A DNA stretch of 64,000 nt from Haematobia irritans. Lineage: Eukaryota; Arthropoda; Insecta; Diptera; Muscidae. Every line of letters starts with the position of its first letter. Position 1 is the first letter of the stretch. Below, in pieces: positions 1-64,000 of this stretch. The position numbers were made by a program, and so were the translations under genes. The stretch spans positions 62,992,241 through 63,056,240 of the forward strand of contig NC_134400.1 of assembly GCF_050003625.1 (NCBI RefSeq), written 5' to 3'. Under the pieces are notes generated by a model. It searched no databases. It saw only the letters and a program-made list of their open reading frames with translations, and was not told where the DNA came from.

Positions 1-65
1 TATTCTTTAAAAACCAAAATTTAATTGCGTTTTTATTTGTTTTCCCCCTCACTAATAAATTATTT
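1..65 (+). repeat. 3' part of the 5' LTR of BEL copy A
   Basis: These bases match 10953-11016 with only a few differences. The match is lost after about base 65. This could be the true LTR end or a later truncation of the 3' copy. The upstream part of this LTR lies outside the window. Confidence 0.7.
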
Positions 66-408
66 TATCTAATTCCCCGCCTTTCCATAGGTTCTTCAAA
101 CCGGATTAAACCGCCCGAGATTCAAAATAAAATAATTTATCATTGAGCTTCTCTTTTTAGAGCCCGAAAATCCATTGGATATATTTGGTATTTTTGCCCC
201 CTAAACTATTGGCCATTACCTTTGTTTTCCCCTAAAATAATCATCACACCAAGATAAGGTTGTTGACATTTATTAGTGGTGAAAGTAAAGTAAACAAAAG
301 TGCAAGAATATCAATAAAATAAAAGAAATAATAAATACAAAGTCACTATTTCGTTTGCCTGTGTGTTGTTGTTGTATTTTCATTTGCCCATACGCTTTGG
401 TTTCTAAC
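66..408 (+). other. BEL copy A leader, first part
   Basis: Non-coding sequence between the recognisable LTR part and the MITE cluster. It contains several CCCC-rich short runs typical of this element's leader. I could not identify the primer-binding site. No gene is seen. Confidence 0.4.
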
Positions 409-438
409 CAAAGATTATAGATTTGAGGAAGATGGGAG

Positions 439-787
439 CAAAGATTATAGATTTGAGGAAGATGGGAGATCGGCTTGCGTCATACCAAATGTTGCATTTA
501 CCAGATTAGTTTAATACATGTTTGTAATCTTTTAGTTGTTTTTCGTTTTTATTTTTTAAATGAAAAATGTAATTTTCTTAATGGAACAAAGTTAAATTTT
601 AGGCAACAACAAAAAGATTACATTTTCCCCTTTATGGAAATTTATTTCGTGCTCTTAATTTATTTTTATTTGCATTTTAATGCTATGTCAATACTTGTCG
701 TATACGCGTTTGGTTCGAGTATTAAACTAATGTGGTAAATGGTTTGATGTGTTCAGTAGCCAATCTCTTCCTCTTCTATAATCTTTG
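439..787. mobile_element. hAT-type MITE M1, copy inserted in the outer copy's left end
   Basis: The 349-bp element begins CAAAGATTATAG and ends CTATAATCTTTG. It is flanked by the exact 8-bp duplication GATGGGAG at 431-438 and 788-795. The duplicated bases are part of the terminal repeat of the host MITE, so the family has inserted into itself. Confidence 0.85.
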
Positions 788-1032
788 GATGGGAGATTGG
801 CTTGCGTCATACCAAATGTTGCATTTACCAGATTAGTTTAATACATGTTTGTAATCTTTTAGTTGTTTTTCGTTTTTATTTTTTAAATGAAAATTTTAAT
901 TTTCTTAATGAAACTATGTTAAATTTTAGACAACAACAAAAAAAATTACATTTTCCCCTTTATGGAAATTTATTTCGTGCTCTTAATTTCTTTTTATTTG
1001 CATTTTAATGCTATGTCAATACTTGTCGTATA

Positions 1033-1385
1033 CAAAGATAATAAAAGAGGAAGATGGGAGATTGGCTTACGTCATACCAAATGTTGCATTTACCAGATTA
1101 GTTTAATACATGTTTGTAACCTTTTAGTTGTTTTTAGTTTTTATTTTTGAAATGAAAAATTTAATTTTCTTAATGAAAGAATGATAAATTTTAGGCAACA
1201 ACAAAAAAAATTACATTTTCCCCTTTATGGAAATTTATTTCGTGCTCTTAATTTCTTTTTATGTGCATTTTAATGCTATGTCAATACTTGTCGTATACGC
1301 GTTTGGTTCGAGTATTAAACTAATGTGGTAAATGGTTTGATGTGCTCAGTAGCCAATCTCCCATCTTCGTCTTTTATTATCTTTG
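1033..1385. mobile_element. hAT-type MITE M1, copy inserted in the outer copy's interior
   Basis: The 353-bp element begins CAAAGATAATAAAAG and ends CTTTTATTATCTTTG. It is flanked by the exact 8-bp duplication GTCGTATA at 1025-1032 and 1386-1393. The outer copy resumes on both sides with the same sequence found inside the other copies. Confidence 0.87.
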
Positions 1386-1481
1386 GTCGTATACGCGTTT
1401 GGTTCGAGTATTAAACTAATGTGGTAAATGGTTTGATGTGCTCAGTAGCCAATCTCCCATCTTCCTCTTCTATAATCTTTG

Positions 1482-2065
1482 ATTACCCCCACTCCCGTCT
1501 CTCTTATCAAGTAGTGTGGTTGACTGTTATACGTACATACGTGTGTGTGTTGCATTCAATTGTTGTTGCATTGCATGTTCGAGTGAGTTGTAACTGAACA
1601 TTGCACAGTGGGCCCGATAGGAACAAAAGTTGTTCATTAAATAATTTTGAAAATTATTTTACATTGAAAAATAAATATTCAAATTAATTATTTTAATTGA
1701 TTAATTATTGGAAAATATTGCAAGTAAAAGGCAATTGTGACTGTTCCGTATAATAAATAATAGTGATATCGAACTAACCCCGTAGTTGCGCCCGTTTGAA
1801 ATATTTTTGATTCTTGCACATTGTATCATATACTAATACGTAGTTTTGTTGCACAGTGGTGTTGGTAAGACCAAAATTGGAATATTTTTTAATTTATGAA
1901 AAATATTCAAACACATTAAATATTTGTTTATTGCCAATAATAAATAAATTTCGTCGCTTTTTGAATACCATTTACGTTTGTTGTTGGAATCGTGTTCTAC
2001 AACCCCGGTTTTTTATTCCGAATTAATTATTTTTACTCGAAATTTGAATTTTATTGAAATTAATA
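1482..2065 (+). other. BEL copy A leader, second part
   Basis: AT-rich non-coding sequence up to the gag start codon. It includes a GTGTGTGT run near 1541. No ORF, tRNA or further terminal repeat was recognised. Confidence 0.4.
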
Positions 2066-2958
2066 ATGTCTGATATCAAGAATTTGATTAAAAGCGCAGA
2101 CCGCTTAATTGATTTGGATATGTTCGTGACTTCTCTCAAAGAGGAGGATCACACCGTCCACAGCCTCAATATTCATAAGCATGAAATTATTCGACTTTGG
2201 GAGAATTTCCGTGAAATTTATGAGGAATTGTGTGACACAATGGGTTCTAGTGACGATATTGCCAAAGTTAAGGAAAAATATATCGCGACATATAAGACGT
2301 ATGTGCGTGGACTAGCCCTTATTGAGTGTTTAATTGAAAAGCTCAATGCGAAGAAGAAGTCTTCTAGTTCATCCCTTCCAATTCACCTTCCCCCTTGTGA
2401 TACTGAGATTTTTTCTGGTGATTATAAATCGTAGCCCACGTTTAGAGATATGTTCTCTGCCCTATATAAAGATAATGAACACATCAGTAACATTCAGAAA
2501 ATGTATTATCTGATGCAAAAGACGGAAGGTGAAGCCCGTGATATTATGAAGACATGTCCGATTACTAATGAGGGTTTTCAGATGGCCTATAATATTTCGA
2601 CATCTGGTCCGAGTTATGTTAAAAAGCCTACTAGCCCAAAGCGAAAGTCAAGTACTAATAGTAATGGTAATAGAAGTTTTAAGAGCTTCGCTACGACTGT
2701 ACCATCTAATCCTCAGTAGAAATGTCCTCTTTGTTCCGAATCGCATCCCCTTCGATTATGCGAGTAATTTCTTCGAACAATCGATTGGAAACCGTCAAAC
2801 GACTCAAATGTTGCACAAATTGTCTAGCATCGTCGCACACTTTTAGCAATTGTAAGAGCTCGAATATATGTTTCTTCTGCAAACAAAGACATCAATCTCA
2901 CTTGCATAGAAGGGAATCTTCAACACAAGTAAGTCAAGATTCGAGCTCACGACCTTGA
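2066..2958 (+). pseudogene. gag: BEL copy A gag (DUF1759-like region and zinc knuckle), broken
   Basis: Gag packages the element's RNA. The ATG at 2066 is the first true start; upstream codons in frame are non-ATG. The frame runs to a TAG at 2432-2434, then continues in the same frame from 2435 to 2719 and shifts to another frame. The segment around 2395-2535 resembles the conserved DUF1759 region of BEL elements. The part between ~2575 and ~2620 looks much shorter than usual, suggesting an internal deletion. At ~2800-2930 closely spaced Cys and His residues, including the pairs CTNC and CFFC, form the zinc-knuckle region. With at least one stop and a frameshift, it cannot give a full Gag. 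Confidence 0.75.
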
Positions 2959-3139
2959 ATGATCCGCGATATGGGAAATCCAGCCCGATCAGCTTCTGAG
3001 GATGTTCCTTCTACATCAGAGGCTGCCCGTTCGTTGCAAACTTTTGCAACTGCTATGGAAACATCACAGTTTTCTACAGTTCTTATGGGAACTACTGTGG
3101 TAGAATTGTGTTGTCATGGCGTAAAGTGTTCGGCTAGAG
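2959..3139 (+). pseudogene. pol: BEL copy A protease region, upstream part
   Basis: This reading frame leads to the retropepsin active site and stops abruptly at 3139, where the GC-rich hAT element starts. The protease resumes at 6803 beyond that element. At the resumption the active-site triplet reads Asp-Pro-Ala rather than the usual Asp-Ser/Thr-Gly, so the protease would be dead even without the insertion. Confidence 0.7.
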
Positions 3140-3275
3140 CAGGGATCCGGAGCGGTCCATTTTTTTCGCTCCGCTCCGCTCCCGCTCCGGAGAAAAGAAA
3201 AACGCTCCGCTCCACGCTCCGCTCCGAGAAAAAAAATGGCTCCGCTCCGCTCCACGCTCCGCTCCTCTTCGAGAA
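3140..3275 (+). repeat. Left GC-rich subterminal array of hAT family H1
   Basis: About 130 bp made of many near copies of CGCTCC/GGAGCG on both strands, in otherwise AT-rich DNA. The same array ends the second copy at ~63680-63814, and a truncated version lies at 58468-58575. Dense short subterminal motifs are usual transposase-binding sites in hAT elements; that role is inferred here. Confidence 0.8.
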
Positions 3276-3662
3276 AATTATAGTATATTATATAATTATA
3301 TAATCTGAACCAATTTGCATAATATTTTGCGGGTTTAATTAATACCACAAAAGGTTACCTTGTGCAAAATTTGAGAAAGATCAGTTAAGAAATGAGGCCT
3401 CTACGGTCAAAAATAAGGTTATTAGGGGCGAATTTTTCAAAATCGGGCGATACATACATGGGAGCTATATCTACATCTGAACCGATTTCGATGAAATTTT
3501 GCACATACCGTTAGTACTATAGTGGACTGGATCTAGCCAACTTTGAGTAAGATCGGTTAGTAAATAAGGGTTCTATGGCCAAATTTGGGAAAATCGGGCT
3601 ATACATATATATGAGAACTATATCTAAATCTGAACCGATTTCGATGATATTTCGCACATATA

Positions 3663-4238
3663 CCCAGCAAAAAAATTTGGAAGTTCTTCCAAATGCACAA
3701 CTTTAAAAGCACTTCCAGAAGATGCACTCCCAATGATGTTCTTTATTTTAACTACCCAGGAAGTTCTTTTAATTCAATTTTTTATATCTTGGTTTTTTCA
3801 TACTTTTAATAGGTGATTTAAAGTTTTTTGTTTCAAATAGGTTAAAACCAGAGTAAGAATTCATAAAATGGTACAAATCATTTAAATTTTGTCGAAAAAA
3901 ATGCTAAATCCAATCTGAAAAAATTGTGAATTTTTGAAAATATTTGAGGTTTTGAGACGTTTCCGACAAGCGTTAGAATCCATTAAAAATTATAAAAAAT
4001 TATAAAAATGATTTATTTCACAAAATATCACAGAATTTTTTAATTTACATCCAAAACATTGAATTTGGATCACACCTAAAGAAGTGATGCAAATTCAGTG
4101 CAACGGCTGTTGAAATGGAGGACTTCTGTCCTATGACAAGCCCATGTTAAATTCATCGCTTCTGCGTCAATTTTGTACCACTTCCGGATCCAAAAAGAAC
4201 ATTTTCATTACTTTTTTGGCGACGCTTTTTTTGCTGGG
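3663..4238. mobile_element. TA-flanked MITE (Tc1/mariner-type) inside hAT H1
   Basis: The 576-bp element begins CCCAGCAAAAAAA and ends TTTTTTTGCTGGG, with TA on both sides (3661-3662, 4239-4240). The sequence around it matches an uninterrupted relative near 63530-63560, which supports a TA target duplication. No transposase is encoded. Confidence 0.78.
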
Positions 4239-4599
4239 TAGTTATTGCTATAGTAGATTACATTTAGCAAACTTTGAGTAAGATCGGTTGATAAATAAGG
4301 GTTTTATTGCAATATTTAGAAAAATCGGGCGGTACATATATATGGGAGCTATAGCTAAATCTGGGAAAATCGGGCGATATTTATATATGAGAACTATATC
4401 TAAATCTGAACCGATTTGGATGAAATTTTGCAGACTTGAAGGGCGATGGAAAAGATTACCTTTTGCCGTTTGAAAGAAAAGCGCAACGTGACCCCATTTG
4501 TCGAAATCGGGCGATACATATATATGGGAGCTGTATCTAAATTTGATCCGATTTCTTCGTCCTTGTGCCCAAAAAACTCCCTGTACCAAATTTCATCAA

Positions 4600-4810
4600 A
4601 ATCGGTTAATAATTGCGACTGGAATCCTGTGAACAAAAAATACATGGACAGACGGACGGACGGACACCAAGCGCTAGATCGACTCAGGAGGTGATTCTGA
4701 GTCGATCGGTAGATATTTTATGGGGTCTAAAATCAATATTTCTGGTAGGCACATTTTTTGGCCGATCAAACTTATTATACCCTAACCACTATGTGGTTTA
4801 GGGTACAATG
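4600..4810 (+). repeat. Dispersed repeat with GGAC run and palindromic end
   Basis: It includes GACGGACGGACGGAC near 4650, a palindrome around GATTCTGAGTCGATC, and a closing hairpin (CCTAACCACTATGTGGTTTAGGG at ~4780-4803). The same block occurs in reverse at ~62995-63165 in the second hAT copy, so it belongs to the element interior. No coding role is supported. Confidence 0.6.
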
Positions 4811-4819
4811 ACTTTAAAA

Positions 4820-6352
4820 CAATGTGTTAAAACATTTTATTAATTTTGAAGATTTTTTCAGAAATATTAAATCCATTTTGACTTCATTAAAACAAAATTT
4901 TCATTCATGTTAGGATACACATTTTTATGTCGAATCATTTAGCTATAAGGATAAACAGACTTCATTGAAAAGTTTAGAGACTTTTAGACAAGGAAAAACT
5001 TTTTTTCAGAGAAATACGTCTTCTATTCTAAGCAAAATTCGTATTTGAAGCATGTGAAGTATTTGGCCTCCCGACAATATTCTTTGCGGTGCACCATCTA
5101 CTATTTAATATGTGATAGAAACCAAATTTATGAAAATGGACCAAAATGGACCAAATTCTGTTTGGTCCGACCATCGGACCAAATTCAAAAATTAGAAATC
5201 TTTTGGACCAATTTTGGTCCGATCGGACCAAAACGGCAACGCTGATTGGAATTGAAAGTCTATACACAGAGTAGAAGTAACTACTCTCCGAAAGTTTTTT
5301 TTTTGGTTTTGCAACAGACGTAGAGAAGAGGTTTTGTTATATTTGTAATGTGTGAGTGTATGTTTATGTTTGCAACAACCTCCATCGAAATCAGCCCGTG
5401 GTATACCTACGAATATTCTTACTCAGATCTAGTGTTACCTAATTTCGCTTTTTTCCCTTTATTGTAAAAATACATTTTCGAACAGCGTTTTTAAGAAATG
5501 TTCGTTCTCAAAAAAAGTAGACATGCAATAATACAAATGAAGTCATTAGTTTTCAATGTGAGAAAAAATTAAAATAAATGTATATGCGCACATTTTTCAA
5601 CCAAAATTGAAACTATCCATAATTTTAATTAAATTTTCGATAACTAATATCAGAAATAAGAGAATGCTAGGATATAGTACAATAGTAAAGCAAATATGAA
5701 TGTCCTTACACTGAAAAAAAGCATGCCCGGTTCCAAAGATTTTGTCTTTACTTTAACAGTTTGGGTATTAATTCCGAGCCAAAGAAGGAGAATACAAGTA
5801 AGAATACTTTAAAGACGCAATTCTTTTTTAAATTTCGGGGTTATGTACTTGCTTCTAGGAAGCAAATGTTAATTTTTCATTTTTTTAGATTTTTTTTCGT
5901 CAGTTGTTATCAAAATCCTTTAAAAACGAGTTAACGAAAATTTTTTTCCGTATTGAGACTCGATTTCCAGTAGAAATTATGCTATGTTTCAAGTAAAAAG
6001 CGTCTTTAAAATAAAGTGTTGAAAAACATGTCTTATTTTTTACCGATTTTTTGCTTTGTAGGCAAGATGCAAAAGGAAACAAATTTAAAGACAATTTTAT
6101 TAATTTTAAAGAATTTTTCTTAATTATTAAAGTCACGCTGACCTTACCTCAAAAATTGTATCTTTCATGTTATGATACACATTTTTAAGTAAAATCACTT
6201 AATTATAAGGACATTACAACTTCATTCAAAAGTTTATTGACATTTGGACAAGGAAAAAACTTTATTTTAGAGAAATGCGTCTTCCATGTTAAGCAAAATT
6301 TGCATTCTTATTCTAAGGACATGAAATCTTTGACTTCACGACAATATTTTTT
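4820..6352 (+). repeat. Diverged direct duplication inside hAT H1
   Basis: About 270 bp at 4820-5095 recur, diverged, at 6090-6352; both include the phrase around ATGATACACATTTTT and GACAAGGAAAAA. The spacer 5100-6080 is AT-rich and holds only short unsupported frames. The second hAT copy also carries matching pieces, at ~62500-62700 and ~62930-63000. Confidence 0.6.
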
Positions 6353-6685
6353 TCAGAAAACTAAAAAATTAAATATAAATAAGATATTTTAATTGCATTT
6401 ATTTGACGTTCATTACAAACATCTTTGTAGTAATACGGGATTAAATTGATCGAAAGTACTATTGTTACTTTTACAACACATGCTAGAGATATATTTTGAC
6501 ATTTGCCATTTTTGAAACCAATTACTAAAAAAACACGTTGTGTTTTTCCCAATGTACGTACGTACAAAAATACATATCGTACATTTTAAACGTTTACTCA
6601 CACTACGCTAAGTACTAGCTATATTTGAAATTACCTACACAGTGTAATTTCAAAGTTACACATTTCATTCAAGTAATATTTTATT

Positions 6686-6802
6686 CGGAGCGGAGCGGTT
6701 TTTCATTTGGAAACCGCTCCGCTCCCGCTCCGCTCCGGATTTTAGAGATGCCGCTCCCGCTCCGGCAAAAAAGGGCTTGCTCCGCTCCGCTCCGGATCCC
6801 TG
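6686..6802 (+). repeat. Right GC-rich subterminal array of hAT family H1
   Basis: Alternating GGAGCG and CGCTCC motifs fill the right end and close with the terminal repeat CCGCTCCGGATCCCTG. Its reverse complement forms the left end of the second copy at 62155-62275. Confidence 0.8.
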
Positions 6803-8135
6803 GGCTAGAGCATTGATCGATCCTGCCTCGCAAGCAACTTTCATTTCCCGAAAGTTGCAAAAGATACTTGCTTTGCCGATATTCCCAGTTACTTCTGCGA
6901 ATATTGTTGGCCTAAACGACACGATATCGGCGAAGTCTACTAATGTTTGTAGGATCTCATTGTGCTCCCCTATTGACCCAACTTTTGAGCTGTCGACAGA
7001 TGCGTATGACAAATTAACTGGTCGTTTGCCAACTTATTCATTGTCACAGCTATTAGATGTAAACCTGCCCGAGATCACAATGTGTGATCTAAAATGTTCT
7101 CATATGGACCTTTTACTGGGTGGTGACATATATTCTCGGATAATGCATACTGATGTTCATAAGCACCCTAATGGTGACCTTATTGCCCAGAAATCAGTTT
7201 TCGGTTGGATCGTGACTGGCAAAGTCACCCAAACCAAGCCCCTACAGTCGGTGGTATCATTTTACAACCACATGGAGTTGAATGATCAACTTGCTAGGTT
7301 TTGGGAAATCGAAGATGTACCGAAAGTATGCACTATGTCAGAAGAGGATAGATGGTGTGAAGAATTATACCTTCGAACGGCTTATCGTAATGATAATGGT
7401 CGATATGTTGTTTCACTGCCTTTTAAGCGTGATTTGAAACTTGGTTTGTCCCGAAATAATGCCATTTCTCAATTTAAGCGAAATGAGTCGCGGTTAATGA
7501 GAAATCCCGAGCTGAAGATTCAGTATGACAGGGTACTACAAGAGTACGCTGATTTGGGACAAATGGTCATGGTTGATGAGAATCAGGTAAATTCTTCTGA
7601 TACTGTGTATTATTTACCCCATCACGCTGTTTTCAAGCCTGACAGCGCCACCACTAAATTACGTGTGGTATTTAATGCTTCCAGCCTCACTTCTAATGGC
7701 GTTAGTCTTAATAACGTATTGTATACTGGACCCGTTCTACAAGCAAATCTAATTGTTTTGATTCTCCGATGGAGATTATTTAGATTTGTCTTCAATGCTG
7801 ACATCGAGAAGATGTATAGACAAATTCTGATTCACCCCGATCAAGCGTCATATCAGCGAATTGTTTTCCGTTTAGCCCCTGATGATGTGATTCGAGATTT
7901 CGAATTGAACACGGTCACATTTGGTGTGAACTGTGCCCCATATTTAGCTATTCGGACCCTACTTAAACTGGCTGATGACGTTGAGGGTGAGTTCCCGACT
8001 GCTGCGGAGATAATACGTTCGCAGATGTATGTCGATGACATTTTGGCAGGAGCTCACAGTTTAGATGATGCCATGAAGAGCCGTGATGAACTTACAGAAG
8101 TTCTAGGTTCTGCTGGGTTTAATCTAAAACATTAG
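6803..8135 (+). pseudogene. pol: BEL copy A pol: protease remainder and reverse transcriptase
   Basis: This frame begins with the downstream half of the retropepsin (Asp-Pro-Ala-Ser at the active site), then the region ending VFGWIVTGK that precedes RT in BEL elements. RT follows: RVVFNAS and the FNADIEKMY segment (motif A aspartate), then MYVDD at ~8025-8040 (motif C). The frame ends at a TAG at 8133, after which the downstream part continues in another frame. RT would copy element RNA to DNA. The disrupted protease and frame changes make it non-functional. Confidence 0.82.
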
Positions 8136-9238
8136 AAAATGGACTTCTAATGTGCAAGGCCTTTTGTTAGATTTACCCCCGAATATTTATTGAATAATGA
8201 TTTTTTGAATATTTCCAATGAGAGTACCGCCAAGATTCTGGGTTTACGTTGGAACGCTGGAAAAGATGTTTTCTTTTTCAAGCTGGTTTCAGCCCCTACT
8301 AGATCTTCCGTCACCAAACGAGCTGTTTTGTCTGAGATTGCTAAATTGTTTGACCCAGCCGGTTGGCTGGCCCCTAAGATTATAGTTGCTAAGATTATAA
8401 TGCAACAAATTTGGAAAGACAAAACAGATTGGGACGATGTTTGAAACCCATGACTCTGAATAGATGGTTTGCGTTTTTGGACGACTATAGTGAAATCGAA
8501 CGGATAGAGATCCCCCGATGGGTTAGTTTCAGCCCAGACCACGAATTTCAGCTTCATGCATTTTGTGATGCTTCTGAGAAAGCATATTCGGCTTCACTAT
8601 ACGTCCGAATTAAAAACGCCCCTGGTGATTATGTCACGCATCTACTGGCAGCACGAACTAAGGTAGCGCCAATCAAGGTTGAATCCTTGCCCCGTTTAGA
8701 GCTCTGCGGTGCAACTCTATTGGCGGATATGGTTGAGACTATACGCTCCGAGCTGAGTCTCCCAGAAATTGAGACATTCTATTGGACTGATTTGACAATA
8801 GTTTTGTCGTGGCTTCAGGAGCCCCCGTCCCACTGGCCTACGTTTGTTGCTAATCGAGTAGCTAACATATCTACTAAGATCGGTACTAATAATTGGCATC
8901 ATGTTCTATCACACGATAATCCCGCTGATATAGCCTCGAGAGGTTCGTCAGCGCGCGATCTTCTAACGAATAACCTATAGTGGAAAGGTCCAGCTTGGTT
9001 ATGTCGCCCTCGCTCCGAATGGCCAAAATTTACGTTTAGAATCATGACGAATCTTGAGACTAAACCGATTCGAGTCAATTTGAACCAATTATCCCCTCCT
9101 GATGATATTTTGGCCCGTTTCTCTGATTTATCCAGAGCCCTGAGAGTTTTGGCATATGTATTCAGATTCTTTCATCAGATACACCCGAAGTTTAAATCGA
9201 CACAGACGCATTCATCCTTCAATTTGGAACAGGGTTAA
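8136..9238 (+). pseudogene. pol: BEL copy A pol: RNase H region
   Basis: Two overlapping frames (8190-8444 and 8411-8980) carry the connection segment with DPAGWLAP, then the RNase H-like start FCDASEKAYSAS and the closing NPADIASRG. These are hallmarks of the BEL/Pao RNase H. A frame change near 8440 and a stop at 8978-8980 break it. A third frame, 9044-9238, continues with the linker to integrase. RNase H would remove the RNA template strand. Confidence 0.78.
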
Positions 9239-10448
9239 ATCAACTTTGTGAAAGGTCGTCTTGTTGTCCTCTGCCAGCGTCGTCATTTCCCTGAATATGT
9301 GGCGCTGGAGAACAATGCGCAGTTATCTCGAAAGAGCCCTCTGTTGAATTTCAATCCGTTTATAGATTCTCTTGGATTTATGCGGATGAATGGTAGACTT
9401 GCGCGTTCCCCTACTCTCACCTATGACGAGAGATTCCCCAAAATTCTACCCTATGATGCCCGGTTTACCAAATTGTACCTGGAGTATATTCACAGGAATA
9501 CGGTACATGGTGAAAATTCATTAATGTTGAGATTGATGAGATTAGACTGAAGAATCTCGTCAGAACAATCATCCATAATTGCCGTGCATGCGTATTGTTT
9601 CGGAAGAAAACTGTCGACCAAATTATGGCCGCTCTTCCCCCTGAGAGAACTACATTGTCTCGCCCGTTTACATGCACTGGAGTCGACTTTGCAGGCCCCT
9701 TTGATATTAAGACCTACATTGGTGGAGGTTGCCGTATCACTAAAGGATATGTGCTTGTGTTTGTCTGCTTTACTCGGTTTTTTTTTCCCGAAGAGGTTGT
9801 CCTTCTAAGATGTTTTCTGATTATGGGACATCTTTTGTGGGAGCTTCTAATGTTCCTGGCAGAGACCAAGCCCGATTTCTCGCTGAAGTGAAGCACAATC
9901 TTATTTCGCTTAACGCCTTCCAATTATTAGAAGGGAAATTTATTCCCCCTGGTGCGCCACATATGGGTGGTCTTTGGGAGGCAGGAGTTAAGAGTTTCAA
10001 GACTCATCTTAAGAAAGGTTCTCACTCTCAGAAGTTTACTTTTGAAGAGTTCAGCACTATGTTAGCCAGAATCGAGGCATGCCTTAATTCAAGGCCCCTT
10101 AGTCCTATGAGCGATAATCCGAACGATTTGGCCCCTTTAACCCCAGGACACTTCCTTATAGGTTCTGCTCTTCTCTCCCCACCGGAGCCCGACACGATAA
10201 TTGAGTCGTTAGGTTATGTGAATAGATGGCAGAAACTTAAGGTCCTTTATCACTCTTTCGCCAAACGGCGAAAGAGTGATAAAGGACCTACTTTCTACTT
10301 TCCACCAGAGTGGAAAGTAGGTAGAATCGAAAAGATCTACTTAGGCCCCGACAACAAGGTGCGAGTTGTTGACATCAGGGTAGGAAGTTGTATCATTACA
10401 AGGCCCGTTGTCAAACTCGTACTACTACCTGTTGATGAACGAAATTAA
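9239..10448 (+). pseudogene. pol: BEL copy A pol: integrase and C-terminal domain
   Basis: The N-terminal zinc-binding part lies at 9248-9550, with His residues in YIHRNTVHG. Beyond a frame break come the catalytic core start GVDFAGPF (~9680) and, in a further frame, SDYGTSF (~9818). The C-terminal domain (DUF5641-like, WKVGRIEKIYLG) ends at TAA 10446-10448. Integrase would insert the cDNA. Several frame breaks inactivate it, and the stretch 10240-10320 has been replaced by two palindromes. Confidence 0.8.
10240..10320. repeat. Two adjacent perfect palindromes in the integrase tail
   Basis: The first has 23-bp arms at 10240-10262 and 10267-10289 around a 4-base loop. The second has 11-bp arms at 10295-10305 and 10310-10320 around 4 bases. 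The frame stays open through both. BEL integrases usually have a conserved FW.RW...L-type stretch here, which is not seen. Confidence 0.85.
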
Positions 10449-10782
10449 TAACATCTTGTTTTCTTTTTGTGTGTGCTGTCCCCATTTTATTTTTCGTAGT
10501 TCCAGATATGTCTGGCCCATCCTATCGTCTCACCAACTGGCGCACTGAGGCAGAAGTAGACGTCGCCGCAATAATGGATCCCATAGGACATCGCAAAATC
10601 CAGAGATTCGCAACGAAATGACAGTGAACGATGCATCCGTGGTCATAATCCGACCCGCACCTCCAATATTTAATCAATGTTAATGTTTTTTTATTTGTAT
10701 ATTTTTTGAATGTTGAAACGAAATCTTGTTTTGTCCCCTAGCTCATGCTTGCCTCTATGTTGCATTCCTGAAAGGGGCGGGA
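10449..10782 (+). other. BEL copy A 3' untranslated region and polypurine tract
   Basis: Non-coding sequence after the integrase stop. It ends with the purine-rich GAAAGGGGCGGGA immediately before the 3' LTR, as expected for the plus-strand primer site. Confidence 0.65.
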
Positions 10783-11016
10783 TGTTCAGGTTGACACCCT
10801 GTTAGATTTAAGTTTTTTGAATTGTAAAATACACCCCTGCAATTTATAACGATATATGAAAAAATGACTTATCGAAACATTCTGACACTCTTACTCTCTC
10901 GCTCAAATACCCGAAGGTACGAATACCCCCGCCAATAAATTAAATTTTAATTTATTCTTTAAAAACCAAAATTTAATTGCGTTTTTATTTGTTTTCCACC
11001 TCACTGATAAATTATA
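10783..11016 (+). repeat. 3' LTR of BEL copy A (probably truncated)
   Basis: It starts TGTTCAGG after the polypurine tract. Its segment 10953-11016 matches the window start. Past 11016 the two LTRs no longer agree, so its end is uncertain. Confidence 0.75.
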
Positions 11017-11574
11017 TATATAAAAATATTGTGTTTAAAAATTTGAGTTCCAAACATATAATTTTTACACCCAAGCATATGAAAAACAGTCTTTTTCGTC
11101 CGTGTAGAGAGTAGTCCACTGTAATTATTTTATTTTGGCCAAATAGGCTTAGAATTACATGCTCTGAATGAATAAATAAAATAAAATAAGCTTTGAGTTT
11201 TTGAAAAGATTGTGAACATATTTTCCCACGGAAAATAGACAACCAGAGATGGTCTGTATCAAACTTTTTTAGGTTTGCGACTGTCGCAAAGTTGTAAACG
11301 TCAAATACGCGTCGTAAATGTAGAAAAAGTAGCAAACGTCAGTCCCTTCAGCTAGGAAGCGAATGATCTTAACTCCCAATACTTTTGTTCGTGGACGTTT
11401 TGCTGGATTCTATGATGTATAGACGGAAATGCAATAAATCTAAATAAAATCCCTTTCAATATAAACTATAAATAATTTGTTTAATCAATTTTCATGCAAA
11501 GTTTTATGAGCTATACGAAATTAATTATATTTGTTTAGTTTGGCTTGAGGTCATGTAAATAAAAACAGATGTTG
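11017..11574. other. No recognised feature
   Basis: AT-rich DNA between the BEL and Penelope-like elements. A 107-codon open frame on the minus strand (11012-11335) has no motif or homology that I recognise and is not supported as a gene. Confidence 0.4.
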
Positions 11575-11683
11575 TTGTTTTATTGAGTTGTAATTTTTTT
11601 TATTTGAAAATATCCAATATTTCGAGACATCTCCGATGCTCGTCTTCAGGGAAATTACTTTAAACAAAAAGAAAAAACATTTA

Positions 11684-11901
11684 CGGCCATTTTCATGTAG
11701 CTCCGTTAGGCTTTAACTGCCAGTTAACAGAAAGTAAATTGCAATTATCTTCTCTCCGGATAACTTTAACTGAAAAATTTTCATCAGTTAAGTTTCTAAC
11801 TGGCCTATGGAATATAAAGGCAAGATGACAGCTTCTTCCATAATACGGTTTAAAAGTTGGTTAGTTAACGGAACACTAACGGAGCTTTATGAAAATGGGG
11901 G
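11684..11901. mobile_element. Short MITE with TTA flanks (PIF/Harbinger-like)
   Basis: Imperfect inverted ends contain CCATTTTCAT and AGCTCCGTTAG on the left and their complements on the right. TTA is present on both sides (11681-11683, 11902-11904). The 218-bp element lies in the 3' region of the Penelope-like element and has no coding capacity. Confidence 0.6.
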
Positions 11902-12013
11902 TTAACACATTAATTAACAAAATATATATCAATACTTGAAAAACACGGATAATTACATTTAAATTGAAAAAACAGTGAACTTGTTCAGAAGAGAGTATAT
12001 TTACAACTAAAAG

Positions 12014-13111
12014 CTAATTCGTCTTTCTATATTTTTGTACAATATTTCTATAAATATGTGCACAATGGTCCGTATCAGTCTTAAAATTCATCCGTCTTTC
12101 TGCAGGTACATTTATAATATGTAGCATCTCCAGTGTAAATCTCCTTTTATAGTTGTTTTCTTGCGTCAAAATATATACGTCCTTAAGGTGTCCTGTTAAA
12201 GTGCAATGTGCTGCAAGTGCCGTCTTTTGCTCCAAGGGCTTATCAGTGTCTTTCTGATCAGATTTATACCCTGAGAGTCTAGTTTTTAATTTGGTTCTCG
12301 TTGTACCAACATATACTTTTTGGCAAGTATCCGAATCATTTCCATTGCATTTGATCTTATATACTACGTTTGACTTGTCTTCTTTCTTAATTTTGGATTT
12401 TGTCTTGCTGAAGAATTGATTTACTATATTATAAGTCCTTTGTGCAATTTGAAATTTGTCCTTATTAAACATGTTTGATGATTTGAATCTTTCCGAAAGT
12501 TGGGTGACATATGTCAAGGGTTTATAAATTTTGGGTTCAATTTCGTCATTTTTGATTTGTTGTCTTTCTTTTACATGTTGAATTAAGTCGTCAATCGTTT
12601 TATTCGGGAAATCATTTAATCGCAGTATAGTCCTTATCTTATCCTCGTTGTCCTTATGGAATATTTTGTCGCTAATACCGTGTACTCTTCTTATAAAATT
12701 TGTAGCCGTATTCATTATAATTCGTCTAGGATGTTTGGAGTTGAAATTTATCAATCGTCCTGTGGCTGTTGGCTTTTGATACCAGTTGATTTTTATTCTA
12801 TTTTTGTGCCTTAGAATTATAGTATCTAAGTATGGTAACTTGTTGTCCTCTTCTGTTTGCATCGTAAATTGACTTTGTCTATCAAAGGCGTTTAAAGCTA
12901 ATAACGTAGCCTGAACGTCATTTTTATTCAAAATACAAAACAGATCGCCTACATATTTTGTCATTATTTTTGTTTTATAGTCAATTTTTCCATCACTGAG
13001 TCTAAGAGTACTTCCATTACAATGTGATGGAAGCTGCTGATCCCATCGGTGAAGCTGCTGATCCCATCGGCATTCATTTACGTTGTTCTTACACCTTGTC
13101 ATCATACACAA
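12014..13111 (-). pseudogene. Penelope-like RT C-terminus and GIY-YIG endonuclease
   Basis: A 365-codon frame. The RT palm segment near its start reads YVGDLF, where YVDD-type motifs are normal, so a catalytic aspartate is replaced by glycine. The central part contains LPYLDT and NWYQKPTATGR, typical of this family. The endonuclease lies in the last third: VYKIKC followed by KVYVGTT correspond to the GIY and YIG parts, with the downstream basic residues. It would nick target DNA to prime reverse transcription. The first codons include an in-frame 21-bp duplication (13030-13071) near the frame start. The frame is separated from the rest of RT by a frame change near 13100. Confidence 0.82.
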
Positions 13112-13395
13112 AATATCTTGAGTCCTTGATACAAAAAGTTAACATTTCTATGAAAACATCCATCGGTATCTTTGTGTAGTCTTTTATTTCGTCCCATTTT
13201 TCTTTTATAATCTTTATCGCCAAATTTACTGGAATGCTTGGAAAAAGAGATATTACGTCGAACGAAATCATTGTTTTATTGTCCTCAATCTTAATGTTGC
13301 TGGTTTTATTCTTAAATTCAATTGCGTCATTTACATTATATTTGGAATCTTTTGTCAAGTTTTTCAAAATATTCACAATATATTTTGATAGTTCA
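13112..13395 (-). pseudogene. Penelope-like RT, middle part
   Basis: This frame carries SFDVISLFPSIPV, the motif A region of Penelope RT. Its first ~10 codons come from the gypsy LTR, not from the Penelope-like element. True Penelope sequence begins at 13395 and continues upstream at 18343. It ends at a frame change near 13089-13111. Confidence 0.8.
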
Positions 13396-13754
13396 TGTTG
13401 TGGATGGCATCCCTGCCACACAGAAAGTACATACCATTATTTTATCCGTCTACTTTAATCTACATCTGTAATTATGTTTCTGCTCTTTTCTTCATATACA
13501 TACACATATCATGTTGATATTGCTTATATAGATCATCGATATATGTAATGCCGTTATTATTAGTATATGTGTGTGTTCTTTTGCGATGAATATAAATTGT
13601 CATAACTATAAGCTAAGAACATTCTAAGTTTGGCGTTGATTTAAATTAGAAGTGACTCTCGTGTAACTCCCGTAATTGTACAAATAATTAAATAAAATTG
13701 TTATTCCTTATATTGTGAATTTATGTGTCTCACTTGGAAGCAAGGGACACAACA
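13396..13754 (+). repeat. 5' LTR of gypsy B
   Basis: It is 359 bp and carries TG...CA ends. A candidate primer-binding site, TGGCGACGAGGATTAAAAG, starts one base after the LTR at 13756; I did not assign the tRNA. Confidence 0.92.
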
Positions 13755-13829
13755 GTGGCGACGAGGATTAAAAGTGAATAGTTTGAAAAAAGACAACGCT
13801 TTTGATTAATATTTTGAACTGTAAACAAA

Positions 13830-15146
13830 ATGGAGCAAACGTTGCAAACAATTTTTGAGCAACAAGCCAAATTAATGGAAAAGTTGGTGGCAGCAACAGT
13901 TGGAAATAGAAACGCACTGGAAGCTTCAACAAACAGTCAAAATTCAAATGAGGGTGTTATGGAAATGTTGTCAAAGTGCATTAAAAAATTTGTATACAAT
14001 CCGGAGGCAAACCAAACATTCGAGACGTGGTATGCTCGTTATGATCACTTATTTGGCGAAGATGCAAATAAGCTTTCTGACTCTGAAAAAGTGAAATTGG
14101 TGTTGCGGAAATTAGAACCTGATGCTTTTGACAAATATGCTGATTATTTGCTACCAAAACTGCCCCGCGAGTTAAATTTTGATACAAAAGTGTCAACGCT
14201 AAAAACACTGTTTGGGAGAAAAGAGTCACTTTTCAGTGCACGGGTTGCATGTCTGCAGGTTACCAAGACAACACAAATGGATTTCATCACATATGGCGCC
14301 ATGGTAAATCGGAATTGTGATAATTTCGAATTCGGCAAATTAAAAGAAAATCAATTTAAATGTTTGATGTTTCTGAGAGGTCTTCAAGCCCCAGAAGATG
14401 GCGATGTCAGAGCTCGGGACACTGATGGAACGTATACAATTGACAAAATGGTGTCTGAGGTGAACCGTATGATCAGCTTGAGGAATGATGCCGCCGTGGT
14501 GGAACAAAGTGTGATCCACGCAATCAAACACAATCACAAATTTGCCAAAGGGAAACAACAAAGCAGCCCTGTTCCAAGTGAAAAACCGCGAAGGCCATGT
14601 TGGCAGTGTGGTGAGATGCACTTTGCACGAAATTGTAGCTACACAAAACACTTGTGTGAACAGTGTGGCATCGTGGGTCACAAAAAAGGCTACTGCTCTT
14701 GTTTTGCCTCGACATCAAAGCACCGAAGCGACAATAAAAACAAGAAGAAGCAGTACAACAGAGCCCGAGCTAGTATAGCCGCAGTGAACTATGTCGCTGC
14801 AAACAGGAAGTACGTAAACGTCAAAATTAATGGTATAAAGCAGCGCCTACAGTTCGACACAGGTGCAGATATCACAATAATTTCACGTCAGATGTGGTTC
14901 CAAATAAAAAGACCAACCCTATCAAAAGCAACCCATTTAGCTCGAGACGCGTCAAATCATGTACTCAACCTAATGGGCCAATGTCAGGTACAGGTTGAAT
15001 TCAAAGGCAAGTCAATTTCAGCGACAATTTTTGTAACACCGAACAGCAAGTTGAACGTTATGGGCACGGACTTAATGGATAAATTTGGAACATGCCTATT
15101 GATTCAATCTGTAACAACATTACTAGCTCAGAAATTGAAGATATGA
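13830..15146 (+). CDS. gag: Gypsy B Gag-protease
   Basis: An intact 438-codon frame from ATG 13830. The N-terminal ~100 residues have a Gln/Glu-rich start, followed by a capsid-like region. Two zinc knuckles follow: CWQCGEMHFARNC, which has one residue fewer than the usual spacing, and CEQCGIVGHKKGYC, which fits CX2CX4HX4C. The retropepsin follows in the same frame with QFDTGADITIIS, which keeps Asp-Thr-Gly. The RT frame overlaps its end in the -1 frame (about 15083-15146), as in many gypsy elements. An AAATTTG string at 15081 lies in the overlap but is out of the canonical slippery register. Gag would form the particle and the protease would cut the polyproteins. Confidence 0.88.
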   Translation: MEQTLQTIFEQQAKLMEKLVAATVGNRNALEASTNSQNSNEGVMEMLSKCIKKFVYNPEANQTFETWYARYDHLFGEDANKLSDSEKVKLVLRKLEPDAFDKYADYLLPKLPRELNFDTKVSTLKTLFGRKESLFSARVACLQVTKTTQMDFITYGAMVNRNCDNFEFGKLKENQFKCLMFLRGLQAPEDGDVRARDTDGTYTIDKMVSEVNRMISLRNDAAVVEQSVIHAIKHNHKFAKGKQQSSPVPSEKPRRPCWQCGEMHFARNCSYTKHLCEQCGIVGHKKGYCSCFASTSKHRSDNKNKKKQYNRARASIAAVNYVAANRKYVNVKINGIKQRLQFDTGADITIISRQMWFQIKRPTLSKATHLARDASNHVLNLMGQCQVQVEFKGKSISATIFVTPNSKLNVMGTDLMDKFGTCLLIQSVTTLLAQKLKI

Positions 15147-15888
15147 AGAACAAATACCCTTCGTTATTTTCATCACTGCCGGGACATTGTTCAACATTCA
15201 TGGTGCATTTGAAAATAAAAGAAAACGCACAACTAGTTTTCAGACCCAAACGACCCGTTGCTTATGCCGCGTTACAACAAGTAGACGAAGAATTGCAACG
15301 ATTGGAGAAGGCAAATATCATCACACCTGTAAATTACTCCAGATGGGCAGCACCTATTGTAGTGGTAAGAAGAGCCAACGGTAAAGTACGCATTTGTGGA
15401 GACTATTCCACCGGGATGAACGAGTGTATGGAAAATCATGCCTACCCATTACCATTGCCGGATGACATTTTTGTAAATTTTAATAACTGCAAGTACTTTA
15501 CCCAAATTGATTTAACCGATGCTTACATGCAAATGGAAGTTGATGATGCCACTAAACAGATTCTCACGATCAACACCCACCGAGGTCTGTACACATTCAA
15601 CCCACTTGCGCCGGGTATCAAATCAGCACCTTAGCATTCCAGCAAGCAATTGACACAATCTTATCAGGTGTTATATTTGCTCATCCATATTTAGATGACG
15701 TCATCATAGCAACGCCATCTAAAGAGGAAAATCAAAATGCAGTTCATGAAGTTTTTCAACGGTTTCAAAGGTATAATCTCTCAATAAATATTAACAAATG
15801 TACTTTTTTCTCTCGTAGCTGCACCTATCTGGGATACAAGGTCGATGGCAATGGAATTCGTCCAGATCCAACAAAAATTTCAGCCATT
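15092..15888 (+). pseudogene. pol: Gypsy B reverse transcriptase, broken
   Basis: The first frame (15092-15634) has the RT entry segment, then TQIDLTDAY (motif A aspartate) and GIKSAP. It stops at 15632-15634. The sequence then continues in another frame with the motif C region YLDD (~15690) and the downstream LGYKVDG connection to RNase H. A single small frameshift near 15612-15634 therefore interrupts RT. The -1 relation to gag suggests expression by ribosomal frameshift when intact. Confidence 0.85.
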
Positions 15889-16831
15889 TTGGATATGCCA
15901 GCTCCATCAAACGTGTCAGAGCTCCGATCTTTCCTGGGTGCAGTAAATTACTATGGGAAATTTATACGCAAAATGCGTAACCTTCGAGCGCCTTTGGACA
16001 ATTTGTTGAAGGAGAATCAAGAATGGGAATGGTGTAAAGCTTGCGAGGATTCTTTTATAGCATTCAAAAACATCTTAGGATCCAAACTCATGCTGACTCA
16101 CTATGACCCCAGATTGCCAATAAAAGTGGCTGTGGATGCATCAAATGTGGGCATTGGTGCCTACATTTGCCATGTTTACCCAGATGGATCCGAGAAGGCT
16201 ATATATCATGTGTCACGTGCATTGACAACAGCTGAACGGAATTATTCTCAAATAGAGAAAGAGGGTTTGGCGCTAGTCTTCGCGGTATGCAGATTTCATA
16301 AAATGCTGTATGGTCGACGTTTCAGGCTCGAAACCGACCATAAACCATTGTTAGCGATTTTTGGCAGTAAAAAGGGAATAGCCACTCATACAGCAAGTCG
16401 ACTACAACGCTGGGCGTTAACATTGATGTCATACGACTTTGAGCTGAGTTATATCCCAACGCAGAAATTTGGTTGCGCTGATATTCTGTCAAGGCTAGTT
16501 AACAAGAATCAAAAACCCGATGAAGATGTTATAATTGCTTGTGCCCAAATTGAAAATGAGATCAAGTATATTGTTCAAGACAACATCTCAGCGTTGCCCA
16601 TCACCCACAATATGATCCGTTCAGCAACACACAACGCGCAACTTTACAGAATATCATCCACTTTTTGGGAACTTCGTGGCCCGTCAAAAAGTCTCCTGAA
16701 GAGGTTGCTTTTTCAAAGACGTGGTTGTCTTTCCGTCCGTGATGGTTGTATTTTATACCAAAATAGAATGGTCATTCCCAAAACTTTGCGTCAACGCGTA
16801 TTAAAACAACTCCACAAGGGACATCAAGGCA
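15889..16831 (+). pseudogene. pol: Gypsy B RNase H and integrase zinc region
   Basis: This open frame is continuous with the RT end and covers the RT thumb (LRSFLGAVNYY) and RNase H (KVAVDASNVGIGA, then Glu in YSQIEKEGLAL and Asp in ETDHKPL). It continues to the integrase N-terminal region, with HKGHQG near 16815. The next domain is in another frame from about 16832, so another frameshift follows. Confidence 0.83.
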
Positions 16832-17831
16832 TTGTTTCTTACAAAATCATTAGTACGAAGCTATGTGTACTGGCCAAATGTAGACAAAGACATAGAGGAC
16901 CTCATCCAACGATGCGATATTTGTGCCTCAGTAGCAAAATCACCACCACGGACGACCCTGCAATCGTGGCCCATTGCACAGAGGCCAATGCAACGTATTC
17001 ACGTCGATTTCGCTGGTCCAGTAAATCAAGCAACGTATTTTTTGATAGACTCAATGAAGTCAATGACGTCAGCAGCAACAATTGATTGTCTATATGATTA
17101 TTGCTCGAAGTTTGGTTTTCCAGAAACATTGGTGAGTGACAATGGTACACAATTTACCTCACAAGAGTTTGTTCTATTTTGTAGAGAAAATGGAATCGAG
17201 CACATTCGTACCGCCCCTTTCCACCCGCAATCAAATGGTTAGGTTGAACGTTTTGTTGACACGTTCAAACGCGCTTTGAGAAAACAGCGAAACGGCGTCA
17301 ACACCATACGGGAATTTCTTCTGTTCTACAGAGCGACTGAAAATAACAACACTATTGAAGGTAAATCGCCATCAGAACTTTTCTTGGGGAGGAAAGTTAG
17401 AACAAACTTGGACTTGCTTTTCAAGCCAAAATCAAGCCAAAAATGTGCACTACCGCAATAAAAATATGGAAATCCAGTATAACCGAAGGTTCAATGCAAA
17501 GCCGAGGATTTTTGAGATCGGTGCAGAAGTTTATGTTAAGGTGTATAAACAAAATAAATATTTCTGGACGCCTGGAGTAATAAAGAAAAAAATTGGGAAG
17601 GTTAACTACGAAGTTGACGTTAAAGTATTTCCATATTTTAAGTCCATGAAATCGCAAACAAATCAACTTCGGTTGCGGCATTGCGACTCTAAAACAAAAA
17701 TGGAAACAAATATTACATCGTGGCTGAATATGTTTGACATATGCCCACCGAACCGTAAGGCCTATCAGTCGTGTGAAGAAATCTCAGAATCTATACCATC
17801 AAATGTGCCAGACGGAATAACAGTGGAATAA
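16832..17831 (+). pseudogene. pol: Gypsy B integrase, broken
   Basis: The frame to 17242 holds the zinc-binding CDICAS, the core start HVDFAGPV and SDNGTQF. About ten residues normally found between the first catalytic Asp and the following strand are missing, an apparent deletion. A TAG at 17240-17242 lies just before the VERF segment that carries the catalytic Glu. The same frame continues to about 17460, then a further frame (17355-17831) holds the C-terminal region. Integrase cannot be made whole. Confidence 0.83.
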
Positions 17832-17978
17832 CCGGTGATTGCTACAGAAGATACAAAATCACCTACACAACCATCAACGAGCTGGGAAGCCGATCAATTA
17901 TCTTCTTCATTGAGGCGATCCAGTCGTCCTCGACGTATGCCACAACGATTCCACGACTACATATCTTAAAAGGGGAGA

Positions 17979-18337
17979 TGTTGTGGATGGCATCCCTGCC
18001 ACACAGAAATTACATACCATTATTTTATCCGTCTACTTTAATCTACATCTGTAATTATGTTTCTGCTCTTTTCTTCATATACATACACATATCATGTTGA
18101 TATTGCTTATATAGATCATCGATATATGTAATGCCGTTATTATTAGTATATGTGTGTGTTCTTTTGCGATGAATATAAATTGTCATAACTATAAGCTAAG
18201 AACATTCTAAGTTTGGCGTTGATTTAAATTAGAAGTGACTCTCGTGTAACTCCCGTAATTGTACAAATAATTAAATAAAATTGTTATTCCTTATATTGTG
18301 AATTTATGTGTCTCACTTGGAAGCAAGGGACACAACA
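17979..18337 (+). repeat. 3' LTR of gypsy B
   Basis: It is 359 bp, preceded by the polypurine tract AAAAGGGGAGA. It differs from the 5' LTR at one position that I could see. The non-coding interval 17832-17978 precedes it. Confidence 0.92.
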
Positions 18338-18342
18338 GTTCA

Positions 18343-18545
18343 TAAGAGGGGGAATTTATTGAAGAACATATCGGTCTTACAGGGACTCCTTCCTTATGAA
18401 TCTTCGGAAGTCCATAAATTCGTGGGGCGTTAGCAGTTTTACGTATTACTTTAAATTTCTCGTTGGTCTCAATGACATAACATTCATCCTTATTAGTACG
18501 GTCTACATAATTTAATGTTTCATTTATTTACGAATGCTGTATTTA
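18343..18545 (-). pseudogene. Penelope-like RT, N-terminal part (beyond gypsy B)
   Basis: The minus strand encodes the RT finger region with APRIYGLPKIHK and VPVRP, characteristic of Penelope-like elements. It is directly continuous with 13395 once gypsy B is removed. The element's upstream end is lost near 18545. Confidence 0.82.
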
Positions 18546-18547
18546 TG

Positions 18548-18821
18548 ACATGTGGTGCCGTCTTGTTGATACCACTTACGGTAGCGCAGTTACGTTAGGA
18601 TTCGCATAATCTTTGCAGAAGTACGGTCCAATGATACGAACAGCCCACAAAACACACCAAACTCTGACTTTTTCTGGATAAATTGGTAACTTTTCCAATG
18701 CTTCCGGCCGATCTTCACTCCAAAATTGACAATTCTGCTTATTTACGTACCCAAACATTAGCTTCGTTGCTGAACGCAAGAAGGGCGCGATAACAGAACA
18801 CGCCTTCCTAACACAATTCAT
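18548..18821 (-). pseudogene. Mariner/Tc-type transposase fragment
   Basis: The minus-strand frame includes GYVNKQNCQFWSED and VWCVLWAVRIIGPYF, matching the region between the first and second catalytic aspartates of IS630-Tc1-mariner transposases. Downstream, beyond a frame change near 18576, the segment with the second catalytic Asp (QDG-type) can be recognised. No terminal repeats were found, so it is an internal relic. Confidence 0.68.
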
Positions 18822-18846
18822 AATATCTCAGCAGAAAATTTCTGAT

Positions 18847-18989
18847 GATTTTTCTGAAAATGGGTGGTTTTGCCAAATTTATGCGCATAAGAAATAAACA
18901 TATGTTTTCTTTCCAGTTTGCGGGAAAATTTGTAATATTTTGATTTTATTTATCTACAATACGTTTTATTTATATAAAAATCATATTTA
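18847..18989. repeat. Direct repeat flanking mariner (left copy)
   Basis: About 143 bp, strongly similar to 20790-20935. The two copies lie on either side of the mariner at 18990-20358. Both end at the same CATATTTA position. The similarity does not extend through the mariner's right flank. Confidence 0.75.
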
Positions 18990-19029
18990 CGAGGGCAGTT
19001 CGGAAACTTCTTAGCCTAGCACAAAAAGC

Positions 19030-20292
19030 GCAACAGTAAAAAATTGGCTTGCTGAATTTAAACGTGGTCGTACAAGCATTGAAGATGAATCACGTAGTGG
19101 ACGTCCAAAAACAGCAACAACAACAGAAATTATAGCCAAGGTTAGGTTAGGTTAGGTGGCAGCCCGATGTATCAGGCTCACTTAGACTATTCAGTCCATT
19201 GTGATACCACATTGGTGAACTTCTCTCTTATCACTGAGTGCTGCCCGATTCCATGTTAAGCTCAATGACAAGGGACCTCCTTTTTATTAGCCGAGTCCGA
19301 ACGGCGTTCCACATTGCAGTGAAACCACTTAGAGAAGCTTTGAAACCCTCAGAAATGTCACCAGCATTACTGAGGTGGGATAATCCACCGCTGAAAAACT
19401 TTTTGGTGTTCGGTCGAAGCAGGAATCGAACCCACGACCTTGTGTATGCAAGGCGGGCATACTAACCATTGCACCACGGTGGCTCCCAATTATAGCCAAA
19501 GTGCATGATATGATATTAAATGATCGAAGAATAAAAGTGCGTGAAATTGCTAATATCATGGGCATCTCAAATGATCAAGTCCATTTAATTTTGCATGAAG
19601 AACTACAGATGAAAAAGCTTTCTGCAAGATGGGTGCTGCATTTGTTAACAGTCAGTCAAAAACGCATAAGAATGAACAAGCTTGAGATTGTTTGGATCGT
19701 TTTAAGCGAAATAAAATGGATTTTAAGCGTCGTTTCATAACTATTGATGAGACATGGGTCCACCACTATAAACCACACCACTACAAAAGAACAATCCAAG
19801 CAATGGACTGAAGCTGGAGGAAGTGCCCCAAAGAAGGCAAAAAGAATTCAATCGGCTGGTAAGGTCATGGCAACGGTTTTTTGGGACTTCAAAGGTATTT
19901 TATTGATTGACTATCTGCAAAAGGGTAAAACAATAAATTCAGAGTACTAATGCAACCTTTTGGATCAATTAAATGTACAAATTCAAGAAAAACGTCCTGG
20001 CTTACAACACAAAAAAATAATAATTTTTCATCAAGACTACGCACCAGCGTAGTACGAGTTGCTTGACCACCCACCTTGTTCTCCTGATTTAGCTCCCAGT
20101 GACTTTTACTTGTTCCCAAATCTAAAAAAAATCCTTGCTGGCAAGCGTTTTACCTCAAATGAAGATGCAATTACAGTTGTAAACCACTATTTTGAAGACT
20201 TTGAGGAAAACTATTTTAATCAAGGAATAGAACTGCTAGAAAAGCGTTGGACTAAGTGTATTGAAGTTTCAGGAGATTATATTGAAAAATAA
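19030..20292 (+). pseudogene. Mariner transposase, fragmented
   Basis: The helix-turn-helix part (WLAEFKRGRTSIEDE, SGRPKTATT) precedes the SINE. The frame resumes at ~19500 with REIANIMGIS, then frameshifts near 19740. The first catalytic Asp region (TIDE-type) is at ~19740, and HQDYAPA (~20030) marks the second. PCSPDLAPSDFYLF (~20075-20115) carries the third catalytic residue, in the DD34D arrangement of mariners. It ends at TAA 20290-20292. At least three breaks make it dead. Confidence 0.8.
19140..19487 (-). mobile_element. tRNA-derived SINE, copy 1
   Basis: Read on the minus strand, it starts with a tRNA-like head containing TGGTGCAATGGTTAG (A-box-like) and GGTTCGATTCC (B-box-like). It ends with AACCTAACCTAACC. 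The 348-bp copy is flanked by the exact 12-bp duplication AATTATAGCCAA (19128-19139, 19488-19499) and lies in the mariner transposase. It would be transcribed by RNA polymerase III from the internal boxes. Its last ~70 bp match the LINE tails in this window. Confidence 0.9.
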
Positions 20293-20360
20293 AAATATTT
20301 GTGAAAAACTAACTATTCTCTTTCATTGATAGGCTAAGAAGTTTCCGAACCGCCTTCTTA

Positions 20361-20789
20361 GTATGCGTAGTAATCAATACGAAATTATTTTAGCATAGTA
20401 ATGCTTATTTAGAATGCTCAAAAAGTATGTATGAAAATATCTTAAATTAGAAAGCAATTTTCTTTATAAAATTATACGACAAAATGTGATTTTAACTTTT
20501 GTGCAGTAATTTATTACGTACGGCATGCATGAAAAAAAGTTTTAACGTAAGGCAAAGAAGTTTTTGTTTTGCATCCATATTGCATCAGATTGGCAGTTAT
20601 GTATGTAAATAGAAGAATCATGCATGATGGAAGCAAGGGTGTAAGCCAATATTTTCTGCTGGGATATGATGAATTATTTTTTTAATGCATATAACGCCAT
20701 ACCATTGTTGCGCTTGATCGCGAATCATAATGAGTGGAATTTTTAGAACTTTTTAGAACTTGTAGCTAGGGAGATTTATAATGAAGCCA
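20361..20789. other. No recognised feature
   Basis: AT-rich interval between the mariner and the second direct repeat. No supported coding frame, terminal repeat or RNA was seen. Confidence 0.4.
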
Positions 20790-20935
20790 GATTTTTCTGA
20801 AAATGGGTGGTTGTTCTCGCCAAATTTATGCACATAAGAAACAAAATATGTTTTCTTTCCAATTTGCAGGAAAATGGGTAATATTTTGATTTTATTTATA
20901 TACAATACTTTTTATTTATATAAAAATCATATTTA
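20790..20935. repeat. Direct repeat flanking mariner (right copy)
   Basis: This copy matches 18847-18989. On the minus strand it lies directly after the stop codon of the candidate exon at 20933-21025 and contains two AATAAA signals. Confidence 0.75.
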
Positions 20936-21025
20936 GGGAATCCTGAAGGGCACAACAATGGCTTCTTTATGTTCAATTTTAAAGTTTTTCAATGCTATAT
21001 GAACTTTTTCAATTGCCGAGTTTAT
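20933..21025 (-). CDS. Candidate terminal exon of an unidentified host gene
   Basis: On the minus strand a strong acceptor (pyrimidine run TTTTTCTTTCTCATTTCAG) is followed by 30 open codons and TAA. AATAAA signals follow within ~40 bases. The encoded segment ends EAIVVPFRIP and looks protein-like, but I recognise no family. An upstream acceptor and open stretch at 21131-21183 would join it in phase through a weak GTGTTA donor. Its overlap with a repeated segment weakens the case, and it could be a chance or relic exon. Confidence 0.3.
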   Translation of the reverse strand: MNSAIEKVHIALKNFKIEHKEAIVVPFRIP

Positions 21026-21130
21026 CTGAAATGAGAAAGAAAAACAAAATTTGTATCATTTTTTATGGTGTATAATTATAAATAAATAAAAATACAATAA
21101 ACAATTCTAATCAAGTATATTTTCTAACAC

Positions 21131-21183
21131 GTCCATTTTGGAAGACTTATGGAGTCTCCCGTGGACTAAAACTGACAGGAAGT
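21131..21183 (-). CDS. Candidate penultimate exon (weak)
   Basis: The acceptor TTTTTTCCTTTCAG lies just upstream on the minus strand. The 53-nt stretch is open in the frame that joins 21025 in phase. The donor is poor, and the same frame otherwise stops after a few more codons. No gene upstream of it was found. Confidence 0.2.
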
Positions 21184-21334
21184 CTGAAAGGAAAAAATAT
21201 GGATTTACTATTCTAAAAAGAAGGATTTGTTTGATATCAAATAATGTCTACATCTTACACTGAAAAAAATATTTACGTGATATTCGTTTTGTTTTGTTAT
21301 TGTGGGTTTCTTTCTTTAATCATTGTTGTTGTTT

Positions 21335-21595
21335 TTGATTTGAGCTTCAAACCATGCATTGACTAAACTACAAGTGTAGCTTAACCAACAGAGGAAAAGA
21401 ATGTTTGTCAAATTTATCTACTTGCTGCAAGTAGAGGATGCTGATGAGGAATGTGGTAATTCCGAAACGTGCGTCCATCCAACCATCTTGCAGTCTATAA
21501 GGCTTTGCCCAAATAAATTTGACAAACATTATTTTCCTCTGTTGGTTATGCTACACTTGTAGTTTAGTCAATGCATGGTTTTAAGCTGAAATCAA
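21335..21595 (+). mobile_element. Fold-back element with hammerhead ribozyme at its apex
   Basis: Inverted arms of ~80 bp (21335-21416 and 21512-21595) share CAATGCATGGTTT-type ends, CTACAAGTGTAGC and CAACAGAGGAAAA on opposite strands. The ~95-bp centre contains a complete hammerhead motif. No protein is encoded. The ribozyme type with a two-base-pair stem III is known from terminal repeats of Penelope-like elements, so this may derive from one, but that is inference. Confidence 0.8.
21425..21493 (+). ncRNA. Hammerhead self-cleaving ribozyme (type I, short stem III)
   Basis: All core parts are present in order: stem I strand GGATG (21436-21440), CTGATGA (21441-21447), stem II GGAAT/ATTCC with loop GTGGTA (21448-21463), GAAA (21464-21467), a two-pair stem III with loop GTGC, cleavage triplet GTC (21473-21475) and stem I strand CATCC (21476-21480). 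Stem I is extended past an internal loop by CTGCAAG (21425-21431) pairing with CTTGCAG (21487-21493). Cleavage is predicted after C21475. Confidence 0.88.
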
Positions 21596-22186
21596 TTAAA
21601 TATTTCATTTCCAGTAAATATTGAAAATATTAAGGATGGAATAATTTATTTTCATTGATTGACTTTTTCCTTTTTTTATATAAATATATTGAACTGTACC
21701 ACTTCTTTACAACTTGTCGCTCAGATTTCAAAATTCAAATGATGATAGGCCTATGGAAATCGCAACACTAAGCTTAAATTGACGTGTGTAAAGAATAAAA
21801 AAAACGGTACAAAGGGGGGAAAACCAAAAAATCGATATGATCAAGTGTAAGTATGTTAGCCTTGTGAGAAATATTGAGTATGCCTACAGAGAGTACATTA
21901 GGCCATCAACATACTCTCATACATAACTATAGCCGAAAACATAGAAAAATCTCCCCATGAAGAGAAGGTTACCCATAGACCAAATATTACAACTTGAATC
22001 ATTTTTTTTTCTTTTCTTTATCAATCAATAAAATAAAAATATAGAAAGAATCGTAACAAACCTGCTTTGTTCTTAGTTACAAAATAACTAATGACGAAAA
22101 GGAAGATTCTAGGACCTCATGACCATCTTAATTTCCATTGTAACCATTTTGGTTTCCAAAAGTGTGACCCACAAAGCCGGGCAATA
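21596..22186. other. No recognised feature
   Basis: AT-rich DNA between the fold-back element and a gypsy integrase fragment. Several short homopolymer runs are present, but no supported coding or repeat feature. Confidence 0.4.
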
Positions 22187-22490
22187 TCAAATCCTTAAAT
22201 CTGTGGCATGATACCTGCCAACGTATCTCCCGCCCATATCCTCTATATCGTACAGCGCACTCCCAATCTTATCTCGTATCTTACACTTGAGATATTTCAG
22301 CATAAACTTCTTATTTATTCCTTTTGATAATTTGCTCAATATATGGTTCCTCCGGAAAACTACTTGTCCAACATGGAAATCAATGGGCTTTGTCCTGAGA
22401 TTATACGTCCTGCAAGACCTCTGGAACTCAATGTCCAGGTTTTTGCGTAGTTTCTCCCTAATTCCGTTGATTCTATCGGTATTATTCGTA
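22187..22490 (-). pseudogene. pol: Gypsy integrase C-terminal fragment
   Basis: The minus strand is open for ~100 codons to a TGA at 22187-22189. It shows the C-terminal pattern of gypsy integrases: VGQVVFRRNH, then KFMLKYLKCKI and YVGRYHATDL. The similarity to the tail of the gypsy at 33548 (HARDI) is clear in layout. The LINE copy C tail begins at once upstream (22498), so LINE C appears to have inserted into this gypsy. Confidence 0.65.
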
Positions 22491-22497
22491 ACAGTAA

Positions 22498-22565
22498 GGT
22501 TAGGTTAAAGTGGCAGGCCGATTAAGTTTAAGGCTCACTTAGACTATTCAGTCCATTGTGATACC
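22498..22565 (-). mobile_element. LINE copy C, 3' tail, first part
   Basis: Read on the minus strand, this is the LINE 3' end: GTATCACAATGGACTGAATAG ... AACCTAACC. It breaks off at the solo LTR and continues at 23331-23363, then at 28372. Confidence 0.82.
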
Positions 22566-23330
22566 TGTAATGTTTGCCGTGTGGTAGGCAAACGGTCACC
22601 AAGAACAAAAAAGGATGCTTGCCGTGAGGTAGGCAAAAAAGGATAGGAGGAAAATACAAAAAAGGATTTATGCAGAGATTCCTAAATTCCTACCTGCCCG
22701 AATTTTGGCCGGCGCTTAAGAGCGCCACTAGACCAGCTAATTTTTGTTGCAGGCACTCCACAGTGCCACTTCAACGAAGCCAGTTGTTTAGGCTCTGTGT
22801 AATATCTTTCTGATTTTATTTTCGAAAATGCAATTAATTTATACAAAATTTGGAACTTAGAATTATTGACTATTGAGTGAAAAATGTACTAATACTATTT
22901 CAATAAATGGAGTATAGAACTATGGAGCTCACTTATACATGCATATATTTCTATGAAAAATTGATCTATATTTTACCAATACTTTTACTTTCTTTGAGAT
23001 GCAGGCCTTTCTTAATTCCTATTGGTGGTCATTTGACTCAATTCTGAGTTCATGCAGTTGGTCTATTTACAAAACAATGTATGCAATCCCAACTGGAAAC
23101 TCTAAACCAATGAAAAGTGTCACATGCCACCAACATCTAGTTGGAACTCCACTGAGTGCATTCAACTCAGTCACTACCAAGTGTGTGACTGACCTGCGTC
23201 AACAAAAACAAAATATGAATGCACCGAGAATGCAAGTGGATCAAAAATAGAGTACTGTATGATAATGGGAATGCATGTGTAAGTGATGAATAAGGGGGAA
23301 GAAGTGGAGAGTGTGTTTGGTCACACTACA
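22566..23330. mobile_element. Solo LTR (765 bp)
   Basis: It starts TGTAATGTTTGCC and ends TCACACTACA, with the 4-bp duplication TACC on each side (22562-22565, 23331-23334). The flanks are contiguous LINE tail sequence. No internal element remains, so it is best read as a solo LTR left by recombination. Its parent family is not otherwise in the window. Confidence 0.78.
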
Positions 23331-23363
23331 TACCCCATTTAACTAAAAGTACCTATTACATAT
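23331..23363 (-). mobile_element. LINE copy C, 3' tail, second part
   Basis: This short block (containing TAGGTACTTTTAGTTAAATG on the minus strand) matches the LINE 3' untranslated region at 28260-28285. It ends with the first copy of the 12-bp duplication that flanks LINE copy B. Confidence 0.8.
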
Positions 23364-23468
23364 TAATTCAACCGTCGAACTGAACGGACGTGTTTTCTAA
23401 TAGCGGAGTATTTCATCGTAATAAGTACTTATTACGAATTTCACGTGTGGTGGAAATAATAAACCACC

Positions 23469-24669
23469 ATGCAGCGAAATTCAAAGTCATCCACTGGGTT
23501 GCTAACTTCAGGGCCAAGTGGACGGGTAACGACTGAAGTTATAAATTTGAGTAGCGACCAAGAGTCAGGCCCAATTAGTCGACCTGTAGACGGGTCGTCT
23601 GGCAGTGACACTTTGGCAAGTCGAACCTTTTCTAAGGTGACGACATCAAAAGGAGGCAATCCCTCTCGAAAGAGATTCAAGGAACGAAGAAATGCTTTGT
23701 TTATCCTAAAGAAATTAGCACGTTGTCGGCTAAGCAAAGCGATTCCTTAAAATGGGCTCAAGGAATTCTTGAAGCTGGAAAAAGGGAACGATCACCGGAT
23801 GAGCTGCCATACTCTAAACGGGATCAAAGATCGTTTGCCTCAGTTGCAAAAGACAGCCTTGTTATGGCTATTATTAATAAAGGAGCATTGGACGGTATGA
23901 TTCCAAGGCAAAAATGGGGGGAAATTGAGAACGCGATGTCTACTCAGAGGTGCGAAAAAAGTTTCCCGGACCAAGTCCTCGACGGCAAGATGCTGGATGG
24001 TATCAAGGACGATATAAGTTAATAGCTTTTGCGGACCAGAGGTCTATGGATTGCTTTAAAGCTGCATTGATGCTAATTGGTGAAGTTTGGGAAGGAGCTG
24101 CTTTGGAGTTAGTCGATAAAAAAGACATACCGGCTAAACCTAGAGCACATGAATGGATACCGGCAAACCCTCCTGATCCTGAGTCAATACTAGAGAGACT
24201 AAAAGAATGTAACCCAGATCTTCCAACCGCCGATTGGAAGGTTGGTCGTTTGGATGAGGTGGATGGACCAAGACGACATGCGGTGTTTATATTAAACATA
24301 GAGTCGCTGCCACATCTAGCCCAGACCCAAGGACGCGTAAGTTATGGCTTTCATGATATCCATATGAAGGTACACAAAAGCGATCAGCCAAAGGATTCCG
24401 AAACGGACAAGCCTCCGGTAGAGAAAGCAGTGAAAAAATCTCCTAGCGAAGCCGAAGGAGACATAAAACCTGCAGACTATGGCGAAAATCATATGCGGGA
24501 AGTTTCTACAGGCTCAAGCCTCTCCAAAGCTGAACCGCGGATTGTTGCGAGAGTCACCGAGATCTGTGAAGAGGAAGCCCTTGATGACTCAATTGAAGCG
24601 GCTGATGTGACGGTGGTTGAAAATTTGGATGGTTCTACGGTTCCTCCAGATAAATCATCACCATTGTAA
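23469..24669 (+). pseudogene. LINE B ORF1 (DUF4780-type), two frameshifts
   Basis: ATG 23469 opens a Ser/Gly-rich N-terminus. The frame shifts near 23720, continues from 23723 to about 23940 (QRSFASVAKDSLVM), and shifts again to the frame ending at 24669. The last frame contains WEGAALELVDKKDIP, HEWIPANPPDPESIL and YGFHDIHMKV, the signature of the DUF4780 domain found in ORF1 of some insect LINEs. ORF1 proteins bind element RNA. The C-terminal part is acidic and low complexity. Copies C and D carry the same protein in other broken states. Confidence 0.78.
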
Positions 24670-25105
24670 GGCCGCTTGTGCTGCCTTAAAAGTTCTCCTG
24701 ATGAAAGGAGACATAGATATAGTTCTTATTCAAGAACCATACATATATAAAAACAAGATCTGTGAATTAAGCACTCCGGGTTTCAAACTTTTGCATAATA
24801 CCGGTAACGATATAAATCGAGCATGTATAATTGCTAAAAACGAACTAAACTTGTTTCTGCTTCCTTCATAGAGCAATGCAGACACTGTCGTAGCCAGTCT
24901 AGAGACATCCACATGCAAATATTGGGTATCTTCGGTCTACATGGGACATGATAGGGAGATGCCACCCTGTGCCGTTAAGACCTTAGTTGAGGAGTCACTA
25001 AAAACAAAGACAAAACTCTTTATGGGATGCGATGCAAATGTACATCATAGTATTTGGTGAAGTAGTGATACTAATGCAAGGGGAGAGTCGCTAATAGAGT
25101 TTATT
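24617..25105 (+). pseudogene. LINE B ORF2 endonuclease part, two in-frame stops
   Basis: ORF2 overlaps the end of ORF1. The apurinic-type endonuclease domain starts near 24660 with QEPYI, then MGCDANVHH and, past 25106, FSDHRYI. A TAG at 24869-24871 and a TGA near 25059 interrupt it in the same frame that continues into the 1006-codon RT frame. The endonuclease would nick the target for target-primed reverse transcription. Confidence 0.8.
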
Positions 25106-28100
25106 TTGCGTACTAACCTGGTAGTTTGCAATAAGGGAGATGCACCAACCTTCGTCACCAGGAACAGACAAGAGGTTTTGGACGTAACGTTGACCTCTCC
25201 GGAACTGAATGATAAGATATCTGAGTGGCAAGTTTTGAGGGAACATAGCTTCTCAGATCATCGCTACATCAGTTTCAGATTGGCTGTTCGTACTTCAAAG
25301 ACCATATTTCCGCCAAATGTTAGGAAAGCTGATTGGAATAGGTATAGGGAATCGTTCAATTTGATGATACCGGATGTGCCGGAGACAAATATGGGCACTG
25401 TGCAAGATATCGAACACGCAGTGGAGCGGATTACTAAGGCCTTCAACATTTCACTGAAAGCTGCATGCCCTAGAGGAAAGCCAAGGGGAAAAAATCGGCC
25501 GCCATGGTGGACTACGGAGTTAAGTAATATGAGGAAATCCTGCAGGAAGCTCTTTAACAAAGCAAAGTCCACAAGAGCTCCGGAGGATTGGGACACTTAC
25601 AAGATGAATCTGAGAGAATATAAACGAGAACTGAGAAGGTCTCAACAAAACTCTTGGGATGATTACTGTAGCAGTATTGAGAATACGTCAGAGGCTTCCA
25701 GACTACGGAAGGTACTAGCATCCACTAACACCGCTCCAGGTTTCATTAAAACATCGGAGGGATATTGGACAACGTCCAGTGAGGAGACGTTGGAGGTACT
25801 TTTGGACACACACTTCCCTGGAAATCAGACGGTTGAACCATGTTCCAGCGGTGTAACAGAGGCTCAGCTATCATTTCCTATCGAGGAAATTGTGTCGGAA
25901 TCTAGAATAAAATGGGCTTTAAATAGCTTTGGACCATTCAAATCCCCCGGACCTGATGGAATTACTCCGGCGGAGTTACAGGCAGTGGCTGAAAGAATTA
26001 TCCCCTGGTTGACGGTGATATATAAACGATGTGTAAACTTAGCATATATTCCAGAAAAGTGGAGGGAAACAAAAGTCGTCTTCATACCTAAAGCAGGAAA
26101 AGCCTCTCACTCGAGTGCGAAGGATTTCCGACCAATCAGCTTATCCTCATTCCTACTTAAGACCCTGGAGAGGATGATAGACATGTATCTTAGAACTAGC
26201 GTGGATTCAAGTTTGCTCTCGAAACGACAGCATGCATACTCGAAGGGCAGGTCTACTGAGACCGCATTGCATGAACTAGTCAGCTTTATTGAAAGCTCAC
26301 TATCTGTCAAAGAATACACAATCGTGGCGTTTCTAGACATCGAAGGGGCGTTCAATAATGTCCATCCGAGCTCGATATTAAATGGACTGACAACTCTGAA
26401 TGTTGATCCAGGTATACTTAGGCTGTTAGACGAACTTCTAATAAAGAGACGTATTTCAGCCACACTAGGGCATGCAAACATACAAAGGTATGTGAACAGA
26501 GGCACTCCCCAAAGAGGAGTTCTATCACCTCTTCTTTGGAATGTTGCTATAAACAACCTTCTGGTTTCCCTAGAAAAAGAAAGGATAAAAGTGGTGGCAT
26601 ACGCAGATGATGTGGCGCTAGCAGTCAGGGGAAACTTCCCATCCACGATCAGAGATATTATACAGAGAGCACTCCGGATGACTGAGAAATGGGCGAAAGA
26701 TAATGGTCTTGGTGTAAATCCAGCAAAGACAGAAATAGTCATGTACTGCAAAGATCGCAAAACTCCCACGGTTAGGCCCATTTCCTTAGGGGGTACTGAA
26801 ATTCCCTTTGGTGAGTGTGCAAAATACCTTGGCGTTATTTTGGACAGGAAGCTGAATTTTAGGCTTAATATTGAAGAGAGGGCGAGAAAAGCCACGGCAG
26901 CTTTGTACTCGTGCAAAAAGGCAATAGGGAAAAAGTGGGGACTAAGACCAAAAATTGTGCATTGGCTATACACGGCAGTAGTTAGACCTATAATGCTATA
27001 TGGTGTTGTAGTTTGGTGGCCGGCACTTCAGAAACCGACTTGTTTAGATAAAGTTCAGCGTATGGCGAGCTTATGTATCACAGGTGCATTTAGTAAGACA
27101 GGAACAGACTCCCTTAATATCATGCTACATCTATTGCCTTTAGACATTTTGGCCAAACATTCAGCTGCAACATCGGCTGTGCGGTTGCGCGAGCTATCGC
27201 TGTGGTCGGAAAAAATGTACGGTCATAGTTCGGTCCTCAAAGTAATGCCAGATGTGCCTAACGTAGTGGATTACACCCTGGCGAAACCACTTTTCGACAA
27301 AAAGTTTGAAACTCTAATTCCCAACAGTGAGACGTGGTGTACACAGACCCCGGGGAATAAAAGATATATAGATGTCTATACTGATGGCTCCAAATTGAAT
27401 GGACAAGTGGGGTTCGGAGTATATTCTACAGATCTGGAAATTCGAATAGCGAAAAGATTACCTAATCACTGTAGTGTTTTTCAGGCTGAAATATTGGCAA
27501 TAAGAGAGGTGGTGAATTGGCTGAGAAGTAATGTTCCAACAAATATTGGCATTAATATATACTCAGACTGTCAACCTGCAATAAAATCCTTGGACTCTGT
27601 GTTCCTTAACTCGAAAACGGCCATAGACTGCCGCAAATCTCTCAACGAGATGGCTGAGCAGTACAATATTCACCTAATATGGGTGCCTGGCCATAGGAAC
27701 ATACCGGGGAATTGCGAAGCAGATGTGTTAGCAAGGCTAGGAACTACCTTACATATTCCAGGGGAACTAGAATCTGTTGGTATGCCTCTGACCACCTGCA
27801 AGCTCTTACTGCGTGAGAAGGCTGTTATGATGGCCAATATTCGATGGGAAAATTGCAAGGGTTGTAATGACACCAAGCAAATATGGCCCCATTTAAACTT
27901 AAACCGCACACTAGATATGCTAGTGTTCTCAAGGCGTCAGATAGCACTTCTGATATCTGCTATAACGGGTCGCTGCCTGATAGGCGAATTTGCAAAAACT
28001 ATCGGTGCAAAGTATAATGACTATTGTATACGCTGTCATGATGTGGAGGAAAAGGAATCAATTAAACACCTCTTGTGTGAGTGTCCTGCTTTTTGTGTAA

Positions 28101-28126
28101 GGCGTAAGCGAATTTTAGGAGCATAA
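25106..28126 (+). CDS. LINE B ORF2: endonuclease end, reverse transcriptase, RNase H, Cys/His tail
   Basis: An uninterrupted 1006-codon frame. The first ATG at 25106 is internal to the domain chain, so it is not the true protein start. The endonuclease ends with SDHRYI (~residue 52). RT covers about residues 270-550, with FLDIEGAFNNV (motif A, ~408) and YADD (motif C, ~497). RNase H starts at about 753 (DVYTDGSKLNG) with AEILAI, YSDCQPAI and NCEADVLAR carrying the catalytic acidic residues. A CIRCHDVEEKESIKHLLCEC zinc motif closes it. It copies the element RNA at the target. The closeness to copies C and D shows recent family activity. Confidence 0.88.
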   Translation: MRTNLVVCNKGDAPTFVTRNRQEVLDVTLTSPELNDKISEWQVLREHSFSDHRYISFRLAVRTSKTIFPPNVRKADWNRYRESFNLMIPDVPETNMGTVQDIEHAVERITKAFNISLKAACPRGKPRGKNRPPWWTTELSNMRKSCRKLFNKAKSTRAPEDWDTYKMNLREYKRELRRSQQNSWDDYCSSIENTSEASRLRKVLASTNTAPGFIKTSEGYWTTSSEETLEVLLDTHFPGNQTVEPCSSGVTEAQLSFPIEEIVSESRIKWALNSFGPFKSPGPDGITPAELQAVAERIIPWLTVIYKRCVNLAYIPEKWRETKVVFIPKAGKASHSSAKDFRPISLSSFLLKTLERMIDMYLRTSVDSSLLSKRQHAYSKGRSTETALHELVSFIESSLSVKEYTIVAFLDIEGAFNNVHPSSILNGLTTLNVDPGILRLLDELLIKRRISATLGHANIQRYVNRGTPQRGVLSPLLWNVAINNLLVSLEKERIKVVAYADDVALAVRGNFPSTIRDIIQRALRMTEKWAKDNGLGVNPAKTEIVMYCKDRKTPTVRPISLGGTEIPFGECAKYLGVILDRKLNFRLNIEERARKATAALYSCKKAIGKKWGLRPKIVHWLYTAVVRPIMLYGVVVWWPALQKPTCLDKVQRMASLCITGAFSKTGTDSLNIMLHLLPLDILAKHSAATSAVRLRELSLWSEKMYGHSSVLKVMPDVPNVVDYTLAKPLFDKKFETLIPNSETWCTQTPGNKRYIDVYTDGSKLNGQVGFGVYSTDLEIRIAKRLPNHCSVFQAEILAIREVVNWLRSNVPTNIGINIYSDCQPAIKSLDSVFLNSKTAIDCRKSLNEMAEQYNIHLIWVPGHRNIPGNCEADVLARLGTTLHIPGELESVGMPLTTCKLLLREKAVMMANIRWENCKGCNDTKQIWPHLNLNRTLDMLVFSRRQIALLISAITGRCLIGEFAKTIGAKYNDYCIRCHDVEEKESIKHLLCECPAFCVRRKRILGA

Positions 28127-28359
28127 AGCTTTAGATTACTGGCTCACCTGGAAAACGTTAACTTAAGCAGTTTGTTAATGTTTTTGGAGCAATCTGGTTG
28201 GTTCCACAAAAGTAAATAATAGAGAAGGTTCAGTGGTTAAGACTAGAAGTGCCCATGTGTAATAGGTACTTTTAGTTAAATGTGGTATCACAATGGACTG
28301 AATAGCCTAAGTGAGCCTGAAATTTAATAGGGCTGCCACTTTAACCTAACCTAACCTAA
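28127..28359 (+). other. LINE B 3' untranslated region and CCTAA tail
   Basis: After the ORF2 stop the last ~100 bp contain GTATCACAATGGACTGAATAG and end AACCTAACCTAACCTAAC. This tail is shared with the SINEs at 19140 and 59245 and is probably the recognition site for the LINE reverse transcriptase. Confidence 0.8.
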
Positions 28360-28371
28360 CCTATTGCATAT

Positions 28372-31053
28372 GGGCACTTCTAGTTTTAACCACTGAACCT
28401 TCACTACTATTTTCTTTTGTTGAACCAACCAGATTGTTCCAAAAACATTAATAGACTGCTTAAGTTAACGTTTTCCAGGTCAGCCAGTAATCTAAAGCTA
28501 TATGCCCCTAAAATTCGTTTACGCCTTACACAAAATGCAGGACACTCACTCAAGAGGTGTTTAATAGATTCCTTTTCCTCCGCATCATGACAGCTCATAC
28601 AGTAGTCATTATACTTCGCACCAATAGTTTTTGCAAATTCGCCTATCAGGCAGCGACCCGTTATAGCAGATATCAAAAGTGATGTCTGACGTCTTGAGAA
28701 CACTAGCATATCTAGTGTGCGGTTCAAGTTTAAATGGGGCCATATTTGCTTGGTGTCGTTACAACCCTTGCAACTCTCCCATCGAACATTTGCCATCGTG
28801 ATAGCCTTCTCACGCAGTAAGAACTTGCAGGTAGCCAAAGACGTACCAACAGATTCTATTTCCCCTGAAATATGTAAGGTAGTTCCTAGCCTTGCTAACT
28901 CACCTGCTTGACAGTTCCAATGGCCAGGCACCCATATTAGGTGAATATTGTACTGCTCAGCCATCTCGTTGAGAGATTTGTGGCAGTCGATGGCCGTTTT
29001 CGAGTTAAGAAACACAGAGTCCAAGGATTTTATTGCAGGTTGACTGTCTGAGTATATATTAATGCCAACATTTTTTGGAACATTACTTCTCAGCCAATTT
29101 GCCACCACTCTTATTGCTAATATTTCAGCCTGGAAAACACTACAGTGATTAGGTAATCTTTTCGCTATTCGAAGTTCCAGATCTTTAGAATATACTCCGA
29201 AACCCACTTGTCCATCCAATTTGGAGCCATCAGTGTAGAAATCTATATATCTTTTATTCCCCGGGGTCTGTGTACACCACGCCTCACTGTTGGGAATTAG
29301 AGTTTCAAACTTTTTGTCGAAAATTGTTTCGCCGGAGTGTAATCCACTAAGTTAGGCACATCTGACATTATTTTGAGGACCGAACTGTGACCGTACATTT
29401 TTCCGACCACAGCGATAGTTCGCGCAACCGCACAGCCGTTGTTGTCGCCGACAGTTTGGAAAAATATCTAAAGGCAATAGATGCAGCCTGACAATAAGGG
29501 AATCTGTTCCTGTCTTACTGAATGCGCCTGAGATACACAAGCACGCCATACGCTGAACTTTATCTAAACAAGTCGGTTGCTGAAGTGCCGACCACCAGAC
29601 TACAACACCATATAGCTTTATAGGTCTAACCACTGCCGTGTATAGCCAATACACAATTTTCGGTTTTAGTCCCCACTTTTTTTCATATTGCCTTTTAGCA
29701 CGAGTACAAAGCTATCGTGGCTTTTCTCGCTCTTTCTTCAATATTAAGCTTAAAGTTCAGCTTCCTGTCCAGAATAACGCCAAGGTATTTTGCACACTCA
29801 CCAAAGGGAATTTCAATACCCCCGTGGGAGTTTTGCGATCTTTGCAGTACATGACTAATTCTGTCTTTGCAGTATTTACTCCAACATTCTCTTTCGCCCA
29901 TTTCTCGGTCATCCGGAAGGCTCTCTGTATAACATCTCTGATTGTGGACGGAAATTTCCCCTGACTGCTAGAGCCACATGGTCTGCGTATGCCCCCACTT
30001 TTATCCTTTCTGTTTCTAGGGAAACCAGAAGGTGGTTTATGGCAACATTCCAAAGAAGAGGTGATAGAACTCCTCCTTGGGGAGTGCCTCTGTTCACATA
30101 CCTTTGTATGTTTGCTTGTCCTAGTGTGGCCGAAATACGTCTCCTCTTTAGCAGTTCGTCTAGCAGCCTAATTATACCTGGATCAACATTCAGAGTTGTC
30201 AGTCCATTTAATATCGAGCTCGGATGGACGTCATTGAATGCCCCTCGATGTCTAGAACGATTGTGTATTCATTGACATACATTTAACTTTCAATAAAGCT
30301 GACTAGTTCATGCAAAGCAGTCTCAGTAGACCTGCCCTTCGAGTATGCATGCTGTCATTTCGAGAGCAAACTTGAATCGACGCTAGTTCTAAGATAAATG
30401 CCTATCATCCTCTCCAGAGTCTTAAGTAGGAATGAGGATAAGCTGATTGGTCGGAAATCCTTCGCACTCGAGTGAGAGGCTTTTCCCGCTTTCGGTATGA
30501 AAACGACTTTTGTTTCCCTCCACTTTTCTGGAAAATATGCTAAGTTTATACATCCTTTATATATTACCGTCAACCAGGGGATAATTCTTTCATTCACTGC
30601 TTGTAACTCCGCCGGAGTAATTCCATCAGGTCCGGGGGATTTGAATGGCCCAAAGCTTTTTAACGCTTTTAAACAGCTGCCTGCAGGATTTCCTCATATT
30701 ACTTAACTCCGTAGACTACCATGGTGGTCGAGTTTTCCCCCTTGGCTTCCCTCTAGGGCATGCAGCTTTCAGTGAGATGTTGAAGGCCTTAGTAATCCGC
30801 TCCACTGCGTGTTCGATATCTTGCACAGTGCTCATATTTGTCGCTGGTATTTCCGGTATCATCATATCGAACGATTCCCTATACCTCTTCCAATCAGCTT
30901 TCCTAACATTTGGCGGAAATACGGTCGTTGAAGTACGAACAGCCAAACTGAAACTGATGTAACAATGATCTGAGAAGCTATGTTCCCTCAAAACTTGCCA
31001 CTCAGATATCTTATCATTCAGTTCCGGAATGATTAATAAACTCTATTAGCGAC
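28372..31053 (-). pseudogene. LINE copy C, RT and RNase H part
   Basis: This is the opposite-strand counterpart of LINE B from the 3' region back to the endonuclease. RNase H and the zinc tail are in one frame (28407-29219, starting within RNase H). RT is broken over several frames (29352-29654, 29757-30097, 30355-30597, 30716-30991). YADH replaces YADD near 29970, a lost catalytic residue. A ~100-bp part of the endonuclease is deleted near 31030. It stops at the gypsy C insertion and resumes at 41763. Confidence 0.85.
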
Positions 31054-32722
31054 TGTTATGGTGGTCATTTGTAAGAATGCGTATAGTTTGGCATTGGACA
31101 CGGTGGCTTATTCCCAGAGTAGCTCGTCGGTTTGGGTAGGGTCAGCCAATACAACATCCTTTACACCATAGCATCATTCCTCGTGTCCAGGATTTTTTTT
31201 TATACATAAACAAACAGAATCTAAATATACCCCCCCCCCCAGTATTCAAAATCAAAAAAATTCGGTCTGCAGTCAACCGTCCAGTTTCTGTCTGGCCATG
31301 TCCAATTGTCCGTCTGTCTTTGGTTGGGCTTGCCCTCCCCTCATGTACTGCACAACATCCATGAACCATATCAAAAGCCCCATTATGATCGATATCTGGT
31401 TCCCTATACCAAAGTCTGTCCAGATAGTCTAAATAATCTTTAAAAACATCCCCAGCACACACCCAGCACCACCCTAAGGTTCACCTTAAACCGTCATTTT
31501 TGTAACAAAAAAACCAAACATTTCAAATCATTCTTTTAGATTCAATATTTATTTAAAACTAATAAGATATAAACAGTATAGTAATAGTGTAAACAATATA
31601 ATTCAAATTAAAAAAAAAAAAAACAAAAAAAAATTATATATTTACAAAAAAAAAGGAAAAAGTATTATAAACTAATGGGAATACTTCCCTTTTATTTTGT
31701 TCTGTAGATAATTCAACTAAATATCTAATAACATAGGAAAATAAAATAAAAGAAAATAAAAAAAGAAAATGAAATGAAATGAATCTAACATGAAACTATA
31801 TATATAAAAAAATGTTATAACAATCAGAATGTAGGAAAAAAGAAAAAACCAAAAAAATACATTATATATTGGATATCTATATAATTCCTTCTCATCTCAA
31901 GAGAGCGCATGGGAACATTTCAGACTTCTTTTAAAAATTTTGTGTTTCTTCGGTAAAGCCCGGTTGGTAGACTTTCTATATAAGTAATTTTGTTGATTGT
32001 TGCAAATGGTGGGTGGATAAAGCATGGATGCTTAAACAAGCAAGTAAGGGAGCCAAATTTTCTGTTGAGGTTATGTCAGCAATTTATTGTTATCGAAAAT
32101 GATACATACTACCCCAAAACTAGCGAGAAAATATGGTATTCTTCTCCTTATCGTTTTCGTTTTTTTTTCTGTTATTTTCCGTTCATTGGATCAAGTACCA
32201 CATGAAATTTGGTGTTATTCTAGATTCAGTGATTTAGTTTAAACCACATATGAAGCCAAAATTTAAATAGGAGGGCGTAGACCACTAATAGTTTTGAAGC
32301 TCCGTAATGGTTGCGAGCATACAAACTTTATTTTTATTGCAGTTTTTATTGTCTGTTGAATTGTATTCAATAAATTTTTAACAATTTCAATAGCGTTCTC
32401 TTTCTCCTTTCCGTAACTAGTAAAATCGCGTCAAAATATATACATATATTTATATTTTCTTTCCTTTCTGTGAACTATATGAATAATAATTGTTCTTCTT
32501 CGCTCTTTCATCCACTCACTAAATCTTCAATAACAAAATCCCGCCGATAAAAATGTCATACCTCATTCTTAAGGGAGCTGCCACCTAATTGTGAAGGTCA
32601 TATCTCCACAATAAGAAGTTATCGATGTAGGGTTGTGAAAGTGACCCAAAATGGTCGTAATGTAAATTTGGTACAAATACCGTACGGAGTAGCAAAAATC
32701 GAAGCACTGGGAATTCGCAACA
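31054..32722 (-). repeat. 3' LTR of gypsy C
   Basis: It ends (minus-strand start) at the GCAACA shared with the other LTR. 31736-32722 matches 40973-41762, except for ~190 bp at ~32391-32578 that the other LTR lacks. It includes a C11 run near 31229 and long A-rich stretches. Several open frames inside are unsupported. Confidence 0.75.
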
Positions 32723-33547
32723 GGCTCGCTGTCATCGATTCGAATATTGGTGTCAAATATTCGTATGGAATGACAGTGTATATCAGAATTCCAAGTTAAC
32801 TCTACGCCAATGTGTGGCTTCGACCCACGACCCTATATGAACATATATATCGAAAATTTTAATATATTAAAAGAAATTTTCAATCAAAACAAAGAGATAA
32901 TTAAATTAAACGTCCAAAGAAACTACTGATTTAATTAAAGTAAAAATCAATATGACAACAGATTGGGTCAATAAATCGGGATTGATTCATTCCTTCAAAT
33001 GTTTCGTTGAACATTATAAAAGAATCAAGGCTAAACTTTCGTTCTGACCAGGCTAATGTTGTATATTGTCGTGCCCACACAGTAAAAAAAAACAATTCAA
33101 CCACGAATTTAATTGATCCAATTCATTTCTAATTAAACCTGCCTCAATCACGGAAATGACCAACTCCAATAACAAATGTATTGATCCAATCAAAAACTGA
33201 TTCGATACTATTAATTACTGGAATTGATTCTTGTCTCGATAAAAAAATTGACAAATCAATTAATCTCTTAATAGAATATCTTTCAATGTAATTGAATTCT
33301 TAATTAGAAATATTTCAATAGAACCATTTCCTAGATTCAATTAACATTCTAATTGAAAAATAAATTCCCCTTTTTTTCTTTTTTAAAAGGAATAACCTTT
33401 GAAATTCAATTAAAATCCTAATTGAATAAATAGTAGTATTATTCCGTTTGTGGATGATTAGAGCAGTTCTAATAAAAAAAATCAATTAGTCCAACCACCT
33501 TTGTCTTCAATGGGGCAGTTTTCCCTTCATCATAAACGAACTGAAAG
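32723..33547 (-). other. Gypsy C 3' non-coding region with an AATTGA-rich block
   Basis: No envelope-type frame follows the integrase. Between ~33085 and ~33490 the motif AATTGA/TCAATT and close variants recur roughly every 15-30 bases on both strands, suggesting an embedded low-complexity or MITE-like insertion. I found no terminal repeat for it. Confidence 0.5.
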
Positions 33548-35845
33548 CTACGCGGCAAAAATATCTCTTGCATGAAATCTTCCTAATGGTTTTCCGTCCA
33601 GGCCTAAGAGTTCATACAAGGAATTTCCGACACTTTCACCCACGATACATTTTATATGTCGCTGACCTAATTTAGCACAATAACCTTCGGCTTGATTACT
33701 TTGTTTGTTGTTCCGTTTGTAAACCAGTTGCCCCTTATAATAATTCACATCTTTGCAACGAGTGTTATAAGCACGTTCACCCCTCTTATGGGCCTTCTCC
33801 AAATTTTCGAATATGCGATCCCTTATCAGCTGATGTTTGTGAGATGTGTTGTCCAAACATAAGTCCAAATCTTTCAGATGGCCAATTTTCCTCATTATCT
33901 TATACGCATTTGCATGCTGCACCATATGAATCCCGAATAAAGCGTAAAATGGATCCATTCCGATTGAACTGTGATATGCGCTTCTTAATGCAAATGCCAC
34001 ATCGGATATATGATCATCCCAATGTCGCTGTTGCTCCCCAATATAAGATCTAACAACCTGGAGTATGGAACGATTTACTCGCTCAGAAGCGTTTGCTTGT
34101 GGGGAGTAATACGCGGTTCTGATGTGGGTTGTTCCATATGTTTTAAGAAAGTCCTGGAATACATCGGCAATGAACTGGCGTCCATTGTCCGAATGTAGGA
34201 ATTCTGGAACTCCAAACGTATGAAACACCTTCTTTTCAAGAAATTGTATCACATTGGAGGCAGTTGCTGTGCGCATAGGTTCGAGAAAAACAAACTTCGA
34301 AAAGTGATCGAGGCACACAAACAAAAACACGTTTCCATTCCTGGATCTTGGGTACCGGCCCATGAAGTCAATATAAATCCTTTGGAATGGTCTCTCTGTT
34401 ATAAACTGCTTTCCCATTGGAGGTTTTTGGAATTTATACGTTGACTTATTTGCATGGCATATTTCACAACCTTGGACAACGACCTGAACATCCGATACCA
34501 TTTTTGGCCAATAATATCTCGTCTGAAGACGTTCAAGGGTCTTACGTATTCCACCATGGCCAGCCGACAATGAATTATGTGCACGCCAAATTAAATCTTG
34601 ACGTAAGTCAATCGGCACCCATAATTTCCAAGTCCGATCCTCTTGTAAGGGATCACCAGAATAAAAACATACCCGTTTGTATACAAATCCTTCTGAAAGA
34701 TGTAAATCTGGGATCCTTTGATCAATTATACTTTCCCGAAGAGCCTGATATTCCTCGGAGTTAAAAGCAGGTGATTCCAGGTCAATTTCCAAATCCCTGC
34801 TCATGGCACAAATTTCCTCCATGTGTGCACGCGAAAGCGCGTCAGGCACCACATTTTCGGAGCCTTTTCGGTGTTGAATATCAAAATCAAATGATTGAAG
34901 TTTCAGGCTCCAGCGTGCCAATCGACCTGACAATTCTTTCTGACCCATAAGCCAGCGCAAACTAGAATGGTCCGTAATAATCGTGAACGGAAGGCCCTCA
35001 ACGTACGGACGAAATTTCTTTATGCTCAGAACCGCTGCGTAACATTCAAGTTCTGTCACACTGTACTGTCTCTGTGACTTGTTCAATTTAGCGGACATGT
35101 AGGCTATGGAATGTTCTTCTCCAGCGTCATCGATCTGGAAGAGAACACCTCCGACCCCCTGCGACGACGCATCGCACTGAATATAAAATCTTCTACTAAA
35201 ATTCGGGTTTACCAGTATGGGAGCAGAAATCAGGGCTAGTTTCAAAGACTGAAAAGAAGATTTCGCCTCATCGGTCAACTGAAAATGTTTTATGCGGTCT
35301 TTGGTAAGGCAGTCGTGAAGTGGAGCGGCAACTGAGGCATAATCCCTAATAAACCGCCGGTACCAGTCCGTCATTCCTAAGAATCGACGGAGCTGCCTTG
35401 GCGTCTTTGGTTCAGGAAATTCCGTCACAGCTTGGACTTTGCCATCATCTGTGCGAATCGAGCCATCTCCAACCACAAACCCGAGATATCGGACCTCTTT
35501 AAAGCAAAACTTGCTTTTCTCGACATTTATTGTCAGATTAGCCCTAGAAAGGCAGTTGGCCACATCTGCTAGGAGAATCAGATGCTCGTCAAAACTGGCA
35601 GAACACACTAGAAGATCGTCAAGATATACGAAGACATTGGACCGCATTACTGCCGGCACCACATTGTCCATCAGCCTACACATCCGCTGGGCGGCGTTGC
35701 ATAGTCCGAAAGGCATTACCGTGTACTGATACAATGGCCGCCCAGGGACAGTAAATGCGGTCTTTTCTCTTGACTTCTCTTCTAACGGTATCTGCCAGAA
35801 TGCGTCCTTCAAATCGATTGCAGAGATAAATTTCGTGTCCTGCAA
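33548..35845 (-). CDS. pol: Gypsy C Pol: RT (main part), RNase H, integrase
   Basis: A 765-codon open frame. RT motif A is in SAIDLKDAFWQ at the start, and motif C is YLDD at about residue 73-76. RNase H begins at about 215 (YIQCDASSQGVGG) and ends near ENVVPDALSR. Integrase has the HHCC region (HGGIRKTLERL ... CEICHANK) at about 430-475, then the core: YIDFMG, HSDNGRQF and PQANASERVN supply D, D and E. The C-terminus ends FHARDIF. All three integrase residues are present. The first ATG is internal; upstream RT lies in a different frame (35905-36372), so at least one frameshift blocks full translation. Confidence 0.87.
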   Translation of the reverse strand: MQDTKFISAIDLKDAFWQIPLEEKSREKTAFTVPGRPLYQYTVMPFGLCNAAQRMCRLMDNVVPAVMRSNVFVYLDDLLVCSASFDEHLILLADVANCLSRANLTINVEKSKFCFKEVRYLGFVVGDGSIRTDDGKVQAVTEFPEPKTPRQLRRFLGMTDWYRRFIRDYASVAAPLHDCLTKDRIKHFQLTDEAKSSFQSLKLALISAPILVNPNFSRRFYIQCDASSQGVGGVLFQIDDAGEEHSIAYMSAKLNKSQRQYSVTELECYAAVLSIKKFRPYVEGLPFTIITDHSSLRWLMGQKELSGRLARWSLKLQSFDFDIQHRKGSENVVPDALSRAHMEEICAMSRDLEIDLESPAFNSEEYQALRESIIDQRIPDLHLSEGFVYKRVCFYSGDPLQEDRTWKLWVPIDLRQDLIWRAHNSLSAGHGGIRKTLERLQTRYYWPKMVSDVQVVVQGCEICHANKSTYKFQKPPMGKQFITERPFQRIYIDFMGRYPRSRNGNVFLFVCLDHFSKFVFLEPMRTATASNVIQFLEKKVFHTFGVPEFLHSDNGRQFIADVFQDFLKTYGTTHIRTAYYSPQANASERVNRSILQVVRSYIGEQQRHWDDHISDVAFALRSAYHSSIGMDPFYALFGIHMVQHANAYKIMRKIGHLKDLDLCLDNTSHKHQLIRDRIFENLEKAHKRGERAYNTRCKDVNYYKGQLVYKRNNKQSNQAEGYCAKLGQRHIKCIVGESVGNSLYELLGLDGKPLGRFHARDIFAA

Positions 35846-35904
35846 CCTACTTAAGATTCCCTCAATGTGTGGAAGAGGGTATGCATCTTTAATTGTCCGC
35901 GAGT

Positions 35905-36372
35905 TTACCTTCCGTGCTTCCGGTTCTTTTCCCCCTTTCTAACGAGCGTAACAGGCGAGCTCCAGCTCCTATTACTGACCTCGATTACCCCCAATTGCAA
36001 CATCCGGTCTAGTTCAACATACAGAAGCTCTTGAACCGCTGGTGAAACTGGATAATGCCGTTGTTTTATGGGTATATCTTCGTCAGTAACCTGGATGGTG
36101 TGCATTTCTAACGTCGTCCTGCCGAGCCCACGTACCGCAAATGAGGGAAACATACCCTTCACTACTTCCAACCTATCAGCCTGCTCTATGGTAAGTTCAT
36201 GTTGATCCCCTGAAAGCCACGCCCGCTCTTCCGGTTCCATGATCTCCGATACCGAAAGAAAACGCGATACATGTCGTGGAGAGGCTTTCTCTACGATGTC
36301 GAGATTAAAAATCTTCCAAAACTCCACACCCAGATAAAATTCCTGTTGAAGCTCGGGTACAATTCCCAACAT
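35905..36372 (-). pseudogene. pol: Gypsy C protease-RT linker and RT N-terminus
   Basis: A 155-codon frame holding the region before RT. It contains QRHYPVSPAVQEL and LQLGVIEVS near the end, standard for the fingers of gypsy RT. It ends in KNRKHGR at a frame change that separates it from the main RT frame. Confidence 0.78.
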
Positions 36373-36731
36373 ACAGGTAAAACAATTAGTACGTGGACAC
36401 CCACACTCTCACCGTTCGCCGTCTGAACACACTGGTTTTTCATCCTGACAATTTCCTTCTCGTATCCTTTCAAAAATTCAAACGCATTCTTTCCTATACA
36501 GCATACCCCAGCTCCGGAATCAAGCAAAGCCAATACTTCCTTATCAGCCACAAATACTTTAGCAAAAAACCGATTGTCTTCCCCCACTAATAAAACTGTC
36601 TCAACTATTTTCCTTTTCGCCTCACGTAAACGTCTATCCCTACTTCTTAACTTAGCTATTTTTCTAAAATTACGAGTGTCCTTCCTCAATTCATTCCCAA
36701 AAATCCGGGCCCTTGCCTCTTCATACTCCAA
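36291..36731 (-). CDS. pol: Gypsy C protease
   Basis: A 146-codon frame with LALLDSGAGVCCIGK at about residues 70-85, an intact Asp-Ser-Gly retropepsin active site. A basic stretch (RSRDRRLREAKRK) precedes it. It overlaps the RT-linker frame by about 80 bases in another phase, so expression would need a frameshift or a repaired frame. Confidence 0.75.
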   Translation of the reverse strand: MEYEEARARIFGNELRKDTRNFRKIAKLRSRDRRLREAKRKIVETVLLVGEDNRFFAKVFVADKEVLALLDSGAGVCCIGKNAFEFLKGYEKEIVRMKNQCVQTANGESVGVHVLIVLPVCWELYPSFNRNFIWVWSFGRFLISTS

Positions 36732-36814
36732 AATTCTCTGATGTAATGGTTTATTATAATGACATACAGCCTGTTTCTCCCTAACAATCTCTGTGTTGTC
36801 ACGTGACAGAATTT

Positions 36815-37276
36815 CTATTGCTGCCTCAGATCCGGGATATTTCCTGGCATGCTGAAGTCCCCGGTCAACTCCGCAACCTCCTGGTTTTCCGGCTTTCGAT
36901 CAAACCTGCAATATGACTCACTATTACCACAAGCGAAGCAGACCATGTTATGGAAAGTTGACTTGCAGATATTAGCCGGGTTTATCTCATTCGGCGGTAT
37001 GGTCTTATAAAAATCACCCGGCATTCCACATAAATAGCACAGGTTAAGGTGAAATGGTGACCTACAAAAATGCCTATTACCCTGAATATTATGTATGGGA
37101 GTCTTAACGTGTGTCCCAGGACGAATTTCCTTGTCCTTTGAAAATTTCGACATTGCATGATTATTACTCCCAAATGCAATTGCCTCAATCCTGCTACTTC
37201 CATCCTGGCATTCTACTCCTGGTTCCCCTACAGAAATCTCACTCACAACTCTCCCTCTGGCTTTATTTTCCCTCAA
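36815..37276 (-). CDS. gag: Gypsy C Gag C-terminal, cysteine-rich part
   Basis: This 153-codon frame has two Cys/His clusters, CYLCGMPGDFYKT and CFACGNSESYCRF, with preceding His-Phe-His patterns. They look like atypical zinc knuckles for RNA packaging. It follows the gag repeat array in the direction of transcription. Confidence 0.68.
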   Translation of the reverse strand: MRENKARGRVVSEISVGEPGVECQDGSSRIEAIAFGSNNHAMSKFSKDKEIRPGTHVKTPIHNIQGNRHFCRSPFHLNLCYLCGMPGDFYKTIPPNEINPANICKSTFHNMVCFACGNSESYCRFDRKPENQEVAELTGDFSMPGNIPDLRQQ

Positions 37277-37325
37277 TAACTTCTCAGCCCTTTTGCATTC
37301 GTGGCGTAACTCCGCCAGAGTCTTA

Positions 37326-37385
37326 GGTTAGGTTAGGTTAAAGTGGCAGCCCGATTAAGATTCAGGCTCACTTAGACTATTCAGT
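37326..37385 (-). mobile_element. 60-bp LINE/SINE 3' tail insertion
   Basis: A minimal 3' end (AGTGAGCCTGAATC ... AACCTAACCTAACC on the minus strand) is flanked by the exact 11-bp duplication CCAGAGTCTTA (37315-37325, 37386-37396). Units 2 and 3 of the surrounding repeat show the empty site. Confidence 0.9.
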
Positions 37386-38151
37386 CCAGAGTCTTAATAG
37401 GAGACGAAAACATAAGTGCAGAAATGTTTGCACGAAAATTCCTCCGAATTATATTCACGAGTTCAATCTCGGGTATCTTTTTCCTTAAGCGAAATGTCAA
37501 ATTGTGAATCGCAGTATAGAAATCATCGAAGCTTTCTCCTGGTTGTTGTCGTCTGTCAATTATATCACTTATGACGTCGTAATCCGATTCTGCTGTCTTA
37601 AAGTGATCTATGAACTCACGCTTCAAGGAAAAATAATTAAAGTCCAGATCCTCCGCATGGTCTTCCAACACTTGCCAGTACCATTGAGCCGCCCTGCCTG
37701 TCACTAAACACTGAAAATCAGTGAACAATTGGTCAAATGAGACTTCATATAGTGAACGCATTTTCTCGACCCTGAAAATGAAGCTCTCGGCTGACATTTC
37801 CCGATTAGTACCATCGAATTTCAAATGCCATCGATCGAGGTCTATGGGCTTGCGCCTATTCATTTCACTCTGGCTATATGTCTTGTCCGTGTTAGCTCCA
37901 CTATCCTTCCTATATGCCCCGGTAATGTTTTCATTAGTCGTGTCCCTCGCAATATCAGGATTCTGTAAAATGTGTACCCTAGCATTTCCTCGTTCTGCTG
38001 AGTTCTGTGCGGCCGAGCGATCTGGAGTTGATGAACTCCTAGGCGATCCCATTGCTCCAATGCGACTAGAGGCCTCCACTTGATCCACCCTACTAGTAAG
38101 ACCTACTACCTCTTGACGCACTTGTTTCATTTCCTGTAGACATTTAGCCAT
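37381..38151 (-). pseudogene. gag: Gypsy C gag repeat unit 1 coding part
   Basis: A 256-codon copy of the gag capsid-like region, with DLDRWHLKFDGTNRE, FIFRVEKMR and QPGESFDDFYTAI. It is cut at its C-terminal side by the 60-bp tail insertion. It differs from units 2 and 3 by an added residue near KMRSLYEVS. Confidence 0.8.
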
Positions 38152-38993
38152 ATCCTCATTCTGCTTCTCCCTCTGGCTTTATTTTCCCTCAATAACTTCT
38201 CAGCCCTTTTGCATTCGTGGCGTAACTCCGCCAGAGTCTTAATAGGAGACGAAAACATAAGTGCAGAAATGTTTGCACGAAAATTCCTCCGAATTATATT
38301 CACGAGTTCAATCTCGTGTATCTTTTTCCTTAAGCGAAATGTCAAATTGTGAATCGCAGTATAGAAATCATCGAAACTTTCTCCTGGTTGTTGTCGTCTG
38401 TCAATTATATCACTTATGACGTCGTAATCCGATTCTGCTGTCTTAAAGTGATCTATGAACTCACGCTTCAAGGAAAAATAATTAAAGTCCAGATCCTCCG
38501 CATGGTCTTCCAACACTTGCCAGTACCATTGAGCCGCCCTGCCTGTCACTAAACACTGAAAATCAGTGAACAATTGGTCAAATGAGACTTCATATGAACG
38601 CATTTTCTCGACCCTGAAAATGAAGCTCTCGGCTGACATTTCCCGATTAGTACCATCGAATTTCAAATGCCATCGATCGAGGTCTATGGGCTTGCGCCTA
38701 TTCATTTCACTCTGGCTATATGTCTTGTCCGTGTTAGCTCCACTATCCTTCCTATATGCCCCGGTAATGTTTTCATTAGTCGTGTCCCTCGCAATATCAG
38801 GATTCTGTAAAATGGATACCCTAGCATTTCCTCGTTCTGCTGAGTTCTGTGCGGCCGAGCGATCTGGAGTTGATGAACTCCTAGGCGATCCCATTGCTCC
38901 AATGCGACTAGAGGCCTCCACTTGATCCACCCTACTAGTAAGACCTACTACCTCTTGACGCACTTGTTTCATTTCCTGTAGACATTTAGCCAT
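38127..38993 (-). pseudogene. gag: Gypsy C gag repeat unit 2 coding part
   Basis: A 288-codon copy nearly identical to unit 3. The frame leaves the gag reading at the junction to unit 1, where it ends RSRMRIWLNVYRK. A ribosome reading unit 3 cannot continue into this copy in frame, because the junction introduces a stop. Confidence 0.82.
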
Positions 38994-40249
38994 ATCCTCA
39001 TTCTGCTTCTCCCTCTGGCTTTATTTTCCCTCAATAACTTCTCAGCCCTTTTGCATTCGTGGCGTAACTCCGCCAGAGTCTTAATAGGAGACGAAAACAT
39101 AAGTGCAGAAATGTTTGCACGAAAATTCCTCCGAATTATATTCACGAGTTCAATCTCGGGTATCTTTTTCCTTAAGCGAAATGTCAAATTGTGAATCGCA
39201 GTATAGAAATCATCGAAACTTTCTCCTGGTTGTTGTCGTCTGTCAATTATATCACTTATGACGTCGTAATCCGATTCTGCTGTCTTAAAGTGATCTATGA
39301 ACTCACGCTTCAAGGAAAAATAATTAAAGTCCAGATCCTCCGCATGGTCTTCCAACACTTGCCAGTACCATTGAGCCGCCCTGCCTGTCACTAAACACTG
39401 AAAATCAGTGAACAATTGGTCAAATGAGACTTCATATGAACGCATTTTCTCGACCCTGAAAATGAAGCTCTCGGCTGACATTTCCCGATTAGTACCATCG
39501 AATTTCAAATGCCATCGATCGAGGTCTATGGGCTTGCGCCTATTCATTTCACTCTGGCTATATGTCTTGTCCGTGTTAGCTCCACTATCCTTCCTATATG
39601 CCCCGGTAATGTTTTCATTAGTCGTGTCCCTCGCAATATCAGGATTCTGTAAAATGGATACCCTAGCATTTCCTCGTTCTGCTGAGTTCTGTGCGGCCGA
39701 GCGATCTGGAGTTGATGAACTCCTAGGCGATCCCATTGCTCCAATGCGACTAGAGGCCTCCACTTGATCCACCCTACTAGTAAGACCTACTACCTCTTGA
39801 CGCACTTGTTTCATTTCCTGTAGACATTTAGCCATATCCTCATTCTGCTTCATTAACAAGTTCATAATCTGTGAAAGTTGGTTGCTGTCAGGTCCTACTG
39901 GCAAATGTGGTTGTTTATCCACATTCCCTGCAGCACCATCCTCTGATTGCGACATATCGATTAACTCTAGTTTTCTAGAAAAGGTAAGTGATGTCTCCGC
40001 CCTATTTAATCCAACCTCGTCTGAAATGCGTATGTTACTACCACTTGACAATCTCCCAAAAACCAAATCTGAACACCGATTTAAGTAGTCTACTGGTACA
40101 AAATCCACTGGTCTCTCCAAGCCCGTATCTATTTGGTTTAAAATTGAACCTACTACTTGATTTTGTAGAGCCCGAGAAACACTTCGAGTAACAATGCTAC
40201 GTACTGGTGGGATAGCCCTATCTACTTGTCTTTCACCATTACCATCCAT
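38969..40249 (-). CDS. gag: Gypsy C Gag N-terminal and capsid region (repeat unit 3)
   Basis: A 426-codon frame from ATG 40249, the only gag copy with the native start (MDGNGERQVDRAIPP). A coiled-coil-like segment (MKQNEDMAKCLQEMKQVRQEV) at about 134-155 is followed by a Ser-rich linker and the capsid-like region with WHLKFDGTNRE and QCLVTGRAAQWYWQ. The last 11 codons come from the duplication junction, so the C-terminus is not natural. Gag would assemble particles. Confidence 0.83.
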   Translation of the reverse strand: MDGNGERQVDRAIPPVRSIVTRSVSRALQNQVVGSILNQIDTGLERPVDFVPVDYLNRCSDLVFGRLSSGSNIRISDEVGLNRAETSLTFSRKLELIDMSQSEDGAAGNVDKQPHLPVGPDSNQLSQIMNLLMKQNEDMAKCLQEMKQVRQEVVGLTSRVDQVEASSRIGAMGSPRSSSTPDRSAAQNSAERGNARVSILQNPDIARDTTNENITGAYRKDSGANTDKTYSQSEMNRRKPIDLDRWHLKFDGTNREMSAESFIFRVEKMRSYEVSFDQLFTDFQCLVTGRAAQWYWQVLEDHAEDLDFNYFSLKREFIDHFKTAESDYDVISDIIDRRQQPGESFDDFYTAIHNLTFRLRKKIPEIELVNIIRRNFRANISALMFSSPIKTLAELRHECKRAEKLLRENKARGRSRMRIWLNVYRK

Positions 40250-40598
40250 TCACAAAAATCTTAAAAATTATGAAAAACACTATAAACAATGTAGATGAAA
40301 ACAACTGGTGCAATATATAAAACAAATCCCAAATTCACTAGATAATGTGGAAACATTAACAATGTATAAATGTATTTTTATAAATGCAGGTGATGCTGGA
40401 TGTGATACAAAAATGTTTAAAAGAATATTCAGAATTAAAGAAATAAATCAAATCAATATCGCTTCGGACATACCATCCTACATATCATCTATCATCCTAA
40501 GATCCTACAAATTAGAAGAAAGAAGGAGATAGTTGTACCAGTTGTTTTCATCTACATTGTTTATAGTGTTTTTCATAATTTTTAAGATTTTTGTGAAT
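40248..40598. repeat. 62-bp perfect inverted repeat around the gag start
   Basis: Arms at 40248-40309 and 40537-40598 are exact reverse complements around a 227-bp centre. The left arm is the leader directly upstream of the gag ATG. The centre has an open frame of unknown nature on the plus strand. Confidence 0.9.
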
Positions 40599-40610
40599 TT
40601 CTCATTTTCT

Positions 40611-40820
40611 CTATGTTATTAGATATTTAGTTGAATTATCTACAGAACAAAATAAAAGGGAAGTATTCCCATTAGTTTATAATACTTTTTCCTTTTTTTT
40701 TTTTGTAAATACATATTTTTTTTTTAATTTGAATTATATTGTTTACACTATTACTATACTGTTTATATCTTACTAGTTTTAAATAAATATTGAATCTAAA
40801 AGAATGATTTGAAATGTTTG
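40611..40820 (+). repeat. Inverted LTR segment in the 5' region of gypsy C
   Basis: This segment is the reverse complement of 31515-31736 in the 3' LTR. The sense-oriented LTR part begins only at 40973. The interval 40821-40972 has no partner that I could find. The upstream LTR has therefore undergone an inversion. Confidence 0.82.
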
Positions 40821-40972
40821 TTGAGATCTCAAAACTTCGTTTTCATTTATTGAACACTCTTAAATCCCTACTCTCTCACTTCTATTATGACATAAGATAT
40901 CTTTTCACTCGATGATCAAATATTTCTGTTATAAGCTCTAATTTACACTTTTTATCATAGTAAAATAATAAC

Positions 40973-41762
40973 GGAAAATAAAATAAAAGAAAATAAAAAA
41001 AAGAAAATGAAATGAATCTAACATGAAAATATATATATAAAAAAATGTTATAACAATCAGAATGTAGGAAAAAAAAACAAAAAAATACATTATATATTGG
41101 ATATCTATATAATTCCTTCTCATCTCAAGAGAGCGCATGGGAACATTTCAGACTTCTTTTAAAAATTTTGTGTTTCTTCGGTAAAGCCCGGTTGGTAGAC
41201 TTTCTATATAAGTAATTTTGTTGATTGTTGCAAATGGTGGGTGGATAAAGCATGGATGCTTAAACAAGCAAGTAAGGGAGCCAAATTTTCTGTTGAGGTT
41301 ATGTCAGCAATTTATTGTTATCGAAAATGATACATACTACCCCAAAACTAGCGAGAAAATATGGTATTCTTCTCCTTATCGTTTTCGTTTTTTTTTCTGT
41401 TATTTTCCGTTCATTGGATCAAGTACCACATGAAATTTGGTGTTATTCTAGATTCAGTGATTTAGTTTAAACCACATATGAAGCCAAAATTTAAATAGGA
41501 GGGCGTAGACCACTAATAGTTTTGAAGCTCCGTAATGGTTGCGAGCATACAAACTTTATTTTTATTGCAGTTTTTATTGTCTGTTGAATTGTATTCAATA
41601 AATTTTTAACAATTTCACTGCCACCTAATTGTAAAGGTCATATCTCCACAATAAGAAGTTATCGATGTAGGGTTGTGAAAGTGACCCAAAATGGTCGTAA
41701 TGTAAATTTGGTACAAATACCGTACGGAGTAGCAAAAATCGAAGCACTGGGAATTCGCAACA
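40973..41762 (-). repeat. 5' LTR of gypsy C, sense-oriented part
   Basis: Matches 31736-32722 with a ~190-bp internal deletion and ends at GCAACA next to the CGAC duplication. Confidence 0.82.
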
Positions 41763-43454
41763 CGACTCTCCCCTTGCATTAGTATCACTACTTCCCCAAA
41801 TACTATGATGTGCATTTGCATCGCATCCCATAATGAGTTTTGTCTTTGTTTTCAGTAACTTCTCAACTAAGGTCTTAACGGCACATGGAGGCATCTCCCT
41901 ATCATGTCCCATGTAGACCGAAGATACCCAGTATTTGCATTTGGATATCTCTAGACTGGCTACGACAGTGTCTGCATTGCTTAATGAAGGAAACAGAAAC
42001 AAGTTTAGTTCGTTCTTAGCAATTATACATGCTCGATTTTTATTTTTACCGGTATTATGCAAAAGTTTGAAACCCGGAGTGCTTAATTCACAGATCTTAT
42101 TCTTATATATGTATGGTTCTTGAATAAGAACTATATCTATGTCTCCTTTTATCAGGAGAACTTTTAAGGCAGCACAAGCGGCCTTACAATGGTGAAGATT
42201 TATCTGGAGGAACCGTAGAACCATCCAAATTTTCAACCACCGTCACATCAGCCGCTTCGGTGACTCTCGCAATAGCCATAGGTGCAACTTTGGTAAGCTT
42301 TGAGGCTGTAGGGACTTCCCGCATACGATGTTCGTCCATGTCTGCAGTTTTTATGTCCCCTTCGGTTTCGCAAGATTTTTCTTCTTCTAACTCTACCGGA
42401 GGCTTGTTCGTTTCGGAATCCTTTGGCTGATCGCTTTTGTATACCTTCATAGGGATGTCATGAAAGCCATAACTTACACGTCCTTGGGTCTGGGCTAGAT
42501 GTGGCAGCGACTCAATGTTCAATATTAACACCGCATGTCGTCTTGGTCCATCCACCTCATTCAAACGACCAACCTTCCAATCGGCGATTCGAAGATCTGG
42601 GTTACATTCCTTTAGTCTGTTTAGTATCGACTCAGGAACAGGATAAACCATCCAGGTATCCATGCATGTGCTCTAGGTTTAGCCGGTATGTCTTTTTTAT
42701 CGACTAACTCCAAAGCGGCTCCTTCCCAAACTTCACCGATTAGCATCAAAGCAGCTTTAAAGCAATCCATAGACCTCTGGTCCGCAAATGCTATTAACTT
42801 ATATCGTCCTTCATACCATCCAGCATCTTGCCGTCGAGGACTTGGTCCGTGAAACTTTTTTTGCACCTCTGAGTAGACACCAGACATCGCGTTCTTAATT
42901 TCCCCCCATTTTTGCTTTGGAACCATAGCGTCCAATGCTCCTTTATTAATGATACCCATCACAAGGCTGTCTTTTGCAACTGAGGCAAACGATCTTTGAT
43001 CCCGTTTAGAGGATGGCAGCTCATCCGGTGATCGTTCCCTTTTCCCAGCTTCAAGAATTCCTTGAGCCCTTTTTAAGGAATCGCTTTGCTTAGCCGACAA
43101 CGTGCTTGGGTCGACTGATCCTAATTTCTTTACGACAAACAAAGCATTTCTATTTCGTGAGGGATTACCTTCTTTTGTTGCCGTTACCTTAGAAAAGGTT
43201 CGACTTGCCAAAGTGTCGCCACCTGTCGACCTGTATACAGGTCGACTAATTGGGCCTGACTCTTGGTCACTCCCCAAATTTATAACTTCAGTCGAAACCC
43301 TCCACTGGGCCCTAAAGTTAGCAACCCAGTGGATGACTTTGAATTTCGCTGCATGGTGGTTTGATTTTCCACCCCACGTGAAATTCGTAATAAGTACTTA
43401 TTACGATGAAATAATCCGCTATTAAAAAAAACACGTCCGTTCAGTCGACGGTTA
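41763..43454 (-). pseudogene. LINE copy C, endonuclease and ORF1
   Basis: The minus strand carries ORF1 in frames 43277-42621 and 42663-42184 (QRSFASVAKDSLVM, WEGAALELVDKKDIP, YGFHDIPMKV; the DUF4780-type protein) and then the endonuclease from 42236 (QEPYI, MGCDANAHH). ORF1 shifts frame near 42650. The 5' end, near 43454, matches the 5' end of copy B (AACCGTCGA...CTGAACGGACG). Confidence 0.83.
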
Positions 43455-43835
43455 ATCGTCGATCAGTTGATTGGCAGAAGTCAGTGAATGCAGGCTGTGG
43501 GCGGGTCTGTGCTTTTTATTATATGTGCCAACAACAAACAAAATAAGAATGGAAAGTTATATTTCATGTTAGCCTGATACCGAAACAGGCAATTGACGTC
43601 CAAATGCATTATATCTAATTATACAATTATTTTTCTGGAATGGAAAGTGTATGTGTAGTATACTCTTATAGTTGAGAGAACGAAATAACTTCATCTACAC
43701 AGCAATGGAAATTATGAAACGAATGAAATTGGAATTCCTATTACATTCGAATACTTCAGAACATTGTTTGGTGCTTGCGTTATTGGGTTCCATTTGTTCT
43801 GTTTCACAATTTGCACAATTTTACTCGTTTGAGAA
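43455..43835. other. Flank of LINE copy C, no recognised feature
   Basis: Unique-looking DNA after the LINE 5' end. Open frames of 60-70 codons on both strands have no recognisable domain. Confidence 0.4.
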
Positions 43836-43883
43836 ATGGACAATGAAGTTACTACTCGAATTGTGTGGCGTGTGCTTAAAGTA
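43836..43883 (+). CDS. Possible short host ORF cut by a MITE (weak)
   Basis: ATG 43836 opens MDNEVTTRIVWRVLK and is broken by the MITE at 43886. The frame would carry on at 44400 with hydrophobic residues to a CAG/GTTTGT donor-like site. No family is recognised, and this could be coincidence. Confidence 0.18.
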
Positions 43884-43885
43884 AT

Positions 43886-44391
43886 CAAAGACAATAGACT
43901 TTAGGAAGATGGGAAATTGGGAAATTGGCTTGCGTCATACCAAATGTTGCATTTACCATGTTAGTTCCATACATGTTTTTAGTTGTTTTTCGTTTTTATT
44001 TTTTAAATGAACAATTTAATTTTCTTACAGCCTGTTTCTGTATGTCGAACGAGCTCTATCGATCGACTGAAATGCACAGAAACAACTGATTTTTGGTTAT
44101 AAATTCAGCTGTTAGTGTCCATTTCAGTCGATCGACAGAGCTCGTTTGACATACAGAAACAGGCTGTTAATGAAACAATGCTAATTTTAGGCAACAACAA
44201 AAAAATTACATTTTGCCTTTATGGAAATTTATTTCCAACACTTAATTTGTTTTTATTTGCATTTTAATGCTATGTCAATTCTTGTCGTATACGCGTTTGG
44301 TTCGATAAACGAAAAGTATGAAACTAACATCATAAATGGTTTGATGTGCTCAGTAGCCAATTTCCCATCTTCTTAAAGTCTATTGTCTTTG
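43886..44391. mobile_element. hAT-type MITE related to M1, with nested Harbinger-type MITE
   Basis: Ends read CAAAGACAATAGACTTTA and its complement, running into GAAGATGGGAAATTGG. Flanks AAAGTAAT (43878-43885) and GAAGTAAT (44392-44399) are an 8-bp duplication with one change. The interior resembles the MITEs at 409-1481. A 139-bp MITE is nested at 44028. Confidence 0.85.
44028..44166. mobile_element. PIF/Harbinger-like MITE
   Basis: Its ends are CAGCCTGTTTCTGTATGTC and the near-perfect complement, extending about 40 bp through CGATCGACTGAAATG. TTA flanks both sides (44025-44027, 44167-44169). The uninterrupted site TTTTCTTAATGAAAC is seen in the related MITEs at 409-1481, which proves the 3-bp duplication. 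Confidence 0.88.
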
Positions 44392-44399
44392 GAAGTAAT

Positions 44400-47147
44400 T
44401 GCTTGTGTATTCGTTGCACAGGTTTGTTGCAAACGAACGATGTTTTGAATGTTCTATTCGAAACCAAGCATTAAGGTTGCAAGCTTTGTAGAACCTGTGC
44501 GCATGTTCTAATTTTTTGTAATACATTATAAAATGTTAATGAAATAAATAAATTTTTTATGTGAAACTTTAAATTCAATATAATTTGTAATTATTTGCAA
44601 TCTACATTCAATATAATTTGTAATCGGCTCTAGCAGAATATATAAGAAAAATATTTTTATGCAAGAGATAACATTTGATATGAGTTTTGACTACATTATC
44701 ATACAAAAATTATTTTGACTGGCGGTTGTTTATCGATTCTTTCTTCACACTATTAGATCACACCGCTGCATAGTGGTCGATCCCATTGGCAAAAAAAAAA
44801 AAAAAAACACTGTTTCTTATACAAACAAGGTTTTAAAATTTATATTTGTTTTATTCCATCTGTAATCTTTAAGAACGGCTACAAAAGAGAGAGCAAGTAC
44901 TCAGTTGAATTTTGCAGTGTGAAAAAGTATTAAATTAAGTGCAACTTTAAATAAATAAGACAAAAGAAGAAAAACTTCTGTCAAAATTAATCGAAATGAA
45001 TATTGAATTAAATGGTGTTAAATATTTTAAAATATAACAATATGTAAAACTTGTTTTAAATTTGTTATAAAATTAATATTTTTCATTCTCATAATAAAGT
45101 GTTCGATCTTTCATATATGTAAATTTTTACTAGAGTTTTAGTTGTGTTCCACGCACAGAATAAACATGTTTGGACATGGTTGCCGCATCCATTTAATGAT
45201 TATCTATAGCATGTAATTGTCGCGAAAACCATGTATTTTGTCTTTGTAAAAAGAATTTTTGAGCAGAGAAAAATGTATGCTGGCAATAAGCATTTAAATG
45301 GTTCTCATATGCCACAAACATGTTCTATGATTTAAATGATAGAATTTGAGACCATTACATGGTCGGAAAAATCATGTACCTGACCATTCAATCTTTCGAC
45401 TTTTTTGCAGGGAAAAAAAGTAATTTTATAGGTTACGTATAAACATTTCTAGATCCATTACATGGCCATATTTTTGAACTTTTTTGGAGCGAAAAGAATT
45501 TTATAAAAAACATTGAGCAGGTACACACGATTTTCATTTTACGCGTCAGTCGTGTGTTGAATGGACGGAGAATACGAAATTATTTACTGTGTTTTGTGTT
45601 AATTTATTTGTTCAGAAGTGGCACGTGATTTTAGGTGAACACAAAAAAGGAAAGTGTAATTGAAAAAAAAAATTACCTGTTTTGTTTTGCATTTTGCTAT
45701 ATGGTATAATTTATTTTTATTTGCAGTTACATGATGTCTGCGTTTGTACATTTGATGGGAGCGAAGTAAATATGGAATGATTACTTATTGTTGAAATTGA
45801 ACAAAAATAGAGTGTGTAAAAATATGTGATGTTGGTTTGCACGACATTATAAATACAAATAAACAATGAAGTAGTTTATACATAAATAAAAACAAATAAA
45901 TAAAGTTAATTTTGTGTTTTGTTTTTTCAAGTGGCGTCCTTTTTTCGACGACGAAAAAAGTTTTTGTATGAAGATCAAAACATTTTAGGTTGTGACCAAG
46001 TTCTTTTAACTGGAAGAAAACATTTTTAACATAACATTTTAGATCGTGGCCATTGTCTGTTGATTCAAACAAAATTATTTTTATCAATACATTAATAATA
46101 TTTTAGATGAGGACAATTTTATTTTTCTTAGAACCATGTTCACTGAGCCAACATGGTTGCAGGTTGCCGCAAAAATAGCTCCTACACTCATAGAAAAAAG
46201 TCTGTTGTTAATAGCAAACGCTATCTGCTGTTTTTCAGTAAACAAAATGCTGCTGTTTTAGCAGTTTTTTTGCCAAAGCAGCAAACAATCTGTTATTTTG
46301 GAACAGCAAACATACTGCAGGAAAGTCAGTTGTTTGCTGAAATTTTCTGCTGATCCGAATAAAATTATAAATTCACTCCGGTCAAATGGACAATAGTAAA
46401 ACGGTACACGTTATATAACATGAAAAACAAATGTAATAACATTTGTGAACAAACTATCCTTTTTAGTGATTTACATTTTTTTAATCAAATGGGATTTGTA
46501 TACGCTTAACTTCTATGAATATGTGGCTAACATAAATATTTGTCCCGAACGACAAATCTAACATGTCAATGTCTTCGATAGTCGATATATAGCTGTTCTA
46601 CAATTTTAACAAAACAGCCGCAGAAAAACTCAATTTGATGAAGATCGTCTAAAAGGGCTCTATATTTTTGTGAAGTATTTTCCAATAAGAGCTGGTATTT
46701 TCGTATTCGAAGAAAAATTTAAAGTTTTGAGATAAATGTTCGGATGTTTATTTCATAATAAAGCGAAAAGTATGCAGTTGATAATGAAAAGCAATTTAAA
46801 CCAAATATATTCATGTGAGTTCTATCGTTGAGGCTGTAATTCGACGCTGGTTTGATAGCATTCTTTCATCCGACAGGAAGGTTTCAGAGTCGCAATATCT
46901 TGGTGGCTTATTATGATTGCCCAGCTTGGAAACGTTTCCTGCAAAAGAGTTGCTTGTGTGACACGTAACTGTTAAAAGTTACCGTTATCCAGTTCAACAC
47001 CAACCAGCTCCAACCATAAAACAAGTTCATTTGCGAAAAAATCAAGTAACTCCGCAAGGCCACTAACCAAACTAAACAGTCGTTCATATAAAACAATTTT
47101 GCATTTGTACATATACGCTGAGGTGGAAATGAGCCTCATTTGTCAAG
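44400..47147. other. Gene-poor interval with diverged repeats
   Basis: No supported gene. 45150-46150 repeats CATGT- and CATGG-containing phrases and may be a large degenerate MITE. 46190-46345 is rich in AGCAAACA/TGTTTGCT and is related to 48745-49020. The rest is AT-rich unique DNA. Confidence 0.45.
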
Positions 47148-47177
47148 ATGATTTTCCGACGAAAGGCCGGATTCTGT
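47148..47177 (+). CDS. Host-like gene, possible first coding exon
   Basis: ATG 47148 starts MIFRRKAGFC and meets a GTATGT donor in phase 0. With the acceptor at 47251 it would give a 74-base intron, typical of flies. The acceptor is weak, so this exon is the least certain part of the gene. Confidence 0.35.
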
Positions 47178-47251
47178 GTATGTTTCCATTAAAAAATGAA
47201 ATCTCTGCCACTCTCTTGCTAGTTTTTATTGGATAATTATTGCTAGAAAAG

Positions 47252-47416
47252 TACGCGAACCGACCTATTGTTGGTTTTGACAAATGCCAACGGCGATATG
47301 TCAAACGCCAACGCCGTCAAAGCATCACTTTTAAACGAAAACACGAGACAAGCTGGGAAAATGTAAAAATTATTTTGTGTTTTGGAATATATTTTCCAAT
47401 GTTTTTATTATATTTG
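47252..47416 (+). CDS. Host-like gene, basic region and start of a membrane segment
   Basis: Fifty-five codons. A strongly basic stretch (KCQRRYVKRQRRQ) is followed by KIILCFGIYFPMFLLYL, the first half of a transmembrane helix. It ends at TTTG/GTAAGT, an excellent splice donor, in phase 0. The frame itself has no ATG nearby, so an upstream exon is needed; the one at 47148 is a candidate. The protein does not match any family that I recognise. Confidence 0.55.
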
Positions 47417-47524
47417 GTAAGTATTGTATTGTATAATATTGTATTCTTTTTAAAGTACTTTTGTTTTTAATAATTTGTTTTAATCATTTTTAGTTTGGAA
47501 AATGACTATTATACATTGATATAT

Positions 47525-47875
47525 GGGAGCAACCGTCGTACAATTGTTCATACCCGCTGTGCAGACAAACGGTTATGGATTCAATCCTAGTTTCGACCAA
47601 ACACCATAAAGTTTTGCAACGGTGGATTGGTGGATTACTCCCTCTGTAATGCTGGTGACCTTTCTGAGTGTTTCAAAGGCACTCTAAAATTTTCATCGCA
47701 ATGGGAAATGATGTTCAGGCTCGGCTATAAAAAGGAGATTCCTTGTCTTTGAGCTTCCTGCACGGAATCGGGTGGCACTCAGTGACAAGAAAGAAGTTCA
47801 ACACTGCTGTATCATAATGGACTAAATAGTCAAAGGGAACCTGAAATAACGGGCTGCCACTATAACTAACCTAAA
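47525..47875 (+). mobile_element. tRNA-derived SINE, old diverged copy
   Basis: The tRNA-like head is degraded, but ACCAAACACCATAAAGTTTT, CTGGTGACC and the TGGACTAAATAGTC tail are recognisable along its length against 59245-59598. The tail is down to AACTAACCTAAA. It is clearly older than the other two copies. Confidence 0.8.
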
Positions 47876-47915
47876 CTGTACCCGAATCTATCATAATTGG
47901 AAAAGTTCACCTTAA

Positions 47916-48195
47916 CCCTGGAAAGTCATTCTTATTTTTTGTACACAAACGTCATCCTTCGTCATTTTGACTACGGCTTATTTCATGACGCTATAATTTG
48001 CATCGTGAGCAAAAATGAGACCCAAAATTTTTTTATTTCCTTATTCAATGTGTTTTTAATTGGTATAACACAAAAATTCATAAAATGGTTTTATTGGTAT
48101 AACTCAAATTTAACATTTCCCAATCGACCAAAAAGCACTTTAAATCGAAAATGAAATTACGCGTCGTCATTTTGACGAAGGATGACTGTCCAGGG
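47916..48195. mobile_element. piggyBac-like MITE
   Basis: Its ends are CCCTGGAAAGTCAT and ATGACTGTCCAGGG, with TTAA on both sides (47912-47915, 48196-48199), the target site of piggyBac transposons. The 280-bp element is non-coding. A sub-terminal CGTCATCCTTCGTCATTTTGAC also recurs inverted. Confidence 0.82.
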
Positions 48196-48539
48196 TTAAA
48201 TGTGAGTATTAAAACCAGGATAACATTAAAACGTTGCTATTTTAGCGATATAATGCCACGGCCTTAAGAGAATATGAATCAATTTGATTTTTTGCTAAAG
48301 CACCTATTTTATTGGTCAACTTTGATGACATCGTTCAATATAATTCCTATAAATAAAAATAGTTTACAAAATAAAATTTTTGTTATGGCATGTTTCTGAG
48401 ATATCCTTATAAAAATATAACCTCTTTTTCGAATTCAGGACATGAAAACACATAAAAAGCAACTCTCATCAAATGTAAATTTTAGTGTAAACTAGTGTAA
48501 TTACTAATTGTTTTTTTTTTTTTTTACTTTTCATTACAG

Positions 48540-48689
48540 ATTGTCTTAACATTGTTATGTTTTATCCGCGTATATAAGGCCAAAGAAGAAAAACAAACGA
48601 AAATAAATCCTAGACAACAATCCAACTCAACTTCCAATACTTTGATGGAATTCAATTTATTTCACACACTTAATAAATGTAGAAGTTAA
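48540..48689 (+). CDS. Host-like gene, last coding exon
   Basis: Forty-nine codons and TAA, right after a strong acceptor. It starts IVLTLLCFIRVY, which completes the hydrophobic helix begun in the preceding exon, then KAKEEKQTK and a polar tail ending NKCRS. Joining in phase 0 gives one ~28-residue membrane span. The predicted product is about 114 residues: basic N-terminus, one helix, polar C-terminus. Function is unknown. Confidence 0.55.
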   Translation: MVLTLLCFIRVYKAKEEKQTKINPRQQSNSTSNTLMEFNLFHTLNKCRS

Positions 48690-49150
48690 AGTATTAAATG
48701 GTTTACGGGTTTCATTTCAACATATCGTTAAAAAAACGACAAATTGTTTTGCTGGGACAACAAACATTTGTAGTTGTTATAGCAGTAAAAATGTTAGCTA
48801 TTTCAACTAACGCAGTATGCTACTTTAGCAGCGATGTTTGTCAAAAACTTTTAGCAAACACGTTTGCTAATTCAGCAGCATTTGTTTGCTATTTTAGCTG
48901 TAAAAATGTTTGCTGTTTCAACTAACAAATGTTTGCTGAAACAACTACATGCTACTGCTGTCCCTTTTTCAGCAAACAAAAACTGCTGTTTTAGCAAACA
49001 TTTTTGCTATTATGAGTAACAAAATTTTTTGGGTGTTTGATATTATTTTGCTCTTCGAATATGATTGTGACAATCATGTTTCTTCTCTGCGTGCCCCCTC
49101 TGAAGTCTCCAATGAGTTTTTTTTTTTTTTTTGGCGTATTAGTTAATCAC
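48690..49150. repeat. AGCAAACA-rich region (and 3' flank of host-like gene)
   Basis: From about 48745 to 49020, CAGCAAACA, TGTTTGCTG and close variants occur more than a dozen times on both strands with variable spacing. A related block lies at 46190-46345. No coding evidence. Confidence 0.55.
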
Positions 49151-49837
49151 CCTTATTCCTGAAGTCGCCCTCGCCGTCGCTTTTTGTCGTCTGTCGCTAT
49201 TAAGTCGTCTCGTCATTCAATTGATATTCCTGTGAAGTGGCGACGGCGGCGATTACTTTTTGTACCAATTACAATACTCGGTAATAAAAGGCCGATATCA
49301 CTAGAAAACAATCAGCTGATGTGCAAAAAATTAATTTTAATTTTTTCGCTTTAAAATATTTTTATTTCCGACGCAATTCAAGAAAAATATTTAATTTGAC
49401 GCGGGAAAAATGTGGATATATATTCAAGGACAGTAAAAGCTTCCAAAACTATAAAAATGGAGACGACGCTGAGATCAATGGGACAAGGATCATCATGAAA
49501 GAAAACAATCAGCTGATATACAAAACTGAATTTTAATTATTTGCGTTTAAAATGCTATTTGTTTGTAATCCAATTTTGACTTGGAATATCAAAATAAATG
49601 ATAAATTTGACTCGGGAAATGATTTAGATATCTACATTAGGACAATAACAACATCCGGCATATACAATTGGAACGACGTTGACATTATGACAAAGGCGAC
49701 AAAAAGCGACGATATTGGCGACAAAAAGCGACACCAGGAATACCGATTTTCTTCGATAGCAGAATATATCGACCAACGGAATACCAATTAGTGGCGACAG
49801 AGGAAAAGCGACGGCGAGGGCGACTTCAGGAATAAGG
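49151..49837. mobile_element. MITE with CCTTATTCCTGAAGTCGCC ends
   Basis: The left end runs CCTTATTCCTGAAGTCGCCC and on through TCGCCGTCGCTTTT; the right end is its complement (49804-49837). Inner copies of GCGACAAAAAGCGAC add further inverted repeats. The 687-bp element encodes nothing recognisable. I could not fix a target duplication, so its superfamily is unknown. Confidence 0.72.
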
Positions 49838-49963
49838 ATGAATATTCCAAGACTCTCAATTAATAATATCAGCTGCTTTCTTTTGCCCGTCTTTGTTTTA
49901 TCTCCCTCAGACCGAAGCGGTCTTGTTGTTTTTATATTCAAATATGAATACGTTTTCTAGAAG

Positions 49964-50595
49964 CCCAGACAAAATATCAGAAGATCGGTCTATATGGGGG
50001 ATAGACCAACACATGGACCTATGGCCATCATTTTCTTCACATCTATTTGTGGTTTTAAAATATCTCTAGATTTCAAGTTTAAGGCAAATCGGATAGAAAA
50101 TACGGTTCCAAGAAGCCCAAGAAGTAAAATCGGGATATCGGTCTATATGGGGGCTATATAAATACATGGACCGATAGGCACCATTTTCGACACACCTATT
50201 TGTGGTCCCAAAATACCTCTAGGTTTCCAATTTCATAGAAATGGGATAGAAACTATGGTTTCTAGAAGCCCAAGAAGTAAAATCGGGAGATCGTTCTATA
50301 TGGTGGCTATACCAAAACATGAACCGATACACACAATTTTCACCACACCTATTTTTGGTCCTAAAATACTAGATTTCAAGTTTAAAGCAAATCGGATAGA
50401 AAATGCGGGTTTTAGAAGCCCAAGAAGTAAAATCGGGATATCGGTCTATATGGGGGCTATATAAATACATGAATATGCACCATTTTCGGCTCACCTATTT
50501 GTGGTTTTAAAATACCTCTAGATTTCCAATTTCAGCCAAATCGGATAGAAACTACAGTTTCTAGGAGTCCAACAATTAAAATCAGGAGATCGGTT
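49964..50595. repeat. Tandem ~153-bp repeat (about four copies)
   Basis: Each unit starts near CCCAAGAAGTAAAATCGG and contains TCGGTCTATATGGGGGCTAT and CACCTATTTGTGG. Copies are moderately diverged. The motif ATATGGGGGCTAT also occurs, inverted, in the array at 58060-58460. Confidence 0.8.
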
Positions 50596-50776
50596 GTTGT
50601 ATCCCGGCTAACATAAAGTGGCATCCCTACAGCTTGTACTAAATGTATCTAATGTAAATGTTTAAGTTCATGTTAAATGTATATAAATGCAAGCCGTTAA
50701 GTTTTGAGTGTTTTTTATAGTTTGCGGCAGTAGCCATTTTTTGGAAGTTGATGGCACTCATCTATTATGCGTCTTA
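50596..50776. other. Possible LTR remnant beside the gypsy fragment
   Basis: Sequence beginning TGTATCCCGGCTAACATAAAG just before gypsy-type coding DNA (51374 onward) could be an LTR start, but no second copy is present to prove it. Confidence 0.3.
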
Positions 50777-51209
50777 GTGTGTAAATATAACCATAGCGAT
50801 ATGCGGTAGGCGAAACATTTTTGTCGCAACGGCAAATACAATAAGCTTGACGGCGAATAATTCCCTTTTTCACGTTTCCTAGCGTTTTTGTTGTCAATAC
50901 AGCATGCTGTGACAATATTAAACAATGAAGTTGAATAAAAACATACAATGGCTTGTTATTTGTTGAGTTATTTCAAGAAAAAATAATCTACACGTGTCCA
51001 GGCAACAGTAATTCCTAGTGGTGAGTTAAAACAATTGATAAGCGATGGCAACACTATACCAGTTTTCGCCAAGGAGTTAGAATAAGTTTTAATTTAGCGA
51101 CACGCCGCTAGCCGTTACGGTATTCCGTCGCGGATTTTGGGCTTCCCATAAGAAATACACGTAAATAAGTGTTCGCCTACCGCCTATCGCTATGGTTATA
51201 TTTACACAC
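50777..51209. mobile_element. PIF/Harbinger-like MITE with ~40-bp inverted ends
   Basis: Ends read GTGTGTAAATATAACC and on through ATAGCGATA, with their complement at the right. TTA is present on both sides (50774-50776, 51210-51212). The 433-bp element is non-coding. Confidence 0.78.
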
Positions 51210-51373
51210 TTAAAGACTATAAGTTTTTCCGGACGGAATGTCTGTGTCTGTAAAGAATCTTACAGTGTGTCCAATCGATACTACAATTCGTTGATGACTA
51301 AATAATCGGTAAATGTGTTATCGATCCCATAAACATGCTGCAGTATCGATTGTGCCTTCGGACTTAACTTATA
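51210..51373. other. Short interval, no recognised feature
   Basis: AT-rich sequence before the gypsy fragment with several ATCGAT strings. Confidence 0.35.
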
Positions 51374-51660
51374 ATGTGGCCAATATATGGCCACACAAAG
51401 CTGTACCCAAGTGTTATCGGTAATCGAAATGACCATCGAAATCAACAACGGCGATCGAAGTTACCAACTAGCAAAAACATCGATTATAAGAAAGTTGGAG
51501 TAGAAGGGTTATGCTTGCGATGTGAGAGAAGTAATCACTTATCGAATGATTGCAAAATCGAAAAAAATAAACTCAAGTGTTCATCGTGTGGAATGAAGGG
51601 TCATGTAAAGGAGGTTTAAATGAACTGGACCAAAGCAATTTTGAGGTAAAGAAAATCAAC
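51374..51660 (+). pseudogene. gag: Gypsy fragment D: gag zinc knuckles
   Basis: The frame ends with two zinc knuckles, CLRCERSNHLSNDC and CSSCGMKGHVK, the second cut short by a stop at 51617-51619. It appears to belong to the same gypsy as the RT at 52082, with a MITE and lost protease between them. Confidence 0.65.
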
Positions 51661-51663
51661 AAT

Positions 51664-52080
51664 AGGGCTGTTTTCTTTTAGCACTGAATGCAACATTTGT
51701 ATGGGCTATCCAGAATATCGTTGCACTGGTGTTCTATCCAGAACATCTCATCAGTGCAAATCGCGCCGATGTTGCCAGATTGTATTTTGATAAAGTGACA
51801 CTTCTTCAATTCACAATAGCAATTTATTGTGACTAATTTATCGAAAAACATGAAATTCAAAGTGGTACAGTGTCATAAATAATTGCAGCAATAAATATTT
51901 ATTAGTAATTGGAGCATTTCATACATTAAAAATGCAAGATTTCACTTCCTTTCTGTGATTGTTTTTGAACAGCTGATGACAGTGTTGCATATTTTTGGAG
52001 ATGTCCTGAATAAACGAGTACTCTGTTTTCTTTTAGTCCTCCGCGTCTTAGGGCATCCAGTGCTAAAAGAAAACAGCCCT
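51664..52080. mobile_element. MITE with AGGGCTGTTTTCTTTTAGCA ends
   Basis: A perfect 23-bp inverted terminal repeat (51664-51686, 52058-52080), interior without coding capacity. Flanks suggest a TA or TTA target, but the duplication is ambiguous. It sits inside gypsy fragment D. Confidence 0.8.
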
Positions 52081-52081
52081 T

Positions 52082-52885
52082 ATGAATCGAATGACTGTTG
52101 CAGACATAATCGAAAAATATTCTGAAATTTTTCAGCAAATGGTAGGTTGCATACCAGATCTAATTTGTTCTTTAAAGATGCAGCCAGGAGTGAAGCCGAA
52201 ATTTTCAAGAGAGCGCCAAGTGCCATTTGCACTTCGAGAAAAAGTAGGTTGCATACCAGATCTAATTTGTTCTTTAAAGATGCAGCCAGGAGTGGAGCCG
52301 AAATTTTTAAGAGAGCGCCAAGTTCCATTTGCACTTCGAGAAAAAGTCGTGCGGGAGTTGGACAGCCTGGAGAGAGATGGAATCATAAGAAAAGTTAACA
52401 CTAGTAATTGGGGGTCACCCTTTGTTGTTATTTCAAAACCTGATGGTAATGACCGTTTATGTGTGGATTATAAAATTGCCGTCAATCCTCAATTAGAGCC
52501 AGCACATTACCCTATCAAGAAGATTGATGAAATTGTTAATACATTAAACAAACTCTAAATATTTTTGCAAACTCGACTTATATAAAGCGTATTTACATGT
52601 TGCAGTGAACGATGACTGTAAAAGAATCCAAACAATATCAACACACAGAGGAACTTATCAAATGAATAGATTGATGTCCCTTGAAGACGGAAGCTTTAGC
52701 AAAGATGCCGCGACCACAAAATCCAGATGAGGTAAGACGATTTCTTGGAATGATAACGTACTATTCTAGGTTTATACCAGATACAGCAACAAAAACATAT
52801 CACCTTCGCCAGCTATTGGAAAAAGGAAATCGGTTTTACTAGAGTAAACAATGCGAGAAAGCATTTGCTGATCTCAAAGCTGAAG
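52082..52885 (+). pseudogene. pol: Gypsy fragment D: reverse transcriptase with internal duplication
   Basis: The frame from 52082 to 52558 contains the RT fingers (LERDGIIRKVNTSNWGSPFVV, with KPDGNDRLCVDYK). A 102-bp segment (52142-52243) is repeated in frame at 52244-52345. Beyond a stop, the RT motif A region (FCKLDLYKAY) and later the thumb are present in other frames, but most of RT including motif C is deleted near 52680. It ends at the BEL fragment near 52885. Confidence 0.72.
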
Positions 52886-54070
52886 TTCTCCACCTCCCAA
52901 ACACGTGAAATCTGTTTCTCCAATGAGATTTCACAAAAATGGGAGCCAAGAGTAGACGAAGAACGTGTGGATAAAGCTGGAACTGGACCAGTTAGTATCC
53001 AGCCAAATATGGTTTCTTGAGCAATAAATGAGCCACAAACCTGTCCCTTAACGCCTGAAAGCATAATGGAAGGAATCAAATCAGCACCCAAGAGTAAATC
53101 AATTTTGGCACTTTTAAAAAAATTCGGACGGGCCAATGTGATGTCTGGAAGTCCGGAAAGTGAGGATCGGTCTATATTACTGGAAAGAAGACTACTTAAT
53201 AGGTGCGGCACTACTAGAGCCGAAATAAAAACACTTTTACTATGATCTGTACTGGAACATAGCTTGAAGGAACATTCCTTAAGGCCGGTACTATGTTCAT
53301 TCTTGCGAAAAATTTTTATGGAAACCATTATTTCGCACATAGAAAGCGGCGTTTTTTTAGGTAGCTTGGAGCGCTATTTTACAGGGAGCGATATTGGATT
53401 AAGTTGGTGGTTGTTGCTTGTTTTTACAAAATAACATTTTATTTTTCCTTGGGCAATTGATCTGCTATTCCTTTGATCCTTTGTACAGTTTCGGACCAAA
53501 AATATGGTCCGTGTTTGATTTATAAATCCGCACAAATAGCTTTTAATAAATAAATTATTTCTTAATTCACATTGCAAATGGCGCCGTGCTATAAACGTCA
53601 GTTTTTCAACACGAAAAAACAAAGTATCACAAATGGAAAAAATTTCGCAAATTTTTCGCAGTTTTTGGTTTTGTATGGAGTTTCAACGCGAAAACCGAAC
53701 AGAGTACCGGCCTTTATGTGTGGAAGCAGAAACGGTATTATTTAGCCCAGAAATCTGAGCAGAACCCCTTTTAAATGGAAGTTTCATGACATTGAATAAC
53801 CTCTCAGATATAAACGTTCCTTCGGACCCAGAATCAATCAATGCCCTTGCACAAAATTTCAAATCATTATGGCAGATGTTGACAATCGCTGTGCCCAACA
53901 AAACCCCACAAGAGTTGGCAGCGAAACATGTCTGAACAACACCATTTGCCGGGAGGTTGAGTGGACTGTATGGAACAGGATGGGGATAATGGCGTAGCAA
54001 TTGGTTCGGGAATGGATTGTTTATTAGGAGCTGCATTACCGTCGGAACCATTAGTGTTCTTATGAAGAAG
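52886..54070 (-). pseudogene. pol: BEL/Pao fragment (copy B): protease and pre-RT region
   Basis: The minus strand has ALIDSGSEGTFIS at ~53840, a normal retropepsin active site, and ISGLNN just after. Beyond the MITE it continues with DLLLGADLIPS and IFGWILTG, the same region seen in BEL copy A at 7100-7220. It differs clearly in sequence from copy A, so it belongs to a different BEL family. It is cut at both sides by the gypsy fragment and LINE copy D. Confidence 0.75.
53282..53713. mobile_element. PIF/Harbinger-like MITE in BEL fragment
   Basis: Ends are AGGCCGGTACTATGTTC and the near-complement at the right. TTA occurs on both sides (53279-53281, 53714-53716). The 432-bp element splits the BEL frame and has no transposase. 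Confidence 0.82.
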
Positions 54071-54657
54071 GGTATTAGGTTAGGTTAGGTTAAAGTGGCA
54101 GCCCGATTAAGTTTCAGGCTCACTTAGACTATTCAGTCCATTGTGATACCACATTTAACTAAAAGTACCTATTACATATGGCACTTCTAGTTTTAAGGAC
54201 TGAACCTTCTCTATTATTTTCTTTTGTTGATCCAACCAGATTGTTCCAAAAACATTAACAGACTGCTTAAGTTAACGTTTTCCAGGTCCGCCAGTAATCT
54301 AAAGCTATATGCCCCTACAATTTGCTTACGCCTTACACAAAATGTAGGACACTCGCACAAGAGGTGAGAAAACTAGCATATCTAGTGTGCGGTTCAAGTT
54401 TAAATGGCGCCATATTTGCTTGGTGTCGTTACAACCCTTGCAATTCTCCCATCGAACATTTGCCATCATGACGGCCTTCTCACGCAGTAAGAGCTTGCAG
54501 GTTGCCAGAGACATACCAACAGATTCTAGTTCCCGTTGTTGCAGCTGATTGTTTGGCCAAAATGTCTAAAGGCAATAGATGCAGCATGACATTAAGGGAA
54601 TCTGTTCCTGTCTTACTAAATGCGCCTGAGATACACAAGCACGCCATACGCTGAACT

Positions 54658-55179
54658 TTATCTAAACCTGTCGGTTGCTGAAGTGCCGGCCACCAGACTA
54701 CAACACCAATGCACAATTTTTGGTTTTAGTACCCACTTTTTCCCTATTGCCTTTTTGCACGAGTATAAAGCTACCGTTGCTTTCCTCGCCCTTTCTTCAA
54801 TATTAAGCTTAAAGTTCAGCTTCCTGTCCAAAATAACGCCAAGGTATTTTGCACACTCACTAAAGGGAATTTCAATACCCCCTAAGGAAATGGGCCTAAC
54901 CGTGGGAGTTTTGCTATCTTTGCAGTACATGACTAGTTCTGTCTTTGCAAGATTTACCCCAAGACCATTATCTTTCGCCCATTTCTCAGTCATCCGGAGG
55001 GCTCTCTGTATAATATCTCTAACAGTTGATGGGAATTTTCCCCTGACTGCTAGCGCCACATCATCTGCGTATGCCACCACTTGTATCCTTTCTTTTTCTA
55101 GGGAAACCAGAAGGTCGTTTATAGCAACATTCCAAAGAAGAGGTGATAGAACTCCTCCTTGAGGAGTGCCTCTGTTCAC
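54658..55179 (-). pseudogene. LINE D reverse transcriptase, C-terminal part
   Basis: A 173-codon frame with GTPQGGVLSPLLWN and YADDVALAVRG, matching RT motifs B and C with YADD intact. It ends in the deletion that removes the thumb and most of RNase H. Confidence 0.82.
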
Positions 55180-55421
55180 ACACCTTTTTATGTTTGCTTG
55201 CCCTAGTGTGGCTGAAATGCGTCTCTTCCTTAGAAGTTCGTCTAACAGCCTAAGTATACCTGGATCAACATTCAGAGTTGTCAGTCCATTTAATATCGAG
55301 GATGGACGTTATTGAACGCCCCTTCGATGTCTAGAAACGCCACGATTGTGTATTCTTTGACAGATAGTGAGCTTTCAATAAACATGTCTAGTTCATGTAA
55401 TGCGGTCTCAGTAGACCAGCC

Positions 55422-56138
55422 CTACGAATATGCATGTTGTCGTTTCGAGAGTAAACTTGAATCAACGCTAGTTCTGAGATAAATATCTATCATCCTCTCC
55501 AGAGTCTTAAGTAGGAATGATGATAAGCTGATTGGTCGGAAATCCTTCGCATTCGAGTGAGAGGCTTCTCCCGCTTTAGGTATGAAAACGACTTTTGATT
55601 CCCTCCACTTTTTTGGAATATATGCTAAGTTTATACATTCTTTATATATCACCGTTAACCAGGGGATAATTCTGTCAGCCACCGCTTGTAACTCCGCCGT
55701 AGTAATTCCATCAGGTCCGGGGGATTTGAATGATCCAAAGCTATTTAAAGCCCATTTTATTCTAGATTCCGATACAATTTCCTCGACAGGAAATGACCGC
55801 TGAGCCACTGTAGCACCGCCAGAACATGGTCCAACCGTCTGACTTCCAGGAAAATGTGTGTCCAATAGTACCTCCAGCGTCTCCTCACTGAATGTTGTCC
55901 AATTGCCCTCCGATGTTTTCATGAAACCTGGAGCGGAGTTAGTGGATGCTAGTACCTTCCGTAGTCTGGAAGCCTCGGACGTATTCTCAATACTGCTGCA
56001 GTAAACATTCCAAGAGTTATGCTGAGCTTTTCTCAGTTCTCGCTTGTATCCTCTCAGATTCTTCTTGTAAGCGTCCCAATCCTCAGGAGCTCTGGTGGAC
56101 TTGGCTTTGTTAAAGAGCTTCCTGCAGGATTTCCTCAT
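55422..56138 (-). pseudogene. LINE D reverse transcriptase, N-terminal part
   Basis: A 238-codon frame covering the pre-RT region (KSCRKLFNKAKSTRAPEDW) and RT fingers (SPGPDGITTAELQ, DFRPISLSSFLLK). A small deletion and frame change near 55300-55420 separate it from the downstream frame. Confidence 0.82.
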
Positions 56139-56406
56139 ATTACTTAACTCCGTAGACCACCATGTTGGTCGATTTTCCCCCTTGGCTTCCCTCTAAGGCA
56201 TGCAGCTATCAGTGAGATGTTGAAGGCCTTAGTAATCCTCTCCACTGCGTGTTCGATATCTTGCACAGTGCATTTCCGGTATCATCATATTGAAAGATTT
56301 CCTATACCTATTCCAATCGGCTTTCCTAACATTTGGCGGATATATGGTCTTGGTGGTATGAACATCAAATTTGAAACTGATGTAGCGATGATCTGAGTAG
56401 CTATGT

Positions 56407-57004
56407 TCACTTACTCCACTCCGATGTCATTTCATTCAGTTCCTGCGAGGCCAAGGTGACGTCCAAATCCTCTTGCCTGTTTTTAGTGACAAAGGTTTGG
56501 GCATCTCCCTTATTGCAAACTACCAAATTAGTACGCAAAATAAACTGTAGGAGTGACTCTCCTCTTGTATTAAAGTCACCACTTCCCCACATACTATGAT
56601 GTGCATTTGCATCGCATCCCATAATGAGTTTTGTCTTTGTTTTCAATGACTCCTCAACTAAGGTTTTAACGGTGTCCCATGTAGACCGAAGATACCCAAT
56701 GTTTGCATTTGGCTATTTCTAATCTGGCAACGACAGAGTCAGTATTGCACATTGAAGGAAGCAGAAACAAGTTGAGCTCGTTTTTAGCAATTAAACAGAC
56801 TCCATTTACACCATTACCAGTGTACTGCAATAGTTTGAACCCCGGAGTACTTAATTCACATATTTTGTTTCTATAAACATATGGTTCTTGAATAAGAACT
56901 ATATCTATGTCCCCTTTCATCAGGAGAACTTTTAAGGCAGCACATGCAGCCTTACAATGGTGAAGATTTATCAGGAGGATCCGTAGGACCATCGAGATTT
57001 TCAA
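56407..57004 (-). pseudogene. LINE D endonuclease
   Basis: Two frames hold QEPYVYRNKICEL (57004-56666) and MGCDANAHHSMWGSGD (56646-56407). The second ends where TSEWSK meets a stop. A short deletion near 56660 shifts the frame between them. Confidence 0.8.
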
Positions 57005-57009
57005 TAACC

Positions 57010-58007
57010 GTCACATCAGCCGTTTTAATCGAGTCATCAAGAATGTCCTATTCAGATATCTCTGTGACTCTCGCAATAACCATAGGTTCAACTTTGGCGA
57101 GTTTTGAGGCAGTAGAAACCTCCTCTCGCATACGGTGTCTATCCATGTCTGCATCTTTGGTATCTCCCTCGACTTCGCAAGAGGATCCGCTTATTTCTGA
57201 TTCAGAAACTGCCAACCTTCCAATCAGATGTTGAAAGATCTGGATTGCATTGTTTCAGTCTATTTAAAATAGATTCAGGGTCAGGAGGGTTTGCAGGTAT
57301 CCATGCATGTGCTCTTTGTCTAGCGTATGTCTTTCTTATCGACTAACTGTAGAGCAGCTACTTCCCAAACTTCACCAATTAGTATCAAAGCAGCTTTAAA
57401 ACACTCTATAGACCTCTGGTCGTCAAATGCGACTAGCTTAAATCGGTCTTGATACCAACCAGATCTGGGCCGGGAAACTTTTCCAGTACCTGTGAGTAGA
57501 CGCCAGACAAACCGTTCTCAATTTCCCCCCATTTTTGCTTTGGAACCATACCGTCCAATGCTCCTTTATTAATGATAGCCATCACAAGGCTGTCTTTAGC
57601 AACTGAGGCAAACGATCTTTGATCCCTTTTGGAGGATGGCAGCTCATCCGGTGATCGTTCCCTTTTTCCAGCTTCAAGAATTCCTTGAGCCCATTTTAAG
57701 GAATCGCTCTGTTTAGCCGACAACGTACTTGGGTCGACTGATCCTAATTTCTTTAGGATAAAAAAAGCATTTTTGCGTTCCTTGAATCTCTTTCATGAGG
57801 GATTACCTCCTTTTGATGTCGTTACCTTAGCAAAGGTTCGACTTGACAAAGTGTCGCCACCTGTCGACTAATTGGGCCTAACTCTTGGTCATTCCCCTAA
57901 TTTATAACTCCAAATAATTGGGCCTACCCGTCCACTGGGCCCTGAAGTTAGCAACCCAGAGGATGACTTTGAATTTCGCTGCATGGTGGCTTAATATCCC
58001 ACCACAC
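57010..58007 (-). pseudogene. LINE D ORF1, fragmented
   Basis: ORF1 N-terminal codons near 57980-57730 and the QRSFASVAKDSLVM region (57723-57433) are recognisable. The DUF4780-type C-terminal part at 57430-57010 is split by several small deletions. Confidence 0.75.
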
Positions 58008-58019
58008 TTCCGAACGAAA

Positions 58020-58467
58020 CAAGCTATTGACTTGAAACTTGGCATAAGTAGTTGTTATTGATGTAGGTCGGATGGTATTGCAAATGGACCACTTTTACGT
58101 ATTGCGGAGCCTTGTAGATAAGCAAATTACATCCGATCCGGTTGAAATTTGATACGTTGTGTTAGTATATGGTCCTTATCGGTTCATAATTATATATAGC
58201 CCCCATATAAACCGATCTTCAGATTTGACCTCCGGAGCCTCTTGGAGGAGCAAATTCCATCCGATCCGGTGGAATTTTCGTACGAGGTGTAAGTATATAG
58301 TCTCTCACAATCATGCAAAAATTTGTCCATATCGGTCTATAATTATATATATTATAGCCCTCATATAAACCGATCCCCAGATATGACTTCCGGAGCCTGT
58401 TTGAGGAGCAAATCCGATCCGATTGAAATTTGATACGTGGTTTAAGTATATAGTCTCTAATAACCGG
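58020..58467. repeat. Diverged tandem ~170-bp repeat
   Basis: Units contain GAGCAAATTCCATCCGATCCGGT and ATATAGCCCCCATATAAACCGATC variants. It is related in part to the array at 49964-50595 on the other strand. No coding capacity. Confidence 0.7.
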
Positions 58468-58575
58468 ACCGGAGCGGTCAATTTTTTTTCGCTCCGCTCC
58501 GGAGGAAAAAAATCGCTCCGCTCCGAGACAAAAAATCGCTCCGCTCTCGCTCCTTCTTAGAGAAAATTATAGCAC
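58468..58575 (+). mobile_element. Truncated left end of hAT family H1
   Basis: GGACCGGAGCGGTCAATTTTTTTTCGC through GCTCC-rich repeats to AGAGAAAATTATAGCAC parallels 3140-3285. The outermost CAGGGATC is lost, and no right end follows nearby. Confidence 0.75.
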
Positions 58576-59230
58576 ACTGAATTATTTTTTCAATTCATTT
58601 TTATTTTACGAAGATAAAAAAACATACTTCCATAGTTGTATTATAAAAGAAAAACAAAAAAAACAAACAGTAACACAAACACAATTCCTCTCTGTCCATT
58701 CCTGGTTTAGGAGCAAAATAGAGGCTTGGAACTGAAAGGCAGTGATGCCAACTCCCGAATGACAAAAAGCACAAAAATATATTATAATTTTTGACACCCC
58801 AATTCCCATCACAAAAAATATCCAGGCAGTTAAAATTCAGTCAGCACAGAAAAACCTTCGCCCTAGAATATGGATGATATATGGATAAAATAGGTATTGA
58901 TTTGAAGCAAAAATTAAATTATGAATCTTTATCAAAAATCAATCTGTTCGATGTACGTTGTACACAGCTTTATATTTTTAATGCTTATTTCAATTTCATT
59001 CCTTTCATTTTGATCAGTAATGAATTTCAGTAAAAAATTTACGACAAATTTCAAATTGTGATTTTTAGAGGACAAAATAAATTTTTCGACACTGAATATG
59101 TAAATACTCTTGGTTATTTTAATATTTACAGGGATTCCATTACTTATTCTAATGACATTTTTATTAAGCTCAGATGTTTTACACTCGTCGAAGGGCTTTT
59201 CAAAAGGATTCCTAAATAACAATATTGATT
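58576..59230. other. No recognised feature
   Basis: AT-rich DNA. Frames of 68-96 codons on the minus strand carry no recognisable motif. Confidence 0.4.
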
Positions 59231-59244
59231 TATAACAAGATCAA

Positions 59245-59598
59245 GAGAGCCACCGTGGTGCAATGGATAGCATGTCCGCCTTGCATACACAAGGTTGTGG
59301 GGTCGATTCCTGCTTTGACCGAACACCAAAAAGTTTTTCAGCGGTGGATTATCCCACCTCTGTAATGCTGGTGACATTTCTGAGGGTTTCAAAACTTCTC
59401 TAAGTGGTTTCACTGCAATGTGGAACGCCGTTCGGACTCGGCAAAAAAAAAACAAGGTCCCTTGTCATTGAACTTAACATGGAATCGGGCAGCACTCAGT
59501 GATAAGAGAGAAGTTCACCAATGTGGTATCACAATGGACTGAATAGTCCAAGTGAGCCTGATACATCGGACTGCAACCTAACCTAACCTAACCTAACC
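59245..59598 (+). mobile_element. tRNA-derived SINE, copy 2
   Basis: The tRNA-like head starts GAGAGCCACCGTGGTGCAATGG, with a B-box-like GGTCGATTCC. The body matches copy 1, and the tail is AACCTAACCTAACCTAACC. It is flanked by the exact 14-bp duplication TATAACAAGATCAA (59231-59244, 59599-59612). Confidence 0.92.
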
Positions 59599-59612
59599 TA
59601 TAACAAGATCAA

Positions 59613-61680
59613 TATTACATTCATAACAATCTAATTCTATATTTGACAATATATTGAGTTTTTAACAATCTATTTAGATCATTAAAAAAGTTTTGTGTTA
59701 AAAGGTGCTGTCAATCAAACTAAACATTGTCAAATATAAAGCACTAAATGCAAACGCATTAAAGCCCCAACTTGGTGCTTTTAGAAATCAAAAAGCACTA
59801 ATTTTGGTGCTAAAAGCACCAAACTGGCATCACTGCTGAAAGATCTTATATTCTTACTAAGAGGGAGTAGAATTATCAAAGATAATTGAGTATAACAAGA
59901 TTAAGCATTGTGCACTTATCAAGAGAAGACAAATGTCAAGGTGTAGAGGGCTATGAGAAAAAAATTGTTTTATTTGTCAATTTTTTTTCCAAAGCAGCTC
60001 TGCCCAAGAATAAATTTAAACGGCAATATTCACATAAAACCATAATGAATATTTGCTTTAAAATACACATACGTTTTATTTTAATTTTCTACAATCGTTT
60101 TGGTACTGCTTTTGTGGGTTTTTATTCAGAAATTTATGAAAAACACAAATGTTATGATATTTTCCGACGCAAACGGCAGTACATTTGAGAGACACGTCGA
60201 CGCAAACTTTATGATATTTTGTTGGCTGAGTCCTCTGGTGCTTCAGTTTTGCTATGACAAGACTGCATCTTCTTCTCAATTATCTTTGGAATTATTTAGA
60301 GCAGTGTTGCCAGGTGATTCTTGAACCCTACCCCCAAATTATAAGAAAAAGCCCCTAAATTGTTCTAGATTTTTTTCAAAGACCCAAAAAATACATTTTA
60401 GGAATTTAAATAGGAAAAAATGGTTTTCAAAATTTTGAGAAAAAACCCTGTATAGATTCACATGTACACAATATGCTAAAAAGCAGATAAAACTAAATAA
60501 TTCAATGTATAACTCAAATTAATTAAAAATATATAAGTGAAAATTCGGGCTATAAAGAAAAAAATAATAAATAACCAAAAGTACAATTCGCTAAAATAGT
60601 CCAGAATTTCAAAATCTTCATCAGCACGGTACAAATTTTTGGAAGTAAATAATTTCACTTCTAGGTGTAAAGTTGTGACACCTATCATTTAAGGAATATT
60701 TAATCCTTAAAGAGCTTTTAGCTGTGAAGTTAACATACGATTAATTAATTAAAATTAATTAATTTGTTTTAAACCATGTCGAACATTGAAAATGTCCTTT
60801 CAAAATAAGCTTGTGAAAATGGCAGCGAAAATAATGCTAGCATTACTTGCTTAAATTTAGGAAATTAGGTTGACTTCCCCATCTTGTTTTTTTTTTCAAA
60901 TGCATGACGGAATTTTACCGAATATGGTTGAGTATTGTTTTACTTTATGAGGTGAAAGACATTTTTTACCCAAAAAAAAAAAAAATAAATAAATAAAAGT
61001 TACAAAAAACCCACACTGCATGAAGGACAGTGGTGGCAGGCGACAACACGTAAAGGTAAGTAAAATGTTCAGTTTTGAGCTGAAAACCAGCTTGTTTTTA
61101 CTCTTTTAATTAATTAATTTAGAAGTATAAAATATTTCGCAATCAATTCTTTGGATCTTTTCCATGCATAATTTCACAAGATAAAAATATAATCGTGGTC
61201 GTATATATTTTTAATTATTGTAATTTTATGTTAGTGTTTTGGTGGAAAAATCGAACATAAGAAAAAAGATATATAAAAAATGGTCTGCATGGATTTCCAA
61301 AATTTGTAAAAAATCAGGAACCCAATAAACACAGGATGAGCGTTTTTCAAATGCAACAACTTTTCAGTTTGAGGGTAAATATAATTTTCAACATAAATTC
61401 AACTTGACTTGAAACAGCTCATCTTCAATATATCTTCAAATTATTTGCGAATTACTTCCAATTTGCCAAAATGTTGATGAAATCTTTGAAAAAGTGTTGA
61501 AGATAATATGAGAAAACTTTGACAAAACACTACCCTAAAATGCAATGAAAAAACCATGTGGTTTTCAATACTTATTTGTGCAAGTTCGTGGTCAATTGGA
61601 AGAAATAAAAAAAAATGGAAAATTTTAGACAAATAACTGAATTTACTCCAAATAGTTTATAATAATAGGTACGTGAAAAT
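59613..61680. other. Gene-poor interval
   Basis: No supported gene. Contains a cluster of AGCACCAA/TTGGTGCT repeats at ~59765-59825, a CAGTGTTGCCAGG motif at ~60302 reminiscent of a MITE end without a found partner, and long A runs at ~60970. Confidence 0.4.
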
Positions 61681-62154
61681 AAACAAGTATATACGGCCGT
61701 AAGTTCGGCCAGGCCGAAGCTTATGTACCCTCCATCATGGATTGCGTAGAAACTTCATCTAAACACTGCCATCCACAATCGAATTACTTAAGTTGCGGTA
61801 ACGCTTGCCAGTAAATTGTATGTAAGTCCATACGTGGTATATATTAAATCAAAAAAGATCGATCCAATACGTATATAATTCAGTTTGACAAAGTAGACAT
61901 AAAATTTTGACAAAATTTTCTACAGAAATAAAATTTTAACAAAATTTTCTATAGAAATAAAATTTTCACAAAATTTTCTATAGAAATAAAAATTTTGACA
62001 AAATTTTCTATAGAAAGAAAATTTTGACAAAAATTTCTACGGAAATAAAATTTTAACAAAATTTTCTATAGAAACAAACTTTTGACAAAATTTTCTATAG
62101 AAATAAAATCTTGGTAGATTATTTTTGGCTCGAGTGGCAACCATGATTATGAAC
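61681..62154 (+). mobile_element. Left part of a MITE with GTTCGGCC ends, holding a short tandem array
   Basis: The left end AACAAGTATATACGGCC ... AAGTTCGGCC is matched inverted by GGCCGAACTTAG ... TATACTTGTTTT at ~62465-62502. From ~61885 the interior becomes an array of about 28-35-bp units built on TTTTGACAAAATTTTCTATAGAAATAAAA. The array is broken by hAT H1 copy 2 and resumes at 63823. Confidence 0.62.
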
Positions 62155-63814
62155 CAGGGATCCGGAGCGGAGCGGAGCGTTGAGCGGAGCGGAGCAAGCC
62201 CTTTTTTTGCCGGAGCGGGAGCGGAGCGGGAGCGGAGCGGGAGCGGCATTTCTAAAATCCGGAGCGGAGCGGTGTTACAAGAGATGTTAATGATTCCTCT
62301 AAAACTCAAACAAAAATGGTTCTTATAAATCCAGAATATGATATAGTCCTCATAGGTGAAATCTTTAAATTTATCTTCGGGAAGTGTCCTCAAGTCCTCA
62401 CGCCCTCCTAAAATTTCAAAGGAAACCCTAATATTTGGTTCATGGTGGTGGGTATTTAAGGTTCGGCCCGGCCGAACTTAGTGCTGTATATACTTGTTTT
62501 CTTGTCCAAAAGGCAATAAACTTTTGAATGAAGTTGTATTGTCCTTATAATAAAGTGATTTTACTTAAAAATGTGTATCATAACATGAAAGATAAAATTT
62601 TTGAGGTAAGGTCAACGTGACTTTAATAATTAAGAAAAATTCTTTAAAATTAATAAAATTGTCCTTAAATTTGTTTCCTTTTTGCATCTTGCCTACAAAG
62701 CAAAAAATCGTTAAAAAATAAGACATGTTTTTCAACACTTTATTTTAAAGACGCTTCTTACTTGAAACATAGCATAATTTCTGCTGGAAGTCGAGTCTTA
62801 ATATGGAAAAAAAAATAACTCGTTAACTCGTTTTTAAAGGATTTTGATAACAACTGACGAAAAAAATCTAAAAAAATGAAAAATTAACATATGCTTCCTA
62901 GAATGCTTCCTTTAATGAAGTCAAAATGGATTTAATATTTCTGAAAGAATCTTCAAAATTAATAAAATATTTCAACACATTGTTTTAAAGTCATTATACC
63001 CTAAACCACATAGTGGTTAGGGTATAACAAGTTTGATCTGCCAAAAAATGTGCCTACAAGAAATATTGATTTTAGACCCCATAAAATATATACCGATCGA
63101 CTCAGAATCACCTCCTGAGTCGATCTAGCGCTTGGCGTCCGTCCGTCTGTCCATGTATTTGTTGTTCACAGGATTTCGGTCGCAATTATTAACCGATTTT
63201 GATGAAATTTGGTACAGGGAGCTTTTTTGGGCACAAGGACGAACGTTATTGAAGTTGGAAGAAATCGGATCAAATTTAGATATAGCTCCCATATATATGT
63301 ATTGCCCGATTTCGACAAATGGGGTCACGTTGCACTTTTTTTACTAACCGATCGTCGTCAAATTTAGCACAAAATAATCTTCTGTATCACCATTTAAGTC
63401 TGAAAATTTCATCGAAATCGGTTCAGATTTAGATATAGGTCCCATATATATGTATCGCCCGATTTTGTCAAATTAGGTCATAAAACCCTTATTTATCAAC
63501 CGATCTTACTCAAAGTTGGCGAAATGTAATCTTCTATAGCACTAACTATATGTGCAAAAAATCATCGAAATCGGTTCAGATTTAGCTATAGCTCCCATAT
63601 ATGTACCGCCCGATTTTTCTAAATAAAATAAAACTCAATTGAACAAATAATACAATGTTTGTACTATAATTTTCTCGAAGAGGAGCGGAGCGGAGCGTGG
63701 AGCGGAGCGGAGCGATTTTTTTTTTCTCGGAGCGGAGCGAGGAGCGGAGCGGTTTTTTTTTCTCCGGAGCGGGAGCGGAGCGGAGCGAAAAAAATGGACC
63801 GCTCCGGATCCCTG
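62155..63814 (-). mobile_element. Non-autonomous hAT-type element with GC-rich ends (family H1), copy 2
   Basis: Its ends are CAGGGATCCGGAGCGG and CCGCTCCGGATCCCTG. It is flanked by the exact 8-bp duplication TTATGAAC (62147-62154, 63815-63822). It is 1660 bp and inverted relative to copy 1, with which it shares most of its interior from ~62500 to the right end. It carries no transposase. Confidence 0.9.
62290..62502 (+). mobile_element. Right half of a GTTCGGCC-ended MITE inside hAT H1 copy 2
   Basis: This block has no counterpart in hAT copy 1. It ends in the same inverted terminus as 61681 (GGCCGAACTTAG then TATACTTG). It may be a truncated insertion or the product of recombination between MITE copies. 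Confidence 0.5.
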
Positions 63815-63822
63815 TTATGAAC

Positions 63823-64000
63823 CGAATAATATTTGAACAAAATTTTCTATAGAAATAAAATTTTGACAATGATGAAAATTTTATTATGAACCGAATAAAA
63901 TTTTAAAAAATTTTCTCTAGAAATAAAATTTTGACAAAATTTTCTATAGAAATAAAATTTTGGTAGATTATTTTTGGCTCTAGTGGCAACCATGATTATG
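63823..64000 (+). repeat. Short tandem array, continuation
   Basis: TTTTGACAAAATTTTCTATAGAAATAAAA-type units continue to the window end, closing with GGCAACCATGATTATG, the same phrase that precedes hAT copy 2 at 62137-62150. Confidence 0.75.

Follow-up and report, generated by a model that had tools for sequence, protein, structure and literature searches.

The 64,000-nt stretch of Haematobia irritans DNA analysed here (the window) carries a small hammerhead ribozyme held at the tip of a long hairpin. That the ribozyme is part of a high-copy, protein-less, retrozyme-like repeat is well supported. As judged from sequence comparison among copies, we consider it probable that this retrozyme was inserted by reverse transcription of the type used by Penelope-like elements (PLEs), begun on both target strands, with the fold-back arising as a by-product. 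Two-ended insertion of this type fits the copies best because of their ends, their orientation and their tails. On this view, the ribozyme-tipped hairpin would be a scar left by insertion from both ends and not a fold-back transposon. The features discussed below are collected in Table 1.

Table 1. Positions in the window of the ribozyme, the insertion that contains it and the neighbouring PLE
Feature	Position	Strand	Basis
Type I hammerhead ribozyme with extended stem I	21425..21493	+	Helix-requiring pattern search and base-by-base reading
Predicted cleavage site, after C at 21475	21475..21476	+	Sequence
Whole composite insertion, two unit segments head-to-head, 3' ends outward	21282..21595	.	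Match to the 441-bp unit of L087
Left-segment tail (unit 442-481), A+C-rich on the minus strand	21282..21321	-	Boundary from ungapped 136-nt match
Left arm: unit 346-441, from the 3' part, in inverted orientation	21322..21417	-	Match to unit
CTAC at the inversion junction, putative snap-back copy	21418..21421	.	Palindrome with following bases
Tailless right segment: unit 255-428, comprising the ribozyme and the 3' part	21422..21595	+	Match to unit
Possible target-site duplication AAATATTT, left; 7 nt (ACGTGAT) before the element	21267..21274	.	Sequence
Possible target-site duplication AAATATTT, right; 2 nt (TT) from the element	21598..21605	.	Sequence
PLE remnant with the end of the RT gene and a hammerhead-like CTGAAGA...CGAAATATT (near 11649-11615); its 3' end, at 11521, is tailless	11521..13417	-	Sequence and relatives
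RT-like piece, seemingly of the same PLE, limits approximate	18340..18540	-	Translation; assigned by reading
LTR element, 339-bp LTRs 99.7% alike, apparently inside the PLE RT gene	13418-18339		LTR pair

On the evidence of its bases, the motif between the two 83-nt inverted arms is confirmed as a complete type I hammerhead and not a product of chance. Every part lies where the first-pass annotation had described it: stem I is formed by GGATG (21436-21440) and CATCC (21476-21480), CTGATGA occupies 21441-21447 and GAAA 21464-21467, stem II pairs GGAAT with ATTCC around GTGGTA, and CGTGCG at 21468-21473 is followed by TC at 21474-21475. Beyond an internal loop (TAGA/AACCAT), stem I is extended by 7 bp, CTGCAAG/CTTGCAG. 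The motif has the core CUGANGA ... GAAA ... UH together with three helices and is open at stem I, which defines type I. The sequence provides this internal loop and a loop II of 6 nt, between which loop-loop tertiary contacts might form.

The bare core string is cheap, with 0.35 matches expected per shuffled window and at least one match in 31 of 100 shuffles. With three helices required, there is one match in the window versus none in 200 Markov shuffles (25.6 million strand-bases), and the shuffles likewise stayed free of matches at a looser helix setting. No second ribozyme was found in the window, even with helix III optional. Among viral contigs, 63 stretches have the core string and in none of the 63 are stems I and II both at least 3 bp long. 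Rfam at gathering scores gave no match over the whole window, and a search of 341 nt that allowed E values as high as 10 recovered no hammerhead. The covariance check proposed in the first-pass annotation did recover Hammerhead_1 (RF00163, a model without the extended stem I) when 95 nt were searched, but at 16.1 bits (E 0.13), below the gathering cut-off of 34. The same annotation had named drift of core bases in other copies as a warning sign, and little of it is seen: in 58 ribozyme-spanning copies picked by likeness to the window copy, 8 of 696 cells at the 12 core sites are changed, with no change common to three or more copies. In the 3' arm of these copies the corresponding figure is 223 of 5658, and 12 of 102 sites have a change common to at least three copies. 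The helix III loop is the most variable part (21/348), stem II having 4/580 changes, and the stretch 5' of the ribozyme (16/885) is as steady as the ribozyme domain (83/3985). Because the sample was picked by likeness to the window copy, the conservation of the core should be read only as a weak sign of selection.

The inverted arms, put at about 80 bp in the first-pass annotation, are indeed 83 nt long (21335-21417 and 21513-21595) and 95% complementary, with 95 nt between them and four mismatches, at 21342, 21348, 21381 and 21399. Folded as RNA, the 261 nt reach -145.9 kcal/mol (z -19.7), and none of 200 shuffles is equally good. The lack of protein-coding capacity also holds, no ORF of 90 aa being listed within 21282-21595. 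A 21-mer of the arm has no match in viral contigs. A microRNA precursor was considered and rejected: MIR6457 scores 60.7 bits, far under its cut-off of 140, and does so on both strands, as for any long hairpin.

The feature is larger than first described, since inverted homology to the repeat family extends left to 21282. Relative to the unit of locus L087, 21282-21417 is 91.9% identical in inverted orientation and 21422-21595 is 96.6% identical in direct orientation; the left segment runs from unit 481 to 346 inverted and is tailed. At the junction, CTAC and the next bases make up the palindrome CTACTTG-CTG-CAAGTAG. No exact target duplication of at least 6 bp lies close to the arms as first given, and the 8-bp duplication appears only with the true left limit at 21282. 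Because it is short and AT-rich, AAATATTT is only a possible target duplication, a chance match being conceivable. A second copy with the window junction is absent among 40 scored matches of 794 candidates, which is suggestive only.

These candidates come from a genome search of Haematobia irritans with the 261-bp element, in which 40 matches were scored and 86 matching pieces listed. Three of the 40 cover all 261 bp, namely the window copy and two others at 85-86% (L067 and L089), and the other 37 begin only at query position 79-91, that is, they consist of the ribozyme and the right arm. All 40 were fetched, representing 39 loci (L064, L067, L072-L108). At L087, ribozymes at 1840, 2281 and 2722 follow each other head to tail with a spacing of 441 bp, and the units are identical to one another and to an adjoining 303-bp inverted piece. 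We used a real copy from this locus as the yardstick unit, rotated so that ribozyme C3 is at 274, the cut falls after 308 and the A+C-rich zone is at the ends. The 441-bp unit is without a gene (the longest M-to-stop frame in the tripled unit is 73 aa) and has a GC content of 36.7%. As a circle it folds at -121.0 kcal/mol with 65% of bases paired, which corresponds to a z of -6.3 relative to 60 shuffles that preserve mononucleotide composition; the ribozyme is formed and the 3' arm pairs with a diverged left arm, giving a rod weaker than the fold-back hairpin. A milder form of the hairpin is therefore built into each such unit. The earlier idea that the arms present the ribozyme on a hairpin stands, but such presentation is not peculiar to the arms, as the normal unit also folds with the ribozyme formed.

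Joining pieces up to 80 bp apart, we obtained 53 insertions from the 39 loci. Both strands are present in 16 of them and in all 16 the minus piece precedes the plus piece, so that the two are head-to-head, with 5' ends together and 3' ends outward. Of the 69 3' ends, 62 fall in unit 423-488 and are either tailless or carry a tail of about 40 nt, 32 lying at 423-454 and 30 at 460-488; the remaining seven are at unit 50 (just past the tail), 120, 150, 269, 289, 315 and 398. The 423-488 zone is the stretch of the unit richest in A+C: its A+C content is 83%, that of the unit 50%, and just 3 of 441 windows of this kind reach such a level. The 3' end of the inverted partner provides a fair test, because the search favoured copies reaching unit 428, and it lies inside the zone in 12 of the 16 inverted copies. 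Ten inverted copies have one tailed and one tailless end, one has both tailless, one has both tailed and four have an end elsewhere. Since the zone was set after inspection of the ends, the copies were picked for likeness to the window copy and some are mutual duplicates (L076, L084), P-values for these distributions are rough.

The 5' ends are scattered, with recurrences at unit position 255, where the extended stem I has its outer limit. Several copies begin there, among them L082, L097 and the one in the window, which would fit frequent halting or folding back of reverse transcription at this point. The 16 inverted copies have 16 different junctions, and it therefore looks as though the fold-back is made anew each time. 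The palindrome CTACTTGCTGCAAGTAG occurs at three of the 16 junctions (window, L087 and L091). Its continuations differ among the three, which would fit a cDNA end folding back on itself. Exact target duplications outside simple repeat are 13 bp long at L086, 12 bp around the inverted copy of L087 and 8 bp at L082. There is no target duplication in 16 of the 53 insertions, and most of the others lie within a 29-bp repeat so rich in A+T that matches come easily. This tandem repeat (of the AAATTTTGACAAAATTTTCTATAGAAATA kind) is present at 61894-62113 and 63894-63962 of the window and in the flanks of many loci. Many ribozyme repeats, and many PLE copies too, lie next to it, and it may be a favoured target.

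An abundant PLE occurs beside the ribozyme repeat in the same genome. The window PLE, whose parts at 13417 and below and at 18340 and above seem to be separated by the LTR element, has its best relative (81% identical) in Haematobia irritans itself and many relatives in flies. A search with 11500-12600 returned 4463 PLE candidates, of which 40 were scored; the hammerhead-like CTGAAGA...CGAAATATT is found in other PLE copies displayed as well. Leaving out rows that ended before probe position 180, we could compare 31 PLE 3' ends from 31 loci (L110-L140): 16 have a 31-nt tail ending AAACAAC(A..) and 15 are tailless. PLE sites with both strands (L110/L112, L120, L129) are head-to-head, L129 with one tail. 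In the copies displayed, the tailless end of the ribozyme repeat is AAAAACAACAACAA or near it, similar to AAACAAC of the PLE; in this resemblance the tailed end of the PLE matches the tailless end of the repeat and not its tail. No sequence kinship was found between the unit and the window PLE, the four short matches lying outside the unit as far as seen. In its insertion anatomy the repeat agrees with PLEs (optional tail, head-to-head inversion and short target duplication, the last being only a possible one in the window copy). Because the unit lacks a gene for reverse transcriptase plus GIY-YIG endonuclease, the repeat is not itself a PLE; it appears to work like a PLE passenger. We propose the window PLE as the kind of helper, separate from the ribozyme repeat. 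The 3' region of this PLE also contains a 218-bp insert (11684-11901) absent from the other PLE copies matched, and the ends of the insert resemble inverted repeats (CCCATTTTCATAAAGCTC / GGAGCTACATGAAAATGG).

Based on these observations, the fold-back might have arisen as follows. By analogy with retrozymes, the ribozyme would cleave transcripts of several units into monomers, which are perhaps circularised. A Penelope-type enzyme would then begin to reverse-transcribe the RNA at an internal point, within the A+C-rich zone that lies 3' to the ribozyme; use of two start places about 40 nt apart would give the tailless and tailed 3' ends whose positions we observed. Both strands of an AT-rich target, once cut, would serve as primers, and the two cDNAs, growing toward each other, would be joined into the head-to-head arrangement found in the copies. 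In the window, the right cDNA would have passed the ribozyme, turned back on itself at the short palindrome that immediately precedes the ribozyme on its 5' side, and thereby gained CTAC; the left cDNA holds the tail and the arm only.

Several properties of PLEs support such a scheme. As reported in the available text of PMC11167929, purified PAc, a PLE enzyme, cuts the two strands of its target and extends them both; its start site, in an AC-rich stem loop, is internal and does not differ between the strands. Inverted pLTRs, 8-10-bp duplications, palindromic junctions, a head-to-head arrangement as the most frequent one and an optional tail of 31 bp, carried by one pLTR of an inverted pair, are among the PLE traits given in the part of PMC3846280 available. 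Against it, the same portion of PMC11167929 describes hammerhead cleavage as dispensable in vitro and RNA ends at the cut site as not seen. It is tempting to speculate further, though we would stop somewhat short of calling it probable, that the retrozyme rides the Penelope reverse transcriptase by mimicking the layout of PLE RNA (ribozyme, then an A+C-rich internal start zone), the fold-backs recording two-strand priming, sometimes round a circular template. A circular template is suggested for some copies because the three units and the inverted piece of L087 are without a single difference. If this is true, transcribed fold-back insertions would yield long hairpins with a tip able to cut itself.

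Other explanations have to be weighed against two-strand priming. The same retrozyme and PLE-type machinery could have produced the inversions by snap-back self-priming of one cDNA or on an antisense template; self-priming on antisense RNA is how the authors of PMC3846280, in its available text, prefer to explain head-to-head copies, arguing from palindromic junctions. The three palindromic junctions agree with this, but 13 of the 16 are without such a palindrome, and self-priming at one end has no need for the far end of the inverted partner to lie in the A+C-rich start zone, as it does in 12 of 16. We regard self-priming as an unlikely explanation. Still less likely is movement of the repeat by a LINE, with ordinary twin priming as the source of the inversions. 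A LINE would also be compatible with the scatter of 5' ends and with the 8-13-bp target duplications, and LINE-like genes were recognised by reading in the window. In twin priming, the outer end of the inverted piece is at an internal site, whereas 12 of 16 such ends here are at the 3' start zone; moreover, a choice between two 3' ends is characteristic of PLEs.

A ribozyme-tipped, MITE-like fold-back element moving as a 260-bp unit, as the first-pass annotation had it, now seems highly improbable in spite of the strong arms and of L067 and L089, which are fold-backs similar over the full length. The continuous left arm is missing from 37 of 40 scored matches, the junctions of L067 and L089 differ, as do those of the inverted copies in general, and the outer ends of the window copy differ by a tail, unlike terminal inverted repeats. 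Neither terminal inverted repeats conserved in most copies nor one common structure was found. As to a mere chance look-alike of a hammerhead in a hairpin, the sub-threshold Rfam score and the cheap core string speak for it; set against the empty shuffles with helices required and the steadiness of the core relative to the 3' arm in the likeness-picked copies, it is scarcely credible.

As described in the available text of PMC7229834, metazoan non-LTR retrozymes resemble the repeat: they have a type I hammerhead with a 2-bp helix III and a tetraloop and consist of protein-less tandem units of 150-450 bp with GC below 50% and highly self-paired RNA. L087 has tandem units in this size range, each with one type I hammerhead, whereas the window copy is not tandem; the unit shares the absence of a protein gene, the low GC content and a self-paired RNA in which the ribozyme is able to form. 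The tie to retrozymes and PLEs that the first-pass annotation had drawn for a short-helix-III type I hammerhead, here in a fly, is supported. Unlike the retrozymes covered in that text, many copies of the horn-fly repeat stand singly, are truncated at the 5' end or form head-to-head pairs in which a tail is optional. By title and abstract, we found no account of head-to-head or tailed retrozymes in literature that mostly excludes subscription papers. With PLEs bearing pLTRs, the repeat shares the optional tail, head-to-head inversion, palindromic junctions and short target duplications (PMC3846280, in part), as well as an A+C-rich start zone 3' of the hammerhead (PMC3846280 and PMC11167929, both in part). 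It differs from PLEs in having no RT-endonuclease gene and no detected sequence kinship, and in a ribozyme with helix III and an extended stem I, PLE ribozymes being minimal according to the same portions of these two sources. Dipteran hammerheads, including those of Musca domestica, are similar in occurring in fly genomes and in having a 5-bp stem I, an internal loop and a further helix; however, those in the available part of PMC7936874 are type III, open at helix III, whereas the present one is type I, open at stem I. Type I hammerheads are also known from the Smalpha SINE-like repeat of schistosomes and from newt and cave-cricket satellites, likened here by description (in part from PMC6155905 and PMC2808323).

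PLEs have been regarded as likely or strong candidate movers of retrozymes from common hammerheads and co-occurrence (available text of PMC7229834 and PMC7761336). With hundreds of candidate copies available in a single genome, insertion ends, tails and inversions can directly test which enzyme moves animal retrozymes, and they provide copy-level evidence on how ribozyme repeats may spread. They also call for caution, as a striking ribozyme-in-hairpin can be an insertion scar.

Other repeats are present in the window as well. The one at 19139-19495 lies inside a mariner-like element with AATTATAGCCAA on both sides and has related copies at 59247-59603 and 47524-47877. It reads like a tRNA-derived SINE, an assignment we rejected as ARAGORN finds no tRNA in it. 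The mariner-like element is bracketed by direct repeats at 18847-18989 and 20790-20935, which are 90% alike.
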